Shown: positions 1-46,284 of the stretch, piece after piece
Layout of the letters: every line of letters starts with the position of its first letter
How positions within the stretch are numbered: the stretch's first letter is position 1
Assembly: GCA_031275815.1 (NCBI GenBank)
Contig: JAISOF010000009.1
Span: 1 to 46,284 of the forward strand
Length of the DNA stretch: 46,284 nt
Source: Candidatus Nomurabacteria bacterium
GTDB taxonomy: Bacteria; Patescibacteriota; Saccharimonadia; Saccharimonadales; Saccharimonadaceae
Reading direction: 5' to 3'
Program-made: the position numbers and the translations under genes
Notes under the pieces: model-generated
Databases searched by the model: none
Told to the model about the DNA's origin: nothing
Seen by the model: the letters and a program-made list of their open reading frames with translations, nothing else

Positions 1-402
1 GTGGCAGTCGGTTCCTCGCTTCAATCTGTCGTCACAGATTGAAGAGCCCTGTGAAGTGGGGGTTGGTGCCAACAAGACCTTGTTGGTAACAGTCCTATAC
101 TCTCCACCCCAACTTCTTCTCATGCTCACATGTCCTCAAACTCCCATGAAACCCCCCGCGCAAAAACCAGTGATAAGCTAAGAGGCGGGATGCGGGTGAC
201 AAGATTTAGGGGCCTCCCCAGAAAGAATTGCAAAGCAATTTTTCTGGGGAAGAAATCTTGGCAGGCCCTGCACTCCCCCTCTTGCGGCTAAAGCTGGTTT
301 TTGCCGGAAAGCTGGCATACCAAGAATTATCTATTAGTAGCTTTTCGTGCGTGAAAAAAACCAACAACAGGCAATTTTCTGCTCATAACGAAAACCAACA
401 AA
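1..402. other. Non-coding structured region, unidentified
   Basis: No convincing gene is seen here. The stretch contains unusually strong inverted repeats: an 11-bp stem with a CGTC loop (19-29/34-44), a 7-bp stem with a GACC loop (69-75/80-86), and a long composite hairpin (200-260) made of an 8-bp outer stem (200-207/253-260), an internal loop and an inner stem of about 16 bp (215-231/235-250) with one bulged G. The octamer AAAGCTGG occurs twice (290-297, 308-315). It may be the 3' part of a structured RNA starting outside the window, or a palindromic repeat. I compared it by eye with RNase P RNA, tmRNA and SRP RNA and could not make the conserved cores fit. Confidence 0.4.
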
Positions 403-1203
403 CTAAATCTCAATCAAAACCGCAATCAAAATCACCGAAGCCAACAACACGCGATACCAGCCAAAAACTTTCAAACTGTCCTTTTTCGCAAGATATTTCA
501 ACAAAAATCTAATCGCCAAAAGCCCCGCCACAAAAGCGACCAAATTGGACAACAACAGCGTCGGCAAATTGTCGAAAAAATAGGCTCTATCGGACGACTT
601 CAAGAACATTTTCAGGGTCACGCCGAGCATGATGGGGATGGACGCCAGAAAGCTGTATTCCGCCGCCAATTTGGAGTTGAAACCAGCGATACGGCCGGCA
701 ATAATCGTGGAGCCGGAACGCGACACACCCGGAATTAATGCCAGAACTTGCGCCAGACCGATGGCCAGCGCACGGGTTTTGGGCAGTTTTTCCATTTTCT
801 TGACGGGGCGCAGGGTGGGCAATTTGTCCAAAATAATCATCACGATGCCGACCAGCCCCACGCTGATACTGACGGTGTATAGACTGCCGAAAAACGGATG
901 AGTGCCAATGAAGTCCGAGAGCAAAAACCCAATCGCGCCCGCCGGAATGGAGGTCAAAATGAGGTTTATCGCCAGATTGTAATTTTTTTTCACAAAAATA
1001 TCTTGCAAAATGCCCCAGATTTTGCGCCGGAAAAAAATCAAAAGCGCGAGTAGCGTGCCGATGTTGATAAACTCCAAAAACAGATGGTCGGAGGCGCCAG
1101 AAAAAATGTGTTGCAAAACTTCCAAATGCCCCGAACTGCTGACCGGAATAAACTCAGTCAACCCCTGTGTCAAGCCCAAAACCAACGATTCCATAACATT
1201 CAT
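403..1203 (-). CDS. uppP: Undecaprenyl-diphosphatase UppP (BacA)
   Basis: This integral membrane enzyme dephosphorylates undecaprenyl pyrophosphate, recycling the lipid carrier for peptidoglycan and surface glycans. Length 266 aa, typical for the family. The two signature motifs are present: EFIPVSSSGHL at about residues 17-27 and PGVSRSGST at 158-166, with several hydrophobic helices between and after them. The start at 1203 is supported by an extended -10 six nt upstream, predicting a leaderless mRNA; a GAGG just before the ATG may be fortuitous. It lies downstream of the pilin-like gene on the same strand, separated by a palindromic hairpin (1260-1280), so it is probably transcribed separately. 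Confidence 0.95.
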   Translation of the reverse strand: MNVMESLVLGLTQGLTEFIPVSSSGHLEVLQHIFSGASDHLFLEFINIGTLLALLIFFRRKIWGILQDIFVKKNYNLAINLILTSIPAGAIGFLLSDFIGTHPFFGSLYTVSISVGLVGIVMIILDKLPTLRPVKKMEKLPKTRALAIGLAQVLALIPGVSRSGSTIIAGRIAGFNSKLAAEYSFLASIPIMLGVTLKMFLKSSDRAYFFDNLPTLLLSNLVAFVAGLLAIRFLLKYLAKKDSLKVFGWYRVLLASVILIAVLIEI

Positions 1204-1209
1204 TACCTC

Positions 1210-1218
1210 ATTTTAACA
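1210..1218 (-). promoter_or_regulatory. Extended -10 of uppP
   Basis: On the minus strand TGTTAAAAT ends 6 nt before the ATG at 1203. The expected transcription start coincides with the start codon, i.e. a leaderless transcript. Confidence 0.5.
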
Positions 1219-1259
1219 CAATTTTCGGGTTTTGTTTTAAATCGCGCGTCGGTTTTTGG

Positions 1260-1280
1260 ATTCTGGGATGAACCCAGAAT
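1260..1280. terminator. Palindromic hairpin between pilin-like gene and uppP
   Basis: ATTCTGGG/CCCAGAAT, an 8-bp perfect stem with a 5-nt loop, lies 35 nt beyond the stop of the 1315-2022 gene. It lacks a clear U-tract, so it may be a weak terminator or a dispersed REP-like palindrome. Confidence 0.4.
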
Positions 1281-1314
1281 GACAGCTAAGGGAGACAGAG
1301 AGGCTACCGCTCTG

Positions 1315-2022
1315 CTAATTACTTTGACAAATAGCGCCGCCCTGCTCCAGTTTATACAGCGCCGCAAATTTGCGCTCTTTGTCCGTCGCCACCGCCACCT
1401 CTTTGTTGCAAGTCGCGCCATAAATCACATAAAACCGATAGCCATAATCTTTATAATCCGAAACGTCCACCATTAAAATTTCATCATTTTCAATCTTTAA
1501 TGGATAATCCACAACTGCGGGGAAGACGGAACCGCCCGCACCATTATAATTGTTGACTGCCACAATATTGTAAGCCACGCCGGAGGGGTCCGCGAAAGTG
1601 TCATTCACGATTAAATAGCTACCACAAAAACTCTTAGCATAAACCGGCTCGCCAGAATCATCCGTCAGACAAGCACCATCAGGGTTGAGGTTTGCGTCCG
1701 AAAAGTCGGGGAGCGCCCCACGATGCTTGGCTTCATAATGAAAAACTGCCGTCGCCAAACGCGACATGTCTTCTTTGCGCTGTACGTCTCGGAGCCGCGC
1801 TTTCTCTTTTGCTTCGGACATAAGTGCAGAAATCAATAGCGTCGCACCAACAATTATAAGCGCACTCACAACGACACAAATAATACTAACCAATCTTTTT
1901 CGGCTGATGGCAATAGGCTGATTATGCGACGCTGACATTGTTGGGTTGGTCAGAAGTGGATGATTTGCTGATTCAGATGCAGGATTAGTTGCCGGCGGTT
2001 CAAGTGGTTGATTTGGATACAT
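1315..2022 (-). CDS. Membrane-anchored protein with type IV pilin-like C-terminal domain
   Basis: 235 aa. A proline/asparagine-rich cytoplasmic segment of about 45 residues precedes one membrane helix (about 50-70), followed at once by a charged helical segment (KEKARLRDVQRKEDMSRL) and an ectodomain with paired cysteines. The post-membrane helix and the RGALPDF segment resemble the pilin/pseudopilin layout, but there is no short prepilin leader, so it is not a standard pilin. The start at 2022 is chosen because an AAGGAG lies 4 nt upstream and the N-terminus MYPNQP is shared with the paralogue at 5275. That paralogue (431 aa) has the same tail with an extra middle domain. Function unknown; assembly into a surface structure is only a guess. 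Confidence 0.8.
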   Translation of the reverse strand: MYPNQPLEPPATNPASESANHPLLTNPTMSASHNQPIAISRKRLVSIICVVVSALIIVGATLLISALMSEAKEKARLRDVQRKEDMSRLATAVFHYEAKHRGALPDFSDANLNPDGACLTDDSGEPVYAKSFCGSYLIVNDTFADPSGVAYNIVAVNNYNGAGGSVFPAVVDYPLKIENDEILMVDVSDYKDYGYRFYVIYGATCNKEVAVATDKERKFAALYKLEQGGAICQSN

Positions 2023-2051
2023 GTTGCTCCTTATGCTTATTCTTGGGTTCC

Positions 2052-2060
2052 ATTGTATCA
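2052..2060 (-). promoter_or_regulatory. Extended -10 of the 235-aa pilin-like gene
   Basis: TGATACAAT on the minus strand, followed by a short leader with AAGGAG before the ATG at 2022. The leader is nearly identical to that of the paralogue at 5275. Confidence 0.6.
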
Positions 2061-2122
2061 TAAACCATATTTATGGCAAACCCCCGCCCTGCTCCACCCG
2101 CGCTTTTTCGTCTCGGTGGACT

Positions 2123-2150
2123 ATTGCCACTCTGACCCACATGCACTTTT
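2123..2150. repeat. Left IS end: target duplication plus inverted repeat
   Basis: The 9-bp target duplication ATTGCCACT (2123-2131) adjoins the 19-bp inverted repeat CTGACCCACATGCACTTTT (2132-2150). Both are matched exactly at the right end. Confidence 0.95.
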
Positions 2151-2166
2151 TTGCCAAAACCCAAAA

Positions 2167-2211
2167 AGTGGCCTAAAGTTTTAATTGTAAAAACAAAACA
2201 GAAAGGCCACT
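2167..2211 (+). promoter_or_regulatory. Stem-loop masking the transposase ribosome binding site
   Basis: AGTGGCCT (2167-2174) and AGGCCACT (2204-2211) form an 8-bp perfect inverted repeat whose 3' arm ends at the base before the ATG and overlaps the only SD-like sequence (GAAAGG, 2201-2206). Transcripts entering from outside could fold it and block translation, a known way of damping transposase expression. Confidence 0.6.
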
Positions 2212-3315
2212 ATGGAAACAATAACCAAAATAAACAATCTTGTAAAGTCTATCGCCAAAGACAGCATTCCCAAAGCCAAACATCACCGGTTCCTCAACCT
2301 AGTAGAGAAGTGTTCACTCTCAGTCTTTTCTTCTCTAAACAGCGCCGGTCGTTCCCTAACCGCTAACCGTTACACTGGCGAAAGCCGCATCAGACGAGCC
2401 ATTGCCGACAACGTTCTAGCCCACAGCCTACAGGACGTCCTGCTCTTGAAGGTGTTTGCTAAACTCAGTGGTTACGTCTTCTGTAGTCTTGACCACTCGC
2501 AGTTTGGTCCATTCTGTATTGCTGTCCTGGCTGTCTCGTTTCGTAAGGGTCGGGCGATTCCCATCTGGTGTCAAGTCAGCTTGTCGGAAGCAGTTTTAAT
2601 TAACCCTTTAATAAGTTGTTTGGAAGAACTCTTTCCTAAACTTGCCACCATCAACCCTAAGCTTCACCTAGTACTAGTAATGGATAGATGGTTTGCAAGT
2701 TTTCGCTTGTTCAACTTGTTTGACTTGTATGGTATTTACTTTATCGCCAGAACTAAGAGCGACAAGAAAGTCAGATTGCCATGGGATACTTCATGGCAAC
2801 GTACGCCCATTTTAGAGGTTAGCCATGAAGAACTGGACATTACTTACCGCAAGCACCAGCTGAGATTGATTCGTTCTACTTATGATGAGATAATGCGGGT
2901 TAAGGGCAATACTGAACCTTGGTTTTTACTCACCAATTTGCCTAGACCATCGCTATCACGTCAGGCGGCGCAAGAGCATCATCCAGACGGCTTTTCCAGA
3001 CGACAAATCCTCAATCGCTATGCTGAAAGGTTTGAGATTGAAGAGGCTTTCAAGGACATCAAGTGGTTGAACCGTTTGGAATGGCAACAAGTTAAGAAGC
3101 CGGAGCACATTCATTCGCTGCTGCTCTTCGTGTTTTTTGGTAGGTGGTTGCTATGGTGGGTGATTACACCCCAGATAACCAAAGTAAAACGTGAGTTGCA
3201 TACAACATGTCACCCTAAGAAACGACTGTCTTGGTTGAGGGAGGCTTGGGAACACCTAGAGCGGTTGAGGACGGTGCCGGTGGTGACGGGGCGGGGTTTG
3301 GGGGTATGGGGGTGA
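2212..3315 (+). CDS. IS4-family DDE transposase
   Basis: 367 aa, apparently full length. It cuts and rejoins the element ends through an RNase H-fold DDE site. Visible catalytic residues are D94 (LDHSQFG), D158 (VMDRWF) and E277 inside the family signature Y-x2-R-x3-E-x6-K, here Y270, R273, E277, K284. These fit the IS4-family transposase pattern. The stop lies 5 nt before the right inverted repeat. The SD is weak and sits in a hairpin, so translation is probably held low. No frameshift or stop is visible, so the element could be active. Confidence 0.95.
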   Translation: METITKINNLVKSIAKDSIPKAKHHRFLNLVEKCSLSVFSSLNSAGRSLTANRYTGESRIRRAIADNVLAHSLQDVLLLKVFAKLSGYVFCSLDHSQFGPFCIAVLAVSFRKGRAIPIWCQVSLSEAVLINPLISCLEELFPKLATINPKLHLVLVMDRWFASFRLFNLFDLYGIYFIARTKSDKKVRLPWDTSWQRTPILEVSHEELDITYRKHQLRLIRSTYDEIMRVKGNTEPWFLLTNLPRPSLSRQAAQEHHPDGFSRRQILNRYAERFEIEEAFKDIKWLNRLEWQQVKKPEHIHSLLLFVFFGRWLLWWVITPQITKVKRELHTTCHPKKRLSWLREAWEHLERLRTVPVVTGRGLGVWG

Positions 3316-3319
3316 GGGG

Positions 3320-3347
3320 AAAAGTGCATGTGGGTCAGATTGCCACT
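3320..3347. repeat. Right IS end: inverted repeat plus target duplication
   Basis: The 19-bp inverted repeat (3320-3338) is the exact complement of the left end, followed by the second copy of ATTGCCACT (3339-3347). Confidence 0.95.
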
Positions 3348-3365
3348 GGCAATACAATTTATTTG

Positions 3366-3374
3366 TGATACAAT
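3366..3374 (+). promoter_or_regulatory. Extended -10 of proS
   Basis: TGATACAAT ends 7 nt before the ATG at 3382, predicting a leaderless mRNA. The IS right end lies about 30 bp upstream, so any -35 contact falls in or next to the target duplication. Confidence 0.6.
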
Positions 3375-3381
3375 GTCTTGC

Positions 3382-4632
3382 ATGAAACGTAGCGAACTGT
3401 TCACCAAAACTTTCAAAAACGTGTCCGGCGAGGAGACCAGCCGGAATGCACAGTTGTTGTTGCGGGCGGGATATATCCACAAGGAGTTGGCTGGGGTGTA
3501 CACTTATCTGCCGCTAGGGTTGAAAGTGCTCGAAAATATCAAAAAGATTATTCGCGAAGAGATGAACGCGGTGGGTGGGCAAGAGGCTTTGATGACGACT
3601 TTGCAAAACAAGGAGCTTTGGGAGACCACTAACCGGTGGGACAGCAAGAAGATGGACATTTGGTTCAAGACGGATTTGGCGGCGGGCGGGCAACTGGGGT
3701 TGGCACCCACTCACGAGGAGCCTATCACTGCCATGATGACCCAGCACATTGCGAGTTATAAAGATCTCCCGCGTTATGTTTATCAGTTCCAGACCAAGTT
3801 TCGAAACGAGCTTCGGGCAAAGTCGGGGGTGATGCGCACGAGGGAGTTTCTGATGAAAGACATGTATAGTTTTTCGAAAGACAAAGCGCAGCATGAGGAG
3901 TTTTATGAGAAAACCATCAAGGCGTATCACAAGGTTTATGAACGACTGGGCATTGGCGACATCACCTATAAAACCTTTGCCAGCGGTGGCGTGTTTTCCA
4001 AGTACAGCCACGAGTTCCAGACCATTTGCCCCGCCGGAGAAGATGTTGTTTATATGAATAAAGACCACAGCTTGGTGTTCAACGAAGAGGTTTTCACCGA
4101 TGATATTTTGGCGGAGTTTGGCGCCAAAAAAACCGATTTTGCGCCCGAAAAAGCGGCGGAAGTCGGCAATATTTTTTCACTGGGGTTCAAATATGCAGAG
4201 CCTTTGGGGTTGGAATATTCGACCAAAGAGGACGCCAAAAAAACCGTTTATATGGGGTGTTATGGCATTGGCGTGTCGCGGTTGATGGGCGTGATGGTGG
4301 AGATTTTTGCGGATGAGAAAGGGTTGGTGTGGGCGGACAATGTCGCGCCATTTCAAGTTTATTTGGTGGGGATTGGCGATGTGGATAAAGAGGTTGTCGA
4401 GTTGTATGACGAGTTGACGAAAAAGGGCGTGGAAGTGCTGTTTGATGACCGCGCGGACGCTCGCACCGGTGAGAAAATGGCGGACGCGGATTTGCTCGGC
4501 GTGCCCTATCGCGTGGTGGTCAGTGAAAAGTCGCTGGCGGAAGGCAAAGTTGAGTTGAAAAAACGCACGGGAAGTACCCCCCAATTGTTGACAAAGTCCC
4601 AATTATTTGATAAGATGAAAGTCCGCTGTTAA
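3382..4632 (+). CDS. proS: Prolyl-tRNA synthetase, short form without editing domain
   Basis: 416 aa. Class II synthetase that charges tRNA-Pro. Motif 2 (FRNE...REF, about 140-156) and motif 3 ([10 protein letters not shown], about 292-301) are clear, followed by a C-terminal anticodon-binding domain (about 320-416). Only about 135 residues separate motifs 2 and 3, so the INS editing domain of E. coli-type ProRS is missing, as in alphaproteobacterial and mitochondrial enzymes; proofreading of Ala-tRNA-Pro would have to come from elsewhere. The start at 3382 is preferred over upstream in-frame ATGs, which lie in the -10 or in the IS end. greA follows on the same strand. Confidence 0.93.
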
Positions 4633-4634
4633 AA

Positions 4635-4671
4635 AACTTTGGCAATTAGTCCTTGACTGGTTGCCAAAGTT
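4635..4671 (+). terminator. 11-bp inverted repeat after proS
   Basis: AACTTTGGCAA (4635-4645) and TTGCCAAAGTT (4661-4671) are perfectly complementary around a 15-nt loop, starting 3 nt after the proS stop. An A-run precedes and a T-rich stretch follows, so it may be a terminator. The loop contains TTGACT, so it could also be an operator near the greA promoter. Confidence 0.5.
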
Positions 4672-4699
4672 ATTTCTTACGCGGAAAAAAGGAGTTATG

Positions 4700-5155
4700 A
4701 TGAAAAATGTAGTACAAATCACAAAAGAGAAAAAAGTCGAGCTAGAACAAGAATTGGCAGATTTGATTGCCAAACGACCAGAAATTGCAGACGAAATTGC
4801 GACTGCGCGGGACTTTGGTGATTTATCTGAGAACGCCGAATACGACGCTGCCAGAGAAAACCAAACGCGCATTGAATCCAGAATCGTGGAAATCGAAAGC
4901 ATTTTGAAAAATGCCAAAATCATCCGCGAGGGCGGGCACAGCAAGGTCGCGATTGGCACCACCGTTGTGGTGAGCAACAAAGGCAAGGAAAAAACTTTTT
5001 CTATTGTCGGTCAAATTGAGGCTGACCCACTCAGCAACAAAATTAGCAACGAATCCCCGCTGGGCAGCGTCCTGATGGGCAAAAAAGTCGGCGAGGCCGC
5101 TGAGTTTGAGGCACCAAAGGGTAAGATTGTTTATAAGATTATGTCGATACGGTGA
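4700..5155 (+). CDS. greA: Transcription elongation factor GreA
   Basis: 151 aa, close to the usual length of about 158. It binds in the RNA polymerase secondary channel and stimulates cleavage of backtracked transcripts. The N-terminal coiled coil contains the hallmark acidic-tip segment [14 protein letters not shown], followed by the C-terminal FKBP-like domain with [14 protein letters not shown]. The SD AAGGAG (4689-4694) is 5 nt from the ATG at 4700; an in-frame ATG at 4697 is too close to it. Unlike proS and lysS it seems to be translated from a leadered mRNA. Confidence 0.95.
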
Positions 5156-5274
5156 CGGGTTTTCAGGCATGGTGGCTACGCTGGGAAATCGATGAGAGTG
5201 AAGGGGCTTCTGAGTTTTGCTTGGCGGTTGTATTTGTGATACAATGAAACTTAAGAATAAGCATAAGGAGCAAC
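5156..5274 (+). promoter_or_regulatory. Spacer with extended -10 and SD of the 431-aa pilin-like gene
   Basis: TGATACAAT at 5237-5245, then a leader of about 22 nt with AAGGAG (5265-5270) 4 nt before the ATG at 5275. The leader repeats that of the gene at 2022 almost base for base. Nothing else is recognised. Confidence 0.6.
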
Positions 5275-6570
5275 ATGTATCCAAACCAACCATTTGAAAC
5301 GCCACCAGCTAACCCCGCACCAGGGCCAGCGGGTCCGTCGCCATTGCCACCTCAGCCGCAACCTCAACCGCAACCGGTGGCACAGCCAATCCAACCACAG
5401 CCAGTGGCTCCGCCAATCCAAGCGCAACCAGTGGCACAACCGCCGCAACCAATGGCTCCGCTAGCCCAAGCCCAGCCGTTTCAACCAATTGACACATCAG
5501 CCCCAGCCCAGCCGTTTCAACCGCCAGCAATGGCGCAACCGCTCGGACAGCCCGCACCTGCTCCACCGCCAAAAAGCAAGAAAAAACTGATTATCATTAT
5601 TTGCGCCATCGCAGGGGTGTTGATAGCTGGCGGCGTGGCGCTTTTGATTTTTTTGTTGAATAACGGTCCCTCGCGCACCGCTACTGAAACGCTTAAGGAG
5701 TTTACGACTCTGACAGTTGATGGTGATTTTGATAAGTTGCAATCTTTGATGATTTGCCGCGACACCAAAGAGACATTATCTGACGATATGATGGCTTACC
5801 TCAAAGAGGTAGGAGAGTCTTCGATTGATGCATCGACACCAGAAGAAGGCAAAGCGCTGGCAATGTTGATAATAAACAAAGCTATCGACCAAAACAAAGA
5901 CGTTTTGGAGTCCGGCAAAAGTGAAATTATGCTTGAGGACTTGGACGACATCTCTTTTTGGGGTATAACATCACTCATCAAAAAAGGCAATAGCTATTAC
6001 ATGGGGGTGGATTGCTCGAAGCTTAATGCTGAAATGGGAGAAAAGTCGGATTCAGAGTCCAAAACGGATGTACAGTCTAAAAATGATATACAGCGAAAAG
6101 AGGATGTATCGCGTTTTATGACAGCAGTCGCCAATTATCAGGCTAATAACCGCGGGGCGCTCCCAGATTTTGAAGATGAACATTTGAACCCATATGGCGC
6201 TTGCACGCTTAACTCGGATGGGGATTCATTTTATCCAAACAGCTTTTGCAGTCGTTATTTGACGGTGGAGAACAGTGCTTTTGAAAATCCAGACGGTGAG
6301 TATTATGTTATTGAGGCTGCCAATAGTTATGATTCCGATTTTCCGACGGTTGTGTCTTATCCGCTAGCATTAGAAGACGGGCAGATTACAATTGAAGAAG
6401 ATAGCTATGGCATTGATTATGGCGAATATGGCGATTATCGCTACTACACTATTTATGTGGTTTATGGTGCGACGTGCGACGGAGAATATGCGGTGGCTGC
6501 CACCGGTTCGCGCAAGTTTGCGGCCCTGCATAAACCAGAGCAAGGTGGCATGATTTGCCAAAACAACTAA
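5275..6570 (+). CDS. Proline-rich membrane protein with pilin-like C-terminal domain
   Basis: 431 aa. About 100 residues of Pro/Gln/Ala-rich low-complexity sequence (imperfect PQPQPVAQP-type repeats) precede a KSKKK anchor and one membrane helix (about 102-124). A helical domain (about 128-255) resembling the DUF4878-type outer-membrane-helix class follows, and then a C-terminal domain of about 160 aa (from DIQRKEDVSRF) that matches the paralogue at 1315-2022, including RGALPDF and the conserved cysteines. The paralogue lacks the middle domain, so domain gain or loss has occurred. The N-terminus is cytoplasmic and the rest presumably external. Function unknown; adhesion or a pilus-like role is speculation. 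Confidence 0.8.
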   Translation: MYPNQPFETPPANPAPGPAGPSPLPPQPQPQPQPVAQPIQPQPVAPPIQAQPVAQPPQPMAPLAQAQPFQPIDTSAPAQPFQPPAMAQPLGQPAPAPPPKSKKKLIIIICAIAGVLIAGGVALLIFLLNNGPSRTATETLKEFTTLTVDGDFDKLQSLMICRDTKETLSDDMMAYLKEVGESSIDASTPEEGKALAMLIINKAIDQNKDVLESGKSEIMLEDLDDISFWGITSLIKKGNSYYMGVDCSKLNAEMGEKSDSESKTDVQSKNDIQRKEDVSRFMTAVANYQANNRGALPDFEDEHLNPYGACTLNSDGDSFYPNSFCSRYLTVENSAFENPDGEYYVIEAANSYDSDFPTVVSYPLALEDGQITIEEDSYGIDYGEYGDYRYYTIYVVYGATCDGEYAVAATGSRKFAALHKPEQGGMICQNN

Positions 6571-6584
6571 CCTCGTGCTATAAT
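6555..6584 (+). promoter_or_regulatory. Promoter of lysS
   Basis: TTGCCA (6555-6560), an 18-bp spacer and extended -10 TGCTATAAT (6576-6584), 7 nt before the ATG at 6592. A leaderless transcript is predicted. The -35 lies inside the end of the upstream gene. Confidence 0.65.
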
Positions 6585-6591
6585 CCCCCAT

Positions 6592-8055
6592 ATGGCAACA
6601 CTGAAAGATTATCGCGACGAGCGATTGAGAAAATTGGATGAGCTTAGGAAGGCTGGGATTGACCCCTATCCGGCGAAAAGTTTTCGTGACACAAAAATTG
6701 GGGATATTTTGAAGAATTATGAAACGATGGAGGGTTCTTCAGTGGTCGTGGCGGGGAGGATTGCAAGTATTCGGAGCTTTGGAAAGTTGGCTTTTGTGGT
6801 GGTAGAAGACGATTCGGGCAAGATTCAGCTGTTCTTGAGCGGGGGTGGCAATGAGCGGACGACGGCGAGAAATGATATTTTGGATATCAAGGCTGTGAAG
6901 TTGTTGGACGCGGGTGATTTCATCGAGGCGTATGGCAAGGTGGGCAAGACGAAAACCGGCGAGATTTCGGTGTTGACGGACGGCATGAGGATGTTGACGA
7001 AAACTTTGCGTCCGTTGCCCGGTCGCGATGGTTTCACGAACAAAGAGGAACGCTATCGTCGGCGTTATGTGGACATGGCGGTGAATCCGGAGGTGCGCGA
7101 ACGCATGATTCGGCGGAGCAAGTTCTGGCAAGCCACGCGCGATTTCATGAACGCGCACGGGTTTATTGAAATCAACATCCCGATTTTGGAGCACACCACG
7201 GGCGGTGCGGACGCTGTGCCGTTTGTGACGCATATGGACGCGCTGGATCAGGATTTTTATTTGCGCATCAGCCACGAATTACCTCTGAAACGGTTGTTGG
7301 GCGGCGGGTTCGAAAAGGTTTATGACATTGGCGCGCGCTTTCGTAACGAGGGCGTGGACGACGAGCACCTGCCGGAGCACATTGCTTTTGAGAGTTATGC
7401 GGCTTATGAAAATTACGAAGACGGCATGAAATTATATGAGGCGATGATCAAATACGTTTGCGAACAGACTTGGGGTACTTTGCAGTTCAAGGTGGGGGAG
7501 TTTGAGATTGACCTTGCGCCAAAATGGAAAAAAATCAAATACGCCGACATTATGCAAGAAAAGTTTGGCGTTGACGTGTTTTATCCGGACGACAAACAGC
7601 TGCGGAAGATTTTGAAAGATAATAATGTGGAGCTTTCCGGCGTGGTTGAAACGCCACGACTTTTGGATAATGTGTGGAAACTGGTGCGACGGCAGTCGGC
7701 GGGGCCGTTTTGGTTGATTCACGAGCCGCTCCAGATTTCGCCGCTTGCCAAACAAGAGCCCTCCGACCCGCGCGTCACGCAAAGGTTCCACCCGATTATT
7801 GCGGGAACGGAACTCGGCAACGGTTTTTCTGAGTTGAATGACCCGCTTGACCAATTACGGCGGTTTGAGGAACAGCAAGCCATGCGCGACAAGGGTGATG
7901 GCGAGGCGCAAATGTTGGATATGGATTTTGTGGAAATGTTGGAGTACGGCATGCCACCGGCTTGTGGCTGGGGCAACAGCGAGCGCAACTTTTGGGTGTT
8001 TGAGGGTGTTTCCGCGCGCGAGGGTGTGCCGTTTCCTTTGATGAAAAAACTTTAG
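6592..8055 (+). CDS. lysS: Lysyl-tRNA synthetase, class II
   Basis: 487 aa. Charges tRNA-Lys. An N-terminal OB-fold anticodon-binding domain (about 50-140) is followed by the class II core: motif 1 region RERMIRRSKFWQATRDFM, motif 2 FRNEGVDDEHLPEH, and the GTELGNGFSELNDPLDQLRRFEEQ region. Motif 3 is divergent: instead of GLGIGIDR it reads GWGNSERNFWVF, keeping the arginine, and the protein ends soon after at FPLMKKL. I believe such variants occur in CPR enzymes, though I could not check. The start is fixed by the -10 seven nt upstream. Confidence 0.93.
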   Translation: MATLKDYRDERLRKLDELRKAGIDPYPAKSFRDTKIGDILKNYETMEGSSVVVAGRIASIRSFGKLAFVVVEDDSGKIQLFLSGGGNERTTARNDILDIKAVKLLDAGDFIEAYGKVGKTKTGEISVLTDGMRMLTKTLRPLPGRDGFTNKEERYRRRYVDMAVNPEVRERMIRRSKFWQATRDFMNAHGFIEINIPILEHTTGGADAVPFVTHMDALDQDFYLRISHELPLKRLLGGGFEKVYDIGARFRNEGVDDEHLPEHIAFESYAAYENYEDGMKLYEAMIKYVCEQTWGTLQFKVGEFEIDLAPKWKKIKYADIMQEKFGVDVFYPDDKQLRKILKDNNVELSGVVETPRLLDNVWKLVRRQSAGPFWLIHEPLQISPLAKQEPSDPRVTQRFHPIIAGTELGNGFSELNDPLDQLRRFEEQQAMRDKGDGEAQMLDMDFVEMLEYGMPPACGWGNSERNFWVFEGVSAREGVPFPLMKKL

Positions 8056-8082
8056 TTTTGATTTGGGCAAAAGTATCCATTG

Positions 8083-8091
8083 TGTTACAAT
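8083..8091 (+). promoter_or_regulatory. Extended -10 of the acidic helical protein gene
   Basis: TGTTACAAT ends 7 nt before the ATG at 8099, again predicting a leaderless mRNA and favouring 8099 over the ATG at 8093. Confidence 0.55.
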
Positions 8092-8098
8092 AATGCTT

Positions 8099-8956
8099 AT
8101 GGATAATGATTTTGAAAAATCGCCGGAGTTGAGTCGAGCTAAAGAACTCGTCAAAGACAATTTAGAGCAAAACTTGGATAGTTTCAACAAGGAGGACATC
8201 GCTGAAAACACCGAAGAGGCGCGCAAGATTATTCACAATGAGTTGGGGTTGGAGGGCAAAGAGCTGGAAGAGGCGACGGCGGAGGCTTTGGCGTATGTGG
8301 CGGAGGAAACCATCAAGGATTCGCGGTCGACAGCTGGTGTTTCGACAGAGAAAGATGTGTTGGAGGCGACGCAAGCGGTGCTGTTGGAGGAAGACGAGCA
8401 AGGCGACATCTTGGATGATAATATGGTGGAAAAAATGGTGAACGATGGATATGGCGCGGAGGTGGAAAATGCGCGGAGGAACATGAATCAAGGCGGCGGC
8501 ACGGACGAAAAGGGTGCGGAACGCGATGAATATGCGAAACTGGTGCCGGAGTTGCACGTCGCGGACAGCGAGGATGCGAAACTTAATCAGTTGATTGAGG
8601 CGGTTTATAAAAATGTCGAAACTGGCGACGCGGATGAGGCCACCAAGTCGGAACTCCTCGAAGCCATCAAGAGATTTGTCAGCGAAACGCGGGCGGAAAA
8701 AGTTTTTGGCGAGCGAAAAGCCAATTTTATGCCAAACACGCATGTGCATAACTGGATTGTCAGCATGAACCAAGATTTGGCGAAAGCGGAGGGTGCGGGC
8801 GCGACGGATGAGCTGATTGGGCGGCGGATAGCGGCACTGAAATGGTTGGAAGACGCCTTTAGCCAGATGGAGCTTGCGGCTTTGGAAGATGAAAAAAAGT
8901 TGGGCAAACAACCCGAATTGGGTGATGATTTGGCGGAACTGAAATTGGCGGCGTGA
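8099..8956 (+). CDS. Acidic helical cytoplasmic protein, unknown function
   Basis: 285 aa, not recognised. No signal peptide or membrane helix. The composition is rich in Glu, Asp, Ala and Lys with long predicted helices, for example the stretch around EARKIIHNELGLEGKELEEA. A central low-complexity linker (NQGGGTDEKGAERDE, about 138-152) splits two helical halves. It lies between lysS and the tRNA pair with its own promoter. Confidence 0.65.
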   Translation: MDNDFEKSPELSRAKELVKDNLEQNLDSFNKEDIAENTEEARKIIHNELGLEGKELEEATAEALAYVAEETIKDSRSTAGVSTEKDVLEATQAVLLEEDEQGDILDDNMVEKMVNDGYGAEVENARRNMNQGGGTDEKGAERDEYAKLVPELHVADSEDAKLNQLIEAVYKNVETGDADEATKSELLEAIKRFVSETRAEKVFGERKANFMPNTHVHNWIVSMNQDLAKAEGAGATDELIGRRIAALKWLEDAFSQMELAALEDEKKLGKQPELGDDLAELKLAA

Positions 8957-8974
8957 ACAGCGTGACGAAAAAAC

Positions 8975-9004
8975 TTGCCTTTTCTGGTAGCTTTGTGATA
9001 TAAT
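8975..9004 (+). promoter_or_regulatory. Promoter of the tRNA genes
   Basis: TTGCCT (8975-8980), an 18-bp spacer and extended -10 TGATATAAT (8996-9004), 11 nt before the mature 5' end of the initiator tRNA. The same -10 type serves the protein genes of the window. Confidence 0.65.
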
Positions 9005-9015
9005 TGCAAAGCCGT

Positions 9016-9092
9016 CGCGGGGTAGAGCAGCCCGGTAGCTCGTTTGGCTCATAACCAAAAGGTCGCTGGTTCAAATCCAGCCCCCGCTACCA
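9016..9092 (+). tRNA. Initiator tRNA-fMet (CAT)
   Basis: 77 nt with encoded CCA. Anticodon CAT at 9050-9052. Initiator identity rests on the unpaired first position (C1 against U72) and a D arm almost identical to that of E. coli tRNA-fMet. Acceptor positions 2-7 GCGGGG pair with CCCCGC. The anticodon stem is TTTGG/CCAAA, so only two of the usual three G:C pairs next to the loop remain; pair 29-41 is U-A. Confidence 0.95.
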
Positions 9093-9106
9093 CACGAAAA
9101 TTACTG

Positions 9107-9139
9107 AAAACCGTTAATGTCAAGGACAGTTGCGGTTTT
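9107..9139 (+). terminator. Possible terminator between the tRNA genes
   Basis: AAAACCG (9107-9113) can pair with CGGTTTT (9133-9139) around a long 19-nt loop and is followed by GTGTTTT. It is a weak candidate; co-transcription with tRNA-Thr is equally possible. Confidence 0.3.
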
Positions 9140-9159
9140 GTGTTTTATCAAGTCACCCT

Positions 9160-9236
9160 GCCGCCTTAGCTCAGTTGGTTAGAGCGACGGTTTTGTAAAC
9201 CGTAGGTCTTCGGTTCGAATCCGAAAGGCGGCTCCA
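9160..9236 (+). tRNA. tRNA-Thr (TGT)
   Basis: 77 nt with encoded CCA. Acceptor GCCGCCT/AGGCGGC, a normal D arm, anticodon stem ACGGT/ACCGT with anticodon TGT at 9194-9196, and T arm TTCGG-TTCGAAT-CCGAA. All stems pair fully. Confidence 0.97.
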
Positions 9237-9241
9237 TCGGA

Positions 9242-9255
9242 ATTAAATATTTAAT
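9242..9255. repeat. Short AT palindrome
   Basis: ATTAAATATTTAAT is a perfect 14-bp palindrome just after tRNA-Thr. The rest of 9237-9372 shows nothing recognisable. Confidence 0.3.
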
Positions 9256-9372
9256 CTCTTTGCAGGCGCCGGAACCCGTCGTAATGGTTGTAATAAATGT
9301 TGTAAGTATTAAAGTAAGCTTGTTTTGATTCTTTTTATTGCGCATAGTTTGTGTGTCGAGAGTGGGTGATTC

Positions 9373-12300
9373 CTACCAATCCGCCACCGCTGTGACTGTC
9401 AGATTCTGCCGGTAATCCGTGCAGGCCGGCGTGGCATAGGTGACTTTTGTTCCGACGAAAACACCATAAGCGTCGCCGCCCACAGCTGACGGGACAGCGG
9501 GGTTACTCAACACATCGGCGGTGCCGGTTGGGACTTTTCGCCAAGCGTTGCCGGCGGGCGGATCCCATTTGCCGGAGTCCATGTCGAAATTGCCCAAGCC
9601 ATAGCCCCAAGTATCGTTCACCAAACCGCCGTCAGTGACAATTGACGGAATACTGCTCAAACCGGACACACAGACGAGGTTACTGCTGTCTGCCGCCATC
9701 GACAAAACATATCCGCTCGGATTGTTGGTGATTGCGGTCAAGTTGAACATGCCGCTGACCTCCGCTCCCGAAACAGTTGATGTGACCGACAGATTGAGTT
9801 GAGTGGGGTTCACAATCAGCGCCAAGATCATCGGCTCAAAACCAATGTTTTGCCCCGTCACATTTGCGCCCACTGTCACCGCCAGACCGCTTACCTTATC
9901 GCCATTGGTTATCATATTACTCGGTGCGGTAGCCACCACAGTGTATATTCCGCTAGTCAGATTTGCAAAAGTATACTCGCCGTTGGCGTTGGTGGTCGTC
10001 GTCGCAATCGTGGAACTGCCCCGCACTAGCCCCACTGTCACCCCAGCCAGTCGCTTGTCGCCGGCATTCAGCCCGCCGGACAGGTCAGTATCGTCATAAA
10101 CCGTGCCGGATATACTGGCAATTTGGTATATCGCAAGCATGGGCATTTGGTTTTCGATGACGCCGAACTCGTCCGTCGTAACGTGCGTGATGTCCGTTGC
10201 TAGCACTGCTCCGCTAGTCGCCACGATATTGCCCAGCACCACACGCACACTTTCAAGCGCGTTGTCGGTGAGCGCCGGCGTCGTCCATTTCACCGCTGTT
10301 ATCCCGCTTGGCAACGTCCCGCCACTGTATGTCGTCCAAGCCACCGTGCTCGACGCTGGGTTGGCCCGCACTGCCACGTCAGTCGTGTAATACAAAGTCA
10401 AGCTTGTGGTGCCAGTGGTGGTGACAGCAAACTGGGTCACTTGGTATGATGTCACACCGGTCGTGCCACGCCCATCACCACTGTATGGCAAAACTGTGAT
10501 GGAGCTCATGTTGTGCACGCCGGTGGCGGTTGAAACATAATCGGCAAAGTTGTAAGTTTGGCTGTCGCCGGGTTCCAAAACCGAAGCCGCTTGCCCCAAT
10601 GTGTAACCAAACGAGGCTTGCGTTGCCACGCCAAAACTGGCGCTGATGGTGCGAATCGACACGGCCATGTTGGCGTCGCCATCACTGGTCAGCACCGCCG
10701 TAACATTCATGGTTTGGGGCATGATTGCATTGGTGTTCACCGTCACGTCAAAGGTCAGCGGCGCTTGCACCACGTTGCTGCCGGTTGGGCTGCTGCCCAG
10801 CGTTCCCAGATTGAACACCAAAGTTGTTGTGCCGTTGCTGTCCGGCGTCACCGTCGGCTCCACTGGCGCACCTTGACGCATGCCGGAACCCACCACATAA
10901 CTCAGGCCCTGCGGCAGCGTCACTGTTGCCACCACATTGGTGTCAATGCCATCCACGCTGGGCTCAAGCGTCAATCTTTCGGTGTCGCCGACAGCAATGC
11001 TGTCGGGGCTGGCCGTCAGTGTCGCCCGCGTCCGACCACCGATGATTGTCAGACTTTGCGTGTGATGACTGGCGGCACCCACCCATTGGTCGGTTTTGTT
11101 ACGATTTCTGATGTGCACGACCGTGCCAATCGGCAAAAAGCCACTGGTCACCGTATTTGGCGCAATTTTCATTGGCATAGTGACAGCTCGAATATCGCGA
11201 CCGGTTCTCAAAGTCTTCGTCCAAATCCGCATTGCGTTGACTTTCAACCCAAACCCTGTTGCATAAGTTTGAGCGTCGGACAGGCTGGCAAAGAAATTGG
11301 GCGCACCATCTCCGGCCTCGCCACAAGCAGCGCCGCCCTCTTCAGGTTCGGGCGCAATGGTCATGTCGGTGCCAATCACGCCGTATTCTATTAACCTCTC
11401 AGAGGAGCTGCTTGGCGCACCGGAAGCCCACGTTGGCGGTCCGTTGATTGCCACGCCCGACGGGTTGAAAGTGTTGCACGAATAAAAGTTGTCGGCTTTG
11501 TCATTGGTTGCCAGCGGCACGTTGTTTATTTGCGCCCCCATTTGTAAGGTAAAAGTTTGACCAGCATGAACATGGTGGTGGCTGCTACTATTAGTCGCTC
11601 CATCGTTGATGTTCACCGCAAAGTTCATGCCGGTGCCATTGCCGCGATTGGTCATGGTCACGTTCCAACTGGAGCGATTGGTAATGGTGCCGGTGTTGGA
11701 CACGCCGCTGAGGCTGATGGCAGAAAAGTCATAGGCGGTTATGGTGAAAATCTGGTCGGCGTCGGTCAGCTCCTCAACCGGCACGCCAATCACGATTGAA
11801 CCGGCTGAATAATACGCGCCTGTGCCATACAAAGTATACGTGTTGCCAGATGGATGACGGTTGGGGTAATACGCCACACCGGTAGCGGCATCACTTCTGG
11901 TTATTGTCAAATAAGTGCCATCGTCCGACTTGGTGCAAATCGGGTCGTCGCCACCATACACCACCGCTGTGTCAGAACCGGCTGGGTTGTGAGTGTTGCT
12001 GGTCGGCGCAGACGCCGATCCCGCCGCCGCATTGCACACCAAAACTACCCAGCCACTGGGCAATTGGCTGGTGTCCATTTTGAATGAATATTCGCCATTT
12101 TGCAAGGGTTCAACACCAGTCACCCCGCCGGTTGACGTGAGTGGTGCATACAAACCCCAAGCAAAACTAGCTGCACGGTTGTATCCGTCGGACAAAAAAT
12201 TGTTCGCCCTTGTTTCCATCATCAAATCGTATTTGCTGTCTGGGGCAAGGATGGTCAGAGCCGGCGGTTGCGGGCTTTGCGCAACGCCCGATATTGCCAG

Positions 12301-12861
12301 AGTCGGTTGGACGACAGTGCCGTTCGCGCCCCACAATTTGGCACTGAATGACCAGTTGATGTTGCCAGTCACAGGGGCATTCACAACACAAGTTGCCGTG
12401 TTGTAAGTCTTGCTGTCGGCAGTCAAATCAAGCGTTGAACCACTGTCGCAGCCGGCCTGGCTGGACACGGACGCGGGGTCAATTGAAGTGTTGGCGGGGA
12501 ACGTTGCGGACAGCGTGACGGTGCCCGACGCGGTGATTTGGATGGTTGATTGATAAACCACAGTGTCGTTGGTGAGGACGTGCGTCGCGTCCTCGCCGGA
12601 CAACCCCGTGCCGACCTGGGTCAGCTCGATTTTTATCAACGTCGCCGCTCCGGTATCGACCGCCGTCACCACCGGAATGCTCTGCCGCCAAAGCGCGATT
12701 CCCACCGCCACCACCAACAACAAAATTGTCGGCGCGACTAACCTAAGCCGGCGTGCCCAACGCTTACGGCGCGACCAGAGAAAGAACCACGCTGCCCCTC
12801 GTGTCGACGAGCTGTTCCAAACGGATTGTTCTTGTCTGGTATCATTTTTTCCTTTCCGCAT
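9373..12861 (-). CDS. Giant membrane-anchored surface protein with DUF11-like and SdrD-B-like domains
   Basis: 1162 aa. A basic cytoplasmic head (RRKRWARR) and one membrane helix (about 41-58) lead into a long Thr/Ser/Val/Gly-rich beta-sandwich ectodomain. One segment looks DUF11-like (TLTASPDSIAVGDTERLTL...); later comes a SdrD B-type/Cna-like repeat (GTVYDDTDLSGGLNAGDKRL with GEYTFANLTSGIYTV). A C-terminal domain of about 150 aa carries a TWGYGL motif and ends LTVTAVADW. Such architecture is typical of adhesins; a role in host contact fits an epibiotic CPR cell but is inference. The start follows a -10 eight nt upstream. No sorting signal is seen at the C-terminus, so the N-terminal helix is the anchor. 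Confidence 0.85.
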   Translation of the reverse strand: MRKGKNDTRQEQSVWNSSSTRGAAWFFLWSRRKRWARRLRLVAPTILLLVVAVGIALWRQSIPVVTAVDTGAATLIKIELTQVGTGLSGEDATHVLTNDTVVYQSTIQITASGTVTLSATFPANTSIDPASVSSQAGCDSGSTLDLTADSKTYNTATCVVNAPVTGNINWSFSAKLWGANGTVVQPTLAISGVAQSPQPPALTILAPDSKYDLMMETRANNFLSDGYNRAASFAWGLYAPLTSTGGVTGVEPLQNGEYSFKMDTSQLPSGWVVLVCNAAAGSASAPTSNTHNPAGSDTAVVYGGDDPICTKSDDGTYLTITRSDAATGVAYYPNRHPSGNTYTLYGTGAYYSAGSIVIGVPVEELTDADQIFTITAYDFSAISLSGVSNTGTITNRSSWNVTMTNRGNGTGMNFAVNINDGATNSSSHHHVHAGQTFTLQMGAQINNVPLATNDKADNFYSCNTFNPSGVAINGPPTWASGAPSSSSERLIEYGVIGTDMTIAPEPEEGGAACGEAGDGAPNFFASLSDAQTYATGFGLKVNAMRIWTKTLRTGRDIRAVTMPMKIAPNTVTSGFLPIGTVVHIRNRNKTDQWVGAASHHTQSLTIIGGRTRATLTASPDSIAVGDTERLTLEPSVDGIDTNVVATVTLPQGLSYVVGSGMRQGAPVEPTVTPDSNGTTTLVFNLGTLGSSPTGSNVVQAPLTFDVTVNTNAIMPQTMNVTAVLTSDGDANMAVSIRTISASFGVATQASFGYTLGQAASVLEPGDSQTYNFADYVSTATGVHNMSSITVLPYSGDGRGTTGVTSYQVTQFAVTTTGTTSLTLYYTTDVAVRANPASSTVAWTTYSGGTLPSGITAVKWTTPALTDNALESVRVVLGNIVATSGAVLATDITHVTTDEFGVIENQMPMLAIYQIASISGTVYDDTDLSGGLNAGDKRLAGVTVGLVRGSSTIATTTTNANGEYTFANLTSGIYTVVATAPSNMITNGDKVSGLAVTVGANVTGQNIGFEPMILALIVNPTQLNLSVTSTVSGAEVSGMFNLTAITNNPSGYVLSMAADSSNLVCVSGLSSIPSIVTDGGLVNDTWGYGLGNFDMDSGKWDPPAGNAWRKVPTGTADVLSNPAVPSAVGGDAYGVFVGTKVTYATPACTDYRQNLTVTAVADW

Positions 12862-12869
12862 ACATAACC

Positions 12870-12878
12870 ATCATATCA
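12870..12878 (-). promoter_or_regulatory. Extended -10 of the giant surface protein gene
   Basis: TGATATGAT on the minus strand, 8 nt before the ATG at 12861. Confidence 0.55.
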
Positions 12879-13037
12879 CATTTTAATAAAAAGCAAACAT
12901 AGGTTGGGGCGGGTGGTTTGGGCTGATGGGGATAATTTGGTGGTGCTTGATTCACAGCAACAACGGTCGGGCGCAAGCTCATTGGCAAACCGACACACGT
13001 TGCTACACCTAATATCACATATTCTCTCAAAACAAGC

Positions 13038-13103
13038 TTAAACAGCTTTTTTCTGTTTGCTCAAAGCTCTCAAAAACAATTTTGCAAATTCCTTTACTGT
13101 CAT
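13038..13103 (-). CDS. Candidate leaderless micro-ORF behind the RelA/SpoT-like gene
   Basis: 21 codons starting MTVKEFAKLF, basic and amphipathic, ending in TAA. The reason to list it is the consensus extended -10 TGGTATAAT exactly 6 nt before its ATG, the same geometry as the larger leaderless genes here. The -10 overlaps the stop codon of the upstream synthetase gene. It could be a small protein, an antitoxin-like partner, a truncated gene, or chance. Confidence 0.35.
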   Translation of the reverse strand: MTVKEFAKLFLRALSKQKKAV

Positions 13104-13109
13104 GAACAA

Positions 13110-13118
13110 ATTATACCA
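13110..13118 (-). promoter_or_regulatory. Extended -10 of the micro-ORF
   Basis: TGGTATAAT on the minus strand, overlapping the TAA of the synthetase gene and 6 nt before the ATG at 13103. Confidence 0.45.
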
Positions 13119-14208
13119 AATCTTTTATATTAAAGTCAACCCCAAGCACCCAGCGCAAGTAATTAATAAAAGTTTGAATGTCAAGGAAATAGTTCGGATA
13201 GGCTTTGCGTAGATTTTTCAAATCGGAAGTCGAAACTAACACTTGATTAGTATTCTTTGACAAGGCTTCTTGTTTAGCATAATCCTTTGTCGCACTATTT
13301 ACATCATTTTCGCTGTATAACTTCACGTTTACGGTTTTCTTATCGTAATCTAGAACTATTAGGTTATAAAATCCGCCAAAGCCTGACGTATGAATTTCAT
13401 TCGTAGCCATTGACCAGCCCTGCAAACTGTCTAAAATCTTGTGCTGTTTGTCCAACCTTTTAATATTATCGACATTATGTTTGAATTTTTCTTCATCAAA
13501 ATAAATTTGCGTGCGCGGTGTTTGTTCGTGTTCAATAACTGCAAAAACTTCCGACATAAGCTTAAAGAACCTAAGCCAACAGTCTTCGCCTTGATCGCTT
13601 TTTAAGTTTTCACCAAGTATGGTGCCGACAGTTTCAACTGCCGTTGCCCAAATATGTTCAAGTTCAGTGCGGATTTGCAGCTCAATATGCAACCCCTTGT
13701 ATAATCTCGCGCACTCAGACCTGCTCTGAACGTTGTTATAAGTGAAAATTAAATGAATCCCACGATATCCGTCAGGTTTTGGTTCGCCCAAGTAGTCCTT
13801 TTCGCGCGGATTATAGTTGTTAAAACGTCCAGACTTCGTGTAGTAATCGCGCAACTTATAGACCTGTTCAACGTCTTTTAGTATGGCACGCAAACCGCCG
13901 ATATCTTGCATGCGCGAGAGGCGCATTTTCTCTGTTTGCCCTCGTTGTAATTTGTTCATTATTGCCGGCATTCGTTTCAAACGTTGTGCAGCAATTGGAT
14001 GGAAGTCCTTAACATCAAACTCCTTTATCTTCCGGCGCAAAGTTGATTGAAAAGTGTTCATTGGATAAAAATGTGATTGTCTCCAGATGTTAATCGCGCT
14101 AAGAACGTTTTGGTATTCTTCCGTTTCGGTTTTTTCTGCACGCAATATATCACCAAACCTATCAATCTGACTTTTTGATAAACTACTTGGTTTGGGGTAT
14201 TTTTTCAT
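13111..14208 (-). CDS. Stand-alone RelA/SpoT-type nucleotidyl (pyrophospho)transferase
   Basis: 365 aa. The RelA_SpoT synthetase fold occupies about residues 75-205: RMQDIGGLRA with the metal-binding D102, the G-loop DGYRGIHL (146-153), the catalytic strand IELQIRTELEHIWA (E176, Q178, R180, H185). There is no HD hydrolase, TGS or ACT domain. The C-terminal 150 residues are unassigned. Such proteins either make (p)ppGpp or, as toxSAS/CapRel types, act as toxins that pyrophosphorylate tRNA ends or make toxic alarmones; the sequence alone does not decide. The gene seems more AT-rich than the surface genes around it, suggesting transfer. An AAGGA about 9 nt upstream supports the start. Confidence 0.85.
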   Translation of the reverse strand: MKKYPKPSSLSKSQIDRFGDILRAEKTETEEYQNVLSAINIWRQSHFYPMNTFQSTLRRKIKEFDVKDFHPIAAQRLKRMPAIMNKLQRGQTEKMRLSRMQDIGGLRAILKDVEQVYKLRDYYTKSGRFNNYNPREKDYLGEPKPDGYRGIHLIFTYNNVQSRSECARLYKGLHIELQIRTELEHIWATAVETVGTILGENLKSDQGEDCWLRFFKLMSEVFAVIEHEQTPRTQIYFDEEKFKHNVDNIKRLDKQHKILDSLQGWSMATNEIHTSGFGGFYNLIVLDYDKKTVNVKLYSENDVNSATKDYAKQEALSKNTNQVLVSTSDLKNLRKAYPNYFLDIQTFINYLRWVLGVDFNIKDLV

Positions 14209-14291
14209 TTTTTTAATCCTTCAAACACAATCCACTTGCCCTGTGGTTGAAGTTTGGGTGGAGCTATGATGTGTTTAATGACCATAAAGTC

Positions 14292-14300
14292 ATTATAGCA
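14292..14300 (-). promoter_or_regulatory. Extended -10 of the RelA/SpoT-like gene
   Basis: TGCTATAAT on the minus strand. The predicted leader is about 75 nt, long for this window. Confidence 0.6.
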
Positions 14301-14314
14301 CAACGAAATGAGCA

Positions 14315-14414
14315 AAAAACTTATGAATAAGTTTTTCCGAGTGAGGTGGCGTTACAACGAAACACAGTTTCATCATGAAACAGGGAGACTGAGCGAAAAG
14401 TTTATAAACTTTTC
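14315..14414. repeat. Three palindromes between divergent genes
   Basis: AAAAACTTAT-GA-ATAAGTTTTT (14315-14336), GTTTCATCATGAAAC (14367-14381) and the perfect 20-mer GAAAAGTTTATAAACTTTTC (14395-14414) lie between the promoters of the RelA/SpoT-like gene and the small membrane protein gene. They could be operators or, for the first, a terminator. Confidence 0.5.
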
Positions 14415-14443
14415 ACATATATAAGCCCCCACTCGTTTCCTTG

Positions 14444-14452
14444 TGCTATAAT
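14444..14452 (+). promoter_or_regulatory. Extended -10 of the 151-aa membrane protein gene
   Basis: TGCTATAAT ends 6 nt before the ATG at 14459; leaderless transcript predicted. Confidence 0.6.
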
Positions 14453-14458
14453 AAACTT

Positions 14459-14914
14459 ATGTTTATCATCATAGCGCTAGTCGCGCTGTTCGGGCTGTTG
14501 GCGCTTTGCCATCGTCACTCTGGGCCGGCGCACCTTGCGGCGATTGCCGGCGTGGAGGTGTACCGCTCTTTTGGCGGGTGGCTGAACGACACGGTGTTGA
14601 GCTCTCTGGACGACCCTGTCAGAGAGGTTATTGTGAATGCCATTTATTTGCTCTTGATTTTTGCTTTTCCAATGTTGTTGTATTTTCGCTCTCACCCCAA
14701 AACTCACGGCGCCATGCACATTGTGGAATCGGCGATTTTTGCCATTTTGTTGGTGTCGTTGGTGGCTCCAGCGCTCACGACTTGGGTCAGTTATGACGAT
14801 TTGAGCAAAAACATCATCAATATCATCGACCATAACATCCAATACATCATCATTGCGGGCATTATCACAGCATATTTGGATATTTTGGTTTACAAAAAAG
14901 GACACAGGGAGTAG
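14459..14914 (+). CDS. Small polytopic membrane protein, unknown
   Basis: 151 aa, not recognised. About four membrane helices: an N-terminal helix (1-15), then about 60-80, 88-107 and 125-145, with a charged C-terminal tail. One cysteine (CHRH) follows the first helix; there is no CxxC, so it is not a VKOR partner of the downstream DsbA-like protein. That gene starts 28 nt later with its own strong SD and may be co-transcribed. Confidence 0.65.
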   Translation: MFIIIALVALFGLLALCHRHSGPAHLAAIAGVEVYRSFGGWLNDTVLSSLDDPVREVIVNAIYLLLIFAFPMLLYFRSHPKTHGAMHIVESAIFAILLVSLVAPALTTWVSYDDLSKNIINIIDHNIQYIIIAGIITAYLDILVYKKGHRE

Positions 14915-14941
14915 AATATAAAAGTATTATTGGAGGTGTTT

Positions 14942-15700
14942 ATGAGTAAAGGTGTTATCGTTGCTGTTGCATTGGTCGTGTTGGGTTTTGTGGGACTGCT
15001 AGTGTTTTCGCAAATGAACAAAGAAGAGGAAAAAAATATATCTTATGATATAAATCGTCCGATTGAGGCCAACGAGGACAACGGCGGAATTGCCGACCAC
15101 GTGCGAGGCAACAAGGACGCAAAGTTGATAATCGTGGAGTACGGCGATTTGCAGTGCGCGGGTTGCGCCAGCGCTGAGCCCATTATGAAAGAAATCACCG
15201 ATTATTATGGCGACAAGATTGGTTTGGTGTTCCGCAACTATCCCATCACATCTGGTCATCCGCATTCCAAAGCTGCTGCCGCTGCCGCTGAGGCAGCGGG
15301 CAAACAGGGGGCATATTTTGAAATGTTGGATTTGCTGTATGCCAACCAAGCGGTTTGGTCAGGCACGGCAACCGTTGACAACCGGTACGATTTGTTTCTT
15401 GACGTCTTTAAATCAATTAATACCGTCGCGCTCGACGAGTCAAAGTTCAAGTCAGATTATGCGTCTGGTGATATAAACAAGAAAATTGATTTTGATTTGA
15501 AATTGGCGGCCAAGCAGGGGGTGGATTATACGCCGTATTTTTTGATAGGTGGCGAGCCGGTGGTGGCAAGTGAGTGGTCGGTCAGTGGCAGATATGACGT
15601 TGCCAAAATCAAGACATATATTGACGAGAAGTTGGCGGCGTTGGGCGTGGAAAAACCTCAGGCAGTAGAGACGCCTGAGGTTGAAAAAGCTGGGGAATAA
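14942..15700 (+). CDS. Membrane-anchored DsbA-like thiol oxidoreductase
   Basis: 252 aa. One N-terminal helix (about 4-23) is followed by a thioredoxin-fold DsbA domain outside the membrane. Active site C72-A-G-C75 in EYGDLQCAGCASAEP; an alpha-helical insert follows and the cis-proline loop is at VDYTPYF. It belongs to the DsbA/DSBA-like thioredoxin class that introduces or reshuffles disulfides in exported proteins. The many cysteine-rich surface proteins in this window are plausible substrates. GGAGGTG at 14932-14938 decides the start at 14942. It converges with the next gene with only 8 nt between stops. Confidence 0.88.
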   Translation: MSKGVIVAVALVVLGFVGLLVFSQMNKEEEKNISYDINRPIEANEDNGGIADHVRGNKDAKLIIVEYGDLQCAGCASAEPIMKEITDYYGDKIGLVFRNYPITSGHPHSKAAAAAAEAAGKQGAYFEMLDLLYANQAVWSGTATVDNRYDLFLDVFKSINTVALDESKFKSDYASGDINKKIDFDLKLAAKQGVDYTPYFLIGGEPVVASEWSVSGRYDVAKIKTYIDEKLAALGVEKPQAVETPEVEKAGE

Positions 15701-15708
15701 CCACAAGA

Positions 15709-16656
15709 TTAACTTTGTTTTTGGTCTTTGCGACGGCAAGCAATGTACAGACCAAACGAAACCAGTGCGATAACCAGAACCGAGATGGACACGAACACAT
15801 CTTCTTTGCCGACGGTCATACCGCCAATCTTGAACACGCCGGTGTTGGGTTCGTCGCTACCACCAGTGTCGGGGATGTCAAGGTCGCCGAATCGGATGGT
15901 GATGGTTTGAGATGGGAGATAGTTATCCTCTGTGTCAATAGCCTTGATTGTGATGATATGGTCGGGGTCGGCGGTTTCAGATATCTTGAAAGGACACGTC
16001 AACAGCCCGTTGATTGGGTCGACTGTGTCGCAAGTCGCAACTTTGGTGTCGCCGTCCCAAATCTCAATCTGGCGGACATCGACATAAGATATCGTGATAT
16101 CCACATCTCCCGTCGTGACCTCAATCGGACCGCTACCACCATAATAAGGTTGGTTTGCCACTTCCTCAATTCTGAATTGCGGGTCGGCGTTCGGGTCATA
16201 AAACACGCTCACGGCCTGTCCCAAATCAACCGGCGTGCCACCTTGATAAGCTTTCACGAAAATGCGGTGTTCGCCTTCGTTCGGCGCAAGGGACACATCT
16301 CTGGTGGTGGTGCCCGTCATGTCGTCGGGATTAGTATAATCGACGGTCGCAAAAGGCGTGACGCCGTCAGGACAATTTGCGATTGAAGCGCCAAAACAAT
16401 CGTAATATTCCAACCGTGAAACATTGGTGTGATCCACCGCGATTGGATAAGTCGGCGACTTGACCACCATCGGTCCCCCGTTGTCCATCGGGTTTATGAT
16501 TTGATAAAATGGGGTACTGTGTTTGACCTCCACTTTCACTGTCACGTTGCTTTGGTCGGCACTCGTGTTCGGGTTGGACAGCCCGATAGCGCCGGTCACC
16601 AACAACATGATTGCTGATATGAACGAAATGCCCAAAAACTTCCTTTTTACACTCAT
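15709..16656 (-). CDS. Secreted surface protein with sortase-type C-terminal tail
   Basis: 315 aa. Signal peptide (VKRKFLGISFISAIMLLVTG), a beta-rich ectodomain with an Ig-like pattern and four cysteines, then a tail with PDTGG and EPNTGVF (about 269), a membrane helix and a final RRKDQKQS. This order (PxTG-like motif, helix, positive end) matches cell-wall sorting signals, though the motif departs from LPXTG. No sortase gene is in the window. The start at 16656 is chosen for the signal peptide; the SD is weak. A classical -35/-10 promoter lies upstream. Confidence 0.78.
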   Translation of the reverse strand: MSVKRKFLGISFISAIMLLVTGAIGLSNPNTSADQSNVTVKVEVKHSTPFYQIINPMDNGGPMVVKSPTYPIAVDHTNVSRLEYYDCFGASIANCPDGVTPFATVDYTNPDDMTGTTTRDVSLAPNEGEHRIFVKAYQGGTPVDLGQAVSVFYDPNADPQFRIEEVANQPYYGGSGPIEVTTGDVDITISYVDVRQIEIWDGDTKVATCDTVDPINGLLTCPFKISETADPDHIITIKAIDTEDNYLPSQTITIRFGDLDIPDTGGSDEPNTGVFKIGGMTVGKEDVFVSISVLVIALVSFGLYIACRRKDQKQS

Positions 16657-16709
16657 TTCTCTCTTTTCCTTTACTCTACTTTTTTTATTTTTATAACTCT
16701 TACACCACA

Positions 16710-16738
16710 AGTGTAATCCAAAACACCCAAAATGTCAA
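16710..16738 (-). promoter_or_regulatory. Promoter of the sortase-type surface protein
   Basis: Minus strand: TTGACA (16733-16738), a 17-bp spacer and TACACT (16710-16715), giving a leader of about 45 nt. Unlike most promoters here it has a consensus -35 and no TG extension. Confidence 0.6.
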
Positions 16739-16821
16739 GCACTTTTTTGAGGATTTTTTGGGCTTTTGGGGGTTTATGGGGGTGGCACGCCCGCCTCATG
16801 ATAGCCATGACGGCGCAACTT

Positions 16822-16830
16822 TGTTACAAT
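16822..16830 (+). promoter_or_regulatory. Extended -10 of the S66 peptidase gene
   Basis: TGTTACAAT ends 7 nt before the ATG at 16838; leaderless transcript predicted. Confidence 0.55.
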
Positions 16831-16837
16831 TCATCAC

Positions 16838-17923
16838 ATGAAAGGCGAGAACCTCAAAACACCAAAAAGGTTGCAAATCGGCGACAAAGTGCGTGTCATC
16901 AGCCCCAGCAGTGGCATACTCGGAGAGCCTTTCGCCAAACATGAACTGTGCATTGGGACTGCGCAACTGAGGTCGTTCGGGCTGGAGGTTGATTTTGGCG
17001 AAAACTCCTTGAAAGGCATTGAATTCACAAAACAACATCCAGATAAGCGCGCCAACGACATAAAAGAAGCGTTCATGGACGATAGTGTAAAAGCTATTAT
17101 TTGCGCAATCGGTGGCGACGATACATTCAGGACGGTCCCTTTTTTGTTGGAAGACAAGGAGTTTGTTAATGCGGTAAAAAATAATCCGAAAATATTTGTG
17201 GGGTTTTCTGACGCCACGGTGAACCATTTCATGTTTTATCAACTTGGGCTGCAGACCTTTTATGGGCCAAGTTTTCTGACTGATTTTGCAGAATTGTCTG
17301 GTGAGCTGCTTCCATACACAAGAAAGTCGTTCGAAAACTTTTTTTGTCCGTGCCATAATTTGGAAATACTTTCAAGCCCGCAGTGGTTCGAGGAAAGGAA
17401 GAGTTTTGGAGCGGAGCAAGTCGGCAAAGATAGAGTGGCCCATCATGAGGAGCATGGTTATGAAACTATTTTCGGCGAGGGGGTTGTGGCTGGCAGGCTT
17501 TTGGGCGGGTGCATAGAGAGCATTTATGAGCTTGTTTCGGGAGACCGTTATCCAGAACAAAAACTTGTCAACGAAAAGTTCCAAATCATGCCAAAACTCA
17601 ACCAGTGGAAGGACAAGATATTTTTCTTTGAAACAAGCGAAGAAAAACCAACCCCCAAACGATTGTCGAAGATTTTGCGCACACTGGAAGATTACGGGAT
17701 TTTCGACGCAGCGAGTGGTGTCATAATTGGGAAGCCACAAGACGAAACATATTATGAAGAATACAAAGAATTGTATGCCGCATTAGCCAAAAAACACCAA
17801 GTGCCAACGCTATATAACATAAACTTCGGCCATGCCTTTCCGCGATGTGTCCTACCATATGGTGCAGAGCTGGAGATTGATTTTGACAGGAGAAGGTTGA
17901 CTTTGGCGACGGGGACTTTTTGA
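16838..17923 (+). CDS. S66-family serine carboxypeptidase (MccF/LdcA-like)
   Basis: 361 aa. N-terminal GDKVRVISPSSG strand, the IGGDDTFRTVPFL segment, the nucleophile S124 in VGFSDATVNH, VVAGRLLGGCIESI, the FFFETSEEKP strand with the likely catalytic glutamate, and NINFGHAFPRC with the catalytic histidine. Family members either trim murein tetrapeptides (LdcA) or cleave microcin C-type toxic peptides (MccF). The GGCIE segment and the length point to the MccF-like branch, where self-immunity is one known role. The protein lacks a signal peptide, so it acts in the cytoplasm. It is monocistronic. Confidence 0.88.
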   Translation: MKGENLKTPKRLQIGDKVRVISPSSGILGEPFAKHELCIGTAQLRSFGLEVDFGENSLKGIEFTKQHPDKRANDIKEAFMDDSVKAIICAIGGDDTFRTVPFLLEDKEFVNAVKNNPKIFVGFSDATVNHFMFYQLGLQTFYGPSFLTDFAELSGELLPYTRKSFENFFCPCHNLEILSSPQWFEERKSFGAEQVGKDRVAHHEEHGYETIFGEGVVAGRLLGGCIESIYELVSGDRYPEQKLVNEKFQIMPKLNQWKDKIFFFETSEEKPTPKRLSKILRTLEDYGIFDAASGVIIGKPQDETYYEEYKELYAALAKKHQVPTLYNINFGHAFPRCVLPYGAELEIDFDRRRLTLATGTF

Positions 17924-18238
17924 GGAGGGTTTTGTTGATTTAATGTGGAAATAAGGGGACGGTTCTCCCCATCTATTCGGGGACACACCATAAATAAAAG
18001 AAATATTTTTTCATAAGTGTAAAATTGTTTTCGTTCTGATATAAAACAAGAGCTGTCCCTAACTAGATGAAGAGAGCCGTCCCTTGAGAATAAAAATCAC
18101 AAAAATTAGTTGCGAGTTTTTCATCTGTAAAAAACAAAAATCACATTTCACACATCTGTGGAGGGACAGTCCCTAACCCGAGATTGGTGGTTTTTTGCCC
18201 CCAACCCAAAAAATTACAGAAGGAACAAGGGTAGCTCA
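17924..18238. repeat. Intergenic region with GGGAC-type palindromes
   Basis: No gene seen. Related motifs recur: AAGGGGACGGTTCTC near 17953, its inverted near-copy GAGAGCCGTCCCTTGAG near 18072, CTGTCCCTAAC (18053-18063) and GGGACAGTCCCTAAC (18163-18177). Palindromes of this kind resemble REP-type elements mobilised by Y1 transposases, but no such transposase is in the window. The rest is AT-rich. Confidence 0.5.
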
Positions 18239-19135
18239 TTAACTATTGCCGTCTCTGTTCAGGATTGTGATTTTTGGCAATGGTTTTTCAATTACATACG
18301 ACCTAATTTCGTTTCGAACCCGCAGAGTCGAATCAACAAAGGCTTTCAAATCATCAATACCTCTGACTTTCGGTCCATTTGGCTTTTGCCCGTTTTCGCC
18401 AAAAAGCGAATCAAACAGATAGATGTGCCCATTTTGCCCAATAAACCATGCCACGCAGTGTGCACCAGTTATGCCTATAATCATTTTATTGGTTTTAGAA
18501 CTATCAAGCGTCTGATTTATATTTTCGGTCGTAACTGCACGAGGCTCAATGCTGTATATGTCAGAAAAATATTTCCTTGCATCGTCCATTTCAAGCATTT
18601 CATATCTTTTAGCGCCTGCCATATCTCGCCCGTCATCTTGAACTAATTTATAATGGGCTACACCATCATTTTGTTCTCCCGAAAGAGCTATCTTGGGCGA
18701 TATATAGACGCTTGGAGCCCTAGATGCCCATTGCCTGAATGAATCCACATTATGATCCCCAGAATTTTCCGAACCAGTCAAGCCGAGTGCTTCGGCAGTA
18801 TTTAGACAAGAGCAGGCAATGCAATCCACGCCATTTTCTTGACGAAAAAAATTAATTTTTCTCCCCTCAAAATCAATTTCGTGATAACGTATTGAATTGA
18901 AGACTCTTCGATCGATATCATATGATTCAAAACTAATATCGGTGGTTGTTGCCGATTCGGTGCTTTGTTCTGGTGCCTTGGGTCTTATCACAATTTGTGG
19001 CTTTTTGTGGTTAAAATCAATCTTTGGGCGTTGTGACTGTTCTCTATCTGTGAAGAAATCCTTTAATTTATCCCACATGCCCGGCTGGCTATTATTATAT
19101 TTGTGCTTGTTCTCGTTTTCCATACAATTGCTCAT
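18239..19135 (-). CDS. Papain-like (C39-like) cysteine protease candidate, cytoplasmic
   Basis: 298 aa. A polar, disordered first 65 residues precede a domain with a plausible papain-type tetrad in the right order: Q99 six residues before C105 (QENGVDC), H226 (GAHCVAWF) and D242 (IYLFDS). The Q-x5-C spacing and the DC pair match C39 peptidases, which cut bacteriocin leaders, but there is no transporter and the C-to-H distance is longer. No signal peptide. GAAAGG lies directly before the ATG at 19135 and 12 nt before a second ATG at 19123, so the start is uncertain. It sits between repeat debris and an IS5 remnant, suggesting an acquired gene. Function inferred from motifs only. Confidence 0.6.
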   Translation of the reverse strand: MSNCMENENKHKYNNSQPGMWDKLKDFFTDREQSQRPKIDFNHKKPQIVIRPKAPEQSTESATTTDISFESYDIDRRVFNSIRYHEIDFEGRKINFFRQENGVDCIACSCLNTAEALGLTGSENSGDHNVDSFRQWASRAPSVYISPKIALSGEQNDGVAHYKLVQDDGRDMAGAKRYEMLEMDDARKYFSDIYSIEPRAVTTENINQTLDSSKTNKMIIGITGAHCVAWFIGQNGHIYLFDSLFGENGQKPNGPKVRGIDDLKAFVDSTLRVRNEIRSYVIEKPLPKITILNRDGNS

Positions 19136-19172
19136 CCTTTCTTCGGTCTAAACTATTGGTATCCGCAAAATA

Positions 19173-19181
19173 ATTATATCA
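19173..19181 (-). promoter_or_regulatory. Extended -10 of the protease-like gene
   Basis: TGATATAAT on the minus strand; predicted leader of about 30 nt containing GAAAGG. Confidence 0.55.
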
Positions 19182-19217
19182 TAATAATAACATCTTCTAC
19201 TAGTGAATTGTATCGTT

Positions 19218-19497
19218 GGGCCTTGTTGCATAATCCCCCTAAAATAATAAATAAATAATAATTAAAAACCAAAAAGAGCAGTGCCATACTTGTAATATTA
19301 TGAAAAAACAAAAAACAACACTACTCCAAACAATATTAACATAAAAGCCACCAAAAAAATCAGAAAATTGGAACAAATATAATAAGTCAATCCAAGAACG
19401 TGGCAATATTACCCTGTACATCTCCCGAAAGCTCATCACAAAGACTACCCTATCACCCAAGAAAACCAAGCTGGCTGGAAGACCCAGCACCAATATT
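19218..19497 (+). pseudogene. IS5-family (IS903-like) remnant, N-terminal transposase fragment
   Basis: GGGCCTTGTTGCATAA at 19218 resembles the terminal inverted repeat of IS903-type elements. A reading frame from the ATG at 19300 is broken by TAA at 19342-19344 and then continues with an N-terminal transposase signature: ENWNKYNKSIQERGNITLYI, ending near KLAGRPSTNI. The catalytic DDE part and the right end are missing. The fragment runs up to the promoter of the next gene. Confidence 0.65.
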
Positions 19498-19547
19498 CAA
19501 CCACCCCCATCCCGCTTTGCGAAAAGTGGGCGCGAGTTTGTTTTTTA

Positions 19548-19556
19548 TGTTATAGT
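19548..19556 (+). promoter_or_regulatory. Extended -10 of the HTH-repeat gene
   Basis: TGTTATAGT ends 7 nt before the ATG at 19564; leaderless transcript predicted. Confidence 0.5.
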
Positions 19557-19563
19557 GATTAAT

Positions 19564-21240
19564 ATGAACAACATCCCCGCCGACAAAACCGAGCAACGCG
19601 CTCAAGAACAGTTTAGACAGCGCTATAATGAGATTATCAACCGTCAGTTGACCGTAGAGAATATCAATTCTTATGCCGACGACGCCCTTGAGGATCTCAT
19701 CCAGTTGTCCGATGATGCCATTGCCAGCCGCCGCAATGACTGGGCAGTTGAACCCGAAACCTCCTCCAAAGAGCAAGAAGACCGCGCTTTTGCTTATTAC
19801 GGGTTGGGTGACATCTCCTCCACTTTGGACCACATCATCAACATCAGAGATGACTTGACCCACATTGATGAAATCATTGAGCAGTCCGAACGAACTCCCA
19901 GACCGCACGTCATCCTCTCTCCCGACCCCATCCCCACCAATATCCAGCCCGGCGCTGGCACTTTTGAGCAAAAGCGCGTGGAGCCACGCACCAAAACAGT
20001 TCTGTTTGTGTTGGAACAGGATTATGAAGTTGACCTTGACGACCCGAAACAATTTTCCACCACGCCTGGTGTTCTGTCGAAGAATATGATGCGCAAAGTC
20101 AGTTATAACATGATTGAGTTGCCGGAGTTGGAGCGGATTATATTGGTTTGTGACGAGGAGGGCAATGCTACTTTTGTGTTGGACAAGGCGGCGTTGCAGG
20201 AGAAATCCATCACCGCCACAGAGCTTGGCGAACAACTCACCAAGAAGGATTTGGAGGCTTTGATTGCGGATTATCCGCAGTTCGGCAGCAGGCTGGTTTA
20301 TTCCAGAAACTTTGTCACGAACATCAAGAAACTGATTGAAGACCCGACCACAAAGAAGGTGTACGAGCATCACAACGACCAAACTGAGGCAGTTGACAGC
20401 GAAATTGACAACAGATATCTCAAGCCGAAAGCTGAGAAGCCGCCGGAGGGGGTGGTGTCAGTCAACAAGTTTGCGCAAGAATCAGGAACAACTTGGGGAG
20501 CCCTCCATGCATGGCTCCAAAAAAACTCGGAGCTGGTGGGGGAAGTTCAAACATATCAATTTGGTATTAGAAAAGGTCGAGGGCTTAACTCTGAACAGCA
20601 AGAAATTATACGCAACAACATGGAGTTTACCAAACCACCGGAGGGAGTGATATCAGTCAGAAAATTTGCGAAAGGATTAGGAATGGATAGGTCAACTCTC
20701 CAAAAATGGCTTCAAAAAAACCCTGAGCTTATAGGAGATATCAAGACATATAATTTTTACGGTAAAAATGGTCAAGGTCTTAGTCCAGAGCAACAAGAAA
20801 TTGTGCATAATAATATGGAGCACCCACCCAAACCGCCGGAAGGTGTAATATCTATTAAAAAATTTGCGAAAGAATTAGGAACAAGCCAGATGACTCTCCA
20901 AAAATGGCTTCAAAAAAACCCTGAGCTTATAGGAGATATCAAGATGTATAATTTTTATAGAAACGGACAAGGGCTTGACCCCGACCAACAACAAATCATC
21001 CGCGACAATATAGAACTTGCCCCTGAATCACCAGAGGAAGTGATGTCGGTGAATCAGTTTGGGAAGAAATTAGGGGTAAAACCGCTAACCCTCCAAAAAT
21101 GGTTTCAAAAAAACCCTGAATTAGTGGGGAGAATTAAAACATATCAATTTAAAACGACAGCCGGACAAGGGCTTGACCCCGAACAACAAGCCATCATCCA
21201 AGCCCACCGCCATGAAATCGGTCGGGGAGCTGGCGGTTGA
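19564..21240 (+). CDS. Protein with four tandem helix-turn-helix-like repeats
   Basis: 558 aa. The N-terminal 292 residues are mixed helical and acidic with no family I recognise. Residues 293-558 are four tandem repeats of 65, 66, 65 and 70 aa (starting at 293, 358, 424 and 489). Each has the pattern PPEGVISVxKFAKxLGxxxxTLQKW, then LQKNPELIGxIKTYxF, then GQGLxPEQQxII. The VSVxxFAxxLG...TLQKW core looks like a MerR/HTH_17-type helix-turn-helix, and the IKTYxF...G part like a wing. Only four residues per repeat, at the start of the putative recognition helix, vary strongly: TTWG, MDRS, TSQM, VKPL. DNA binding is inference; other linear motifs or RNA could be bound. No export signal. Confidence 0.7.
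   Translation: MNNIPADKTEQRAQEQFRQRYNEIINRQLTVENINSYADDALEDLIQLSDDAIASRRNDWAVEPETSSKEQEDRAFAYYGLGDISSTLDHIINIRDDLTHIDEIIEQSERTPRPHVILSPDPIPTNIQPGAGTFEQKRVEPRTKTVLFVLEQDYEVDLDDPKQFSTTPGVLSKNMMRKVSYNMIELPELERIILVCDEEGNATFVLDKAALQEKSITATELGEQLTKKDLEALIADYPQFGSRLVYSRNFVTNIKKLIEDPTTKKVYEHHNDQTEAVDSEIDNRYLKPKAEKPPEGVVSVNKFAQESGTTWGALHAWLQKNSELVGEVQTYQFGIRKGRGLNSEQQEIIRNNMEFTKPPEGVISVRKFAKGLGMDRSTLQKWLQKNPELIGDIKTYNFYGKNGQGLSPEQQEIVHNNMEHPPKPPEGVISIKKFAKELGTSQMTLQKWLQKNPELIGDIKMYNFYRNGQGLDPDQQQIIRDNIELAPESPEEVMSVNQFGKKLGVKPLTLQKWFQKNPELVGRIKTYQFKTTAGQGLDPEQQAIIQAHRHEIGRGAGG
20440..21237 (+). repeat. Four coding tandem repeats of about 195-198 bp
   Basis: Units start at 20440, 20635, 20833 and 21028. 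Units 2 and 3 share an identical 52-nt block (20695-20746 and 20893-20944) and near-identical DNA just upstream, but the 12 nt between (20683-20694 and 20881-20892) are unrelated. Matching variable blocks are 20488-20499 in unit 1 and 21076-21087 in unit 4. Confidence 0.9.
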
Positions 21241-21257
21241 TTCAATTTTATTTCGTA

Positions 21258-24101
21258 TCAGGCTTTTTGCAAAACCTTCTTCAAATACCGCCCCGTGAAA
21301 CTTCCTGAAATGTTCGCCACATTCTCCGGCGTGCCGTGCGCCACGATGGTGCCGCCGCCGTTGCCGCCCTCCGGCCCCATGTCGATGATGTAATCCGCAC
21401 ATTTTATCACATCAAGATTGTGCTCAATAATAATCATCGTGTTGCCACCTTTCATCAAATTATTCAAGATTTTCAACAGCCGGTTCACGTCGTCCGCGTG
21501 CAACCCCGTCGTCGGCTCGTCCAAAATATACAAGGTCTTTCCGGTGTTGCGCCGTGACAGCTCCGTTGCCAGTTTAATCCTCTGCGCCTCGCCGCCGGAA
21601 AACGTGGTGGCGGGCTGCCCCAACTGGATATATCCCAACCCCGCGTCCGACAAAGTTTGCAACCGGTTCTTCACTGCTGGAATATTATCAAAAAACCACA
21701 GTGCCTCTGCCACCGTCATATCCAACACATCTGCAATCGTCTTGCCCTTATATTTCACCTCCAACGCCTCCTTGTTGTAGCGCCGCCCGTGGCACTCCTC
21801 GCACGTCACATACACGTCCGGCAAAAAATGCATCTCAATCTTAATCATGCCCTCGCCTTGACAGTTTTCGCACCGCCCGCCCTTGACGTTGAACGAAAAC
21901 CGCCCCGCCTTATATCCGCGCACATTGGATTCCGGTTGCGCCGCAAACAGCTCGCGAACCGTCGTCCAAATCCCCGTATAAGTCGCGGGATTGGAGCGCG
22001 GGGTGCGCCCAATCGGACTCTGGTCAATCACAATCACCTTGTCCAACTTGTCAATGCCCTCAATCCGCTCGTGCGCACCCGCCACCGTTTGCGCGCGGTG
22101 CAACCGGTTCAACAGCTCGTTCGCCAAAATATCATTCACCAAAGTTGACTTGCCCGATCCCGACACGCCCGTCACCACATTCATCAACCCCAACGGGAAC
22201 TCCACGTCAATATTTTTCAAATTATTTTCTTTCGCACCCACCACTTTCAAGATTTTGTCCGGATTGATTTTGCGTCGCTTTTTTGGCGTGACAATTTTTT
22301 TCACGCCCGAAAGATATTGTCCGGTCAGACTCGCCGGATTGTTCGCCACTTCATCTGGTGTGCCAAAAGCCGTCACCTCACCGCCGCTGTTGCCCGCGCC
22401 CGGCCCGATATCAATCAAATAATCTGCCGAGCGAATCGTCTCCTCGTCGTGTTCCACCACCAAAACCGTATTCTTGAGGTCGCGCAAATGTTTCAAAGTG
22501 GTAATCAGCTTATCATTATCGCGCTGGTGTAGCCCAATCGACGGCTCATCCAAAACATACAACACGCCTTGCAACCCCGACCCAATTTGCGTTGCCAGCC
22601 GAATGCGCTGCGCCTCGCCACCAGAGAGAGTGTTCGCCGCGCGCCCCAGCTCGAGATAACCCAACCCCACATTATCCATGAAGCTCACGCGCTCGCGGAT
22701 CTCCTTTATAATCGGCGTGGCGATGAACGCCTCCTTTTCAGTCAGTTTCAAATCTGTCGACAACACGTCCAAAGTTTGTCGCACACTGAGGTCGCACATA
22801 TCCATAATATTCATGCCGTGCACCGTCACCGCGAGCACCGCCGGCTTCAACCGCCGCCCGTTGCAAGTCGTGCACTTCCTCTCACGCATGAACCGCTCAA
22901 TATCCTTTTTGATGAAATCGCTCTCCGTCTCTCGCCACCGCCGTTCCAGATTGGGAATCACCCCCTCATAAGTCGAATTATAGCTGCTGCCGTCGCCCCA
23001 TTTTGGATGATTGCCAATCGCAATTTCATATTTTTCGTTGTCTGTGCCGTACAGGATTTTTTCAATTTGCTCCGGCTCCAACTCCCGCACCGGCGCATGC
23101 ACCGAAAAACCGTGCCGCGCGCCGAGCGCAGTCAGCTTTTTCAGCCACCAAGAATCTTGGTTAATCCGGTTGTATGGTCTGATGGCGCCCTCCGCAATCG
23201 TCAGATTGGGATTCAAAACCAAACTTGGATCGACCTCCAGCCGAATACCCAGCCCCGTGCAAGTCGGACAAGCACCTTGTGGAGCGTTGAACGAAAACAG
23301 ACGTGGCTCCAGTTCTGGTATCATCTCATCCGGATGGTCGGGGCAGGCATAGCGTTGCGAAAAACTCACCACCTCGCTGTTGTCATTCACCAAAACCTCC
23401 AAGATTCCGTTGCCAATCTCCAAAGCCTGCTCCACCGATTGATGCACGCGACTGGACAGCTCGTCGCTCAAAATAAACCTGTCCACCACAATCTCAATCG
23501 TGTGTTTTTTCTGCTTTTCCAGCTCCGGAAACTCATCCAAAGCATAAATAATCCCGTCCACGCGCGCCCGCACAAACCCCTTCGCCATATATTGCTCCGG
23601 AATGTGCATGAATTCGCCCTTTTTCTCCTGCACGATCGGCGCGAGGATAATCAATTTTGCGCCCACGCCGAACTCCAAAACTTCCTTCACAATGTCGTCA
23701 ACCGTGCGTTTTTGCACGCTTTTGCCACAAACCGGACAGTGCGGTACGCCAATCCGCGCGAACAACAGTCGGAGATAATCATAAATCTCGGTCACGGTCG
23801 CGACGGTCGAGCGCGGGTTGCGCGAAGCCGACTTTTGGTCAATCGAAATGGCGGGAGACAGTCCCGTAATCTGCTCCACATTGGGCTTGTCCATAATCCC
23901 CAAAAATTGCCGCGCATAAGACGACAAACTCTCCACATACCGCCGTTGCCCCTCCGCATAAATCGTATCAAAAGCAAGGCTGGATTTGCCCGAACCCGAA
24001 AGTCCGGTAATCACCACCAGCTTGTCGCGCGGGATATCCAGCGAGATATCTTTGAGGTTGTGCTCTTTCGCACCCCGTATCTTGATATGATTGTCGTCCA
24101 T
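21258..24101 (-). CDS. uvrA: Excinuclease ABC subunit A
   Basis: 947 aa, full length. DNA-damage sensor of nucleotide excision repair; dimeric ABC ATPase that loads UvrB. Two ATPase modules are seen: Walker [11 protein letters not shown] (N-terminal) and [10 protein letters not shown] (C-terminal), with signatures LSGGEAQRI and FSGGEAQRI. The zinc modules are present: CPVCG with the cysteine pair after the insertion domain, CTTCNGRRL, and CENCQGEGM...CEECHGRRY. The first start ATG (24101) has an extended -10 ten nt upstream, leaving a leader of only a few bases. uvrB and uvrC are not in the window. Confidence 0.98.
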
Positions 24102-24111
24102 AAACTTGTTG

Positions 24112-24120
24112 ATTATACCA
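24112..24120 (-). promoter_or_regulatory. Extended -10 of uvrA
   Basis: TGGTATAAT on the minus strand, 10 nt before the ATG at 24101. No SOS-type operator is recognised around it. Confidence 0.6.
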
Positions 24121-24152
24121 TATTATTGAATTAAAAGCTATAGTTTGGGGAA

Positions 24153-24180
24153 TTTTGTTGGCACAACCCCGCCAACAAAA
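24153..24180. terminator. 10-bp stem-loop between ldh and uvrA
   Basis: TTTTGTTGGC (24153-24162) and GCCAACAAAA (24171-24180) form a perfect stem with an 8-nt loop just after the ldh stop. There is no clear U-tract on the minus strand, so terminator activity is uncertain. Confidence 0.4.
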
Positions 24181-24194
24181 ACCCAAAACCAAGC

Positions 24195-25106
24195 CTATCC
24201 CAAAACCCCACCAATCGCCGAACGCAAAACCTCGATCGACTTCTCCAACTTGCGCTGCTCGGACAACACCAGCTCCAACGCCACGCGCCGCCGAATGCCG
24301 TTGCGCCCCACCACTGCCGGATAACCAAAAAACGTCTTGGAAAATGGATCATAATTTGAGACCGGCAACACGGCATTCTCGTTGCTGAGAATCGCGTTCG
24401 TAATCCGCGCCAGCGCCATGCCAATGCCGTAATGCGTGGAACCCTTGCGCTTGATAATCTCGTATGCCTCATTTTTCACCTTGTCCTCAATCCGCGCCAT
24501 CTGTTCTTCGCTTAAGAAACTGTGCAAACTTTCCAGCCCAATATCGCCCTCATTCCACGCTACCAACTCCGAGTCGCCATGCTCGCCAATCACAAACGCA
24601 TGCACCGATTTCGGATCAATTTTCAGCTCATGTCCGACATAATACATCAAGCGCGCCGTGTCAAGAGTCGTGCCCGACCCCATCACCTTGGCGTGCGGCA
24701 ACCCAGAATATTTATAAGTCAAATAAGTCATCACATCAACCGGATTACTAACCACCAGAAAAATCCCGTTGAACCCGCTGCTCATGATTTCGCCAATCAT
24801 GTTGCGGAAAATCTTGGCGTTTTTCTGAATCAAATCCATCCGCGTTTCGCCAACTTCCTGCCGCGCACCAGCGGTGATTACCACCAAATCCGCGTCCTTA
24901 CAATCGGCATATTTGCCGGAACGAATCTTCAAATTACTCGGCGAAAACCCCAAACAATCGCGCAAATCCAACGCCTCGCCCTCTGCGTCCGCCTTGTTGA
25001 TGTCAATCAAATACAGATAATCCGCGTGCGTCCGCTGGTTCAAAAGCGCAAAAGCATAGCTCATGCCCACATTACCCGCTCCCACTATCACTATTTTGTT
25101 TGCCAT
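24195..25106 (-). CDS. ldh: L-lactate dehydrogenase
   Basis: 303 aa. Reduces pyruvate to lactate with NADH, a fermentative redox sink. NAD-binding GAGNVG at 9-14; substrate loop ARQEVGETR with Q83 (lactate-type; malate enzymes have Arg here) and R89; VVSNPVDV; D149 and R152 in TTLDTARL; catalytic H176 in IGEHGDSE. The start at 25106 is set by the Rossmann strand and by AAAGGA about 7 nt upstream. It lies on the same strand as uvrA but is probably separately transcribed. Confidence 0.95.
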   Translation of the reverse strand: MANKIVIVGAGNVGMSYAFALLNQRTHADYLYLIDINKADAEGEALDLRDCLGFSPSNLKIRSGKYADCKDADLVVITAGARQEVGETRMDLIQKNAKIFRNMIGEIMSSGFNGIFLVVSNPVDVMTYLTYKYSGLPHAKVMGSGTTLDTARLMYYVGHELKIDPKSVHAFVIGEHGDSELVAWNEGDIGLESLHSFLSEEQMARIEDKVKNEAYEIIKRKGSTHYGIGMALARITNAILSNENAVLPVSNYDPFSKTFFGYPAVVGRNGIRRRVALELVLSEQRKLEKSIEVLRSAIGGVLG

Positions 25107-25196
25107 TTTGTTCCTTTCGCTTGTTGTGATTATGATACCAAAACATAAGCTTTTTGGCAATGTCCCCACTGATTTTTATGTACTAATTAAATTATA
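25107..25196 (-). promoter_or_regulatory. ldh upstream region with two possible -10 elements
   Basis: Minus strand: TATAAT at 25191-25196, overlapping the stop codon of the YfhO-like gene, would give a leader of about 78 nt. TGGTATCAT nearer the gene would give a leader of about 25 nt. Both leave the SD AAAGGA intact. Confidence 0.35.
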
Positions 25197-27864
25197 GTAA
25201 ACGGCGCGCTGGTTTTTTTCTGGCCACTTCAGCACTCAAGACTTGCGCCTTTTTGAGATTCAAAGTGGCAACAGCCAAGATGTTCAGCGTCCCCTTCCAG
25301 AACTTTTTTGCGCCGTAGACCGCGCCAAATATCAGGGTGACGAAGGAGATGAAAATGCCGGCTCGGAGGCCTTTGGGCGTGTATTTGAGTTCAATGTTGT
25401 GGGTGCCGGCGGTGAGAGGGATGGTCATGAAGAGGTCGAACGCGGTTTTGGTTTGGACGGTTTTGCCATCAACTTTTGCCACCCAACCGTCGTCGTTCGG
25501 GAGGGTGAAGAAGAGGCTGCCGTCTTTGCTGGCTTCCACAGTGCAGACGAGGTGTGAGCTGGTGATTTTGCGCAGGTCGCAGGGTTCGTCGGCGAGGGCA
25601 ACGTAATGTTCACCGAGCGCGTCTTTGCTTTCTTCATAAAACTTCATGCCACCGGTGGCGTTGATGCCGCCGTCCGTTTCGTCTTCAGGGTTGATTTCAA
25701 CCGCCAGTTCGTTGGTCAAGGTGCCGTTGATTTTGTCGGACAGCGGATAAGCACCGGCATACACGGACATTTCAATGCCGTCAAGTTTGGCGGGCATGGT
25801 CGCCTCTTCGCCCGACACAAAATACAGCAGGTTATCGGTTTCTGGCAATTGATAGGTGATGGTGCCGTTGATGTCGTTGAAGATGGTGACATATCCGCCG
25901 TCGACGACTTTCAGGTTTTCGGTTTCAAACGGCGGTTCAAACGTGGTGAAAATCGGGGTGTCAATGCCGGAAAGCGCTTGGAAGATTTGGTTGATGAGCT
26001 CAAAATATTCAACGTCGGACAGGTCGACTTGGTCAAGGTCTTTTTCCGCCATGAAACCGATGGGCAAAGCGTAAGTGTTCTCGATGACGTCCACGTCGTT
26101 GAGGTCGAGTTTGGTGTTTATCCACATGCCGGTTTCGGCGTTGCTGATCAAAAAATATTTCAGCCCCAGCAACATGTCGAGGGAAACGGGCGCGTTTTGA
26201 TCATAACCGCTGGCAAGGCGGATACGTCCGGCGCGGTTCATATGCAATTTTTCGAGGAAGAGCATCGTGGCGTTGTTGACACTGGAGCTGTAATGGTTGA
26301 CGCCCATGTAGCCGAACAGTAGCGGATCGTTTTCGGTGTATTGGAAGTTTTTTTCCACGCGGTAAAATCCGGTGTCATAAGCTTGGATTTCGCTGACAAT
26401 GTTGCGGAAGTTGCGGATGTTGTCGGAGTATTCCGCAAAGGGTTTCAGTTCGTGGGCACCGTCGGTGACGCTAGTGAAGAGGATGAAGGTGGAAAGGGCG
26501 ACGAGAGTGGCGGTGTTGATGAATCCCAATGTGAGGAACGCGAGGGTGTGGCGGGGGCGGTTGATTATGAGGGTGAGGACGGCGACAGAGATGAGGATGA
26601 GGGGAATACTGATATAGAAAATTGGGCTTTTGGTGACGAAAGTGTTATAGACGGTGAATGCGAGACAGAGGGCGGGGAAGATGAGGAGGAGTTGGCGTTT
26701 GTTTACGGCTTCGATGTGCAGGAAACAGCGATATGCCAGAAAGATGACGAAGAATACGAGGATGAAGGATTGGCGAAACATGAAGGCATTGGGGAAGGTC
26801 AATCCGTGCCAGAGATAGTTCAGAGTGGGGGTGACAAAACTGATGATGAAGATGGCGATGAAGGCAGCGGAAAGTTGTTTTTCGCGTTTGGAGATGTTTC
26901 GATTGATGAAATAGCAGACGGCGAGGATGGCAATTAGCAGACCACAGAAGAGGTTGGGCGGGCTGAAGGTGGGGGTGATTTCGCCAATGTCGCCGAAGAA
27001 TTGGAGGAATGGCAGGGCGTGATAGGTGCCGTCGACGAGTCCGATGCGGTCGTCGCCGTAAGCTTCGCGGTTGGAGTTCCTGACGGTGTCGCCGAGCGAG
27101 AGCGCGACGGGGAGGAGGATCAGCATGGCGAGCCCGATGGAAATGAGGGTGGAGAGGATGTATTGTTTGAGGGCGGGGAGGCGCCAGTTGATTTGGGACA
27201 GTTTGTTTTTAAGCAGGATTTTGTATGCGAAATACAGCGCCGCACCGATGGTGGCGATGAAGCCAAAATAATATTGACAGATGAAAAGCAAGGCAAGGGC
27301 GACGATGTAAAGTTTGCTTGTGCCACGTTCAACGAGGAGGTCAATGCCGAGCGCGATGAGTGGAAAGGCAATCATGGCGTCAAGGAACATGGTGTTGGTG
27401 TAATACATGACGGTGTAAAGCATCAGGGCGTATGAGGCGGAGAAGACGAGGGTTTTGTATGGCATGCGACGGGAATGGTGCATGAGGAAGATATGCATGG
27501 CAAGTCCAGCGCAACCGATTTTGAGGAGGGTGACGAGGAGGAAGATGAAGGGGAAGAGGTTAGGATTGAAGAGGAGATAGAGGAGGTTGAAGGGGCTGAG
27601 GAGGTAGTAGCCGACAAAACCTATGGCGTTTCCTCCTATGATATTGTTTAAATTATATAACAGGTCGTCATTTCCAAAGGCGATATTTTTCATGTATGTG
27701 AAAAAAGGGATATATTGACCTTCGGCGTCGTTAGTTAAAACGGACATCGTGCCAAAGGGCCAGACGCCACCGTGCTGTAGCTGGCAGATGATGAAAAACA
27801 ATGCGGCTGGCACAAGGAAGGCTAGAATATATGGCAGGCAACGGCGCAGTTTGTTCTTTTTCAT
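25192..27864 (-). CDS. YfhO-family GT-C-type membrane glycosyltransferase
   Basis: 890 aa. Starts MKKNKLRRCLPYILAFLVPAA; the first loop has the acidic site TNDAEGQYIPFF typical of YfhO/GT-C enzymes, followed by about a dozen membrane helices and a large C-terminal extracytoplasmic domain closed by a final helix (GLRAGIFISFVTLIFGAVY). In Firmicutes YfhO transfers a sugar from undecaprenyl phosphate to surface polymers, working with a CsbB-type GT2 enzyme; such an enzyme is encoded immediately upstream (27900-28835). The acceptor here is unknown. A -10 six nt before the ATG implies a leaderless mRNA. Confidence 0.85.
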   Translation of the reverse strand: MKKNKLRRCLPYILAFLVPAALFFIICQLQHGGVWPFGTMSVLTNDAEGQYIPFFTYMKNIAFGNDDLLYNLNNIIGGNAIGFVGYYLLSPFNLLYLLFNPNLFPFIFLLVTLLKIGCAGLAMHIFLMHHSRRMPYKTLVFSASYALMLYTVMYYTNTMFLDAMIAFPLIALGIDLLVERGTSKLYIVALALLFICQYYFGFIATIGAALYFAYKILLKNKLSQINWRLPALKQYILSTLISIGLAMLILLPVALSLGDTVRNSNREAYGDDRIGLVDGTYHALPFLQFFGDIGEITPTFSPPNLFCGLLIAILAVCYFINRNISKREKQLSAAFIAIFIISFVTPTLNYLWHGLTFPNAFMFRQSFILVFFVIFLAYRCFLHIEAVNKRQLLLIFPALCLAFTVYNTFVTKSPIFYISIPLILISVAVLTLIINRPRHTLAFLTLGFINTATLVALSTFILFTSVTDGAHELKPFAEYSDNIRNFRNIVSEIQAYDTGFYRVEKNFQYTENDPLLFGYMGVNHYSSSVNNATMLFLEKLHMNRAGRIRLASGYDQNAPVSLDMLLGLKYFLISNAETGMWINTKLDLNDVDVIENTYALPIGFMAEKDLDQVDLSDVEYFELINQIFQALSGIDTPIFTTFEPPFETENLKVVDGGYVTIFNDINGTITYQLPETDNLLYFVSGEEATMPAKLDGIEMSVYAGAYPLSDKINGTLTNELAVEINPEDETDGGINATGGMKFYEESKDALGEHYVALADEPCDLRKITSSHLVCTVEASKDGSLFFTLPNDDGWVAKVDGKTVQTKTAFDLFMTIPLTAGTHNIELKYTPKGLRAGIFISFVTLIFGAVYGAKKFWKGTLNILAVATLNLKKAQVLSAEVARKKPARRLL

Positions 27865-27870
27865 GATGGT

Positions 27871-27879
27871 ATCATAGCA
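27871..27879 (-). promoter_or_regulatory. Extended -10 of the YfhO-like gene
   Basis: TGCTATGAT on the minus strand, 6 nt before the ATG at 27864, inside the 35-bp gap behind the GT2 gene. Confidence 0.5.
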
Positions 27880-27899
27880 TAGTTGTATCTCGCATGAAA

Positions 27900-28835
27900 C
27901 TATGAGGGTAATCCAGCCAAAATGTTCAACATTATCTCAAACATACGCTGGTTTTTGCGCACGATTAAATCGCTTATCAAACCAATGCTTATCAAAATTA
28001 GTGAAATTGCCAAAAATGTTACGCCAACGATTAAAGTTGGGAATCTCAAAACCAATCCCGTATTCAAGTATTCAATTACGGGCACGATGGCGCCGATGAG
28101 TCCGATAATAAAAGCGGGCAGTGCCCACAACCCAAAAAACAGCAACGGTTTGTATTCTCTGACCATATTGAATATCAAAAGCAGTATTTTACACCCATCC
28201 GGTACGGTGCGTAATTTGGAGTTGCTGCCTTTTAGTCTTTTTTGATATCGCACAGGCAACTGGTGAATGCGGAACTTGTGGTTCAAGGCAAAGATGGTCA
28301 TTTCGGTTTCAAGTTCAAATCCACCGGATAAAATTGCAAAACTCTTGACGAAACGCCGGCTGAAAGCTCTGTATCCGGTCATCGCGTCGTGGATGTTGGC
28401 GGAAAATATTTTATTGATGATTCTTTTTATCAGTCGATTGCCCGCGACATGCCCAAAACGACTATTTTGTTTGGCATAATCCAAACTCAGCCTGTCCCCC
28501 AGCACCATATCGGCAGTCCCTTCAATTATTGGTTTTATCATTTCGCGCGCTTTGTTTGCAGGATAAGAATTGTCGCCATCAACCAACAAATATACATCAG
28601 CGTCAATTTCACGAAACATCGCACGCACCACATTGGATTTGCCTTGCATTTTTTCGTAACGCACAATTGCCTTGTGTTTTTTCGCAACCGAATCCGTGCC
28701 GTCAGTTGAGTTGTTGTCATAAACAAATATCTTGGCTTCAGGCAGACTTTTCGAAAAACCGTCAATCACGTCGCCAATTGTAACCGCTTCATTGTAGCAC
28801 GGGATGATTACTGCAATTTTTTTTACTTTTGGCAT
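27900..28835 (-). CDS. GT2 polyprenyl-phosphate glycosyltransferase (CsbB/GtrB/DPM-like)
   Basis: 311 aa. A GT-A fold with IPCYNEAVTIG, DNNSTDGT and the metal-binding VDGDNSYP, GTADMVLGDRL and the MTGYRAFSRR segment, then two membrane helices at about 225-290. This layout is that of enzymes making undecaprenyl-phosphate-linked sugars on the cytoplasmic face. It is followed on the same strand by the YfhO-like transferase, which would use such a donor outside. No GtcA-type flippase is seen nearby. The promoter is divergent from the GT-C-like gene at 28875. Confidence 0.9.
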   Translation of the reverse strand: MPKVKKIAVIIPCYNEAVTIGDVIDGFSKSLPEAKIFVYDNNSTDGTDSVAKKHKAIVRYEKMQGKSNVVRAMFREIDADVYLLVDGDNSYPANKAREMIKPIIEGTADMVLGDRLSLDYAKQNSRFGHVAGNRLIKRIINKIFSANIHDAMTGYRAFSRRFVKSFAILSGGFELETEMTIFALNHKFRIHQLPVRYQKRLKGSNSKLRTVPDGCKILLLIFNMVREYKPLLFFGLWALPAFIIGLIGAIVPVIEYLNTGLVLRFPTLIVGVTFLAISLILISIGLISDLIVRKNQRMFEIMLNILAGLPS

Positions 28836-28874
28836 ATATATGATTGTATCTGATATGTTATAATTTTGAAAGTT
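28836..28874. promoter_or_regulatory. 39-bp divergent promoter region
   Basis: Minus-strand -10 TACAAT (28843-28848) lies 7 nt before the GT2 ATG. Plus-strand extended -10 TGTTATAAT (28856-28864) lies 10 nt before the ATG at 28875. The two -10 elements are only 7 bp apart, so polymerases must exclude each other. Confidence 0.6.
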
Positions 28875-30890
28875 ATGATTGTTTGGTCGTTTTTCGCTCC
28901 CCTGTTGGTAATAATACCGTTGGTGGTTGTTGTGGTGTTATTTTCGAAAAATAAGTTGAACTTTGTGTCAGCTTTGCCGTTGGTGCTAATGAGTATCACC
29001 TTAATCATTTATTTGTCCACAATCATCACGCACAATACACTTGTTGGTTTTTGGACAATTATCATCTCAGCTTTGGTTTCAATTTTCATTATTGTTTGCA
29101 AAAAACCATCGCCATCATTTTTCAAACAACTCTTCTCTTCGGGTTTTTGTATTTTCCTTATTCTCTATGTGATTTTGTTCATTATAAATTACAACCGCCA
29201 GTTGGTCGCGTGGGACGATTTCATGCATTGGGCGCCGTTCGTGAAGGACATTCTGAACCTCAATGATTTTTACACATCGCCAAACAACCCAGCACTCTTA
29301 ACACACATTGACTATCCACCAGCTGTACCTTTATGGCAGTCATTCTGGTGCTACATCGCAGGAGAGTTTCGCGAAGGTTTTTTGTTCTTATCACTAGAAT
29401 TATTATGTTTTTCGCTGTTGTTGCCCGCGTTTTCATCCTTCAAAAACAAATCTCTTGCCAAAACTATCCTTGCAACCCTGCTTCTGTTAACAATTGTTTT
29501 TTCTATCACGCTAATCGACAAAAGTACACATAACGAAACTCGAGACAACATCAGTTTTTATATGACAATTTATTTGGACGCTCTATTGGCGTTCATTTTT
29601 GCATACGGAACTTTTATCAGTGTGACTGAAAGCAAAACATTCAAAATGCAGACCATCATCAAGCTATCAATCCTTACATCGTTTACTTTACTCAGCAAGC
29701 AGTCTGCCATATTTTTCGCTGGCTTCATAATATTGATTTACATCACAATGTTAATGGTCAATGGCAATTTCAAAAAGATACTCCGCTCTATCAAAAAGAA
29801 GCTTCAGGCGTGGAAAACCAATTACATTAATATCATCGGAGTGTTTTTGGTTTTGGCGTTGCCATGTATTTGTATATTTTCATGGCAGGTGAATGTTAGC
29901 CAAATTGACCGCAGTTCTATTATTTTGGATGATGGGGTGTATGTGAATTACCAGTTCAGCATCAAGGATATCGACCCGTTCAAAATACCAGCTGTTTTGG
30001 ACGGGGAGCACGGTGATGAATCACAGCAATTCGTCGCCAAAGCTTTTCCGGCATATGTTTTTTACAACGGGAAAGTCCAAATCCCATCCGCGTCACCTTG
30101 GTTTAATAGCATACCTCACATCATATTCATGTTTATTTTGATTGCCTTGCTTGGTTTGCTGTGGTTTTTTCACAAACAATCTTTTACAAAACGCAACTTT
30201 ATTGCCTTATCTATCATTTTATTTGTTGGTTGGTCATCATACTTATTTTTGTTATATTGCACTTATTTGTTCGGCGGATTTCGCGATTGGGAAAGGTTTG
30301 GGCTAACATCAATCGCACGTTATACTGGCGTGTATCCTTTCGCAATAATATTGCTCATTTTCATGTTATTTGTTTACTTACAGAACTCTAAGTCCTTGCG
30401 TAATATGTTGATATTATTTGTCGCGCTTTGGGGCTTGGTATTCGACCCGACACTTTTGCGCGGATTTGTTTCCAATGAATGGTTTGTGAAAAATAATTGG
30501 TTTTATAATCGTATTCCGGAATGGCATGAAACATTTCAAAAGGCACACGATATCATCAAGCAAAACCATGACCAGCCAGCCAATATACTATCAACGACTG
30601 CAACAACAGACCAATACCCAAAGAATCTCTATATATATGCCTCAACATATTATGCTCGCCCGAATACAGTTAATTATATTGACGACACGGAATCCGATGC
30701 GCTCAAAATTGATGACTTATTGCGCAAGAATAATTATTTTATTGCTTATTGCGAGCCAACAGATTGTTCTGACCCTGCTTTTCAAGCCATATCGAGCATT
30801 ACTGAAAATGATAACTTGGTTTTCAAACACGGTGAATTATATAAAATAAACTTAAAAAATGACCAAATCAAACTGGAATTATTAAATTGA
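28875..30890 (+). CDS. Polytopic membrane protein, GT-C glycosyltransferase-like
   Basis: 671 aa with about 12 membrane helices. The first large loop holds WDDFMHWAPFVKDI, an acidic pair placed as in GT-C transferases, and later THIDYPPAVPLWQ, reminiscent of PMT/ArnT-type enzymes. A soluble C-terminal domain of about 110 residues ends the protein. Probably it transfers a lipid-linked sugar at the outer face, together with the adjacent GT2 and YfhO-like proteins; the substrate is unknown. It looks AT-rich against most neighbours. ATG 28875 is preferred over the in-frame TTG at 28866, which is too close to the -10. Confidence 0.75.
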   Translation: MIVWSFFAPLLVIIPLVVVVVLFSKNKLNFVSALPLVLMSITLIIYLSTIITHNTLVGFWTIIISALVSIFIIVCKKPSPSFFKQLFSSGFCIFLILYVILFIINYNRQLVAWDDFMHWAPFVKDILNLNDFYTSPNNPALLTHIDYPPAVPLWQSFWCYIAGEFREGFLFLSLELLCFSLLLPAFSSFKNKSLAKTILATLLLLTIVFSITLIDKSTHNETRDNISFYMTIYLDALLAFIFAYGTFISVTESKTFKMQTIIKLSILTSFTLLSKQSAIFFAGFIILIYITMLMVNGNFKKILRSIKKKLQAWKTNYINIIGVFLVLALPCICIFSWQVNVSQIDRSSIILDDGVYVNYQFSIKDIDPFKIPAVLDGEHGDESQQFVAKAFPAYVFYNGKVQIPSASPWFNSIPHIIFMFILIALLGLLWFFHKQSFTKRNFIALSIILFVGWSSYLFLLYCTYLFGGFRDWERFGLTSIARYTGVYPFAIILLIFMLFVYLQNSKSLRNMLILFVALWGLVFDPTLLRGFVSNEWFVKNNWFYNRIPEWHETFQKAHDIIKQNHDQPANILSTTATTDQYPKNLYIYASTYYARPNTVNYIDDTESDALKIDDLLRKNNYFIAYCEPTDCSDPAFQAISSITENDNLVFKHGELYKINLKNDQIKLELLN

Positions 30891-30922
30891 TAGTTATTAC
30901 GTTTTTTATTGTGCGCGTTCTG

Positions 30923-30931
30923 TGTCATTAT
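30923..30931 (+). promoter_or_regulatory. -10 of comEC
   Basis: TGTCATTAT ends 7 nt before the ATG at 30939; leaderless transcript predicted. Confidence 0.4.
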
Positions 30932-30938
30932 TTATGAT

Positions 30939-32264
30939 ATGAACAGAAGCCACAAAATCATTTATTTTTGGAGTAGTGCATTAATTGTGGCTTTGGCGGT
31001 GGTAATTTTGGCTTTGCGTTTCGACGCGACCAACCGCGACCAAGCCTATGTCGCGCAATTTGTAGGCAAAAATGTGGAGGTTTCGGGAACAGTTTTTGAT
31101 GATCCGGACACGGCGGTGGATGGGTTGACCAAGCTTAGGTTGAACAATTTATATTTTGGTAATGACCGGAACGTCAAGGCAAATTTGTATGTGACGATTT
31201 CCGGCAGTGAGGACGTCAGGCGCTCGGATCAAGTGACCATCAGCGGAAAACTCAGTGGCAATTTCGGGTCGTTTGCCGGCTCGATTTATCGCGGTAGCGT
31301 TATCAAAATTGAACGGCCCGTGCCGGGCGATTTGGCTTTGGAGGCGCGCGACGCGTTTGGCAATTTGATTAAAGAAAAAATCGAGGAGCCAAAATCCAGT
31401 CTGGCGCTGGGCTATCTGCTCGGCGCGCGGCGGGCTTTGCCCAGCGACATTGTGGAAGTTTTGAAAATCGTGGGGCTGACGCATATCGTGGTGGCTTCGG
31501 GATACAATCTCACGATTTTGGTACGTTTCACACGCCGGATTTTTGGCAAAGTTTCCCACTTCGCCAGTTTCTTTTTTGCTCTCGTTTTGGTCTTTGGTTT
31601 CATCGCCATCACCGGCGCCAGCCCCAGCATGGTGCGCGCCGGAATCGTGTCGGTGCTCAGCCTCACGGCTTGGTATTTGGGGCGCAATTTTCACCCCGTG
31701 CGGCTACTTTTCATCACGGCCGTTGCCACACTACTACTCAACCCAACCTATATCAACGACCTTGGCTGGCAATTGTCGTTTGCGGCGTTTGCCGGCGTGA
31801 TGATATTTTCGCCCGTCATCACAAAATACTTTTATGGCGATAAAAAACCCAATTTTTTGGCACAAGTTTTGCTCGAAACGCTCAGCGCCACCCTCCTCAC
31901 ATTGCCGATTTTGCTGTTCAATTTTGGTTTTTTCTCGTTGGTGGCGCTGCCCGCCAACATTTTAATTTTGCCTACCATCCCGCTGGTGATGGCGACCGTG
32001 TTTTTGACTGGCGGGTTTTCTTTTCTCGCAATTTTGTCACAATTTTTTGCTTTCATTTCGTCAATTATTTTGCAATATCATCTTGCCGTGATGGACTTTT
32101 TTGGCAGGCAAACTTGGGCAATTGTGGAAGCCAATATTGGTCTAATTGGAATGACCACGCTGTACGTGGGGATTTTCGCGATTTGGTTTTATATGAAAAA
32201 AGTCAGCCGCGCTCAACTTTTGACGGTGAATATAGTAAAATGGGATTATGAAAAAGACGATTGA
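30939..32264 (+). CDS. comEC: ComEC/Rec2-type DNA uptake channel, lacking the C-terminal nuclease-like domain
   Basis: 441 aa. N-terminal helix, an OB-like DUF4131 region (about 40-130), then the competence domain with LALGYLLGARRALP, LTHIVVASGYNL, ITGASPSMVRAG, and 7-8 membrane helices. The metallo-beta-lactamase-like domain of longer ComEC proteins is absent. ComEC forms the inner-membrane channel for single-stranded DNA uptake; CPR cells may use it to acquire nucleotides or genes. Its 3' end overlaps tsaE by 17 nt. ATG 30939 has a -10 seven nt upstream. Confidence 0.92.
   Translation: MNRSHKIIYFWSSALIVALAVVILALRFDATNRDQAYVAQFVGKNVEVSGTVFDDPDTAVDGLTKLRLNNLYFGNDRNVKANLYVTISGSEDVRRSDQVTISGKLSGNFGSFAGSIYRGSVIKIERPVPGDLALEARDAFGNLIKEKIEEPKSSLALGYLLGARRALPSDIVEVLKIVGLTHIVVASGYNLTILVRFTRRIFGKVSHFASFFFALVLVFGFIAITGASPSMVRAGIVSVLSLTAWYLGRNFHPVRLLFITAVATLLLNPTYINDLGWQLSFAAFAGVMIFSPVITKYFYGDKKPNFLAQVLLETLSATLLTLPILLFNFGFFSLVALPANILILPTIPLVMATVFLTGGFSFLAILSQFFAFISSIILQYHLAVMDFFGRQTWAIVEANIGLIGMTTLYVGIFAIWFYMKKVSRAQLLTVNIVKWDYEKDD
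32236..32241 (+). promoter_or_regulatory. Possible internal -10 of tsaE
   Basis: TAAAAT inside the comEC end, 6 nt before the tsaE ATG and without a TG extension. No SD precedes tsaE, so a leaderless internal transcript or translational coupling is possible. Confidence 0.35.
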
Positions 32265-32676
32265 AACTGAACGGGACATGATTGACTTTGGCAAGGCTTT
32301 CGCGAAAACTCTCTGCCCGCCAAAAACCATTGAACTGATTGGCGACGTGGGTGCCGGAAAGACAACTTTGGTCAAAGGCTTGGCAAAAGGTTTCGGCATT
32401 GACGAAGAAATTACCAGCCCCAGCTTCACCATCAACAAAAAATATTTTGGGAACGGTGTGACGTTGTCGCATTACGATTTTTACCGCCTGAATGACGCGG
32501 GAATCATGCGCGACGAACTCACGGATTTTGACGACAAAACTGTGGTGGTGATTGAGTGGGCGGAAGCAGTGGCGGACGTTTTGCCAAAAGACCGCACGAA
32601 AATTGTAATCGCTTTGAATCCCGATGGCACGCGCGCAGTCAGCGTTCAGAATCGTGGCGCGACTTCCCGCGCATAA
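32248..32676 (+). CDS. tsaE: tRNA threonylcarbamoyladenosine biosynthesis ATPase TsaE
   Basis: 142 aa. Small P-loop ATPase assisting the TsaB-TsaD complex in t6A37 modification. Walker A GDVGAGKT (32-39), the SPSFTI segment (57-62), HYDFYRL (75-81) and VIEWAEAV all fit. It overlaps comEC by 17 nt at its start and the convergent 1569-aa gene by 31 nt at its end, so the last residues are encoded opposite the surface-protein C-terminus. Confidence 0.95.
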   Translation: MKKTIETERDMIDFGKAFAKTLCPPKTIELIGDVGAGKTTLVKGLAKGFGIDEEITSPSFTINKKYFGNGVTLSHYDFYRLNDAGIMRDELTDFDDKTVVVIEWAEAVADVLPKDRTKIVIALNPDGTRAVSVQNRGATSRA

Positions 32677-35600
32677 GTCACAAAAGCTTGAGAATAATTT
32701 TCCACTTGGTGGTACGCCCAAAGATAAGCATCAGCGCGCAGGTTAAAAACTTCGGCGGGGCTGGCGGAGTCATACGGAAACTCACCGGTGCCATACCATT
32801 TGGAGCCGCAGTTGTTGGTGCGGCCACCGTTTGGCCACTGGGCTTGGGCGTTATTGGTGTAGCCAATGCCGTCTTTATAAGCATAATTACAATCCAGCCC
32901 CATGCCCGCGCCATAAGACCGGAGCAGCCTGAGCTTTTTCGCCTGCACGGGGCCGTTGATTTTCAGCGGATAGTTGCAGTCGGTGTACACTTCGTTTACG
33001 GCAATTAGTGTATTTTCATTGATACCTGCTTTATTACATGTATTCACCACTCCATTACCACCCTTCAACCCGACCATCAACCATGCGTCAACTTGCGTAA
33101 CGTGCGGATTAATGTCAATATTTTGCGCGAAAATAATCACTTGTGGAATGTCATGAATACTGGCAAGCGGAGCGCTGGTATAAGTAATGTTGCCGTCAAT
33201 CGTCGCCGTGCCATCAACTTCCACAATCACGGTTTTGCCTTTGTCGATATTTGTTCCGGTGATGGTGGCATTCCCCGACGCGCGATAATAAGTAACCTCG
33301 CCGCTTTTGGGAGTGATGGAACTGCTTGCATTCCAGTCGTCGTAATCCTGTCCTTGCACAGCACCGCCCGCCACGCTGTCAATTTTGGTGCTGTCACCCG
33401 TCACCCATCTGCCAGTCTTGCCGGCAGGCACTTGCACGCGGTTGGTGTAGCGTAAGGTTACCCTCTGCGCCAAACCTCTGAACGCTTGCGATTTGCCCAT
33501 GTCGCTATTGCTGGGGTTTTTGCAATCGCTGGGCTTGTTTTTGATGTTCAGTTTGATAAAGTCGCACCCGTTAATAATGCCCTGATTGGTCACGCCACCC
33601 ACTTCCAAACCTCGCCCAAACGCCGCCGCCGAACCAAAGATTCTGAGCGTGGCGTCGGTGCCAAACCGGCTACTACCAATGGCGTCATACTCGCTCCACG
33701 AGCCAAATGCCTTCCAAGCGTCCAGAAACGGCGCGGGGATTTTCGTGGCATATTTGCCAAGTACTTCGTTTTCAGCATACAGCCCGCCACTCCAGATTTG
33801 CATGGTGGGGATTTTGGAAATGGAAATGCATTCCGGTTTCAAATGTATCCAGTTGCCTTTGACGGCGTCGCCATAAGTGCTGTCGTTGTTGCCATAAAAG
33901 CTGTATTCATCATACACCGAAACACCCACGCAAAACTTGGTGCCGGGTGGCGCGTCGTTGATGGTGGCGGTCAGAACGCTGTGTCCGGTGTCACCGTTTC
34001 TGGCGTCGCCACTGCCGGTGTGGTTGGCGCCGTTGATGGTGTTCAGCGAGCCTGTGCCGGAAGCTTTGGTGTAACAGTTGCGATTGACGTTTTGGATTTG
34101 GTGGTTAGCATGAATGTACGACGAGCAAGGCGCGCTGGTGTCGTGGCGGTCACCGGGGTTGGGATCGGAGGTGACGTTTTCGTCAATATAAAACTCGGTG
34201 ACTTCCCAATGAGTGCCCGGACGGGTCAAAGTGGCATAATTTTCGCCAAACTCGGCATTGCCGACCGCCAAAATGTTGAACCACGTTTGGTAATCCAACT
34301 CCGAACCGCCGTGCAACATCCGCCCAGCCGGAAACTTGGAAGTGTCAATGCGCGGAACGATTTGGTAATTATACGGGATGTGGAACTGGGCATTGGAAGA
34401 AACGGGGCCAGCGTCAACCATGTCCACCCACGTGTGCTCCCACTCGGTGTAAGTGCCAAAACCGTCGGCAGATCCATCATAACACCCGCTACTGCCGCAA
34501 TTTGTGCCGTGCGGGCTGCCATACACCGTCCTGCCGGAGCAACAACAGCCGGAGCAATCGCTACAACAGCCGCTGCGGCAGCTGGAACAAGTGTAGTGCT
34601 TTTCCCATTTTACGTCATATTTGTGTTCGCTGTCTTCACCTGGGCTGGTGGCACTGCCACCGGTATTGGTTTGATACGGCTGTTTGCCTTCGCCAATTTT
34701 GAGGTTCTGCAATTTCTGCGCCACGCGGTCGAACAACGTCGCTCTTTGATAGATTTCTTTGGTGCCAACGTCGCCATTCATCACTTTAGCGACGGCCGAT
34801 TCTTCGTGAAGTTTGCCGTTGCCATCCATGTCGTTGCACTGGTTGCCGACGGCGCCACCTTGCAGGTTATTCAAGAGCCCGCCAGTCGGAGCCTTGATGT
34901 TATGATAACTTATTTTGCCTTGATTCACGGCGTTTGGCGCACTGAACATGGTGCCAATGCCGGTATAAAAACAATCATCGCGCACCGCATAAGTTTTGTT
35001 CGGACCAGCGTCTGTGGCTTTGTATGCGCTCTCGCCTTTTCTGGCTTCGTCTTCACTGTGGCTGCGTTGCACCTGAACTTCAAAAGGCGTCAGCAATCCC
35101 GCGTTTGGAGTGCAATTTCGGTCAGCGGTATCCATGCCGCTTTTGGAGCTATATGTGGTGCTGGTGTGGCACTTGCTCGGTGAAAATCCAGGCAAAGTTT
35201 TCCACGTCGTGTCTTTCGCCAATTTCTGCGCGGCTTTGTCAAAATTGTGCACGAACTTGATGTCGTCCCCCGGACGCGCCAGCTGAGTGATTGCCTCTTT
35301 TTTCGCATTGGGATCCAAAGCCTTGAACTCGTCGGGTTGACCCGGAGCCGGCGGGGCAGTGCCCTCTGGGTCGCATTTGTGCTGGCCAAGTCCGTCATTC
35401 ACAGCGCAAGTCTGGGTTTTGCTGATGGCAATTTCGCTACAGTCCGGCAACGGAGTGTTCGGGTCGTTGTCGCAAGTTTGTGGCGCTCCAGGCGTCGGCT
35501 CGTATGCCGCCACCGCATGCGACGTCACCACCACGCCATCCGTGCCGTTCGCCGCCGTCCACGCCGAGTCGTTCACATTGTGCGCCGTCATGCTGTTTTC

Positions 35601-37355
35601 ACAAGCTGTTTTGGCCGCGCCCGCGTCAGCGCTGATTTCAGATTCTGTGCCATATTTATACTCATAAGCAGTGCTCGTCGCAAAACAGAGGTACAACACG
35701 CTCCGCCAAGCTCCTTTCTTGATTTTGTCATTCTTGATGTCATTGGCACACAAGGCTTTGGCGCCGCCCACACTGGTCGCCGTCGGTGTGCCGGAAGCCA
35801 AGATATCATAAGTCTTGTCTTTTTCCAACACAATGGCGTGCCAGCTGAGCGCTGGAGTCCTTTGCTGGAACCTTGAACCACCGTTAATCCCCGAACCAAT
35901 ACAGCCATTGGAGCTGAAATCAGTTTGGGTATTTTCATTGCTGATGGCATAAAACCACAGTTGTTTCTTGGTTTTGTCGCTTCCAGTGTTGTCGCCACTC
36001 ACCGTCACTGTATGCTTGAAGTTGACATCAATATCCACACACTTGCTGTCATCATTCAACGTCCCGTCGGGGTTCACACAATCGGGCTTGGCGGATATAA
36101 TAGTGGGCGGCCCATCAATCGGATTGCGGCTGCTGGCATTATTGAAAACCGAATCACTGCCAATCCCCACCTTGCCCGCGCAATAATCACCCCAGTTGCA
36201 ACCACTGATAGTGTCGCTAGGCCCGCCGTTTCGATCGACTTTCACATATGACATCACGTTCACTGACCATTTTTGAGCTGTAGCATTGATAATCACTCGC
36301 GCTGAAGAAGTGACCGGATCGCCCTTGTATGGCTTGCCGCCAACACCTTTCACCACACCCGCGCCGAGCGAAGAGTTTTTGTCGGATATGGTGGGGTCGA
36401 TGGTGATGGTTGAGGTGATGGCAATATTTTTCCCAAACGCGTTAATGGCTGCTCTACGGTCGCTTGTCAGCTCAATTTCACACAGATAATTCTGACTCTC
36501 CACGCCACCGCCCGGACCCAAGCCCCAATGCGTCCCCGTCTTGGTGAAACTGCCCATGTTTGGCAGAGCGCCCTCCAAAGACCAGCCCTCGCCAGCCCAC
36601 CAATTGGACGTGGAGTGCGGGCCGCAAGCCGCCGTATCGCCAAACATCTTCACAACTTCCGTGTTCGGGACTGGTTGGTTGAAAGTGCCATTGCCACTAC
36701 CACCATCGTGCATGAAAGACAGTTTTGAAAAGTCAATTTTGATATTACTTTTGGCGTCTTTCCACCGGTCAGAATTGGGATACAAAATCTCATTATTTTT
36801 CTTGGCAACGGCAGCGCTGTGTGTGAAATAAATGTATTTATCGGCTTCCTTGACTGTGGTCTCGGCGTTCCAACTGCCGTCCGGCTGGGTCCGCGTCGAA
36901 TTGGCTTGCGACCACGAACCGGTCTTGATTTCCCAGCCACTCTCCACCGGCGGTTTCGGCGTGTATCTCACGATATTATTGCAATCCGCTTTCACGCCGT
37001 AGCCCGTTTCCTTGCCAGAGGCGTCCAAGTACGCATAAATCTCCACGTTTTTGTCGCTAGCTTTCAAGTTGACATAATAAATCGTACACTTCGGGTCGCT
37101 CCCCCTGTATGCCGTGTTGCCGGTCAAGTCCACTTTGTACGGCAATGGATTCGCCGCCCGTGTATAGCCACGACTATTCACCCAATTGGTCACGGCGGCA
37201 TTGCACGCCACACCGCTGTGCATGTCTTCGCGGTTAGTGCCGTCCTCGAACCCGCCCCACGCGTCCGTTGCGATGACGGTGATGCTCGGTTTTAACACGC
37301 CAAAAGTGCCGCACAGCACAATCGCCAACATAGTTTTTTTGAGTATTTTATTCAT
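32646..37355 (-). CDS. Giant secreted surface protein (1569 aa), full-length fused form
   Basis: Signal peptide (about 1-29: MNKILKKTMLAIVLCGTFG...). Residues about 130-620 match the 543-aa protein at 38097 (SGWEIKTGSW, YFTHSAAVA, YPNSD, FGDTAACG, WWAGEGW, KHTVTVSGDNTGSDKTKKQLW). Residues about 630-1569 match the 1254-aa protein from its residue 270 on (SKTQTCA, LARPGD, TTWKTLPGFS, PVSSNAQFHIPYNY, KIPTMQIWSGGLY, KAFGSWSEYDAIGS, GKTVIVEVDG, TQVDAWLMVGL). A cysteine-dense patch (CCSDCSGCCCSG) lies mid-protein. The C-terminal part has short beta-strand repeats suggesting a beta-helix. Not a known family to me. The start overlaps the TPR gene by 8 nt, with GGAG 8 nt upstream. Likely cell-surface role. 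Confidence 0.88.
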   Translation of the reverse strand: MNKILKKTMLAIVLCGTFGVLKPSITVIATDAWGGFEDGTNREDMHSGVACNAAVTNWVNSRGYTRAANPLPYKVDLTGNTAYRGSDPKCTIYYVNLKASDKNVEIYAYLDASGKETGYGVKADCNNIVRYTPKPPVESGWEIKTGSWSQANSTRTQPDGSWNAETTVKEADKYIYFTHSAAVAKKNNEILYPNSDRWKDAKSNIKIDFSKLSFMHDGGSGNGTFNQPVPNTEVVKMFGDTAACGPHSTSNWWAGEGWSLEGALPNMGSFTKTGTHWGLGPGGGVESQNYLCEIELTSDRRAAINAFGKNIAITSTITIDPTISDKNSSLGAGVVKGVGGKPYKGDPVTSSARVIINATAQKWSVNVMSYVKVDRNGGPSDTISGCNWGDYCAGKVGIGSDSVFNNASSRNPIDGPPTIISAKPDCVNPDGTLNDDSKCVDIDVNFKHTVTVSGDNTGSDKTKKQLWFYAISNENTQTDFSSNGCIGSGINGGSRFQQRTPALSWHAIVLEKDKTYDILASGTPTATSVGGAKALCANDIKNDKIKKGAWRSVLYLCFATSTAYEYKYGTESEISADAGAAKTACENSMTAHNVNDSAWTAANGTDGVVVTSHAVAAYEPTPGAPQTCDNDPNTPLPDCSEIAISKTQTCAVNDGLGQHKCDPEGTAPPAPGQPDEFKALDPNAKKEAITQLARPGDDIKFVHNFDKAAQKLAKDTTWKTLPGFSPSKCHTSTTYSSKSGMDTADRNCTPNAGLLTPFEVQVQRSHSEDEARKGESAYKATDAGPNKTYAVRDDCFYTGIGTMFSAPNAVNQGKISYHNIKAPTGGLLNNLQGGAVGNQCNDMDGNGKLHEESAVAKVMNGDVGTKEIYQRATLFDRVAQKLQNLKIGEGKQPYQTNTGGSATSPGEDSEHKYDVKWEKHYTCSSCRSGCCSDCSGCCCSGRTVYGSPHGTNCGSSGCYDGSADGFGTYTEWEHTWVDMVDAGPVSSNAQFHIPYNYQIVPRIDTSKFPAGRMLHGGSELDYQTWFNILAVGNAEFGENYATLTRPGTHWEVTEFYIDENVTSDPNPGDRHDTSAPCSSYIHANHQIQNVNRNCYTKASGTGSLNTINGANHTGSGDARNGDTGHSVLTATINDAPPGTKFCVGVSVYDEYSFYGNNDSTYGDAVKGNWIHLKPECISISKIPTMQIWSGGLYAENEVLGKYATKIPAPFLDAWKAFGSWSEYDAIGSSRFGTDATLRIFGSAAAFGRGLEVGGVTNQGIINGCDFIKLNIKNKPSDCKNPSNSDMGKSQAFRGLAQRVTLRYTNRVQVPAGKTGRWVTGDSTKIDSVAGGAVQGQDYDDWNASSSITPKSGEVTYYRASGNATITGTNIDKGKTVIVEVDGTATIDGNITYTSAPLASIHDIPQVIIFAQNIDINPHVTQVDAWLMVGLKGGNGVVNTCNKAGINENTLIAVNEVYTDCNYPLKINGPVQAKKLRLLRSYGAGMGLDCNYAYKDGIGYTNNAQAQWPNGGRTNNCGSKWYGTGEFPYDSASPAEVFNLRADAYLWAYHQVENYSQAFVTYAREVAPRF

Positions 37356-37938
37356 GATTTTGCTCCAAATAATTTAGCTTATTCAAATAATAATCGCGCT
37401 CGGTTTGCATACCGATATTGCCCTCAGACGGCTCCGCCAACATCAATTTCAGGTATTTGATTTGCAAATCAGTGTTCGCCGACTTTTCATAAAGCATAAA
37501 CAGCGAACGATAAAACATGTAATCATAATCGACGACATGCAGTTCAATTCCTTTTTCATAGGCCTTGACGGCTTCAGCGATTTTTCCGGCGTTTTCATAA
37601 GACTTTCCTTGCAAGCGGTAGACCTCCGCGCGTTCCTCATCGTTTTTGGCGCGGGAAAGCAGCTGGTTCAATTCGGACACGGTGAAATCAAGGGCGCTTT
37701 CATCATCCACCGCGCTATTGGTTTCCACACCAATGCGGTCAATGGTTTCAGACACCGTTTCGTCGTAACTTGACGTCGCGTTCGGTGCGAAAGCCTTGTC
37801 CGGTTTGACGGCAATCAAAAAAGACACCGCCACTACTCCGCCAAGCACCACCACAATCGCCAAAATAACCAACAAGAAGTTTCGCCGTTTTTTTGTCTGT
37901 TGGTTTTCTTCCCTCTCAAATAATTCCAATATAGCCAT
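37348..37938 (-). CDS. Membrane-anchored TPR-like protein, partner of the 1569-aa surface protein
   Basis: 196 aa. A short cytoplasmic LELFEREENQQTKKRR segment, one membrane helix (about 21-44), an acidic linker, then helical pairs resembling TPR units (ERAEVYRLQGKSYENAGKIAEAVKAYEKGI and following). The second copy at 41644 has the same plan and shares the LFER start. Each copy precedes a giant secreted protein with an identical 8-nt overlap, so the products probably act together, for instance in assembly or retention of the giant. Promoter: TTGCAT-N18-TAATAT with a leaderless ATG. Confidence 0.75.
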   Translation of the reverse strand: MAILELFEREENQQTKKRRNFLLVILAIVVVLGGVVAVSFLIAVKPDKAFAPNATSSYDETVSETIDRIGVETNSAVDDESALDFTVSELNQLLSRAKNDEERAEVYRLQGKSYENAGKIAEAVKAYEKGIELHVVDYDYMFYRSLFMLYEKSANTDLQIKYLKLMLAEPSEGNIGMQTERDYYLNKLNYLEQNHE

Positions 37939-38096
37939 ACAGTCATATTATCATGGTTATATTTAAAAATGCAAGTACATTTTTTTATGAATGTAATTAT
38001 TACATATTTGTAACATGCTATTTTTATTGTTAGTATCTTTTATGAAGTAAAAAATCATTGTTGCATTTTTGATACTGGTTATGTTAATATATCTAC
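37939..38096. promoter_or_regulatory. Divergent promoter region of the surface-protein locus
   Basis: Minus: TTGCAT (complement of 37969-37974), 18-bp spacer, TAATAT (complement of 37945-37950) with a TG extension, 6 nt before the ATG at 37938. Plus: TTGCAT (38061-38066), 18-bp spacer, TAATAT (38085-38090), 6 nt before the ATG at 38097. Both -35 boxes are followed by TTTT. Between them is the perfect palindrome ATGTAATTATTACAT (37991-38005), a possible operator. Confidence 0.65.
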
Positions 38097-39728
38097 ATGG
38101 CTACCGGCGCTACAACATCTCCAGACAAGAGTTCAAAATCCAAAAAGTTTCTTCTGCTTTTTGTGCTGTTGTTTGTTGTTGTCGTTGTTGCCAGCGCGTT
38201 GGTTGCGTTTTTTATTGCTAATGGTTGGTTTGACGATCCGGAAACCCCCAGTGCTGATGTGGCAACTCCAGACGAGGCGGATGATACCAGTGAAGCCGCG
38301 AACAACGTCGAAGGCTGGGCGGTCAAAACTGGCTCGTGGGTGCAAACTACCGCCGGCGGGAATCCGGTGGATGCTGATTGGGAAAAAAGTCGCGAAGTTT
38401 CCCTTGACAACGTTGACACCGTTTATTTCACCCACAGTGCGGCCATAGCCGCGACAAGTGGCAACACCGGATATCCCAATTCTGACGTAGCCAGCGAAGT
38501 CAAGAGCAATATCAAGGTCAATTTCACCTTGGACGTCACCCACGCTGATTCAGGAGGAACGTCGTTCCAGGAGTCCATTTCAAAAGCCAAGTTGCTGGAA
38601 TGGTTCGGCGACACCGCAAATTGCGTATCAACCGCCGAGCAAGCGGACACCGACTGGTGGACGGGCGAAGGTTGGAAAATCGCGGGCACCACATTCCCAG
38701 ACCTCAACACTTTCAAAAAAGACGATTCTGTCCATTATGGCTTGAAACAAACCCCAGACAGCGAAAATAATAATTATTTGTGCAAAATCACCTTTGACGA
38801 CGCCGCCAAAGACAAAATCAGGGCATTCGGCAAAGAAATCACCCTCACCTCCACCATAGCCATCACGCCCAGCGGCGTGGAACTGCAAGACGGCAACAAA
38901 GTAGCAGACCCCAAACCCGCGACCACTTCTGCTAGCATCACCGTCAACCCCTCACCCTATTATTGGCGGGTTTCGGTGAAGAGTTTCGCAATGGTGAAGA
39001 AAACCGGTGGTGGCGAGGCTGAAATGGACTGCATGAACGGCGTTTATTGCGACGGCGGCGCCGGCATTAGTAATAGCAATGACATCTTCAGATACCCTCC
39101 GGATCACGCCTTGACGGTTTCTCCGGCGGCGCCTCCAAGCGGCGAGGCGGGTTGCCCGACCGACCAAACCAAGTGCGTGGAGTTTGAGTTCAATTTCAAA
39201 CACACTGTCACAGTGGCGGACAAAAACACTGGTGAAGACCCGGGCAAAAAGCAACTCTGGCTGTATCGCATCGTCAACTCCTCCTATCCAAACCAAAACG
39301 GGCTGTACAAAGCGGGCGGCTGCCTTGGGCTATTGAACAACGGCTCCATCGCCGGCGCCAAAAACACCTCCGAACAGTGGTACCCAGCGGTGTTGGAAGC
39401 CGGACAAACTTATGACATTGTGACCGGCGTGGCAAACGAAAACACCCCGCTGTGTATCGCTCAAACCGCCATGAAAAACGACCCCACAAAACGTGGCGCA
39501 TGGCAAAGCCGGCTGTATCTGTGTTTCGTGTCCTCAGCCGGATACAAATACGGCTATGGCGACACCGAAACCGATTTGGCAACCGACCTCGAAACCGCCA
39601 AAACCGTCTGCGACGAACACATCCAGTCCGCCAACGCCGACCGAACGTGGGACACCGCCGGTAGCGACGAGGTTTTGGCGACTTCGAATGCGGTGGTGAT
39701 TTATACTACGGCGGTGAAAAAGAAGTGA
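38097..39728 (+). CDS. Membrane-anchored surface protein homologous to the N-terminal part of the 1569-aa protein
   Basis: 543 aa. A cytoplasmic lead (ATGATTSPDKSSKSKK) and one membrane helix (about 18-41), then an ectodomain matching residues about 130-620 of the 1569-aa protein: EGWAVKTGSW, YFTHSAAIA, YPNSD, FGDTAN, WWTGEGW, KHTVTVADKNTGEDPGKKQLW, and the region with KRGAWQSRLYLCF. It stops where the fused protein continues into its second half. So it uses a membrane anchor instead of a signal peptide and lacks the second half, which is encoded separately at 42257. Several cysteines are conserved between the two. Leaderless start. Confidence 0.85.
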   Translation: MATGATTSPDKSSKSKKFLLLFVLLFVVVVVASALVAFFIANGWFDDPETPSADVATPDEADDTSEAANNVEGWAVKTGSWVQTTAGGNPVDADWEKSREVSLDNVDTVYFTHSAAIAATSGNTGYPNSDVASEVKSNIKVNFTLDVTHADSGGTSFQESISKAKLLEWFGDTANCVSTAEQADTDWWTGEGWKIAGTTFPDLNTFKKDDSVHYGLKQTPDSENNNYLCKITFDDAAKDKIRAFGKEITLTSTIAITPSGVELQDGNKVADPKPATTSASITVNPSPYYWRVSVKSFAMVKKTGGGEAEMDCMNGVYCDGGAGISNSNDIFRYPPDHALTVSPAAPPSGEAGCPTDQTKCVEFEFNFKHTVTVADKNTGEDPGKKQLWLYRIVNSSYPNQNGLYKAGGCLGLLNNGSIAGAKNTSEQWYPAVLEAGQTYDIVTGVANENTPLCIAQTAMKNDPTKRGAWQSRLYLCFVSSAGYKYGYGDTETDLATDLETAKTVCDEHIQSANADRTWDTAGSDEVLATSNAVVIYTTAVKKK

Positions 39729-39971
39729 CCTCAAAGAAAAGGTTTTTAAAGCTTATGCTTGTGAAAAAATGACGTTTGTGATATAAATAGGGGTATCAGC
39801 CAGTAACTAGCAACTGGCTAAGTTAGGGCTACGAAACTTAACGCTTCAAAACTAAGCTTTGTGTTTTTGAGAAAGGAAATGCAATGCATCAAGCGTGATG
39901 GTTTTTGCGACAGCCTTAACAACAGTTATGTCTTTTTATACTTATTCCCCGATGAGGAAAGGAGAAAGAAA
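39729..39971 (+). promoter_or_regulatory. Promoter and long structured 5' leader of the SLH gene
   Basis: TTGTGA (39759-39764), a 17-bp spacer and TATAAA with TG extension (39779-39787) predict a leader of about 175 nt. It folds at AGCCAGT/ACTGGCT (39798-39804/39813-39819) and AAGTT/AACTT (39820-39824/39835-39839). I do not recognise a riboswitch class. AAAGGAG stands 7 nt before the ATG at 39972. An in-frame ATG further up (39879) would add a hydrophilic lead before the signal peptide and is less likely. Confidence 0.5.
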
Positions 39972-41534
39972 ATGTTTAAGTTGAAGAAAGGCAAGGGCGT
40001 CGCAAGAGGTCTCCTCGCGGGGATTTTGGCGGCGGTACTCGTTATCACAGGAGCCGGAACGGCATTCGCGGCGGAGGTGCCGCAAATTGGCACGCCGGAG
40101 TACTATGTTTTTATTGATGAAAGCCCGAATTACCAGATGGAGTATGTCGCCGGAGGCAGGGACACGCCGGAATATCGCGCGCTTGTTGAGCGATGGGTGG
40201 AGGCTATGTTGCCAAACATGGAAGATATGAGTTGGTACACCTACCTTCCGAGACAAAATGAAGATATGGTTTGGAAAGCGTTCCACAGCGGAAATCCCAA
40301 TTGGAGCATCATGCGCGATGAGCTTTATCGTTTAGCCAACGAGCTTGATATCACGAACTCTGACCTCTCAACTGAGGAAAAAGTGGCTCGTATTGACACA
40401 TGGGCTGCTGGGGATGGGTACAGAGGCAAGGTTATCGGAAGTATTGATGAAGTTTCAGCCTCCGAACGTCCTTGGGTCGTAACAGAAGGCGGTAAGACCT
40501 ACTTGGCAGGACCGTTTGTAAACCATGCTAGAACGATTGATGGTAAGACATATGATTGCGATCAGCGTGCTGTCGGGCTAGAATGGCTGTATCGCCTAGC
40601 AGGTGTTCCGGCAGTTTTCTTAGCACTAAGTGCTCGCGCGTTACCAGTAGGGCATATGGAAACTATGTACTACCTTAACAATCAATGGTGGGTAAGCGCC
40701 GGTAGGAATTATACTGATGGCAACGCTATGCTTCTTACTGACTATGTAGCAACCTCTGACGTTACCACCGGATATACGTTGGAAGATTGTAGTTTTCCCA
40801 TTGCTGAAATAAGAGTTATGGAAGAACTAGTTTCCATTGATAAAACAACCGGGGAACAAAGTAACTATAATTTCATAAAGGATGTGAACGAATCATGGAT
40901 ACGACCTACTGGTGAAGAGAATTTTATGTTTAAGCTACTTCAAAGCCCGTACGCCCATCCAGAAAAGTCGCTGATGCGCGGTGAGGTTGCTAAGTTATTA
41001 TGCGATTACATCCACATTGTGCCCATGCGTAATGAACAAGTATTTTCCGACGTGCCCACAACTCATCAATATGCGCCTTACATCTGGGTAATGAGCCGAC
41101 TGGGATTGATGACCGGTGATGATAACGGAAACTTTAATCCGGACAGCGGGCTTTCCATGCAGGAGTTCGCGGTGATTGCCAATCGCGTCGTGGAATACGT
41201 AAGGCAGCTTGTCAAAGGCGTTGACAAGTCAAGATGGGGAGGAACTTCTCCGGGCAAGATTGGCATCATATTGTCCAAGCTTGAAGCGCCCTCCGGTCAG
41301 TCCAAAACTTTTGCAGACGCGAAACAAATCGCGTCTTGGGCGAAGCCGGCGATTGACGAGTTTTCCAAATACGGTATATTGGTGGGTGATGGCAACGGTT
41401 ATCTCAAGCCCACCGAAACCTTAAGCCGCCTGCGGTTCTTGGTGTTTTTGTCAAAGATGGATGATCGGTTTGAGGCTATAGGAGGGGAAGGAGTGTTCAA
41501 TGGCGTCATAGCTACGCCCAGGCCTTTGTTCTGA
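39972..41534 (+). CDS. Secreted transglutaminase-like protein with SLH domains
   Basis: 520 aa. A classical signal peptide ends AGTAFAAEV. The central domain has a transglutaminase-like core: cysteine in KTYDCDQRAVGLEWLYRLAGVP, histidine in PVGHMETMYYLNNQWW, and a possible aspartate in YTDGNAM. The C-terminal half holds SLH repeats: FSDVPTTHQYAPYIWVMSRLG with MTGDDNGNFNPDSGLSMQEF, and FADAKQIASWAKPAIDEFSKYG with VGDGNGYLKPTETLSRL; an earlier unit from LMRGEVAKLL is partial. SLH domains bind wall polymers or S-layers; the TG-like domain could be a peptidase or crosslinker. Style of signal, SD and terminator is Firmicutes-like and unlike its neighbours, hinting at transfer. Confidence 0.82.
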   Translation: MFKLKKGKGVARGLLAGILAAVLVITGAGTAFAAEVPQIGTPEYYVFIDESPNYQMEYVAGGRDTPEYRALVERWVEAMLPNMEDMSWYTYLPRQNEDMVWKAFHSGNPNWSIMRDELYRLANELDITNSDLSTEEKVARIDTWAAGDGYRGKVIGSIDEVSASERPWVVTEGGKTYLAGPFVNHARTIDGKTYDCDQRAVGLEWLYRLAGVPAVFLALSARALPVGHMETMYYLNNQWWVSAGRNYTDGNAMLLTDYVATSDVTTGYTLEDCSFPIAEIRVMEELVSIDKTTGEQSNYNFIKDVNESWIRPTGEENFMFKLLQSPYAHPEKSLMRGEVAKLLCDYIHIVPMRNEQVFSDVPTTHQYAPYIWVMSRLGLMTGDDNGNFNPDSGLSMQEFAVIANRVVEYVRQLVKGVDKSRWGGTSPGKIGIILSKLEAPSGQSKTFADAKQIASWAKPAIDEFSKYGILVGDGNGYLKPTETLSRLRFLVFLSKMDDRFEAIGGEGVFNGVIATPRPLF

Positions 41535-41547
41535 GTTTTTTGAAGCG

Positions 41548-41586
41548 CTAACCCCCGTTTTAATAACGGGGGTTAGTTATTTTTTT
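41548..41586 (+). terminator. Intrinsic terminator of the SLH gene
   Basis: CTAACCCCCGTT (41548-41559) pairs perfectly with AACGGGGGTTAG (41565-41576) around a 5-nt loop and is followed by TTATTTTTTT. It is the only textbook terminator in the window. Confidence 0.95.
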
Positions 41587-41607
41587 ATAATTTCGTATGA
41601 AAAAACA

Positions 41608-41637
41608 TTGCATTTTTTAGCATGAGTGTTATATACT
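41608..41637 (+). promoter_or_regulatory. Promoter of the second TPR/giant operon
   Basis: TTGCAT (41608-41613, followed by TTTT), an 18-bp spacer and TATACT (41632-41637), 6 nt before the ATG at 41644. Same -35 decamer and spacing as the two promoters at 37939-38096. Confidence 0.65.
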
Positions 41638-41643
41638 TTAATC

Positions 41644-42264
41644 ATGGCTACGAACAACGAACAACCAAACCTGTTTGAACGAGGAGCGGTTCAGACAGCA
41701 AGAAAGAAAAAAATTATGATTAGCTCCTTGATAATTGTGGCAGTAGCAGTTTTGGCTACTGTTTCGTATTTTATGCTCACGGCAAATCGCGAAAAACCGG
41801 TGACAGAAGAGCTAGCGACACAGACAAAAGAAGAGGTGGCGATGGAAATGAAAGGTCTTGAAGCCAGTGCTAATAGTGTGAGTTCAGAGGAAGAATCTGA
41901 TAAAATCATCGAACGGACTGACGAAATACTGGAACAGACTAGCGACTTGGAGCAAAAATTCAAGTTATTTGTCATACAGGCCCAGACTTATAGTATGTCT
42001 AAGCAGTACGATCAGGCCGTAGCCGTTTTTGAATCTATGCTCGACATGCCGGACTGGTCGGAAGAGCAACGTTTGAGGATTTATGTAATGTTGGCTGAAA
42101 CGTATAGGTATGAAGTGAGAGATATACAACAATTCCGGAAATACATAGAATTGATAGAAAATAGTAGCGCATTGGTCACAGACAGAGAAAGTGAGGATTT
42201 TGTAAATGTGGACTATTATAAAAAACAGCTAAAGATACAAGAAGAGGAGGCTGCTAATGAATAA
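41644..42264 (+). CDS. Membrane-anchored TPR-like protein, partner of the 1254-aa surface protein
   Basis: 206 aa. Cytoplasmic NLFERGAVQTARKKK, one membrane helix (about 23-45), an acidic coiled segment, then TPR-like helices (KFKLFVIQAQTYSMSKQYDQAVAVFESML and following). Same design as the 196-aa protein at 37348-37938, though the sequence similarity outside the LFER start is low. Its last 8 nt (ATGAATAA) contain the start codon of the next gene, exactly as in the other copy. Translational coupling is likely. Confidence 0.75.
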   Translation: MATNNEQPNLFERGAVQTARKKKIMISSLIIVAVAVLATVSYFMLTANREKPVTEELATQTKEEVAMEMKGLEASANSVSSEEESDKIIERTDEILEQTSDLEQKFKLFVIQAQTYSMSKQYDQAVAVFESMLDMPDWSEEQRLRIYVMLAETYRYEVRDIQQFRKYIELIENSSALVTDRESEDFVNVDYYKKQLKIQEEEAANE

Positions 42265-45200
42265 TATGCTCAAACGTTTGAGTTTATGTATTGCGCCACT
42301 TTTGGCGATGGTTGTTTGTATATGTCTTACGCCAACTGATACACATGCCGCTGGCGCTACTATTGGTGAGGATTGTGGTATCTATGGATATACTGATGAT
42401 CAAGCAAGAGACATAGCGATACAAAGTATATTAGCTTATTTGCAGATTGCCCGCCCCGGCGTAAGCATAACATTGGATGAAACCGAAACGTCGACTATAC
42501 TCACGAAAAATTCTTGGTTCACAAGTAATAGTGCTTACTTCCAAGCCAACTACATGGTCCCAAATCCGTATGAGCTTTTTGATCATATTTGGTATGGCAC
42601 AGGGGGTATGGCTACTTATCCGGGCGGCTGGGTTAGCGGTAGTTATTTTAATAATACCACAAAAATATGCTTTGCCGTTATGAATAATAAAGACGCTCCT
42701 TCCGGTGTAGATTACTTTAATGCACTTCTCACGGACAGTTCTAGAGATGTGGGCCTTAAGGTAGGCGTGAGGCATATTAGGTTTGACGGTGTGGATAGTG
42801 GGTTTGGGTTTAAGCACGGTTGTTATAATTTAGTAGAATACTTAGTGACGTGTGATATTGAACCCGGCAATGGCATTCCAGATTGTGAGTGTACGAATGA
42901 CCCAAATAATCTTGACCCTCTAAAAGCTTATTATGTCGGCCCAGAGGATACTATTGAAGATAACGGTGTGCCAGACGGTAATTGCTATATACCCCCACCA
43001 GATCCCGAACCTGTCGAACAAGAAGTCAAAATAGAATGGAGCAAAACCCAAACCTGTGCCATCAATGAAACGATGGAAAAGTGGGCGTGCGACCCGAAAG
43101 ACACCACCCCAGACAATCCTGAACCAGACACTTTCCAAGCCCTCAGTGATGAAGCTAACAGCGGCGACCCACACGGTGTGCCAACCCAACTTGCGCGGCC
43201 AGGCGACAGAATCTTATTTGGTCATTACTATGACAAGGCTGCCCAAAAGTTAGCAGCGGAAACGACTTGGGTGTCCCTGCCGGGTTTCAGCGCCACCAAA
43301 TGCAAAACCGATAACGCACATTATATTGGTGCAAATATGCCAAACACTTCAAGTGACTGTCGCCCACTTAATAATACGATTGGCAGTTTCAAAGCCTCCG
43401 ACGGCGACTCCAGCACCAGTGAAAAAATGGAGGAAACAATCCCCCACTCTCATGCCAACGCTGATGATCTTGCCGGAACTGGTGGCGCTGGCGGTTATAA
43501 AGTCCTTGATGTCGCTGACAGTTGTTATTATAATTACGACGGCAAAGGCAGTAGTACCCCAGATTGGAAAAATATCAGCATAGCCAACCTGTCCGAGCTG
43601 ACTACATTCGGCGGCAACCCTCCGGCTTTGGACACATTGAGCACTGTTGCACCTTGTTCTAATAATAATGGCACTTTGGATATGGCGTATTTGGAAAGTA
43701 CCGTCAGTGCGAAAACGAATCCAGTTAAGCGAACTGATGTTGGCTCGAAAGCTATTTATCAAAAAACAACGCTCTATGACCGCGTGGCGGAAATGCTCAA
43801 AAACCAAAAACAGGGTGAAGGCGTTGTTGAATATCCAAGTACTGGTCAAAAAGAGGTGTCGAGTATGGTTACTGCTGGTACTGGCGAAGACAATCAGCAT
43901 GTGATGAAAGTGGAATGGAGAAACCAGCGTAGCTACACCAATAATGCTCCAGCTTATGATTGCGATTGTTGTGGCAGCTGCACTGGCACATGTCAAGGTG
44001 GCGATTGCAATGGCGGTTGTGGTTGTGGAGCTTATAAGGAGGGTACTTGGGATGGCAAAGGCTCCTATATTGAATACGAACACACTTGGGTAAAAATGGT
44101 CAACGACGGTCCCGTATCTTCCAACGCCCAATTCAACATACCATACAACTATAAGCTGACTCCGTTTATTGACACTCAGTACTTCCCGCCCTATCGCATG
44201 ATACCTGGCGGCACGGAAATTGATTATTCCACTTGGGTTAGTGTGGACGCTGTAAAAAACGAAGAGTTTTCCAAGGCGCCGCAAAACTACACTGAATCTT
44301 ACGCCACAATTACTCGACCGGAAACTACATGGAAAGTCACAGAGTTTTATATCAGCGAAAACCAGATTACAGACCCCAACCCAGGTACTGTATATGATAT
44401 GCACGACAAAAGCTACAACCCCTGCTCTACATACGTCCACGCCTCGTCTGGGATTCAAAATGTCAATGTCGCGGATTATTGTAAGATAGTCGCACAAAGT
44501 ACTGGTCCACTCAATGATGATGACGATCGGTTTGCCAAATCTCAAGATGCATATACTCCTTTGACGGCAGTAATCGCCGATGTGCCTGCGGGCACCAAGT
44601 TCTGTGTTGGTCTGTCTGTAATGGACTACGCCAGTTATGACTTTAACAATGAGTTTGGTGGTGGCGATGACGAACAAACCTATGGAGACCCTGTGCACAA
44701 CTGGTGGATGCACTTGAAACCGGAATGTATTTCCGTTTCCAAAATCCCCACCATGCAAGTTTGGGGTGGCGGGTTGTACTCAGAAAGTAATGTGTTGGGA
44801 AAGTACGCTATCAAAAAAGCTGCGCTAACTGGAAGTTGGAAAGCTTTCGGATCTTGGAGCGAATACGATGCGATTGGTAGCATTCTTTATAGTGCTGACG
44901 CTACTATCAAGCTGTTCGGCTCTGCCGCAGCGCTCGGTCGGGGATTGGATCTTGTCAGCAATATCTCCAATGTCGGTTCTGGGGGCAGCATTAGTAATGG
45001 TTGTGCTTTCACAAAACTACACATCGCAAACACCACAAACTTCATCAGTGATGCATTGTGCCACACTCCAGAATCTGCGAAGACTGGCAGTTCGAGCGCT
45101 TTCAAAGGTTTGGCTCAGAGGGTAGCATTGCGTTACACCAATCGCGTGAAAGTCCCGTCAGACAAGGTTGGCAGATGGGTGACTGGTAGCACCACCAAAA

Positions 45201-46021
45201 TTGATGATATTAATACGATAGGTGAAGAGGCTCAAAAAGGTTCTGATTATGACGATTGGGACGCCAACAGCAAGGTCGAACCAAAGAGCGGTGAAATAAC
45301 ATACTATCGAGCTTCTGGAAACGCTACTATTAAGAGCACAAATGTCGGCAAAGGCAAGACGGTGATTGTGGAAGTCAACGGCACTGCTCGAATTGATGGA
45401 AATATCACTTACACTGATGCCTTATTGGAAAGTATTTACGAAATCCCCCAAGTTATTATTTTTGCTGATAATGTTGACATTGCGCCAAGTGTCACCCAGG
45501 TTGACGCGTGGTTGATGGTGGGGCTAAATGGCGGTAGTGGCATCATCAACACTTGCGCTAATGGAATCGTGGCTTTTGAGGGCGATGACAATAGCTTAAT
45601 TGCTTCAAACGGGGGCGATGTTTTCGGCGACTCAAGCGTGGTCGGCAAAGGCAACGGATCGTTAAGCGAGCACTGTCGTACCCGCTTGAAGATTAATGGC
45701 CCAGTGCAAGCCAAAAAGCTCAAATTGTTGCGTTCTTATGGCGCTGGCATGGGGTTGCAGTGCAACTATGATTATAAAGATAAGAATACGATTAATGGTA
45801 CTACTTATACCAGTAACGACCAAGCTCAGTGGCCGAATGGCGGTCGCACTAGCAACTGTGGCTCCAAATGGTATGGCACCGGCGAGTTTTCTTATGACTC
45901 TGCGACTCCCGCCGAAGTCTTCAACCTCCGCGCCGACGCCTATCTCTGGGCATACAAACAAGTCGAGAACTATTCCCAAGCCTTCGTGACCTATTCAAGG
46001 GAGGTGGCGCCGAGGTATTAA
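42257..46021 (+). CDS. Giant secreted surface protein (1254 aa), second-half form
   Basis: Signal peptide (about 1-31, ending near THAAG). Residues about 32-255 are unique: a domain with GIYGYTDDQARDIA and several cysteines, then a CECTND segment. From residue about 270 (WSKTQTCAINE) to the end it follows the second half of the 1569-aa protein: LARPGDRILFGHYYDKAAQKL, TTWVSLPGFS, a cysteine-rich patch (CDCCGSCTGTCQGGDC), PVSSNAQFNIPYNY, KIPTMQVWGGGLY, KAFGSWSEYDAIGS, GKTVIVEVNG, TQVDAWLMVGL, and the end VTYSREVAPRY. GAGGAGG lies about 7 nt before the ATG. A further gene starts 10 nt after the stop. Not a known family to me. Confidence 0.88.
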   Translation: MNNMLKRLSLCIAPLLAMVVCICLTPTDTHAAGATIGEDCGIYGYTDDQARDIAIQSILAYLQIARPGVSITLDETETSTILTKNSWFTSNSAYFQANYMVPNPYELFDHIWYGTGGMATYPGGWVSGSYFNNTTKICFAVMNNKDAPSGVDYFNALLTDSSRDVGLKVGVRHIRFDGVDSGFGFKHGCYNLVEYLVTCDIEPGNGIPDCECTNDPNNLDPLKAYYVGPEDTIEDNGVPDGNCYIPPPDPEPVEQEVKIEWSKTQTCAINETMEKWACDPKDTTPDNPEPDTFQALSDEANSGDPHGVPTQLARPGDRILFGHYYDKAAQKLAAETTWVSLPGFSATKCKTDNAHYIGANMPNTSSDCRPLNNTIGSFKASDGDSSTSEKMEETIPHSHANADDLAGTGGAGGYKVLDVADSCYYNYDGKGSSTPDWKNISIANLSELTTFGGNPPALDTLSTVAPCSNNNGTLDMAYLESTVSAKTNPVKRTDVGSKAIYQKTTLYDRVAEMLKNQKQGEGVVEYPSTGQKEVSSMVTAGTGEDNQHVMKVEWRNQRSYTNNAPAYDCDCCGSCTGTCQGGDCNGGCGCGAYKEGTWDGKGSYIEYEHTWVKMVNDGPVSSNAQFNIPYNYKLTPFIDTQYFPPYRMIPGGTEIDYSTWVSVDAVKNEEFSKAPQNYTESYATITRPETTWKVTEFYISENQITDPNPGTVYDMHDKSYNPCSTYVHASSGIQNVNVADYCKIVAQSTGPLNDDDDRFAKSQDAYTPLTAVIADVPAGTKFCVGLSVMDYASYDFNNEFGGGDDEQTYGDPVHNWWMHLKPECISVSKIPTMQVWGGGLYSESNVLGKYAIKKAALTGSWKAFGSWSEYDAIGSILYSADATIKLFGSAAALGRGLDLVSNISNVGSGGSISNGCAFTKLHIANTTNFISDALCHTPESAKTGSSSAFKGLAQRVALRYTNRVKVPSDKVGRWVTGSTTKIDDINTIGEEAQKGSDYDDWDANSKVEPKSGEITYYRASGNATIKSTNVGKGKTVIVEVNGTARIDGNITYTDALLESIYEIPQVIIFADNVDIAPSVTQVDAWLMVGLNGGSGIINTCANGIVAFEGDDNSLIASNGGDVFGDSSVVGKGNGSLSEHCRTRLKINGPVQAKKLKLLRSYGAGMGLQCNYDYKDKNTINGTTYTSNDQAQWPNGGRTSNCGSKWYGTGEFSYDSATPAEVFNLRADAYLWAYKQVENYSQAFVTYSREVAPRY

Positions 46022-46031
46022 ACAGGTTTGC

Positions 46032-46284
46032 ATGAATAAGAAAATTATATTTATGATAGTGCTGTTTGGGGGTCTTGCTAGTGGCGCAATTTGGTTGTAT
46101 TTTAATTTGGTTGGGTTCAAAATCAATAGCGCTCCAAAAACTGAGCCAGAAATTGCCTCTTGTGGCTACACCAACGCGCAAGCAACGTCGGACTACACTT
46201 TCGACATCAACTCCATCCCCGTTGTCAACCTGCAAATCGACGTGGCAAAAGACGCAATTGTGGAAGAATACATCGAGGGACTGA
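46032..46284 (+). CDS. Signal-anchored protein, incomplete at the window edge
   Basis: At least 84 codons, still open at the end. It starts MNKKIIFMIVLFGGLASG, a signal peptide or anchor, then an ectodomain with SCGYTNAQATSDYTFDI. It begins 10 nt after the stop of the 1254-aa gene, so it is the third gene of that operon. The minus-strand operon has no counterpart at this place, since tsaE follows there. Function unknown. Confidence 0.7.
   Translation, partial: MNKKIIFMIVLFGGLASGAIWLYFNLVGFKINSAPKTEPEIASCGYTNAQATSDYTFDINSIPVVNLQIDVAKDAIVEEYIEGL

Follow-up and report, generated by a model that had tools for sequence, protein, structure and literature searches.

The analyzed window is a 46,284-nt stretch of contig JAISOF010000009.1 (assembly GCA_031275815.1), from a bacterium of the Saccharibacteria type. 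Its last third encodes two related giant surface proteins in back-to-back gene clusters. On the minus strand, a 1569-aa giant (32646–37355) consists of a signal peptide and N-terminal domain (36939–37355), an internal head module (35502–36938) and a core ending in TYAREVAPRF (32649–35474). It is preceded by a 196-aa membrane-anchored TPR-like protein (37348–37938, minus strand; TPR_2 E = 6e-5, below the cut-off), which overlaps its start by 8 nt, likely as a coupled operon. On the plus strand lies a 543-aa stand-alone head protein (38097–39728) with a cytosolic tail, a membrane helix and the head module (residues 73–536). It is followed by a 520-aa secreted protein with a signal peptide, a possible transglutaminase-like region and two SLH domains (39972–41534; SLH domains at 41043–41171 and 41307–41429). 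A hairpin and T run resembling an intrinsic terminator (41549–41588, plus strand) separates this gene from the next operon. That operon encodes a 206-aa membrane-anchored TPR-like protein (41644–42264, plus strand) and, overlapping it by 8 nt, a head-less 1254-aa giant (42257–46021, plus strand) with a signal peptide, an N-terminal domain, a linker keeping a C..NDPN-type motif, and a core ending in TYSREVAPRY. A further membrane or secreted ORF (46032–46283, plus strand) starts 10 nt after the giant's stop and is cut by the contig end; it is a possible operon member.

The three transcription units share a promoter box. TTGCATTTTT occurs exactly 26 nt before the ATG of the 196-aa gene (37965–37974, minus strand), the 543-aa gene (38061–38070, plus strand) and the 206-aa gene (41608–41617, plus strand). 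The box occurs 19 times in the 1.07-Mb genome, and only one other copy has an ATG at that distance. The SLH gene lacks it. We infer one shared promoter type with very short leaders, and co-regulation of the head and both giants.

Homology between the fused and split forms

A preliminary description made from the sequence alone held that the 1569-aa protein equals the 543-aa protein joined to most of the 1254-aa protein, and we confirm that these proteins exist and are related in this way, with two corrections. Residues 140–618 of the 1569-aa protein match residues 73–536 of the 543-aa protein (37% identity over 491 aa, E = 5e-83). Residues 628–1569 match residues 243–1254 of the 1254-aa protein (52% over 1028 aa, E = 0), with 71% identity over the last ~390 aa. 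The 543-aa and 1254-aa proteins do not match each other. The described change in anchoring also holds: the 543-aa protein has a hydrophobic helix at residues 18–36 after a basic N-terminus, and both giants have signal-peptide-like N-termini.

The first correction is that the fused protein is not an end-to-end fusion. Its first ~139 aa form an N-terminal domain of its own, which the 543-aa protein lacks. This domain is also present in sister giants (42% identity to the copy on contig C39 of this genome, 37% to a giant of another genus) and is weakly similar to the N-terminus of the 1254-aa protein (E = 0.001 in a small comparison). The ~480-aa head is therefore an internal module between the N-terminal domain and the core, not an N-terminal half. 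The second is that the locus also holds the two membrane-anchored TPR-like genes, one before each giant, and the SLH protein.

The preliminary description had named two outcomes that would overturn it: similarity of composition only, or a misjoined duplicate. Neither was found. The matches extend over hundreds of residues, the arms are only 67–77% identical in DNA, in patches, and differ in gene order, and further diverged copies lie on other contigs. Although the assembly is fragmented, we reject both alternatives; this is an old duplication.

The interpretation offered in the preliminary description, a duplicated system that underwent fusion or fission and whose halves form a complex, is partly supported. 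True homology, duplication followed by fusion or fission, the lack of a Pfam or NCBIfam family for the giants, and an origin in Patescibacteria (Saccharibacteria) are supported. That the halves act together is made more likely by the shared promoter box, but a physical complex was not tested. The two forms are not a lone pair, and the family is not isolated.

Sister cassettes, probable fission and the wider family

The genome contains at least five such cassettes. Further giants lie on contigs C20 (1604 aa from the first start listed; open frame 1643), C31 (1682 aa) and C39 (cut at the contig end; a fragment on contig C29 may be its end). C31 and C39 have the order secreted SLH or transglutaminase-like protein, membrane-anchored TPR-like protein, giant with internal head. 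C20 has a transglutaminase-like protein with Cu_amine_oxidN1 domains and a different membrane-anchored N-terminus fused to the giant. The head occurs in four proteins of this genome (the fused giant, the 543-aa protein and the C31 and C39 giants) and in none of 244 other genomes of the taxonomic family.

Phylogenies of both halves, proposed beforehand as a check, do not settle the direction of change. The five giants of this genome form one clade (support 100/99). The 1254-aa giant groups with the head-bearing fused and C39 giants (90/88), and head-bearing C31 lies outside, which makes loss of the head from the 1254-aa chain the simpler story. The linker of the 1254-aa giant also keeps a ‘PG..P.C..NDPN.L’ stretch found right after the head in the fused and C39 giants, and no separate head gene is known elsewhere. 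However, topology tests do not reject the 1254-aa giant as first branch (AU p = 0.15), the head quartet does not separate the options (AU p 0.58 versus 0.48), and the core order of C31, C20 and the 1254-aa giant was not resolved. Giants of the nearest other genus lack the head, as expected if head and stalk were separate first and were fused more than once, or once before duplication, so that the 543-aa/1254-aa pair would be ancestral. We consider that alternative possible but the less likely; fission of a fused ancestor is favored, not proven.

A profile of the giants matches 189 of 245 genomes of the taxonomic family, mostly over the C-terminal part. A first scan of named genomes with this genome's own giants found nothing, but a scan with an alignment of the C-terminal 560 residues of relatives gave 64 loci, nearly all labelled Ca. 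Saccharibacteria; many isolate names point to ruminant guts. The closest giants are those of isolates Th196P3bin140, Hm464_bin166, Emb289P1bin101 and Th196P3bin64; such codes denote termite-gut samples. Of 63 loci with sequence downstream, 27 giants are directly followed by minor-pilin-like genes, 13 by pilM-N-O-B-T-C-D, and 23 are not directly followed by pilus genes. A small membrane protein stands just upstream in 43 of 54, as it does for both giants of the window. We define a grouping of saccharibacterial pilus-linked giants by a conserved C-terminal ~560 aa ending [RK]E[VL]APR[YF], which the window's giants share. In their own genome, the pilus operon is complete on contig C41 but holds no giant, and the giants are not beside pilus genes.

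Proposed role as pilus-linked adhesins

The giants recall the PilY1/PilC tip adhesins of type IV pili (Pseudomonas, Neisseria, Myxococcus), which are very large secreted proteins encoded with minor pilins. Two pilus-locus homologues, on extracted stretches L209 and L220, have an N-terminal vWA domain (E = 2e-7 and 2e-14), a hallmark of PilY1; the window's giants lack it. They also have no match at E ≤ 1 to the C-terminal PilY1 domain (T4P_PilY1, PF05567) and are not encoded with minor pilins. PF05567 was not found in this or 60 related genomes, but the control genomes gave no match either, so absence from the genomes is not proven. The giants instead have a conserved beta-rich C-terminus ending APR[YF] and a separate TPR-like membrane partner, and here are unlinked from the pilus operon and multiplied. 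In Nanosynbacter lyticus TM7x, pili bind the host, and the pilus-associated proteins PilX1 and PilX2 are described as minor pilins with an N-terminal pilin helix and extra C-terminal domains; PilX2 promotes host binding and was compared with PilY1 (PMC12206443). TM7x sequences were not compared here. The related loci carry a separate PilX-like minor pilin next to the giant.

Structure gives little further guidance. No PDB sequence relatives of the core or head were found. The core model (mean pLDDT 57) shows a common Ig/CARDB-like sandwich around model residues 376–575 (Z about 7), which is not diagnostic, and a further well-predicted beta region near the C-terminus. PilY1 was not among the structural matches listed, which shows nothing either way. 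The head model, built from two sequences only, was too weak to search with (mean pLDDT 49); sister copies from other contigs were not included in the alignments. Neither model identifies a known family.

Our preferred explanation, held with moderate confidence, is that the giants are pilus-linked, probably tip, adhesins that have left the pilus operon and multiplied. The analysis itself establishes the homology, the modular head, the cassette family, the pilus linkage in relatives, the shared promoter box and the GA tracts in sister cassettes described below; pilus-tip adhesion, the head–stalk complex, switching and action at a host wall are inferences from these. In this view, the conserved C-terminus docks the giant to the pilus machinery or tip, the variable N-terminal head contacts the partner (host) cell, and the small TPR-like protein holds or hands over the giant at the membrane. 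The head would be a detachable module, built into the chain in the fused giant and two sister giants but, probably after excision from a fused ancestor, membrane-anchored and separately encoded beside the 1254-aa giant, with which it likely works. Neither location at the tip nor priming of pilus assembly was examined, and the host target is inferred.

Two other roles are considered unlikely. The giants could be S-layer-like or wall-bound structural or adhesive envelope proteins that happen to be transcribed with pilus genes in relatives but have no pilus role. Their signal peptides, many cysteines and beta-rich folds, the neighboring SLH protein, and the distance from pilus genes in this genome and its nearest relatives are consistent with this. 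However, linkage to two different kinds of pilus cluster in 40 of 63 loci is hard to get by chance, and some homologues have PilY1-like vWA heads. Less likely still, the giants could be exoproteins secreted through the type IV pilus/type II-like machinery, with the TPR-like protein as a chaperone. Pilus linkage, secreted enzyme-like neighbors and a conserved C-terminal motif that could be an export or sorting signal would fit, but signal peptides already explain membrane crossing in a single-membrane cell, and no catalytic domain was recognised in the giants.

The 520-aa protein is Bacillota-like and exceeds the curated cut-off for SLH domains (PF00395, E = 1.4e-15, two stretches), and its nearest solved chain is the Bacillota S-layer protein Sap. 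Among 61 genomes, SLH domains were found in this one only. The usual SLH ligand is made by the pyruvyl transferase CsaB (PF04230), which was not found in this genome, although the control search gave matches in 8 genomes; the assembly (43 contigs) is 93% complete, so missing genes are uncertain. Whether the protein belongs to the transglutaminase-like superfamily was left undecided: it has no match to PF01841, a TYDC motif and a later H are conserved in three paralogues, and the C20 counterpart scores 21.2 bits against a cut-off of 23. In related genomes, secreted proteins with Cu_amine_oxidN1, CAP or SLH domains stand beside giants (L213:2784–4322, L205:5209–6579, L230:4–727), suggesting a recurring exchangeable, Bacillota-like slot. 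We infer acquisition from Bacillota and action on, or binding to, a partner's wall, which is the weakest step.

How Patescibacteria recognize and hold their host cells is an open question. This family has no Pfam or NCBIfam model, sits at the head of pilus gene clusters across Saccharibacteria, and is a concrete, testable candidate for the pilus-borne host-binding protein. The split and fused forms side by side give a natural dissection of head and stalk. A bolder reading, which we consider doubtful, is that a Saccharibacterium keeps a switchable wardrobe of such adhesins outside the pilus operon, several of them phase-variable through GA tracts, with a head built in or supplied as a separate membrane protein, and deploys them with acquired SLH/transglutaminase-like proteins aimed at the host cell wall.

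Dinucleotide tracts and predicted phase variation

Three sister cassettes carry GA tracts at the operon start. C31 and C39 have (GA)19 and (GA)22 within the first codons of the membrane-anchored TPR-like gene, in frame; C20 has (GA)16 out of frame with its giant. The window's cassettes have none. All 31 dinucleotide tracts of six or more copies in the genome are GA/CT, and none lies in the window. Of 61 related genomes, 54 have no (GA)10 at all. The tracts at the operon starts predict random on/off switching, a way for an epibiont to diversify host contact, but from one assembly, in which tract lengths are uncertain; variation between cells was not measured. The arrangement resembles the simple-repeat contingency loci of Haemophilus, Neisseria and Campylobacter in having long repeats in the first codons of surface-protein operons, both in and out of frame in one genome. 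It differs in being exclusively GA/CT and in the shared leader ATGCGATTAGCC(AG)n. Searches of the available literature for phase variation in Patescibacteria or Saccharibacteria gave no relevant paper. In another genus, a GA tract (L127:4875–4897, contig C12 of genome G004 of the same family) precedes a 1714-aa ORF carrying the giant C-terminal match, so the predicted phase variation of giants is not limited to one genome.

Genome-wide, GA/CT tracts of 8–33 copies, many behind the leader ATGCGATTAGCC, stand at the start of about 14 surface-type ORFs of 650–1720 aa, about 6 in frame and 8 out of frame by our reading. Examples are C1:8083–8130 (L053), C17:2321–2355 (L069), C20:43604–43639 (L091:15604–15639) and C33:59384–59416 (L112:19384–19416). 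This looks like a large phase-variable repertoire. Poly-G/C tracts of 13–15 bases (C38:6763–6776 and 7026–7040, C35:12422–12434), whose context was not examined, are possible further switching sites. About half of the GA tracts are not followed by a long ORF (e.g. C33:22845–22889 (L111), C25:4121–4157 (L076) and C24:77797–77820 (L106)). Most of these follow an ...CC and several are followed by a copy of TTGTAATTTTTACAACA; they have no known role and are possibly a mobile repeat or untranslated element. One GA-led ORF of 961 aa on C33 (L113:3482–6364, plus strand) has Chlamydia polymorphic-membrane-protein repeats (E = 7e-19) and a Listeria-Bacteroides repeat, and its reading frame is out of phase with its ATG in the assembly.
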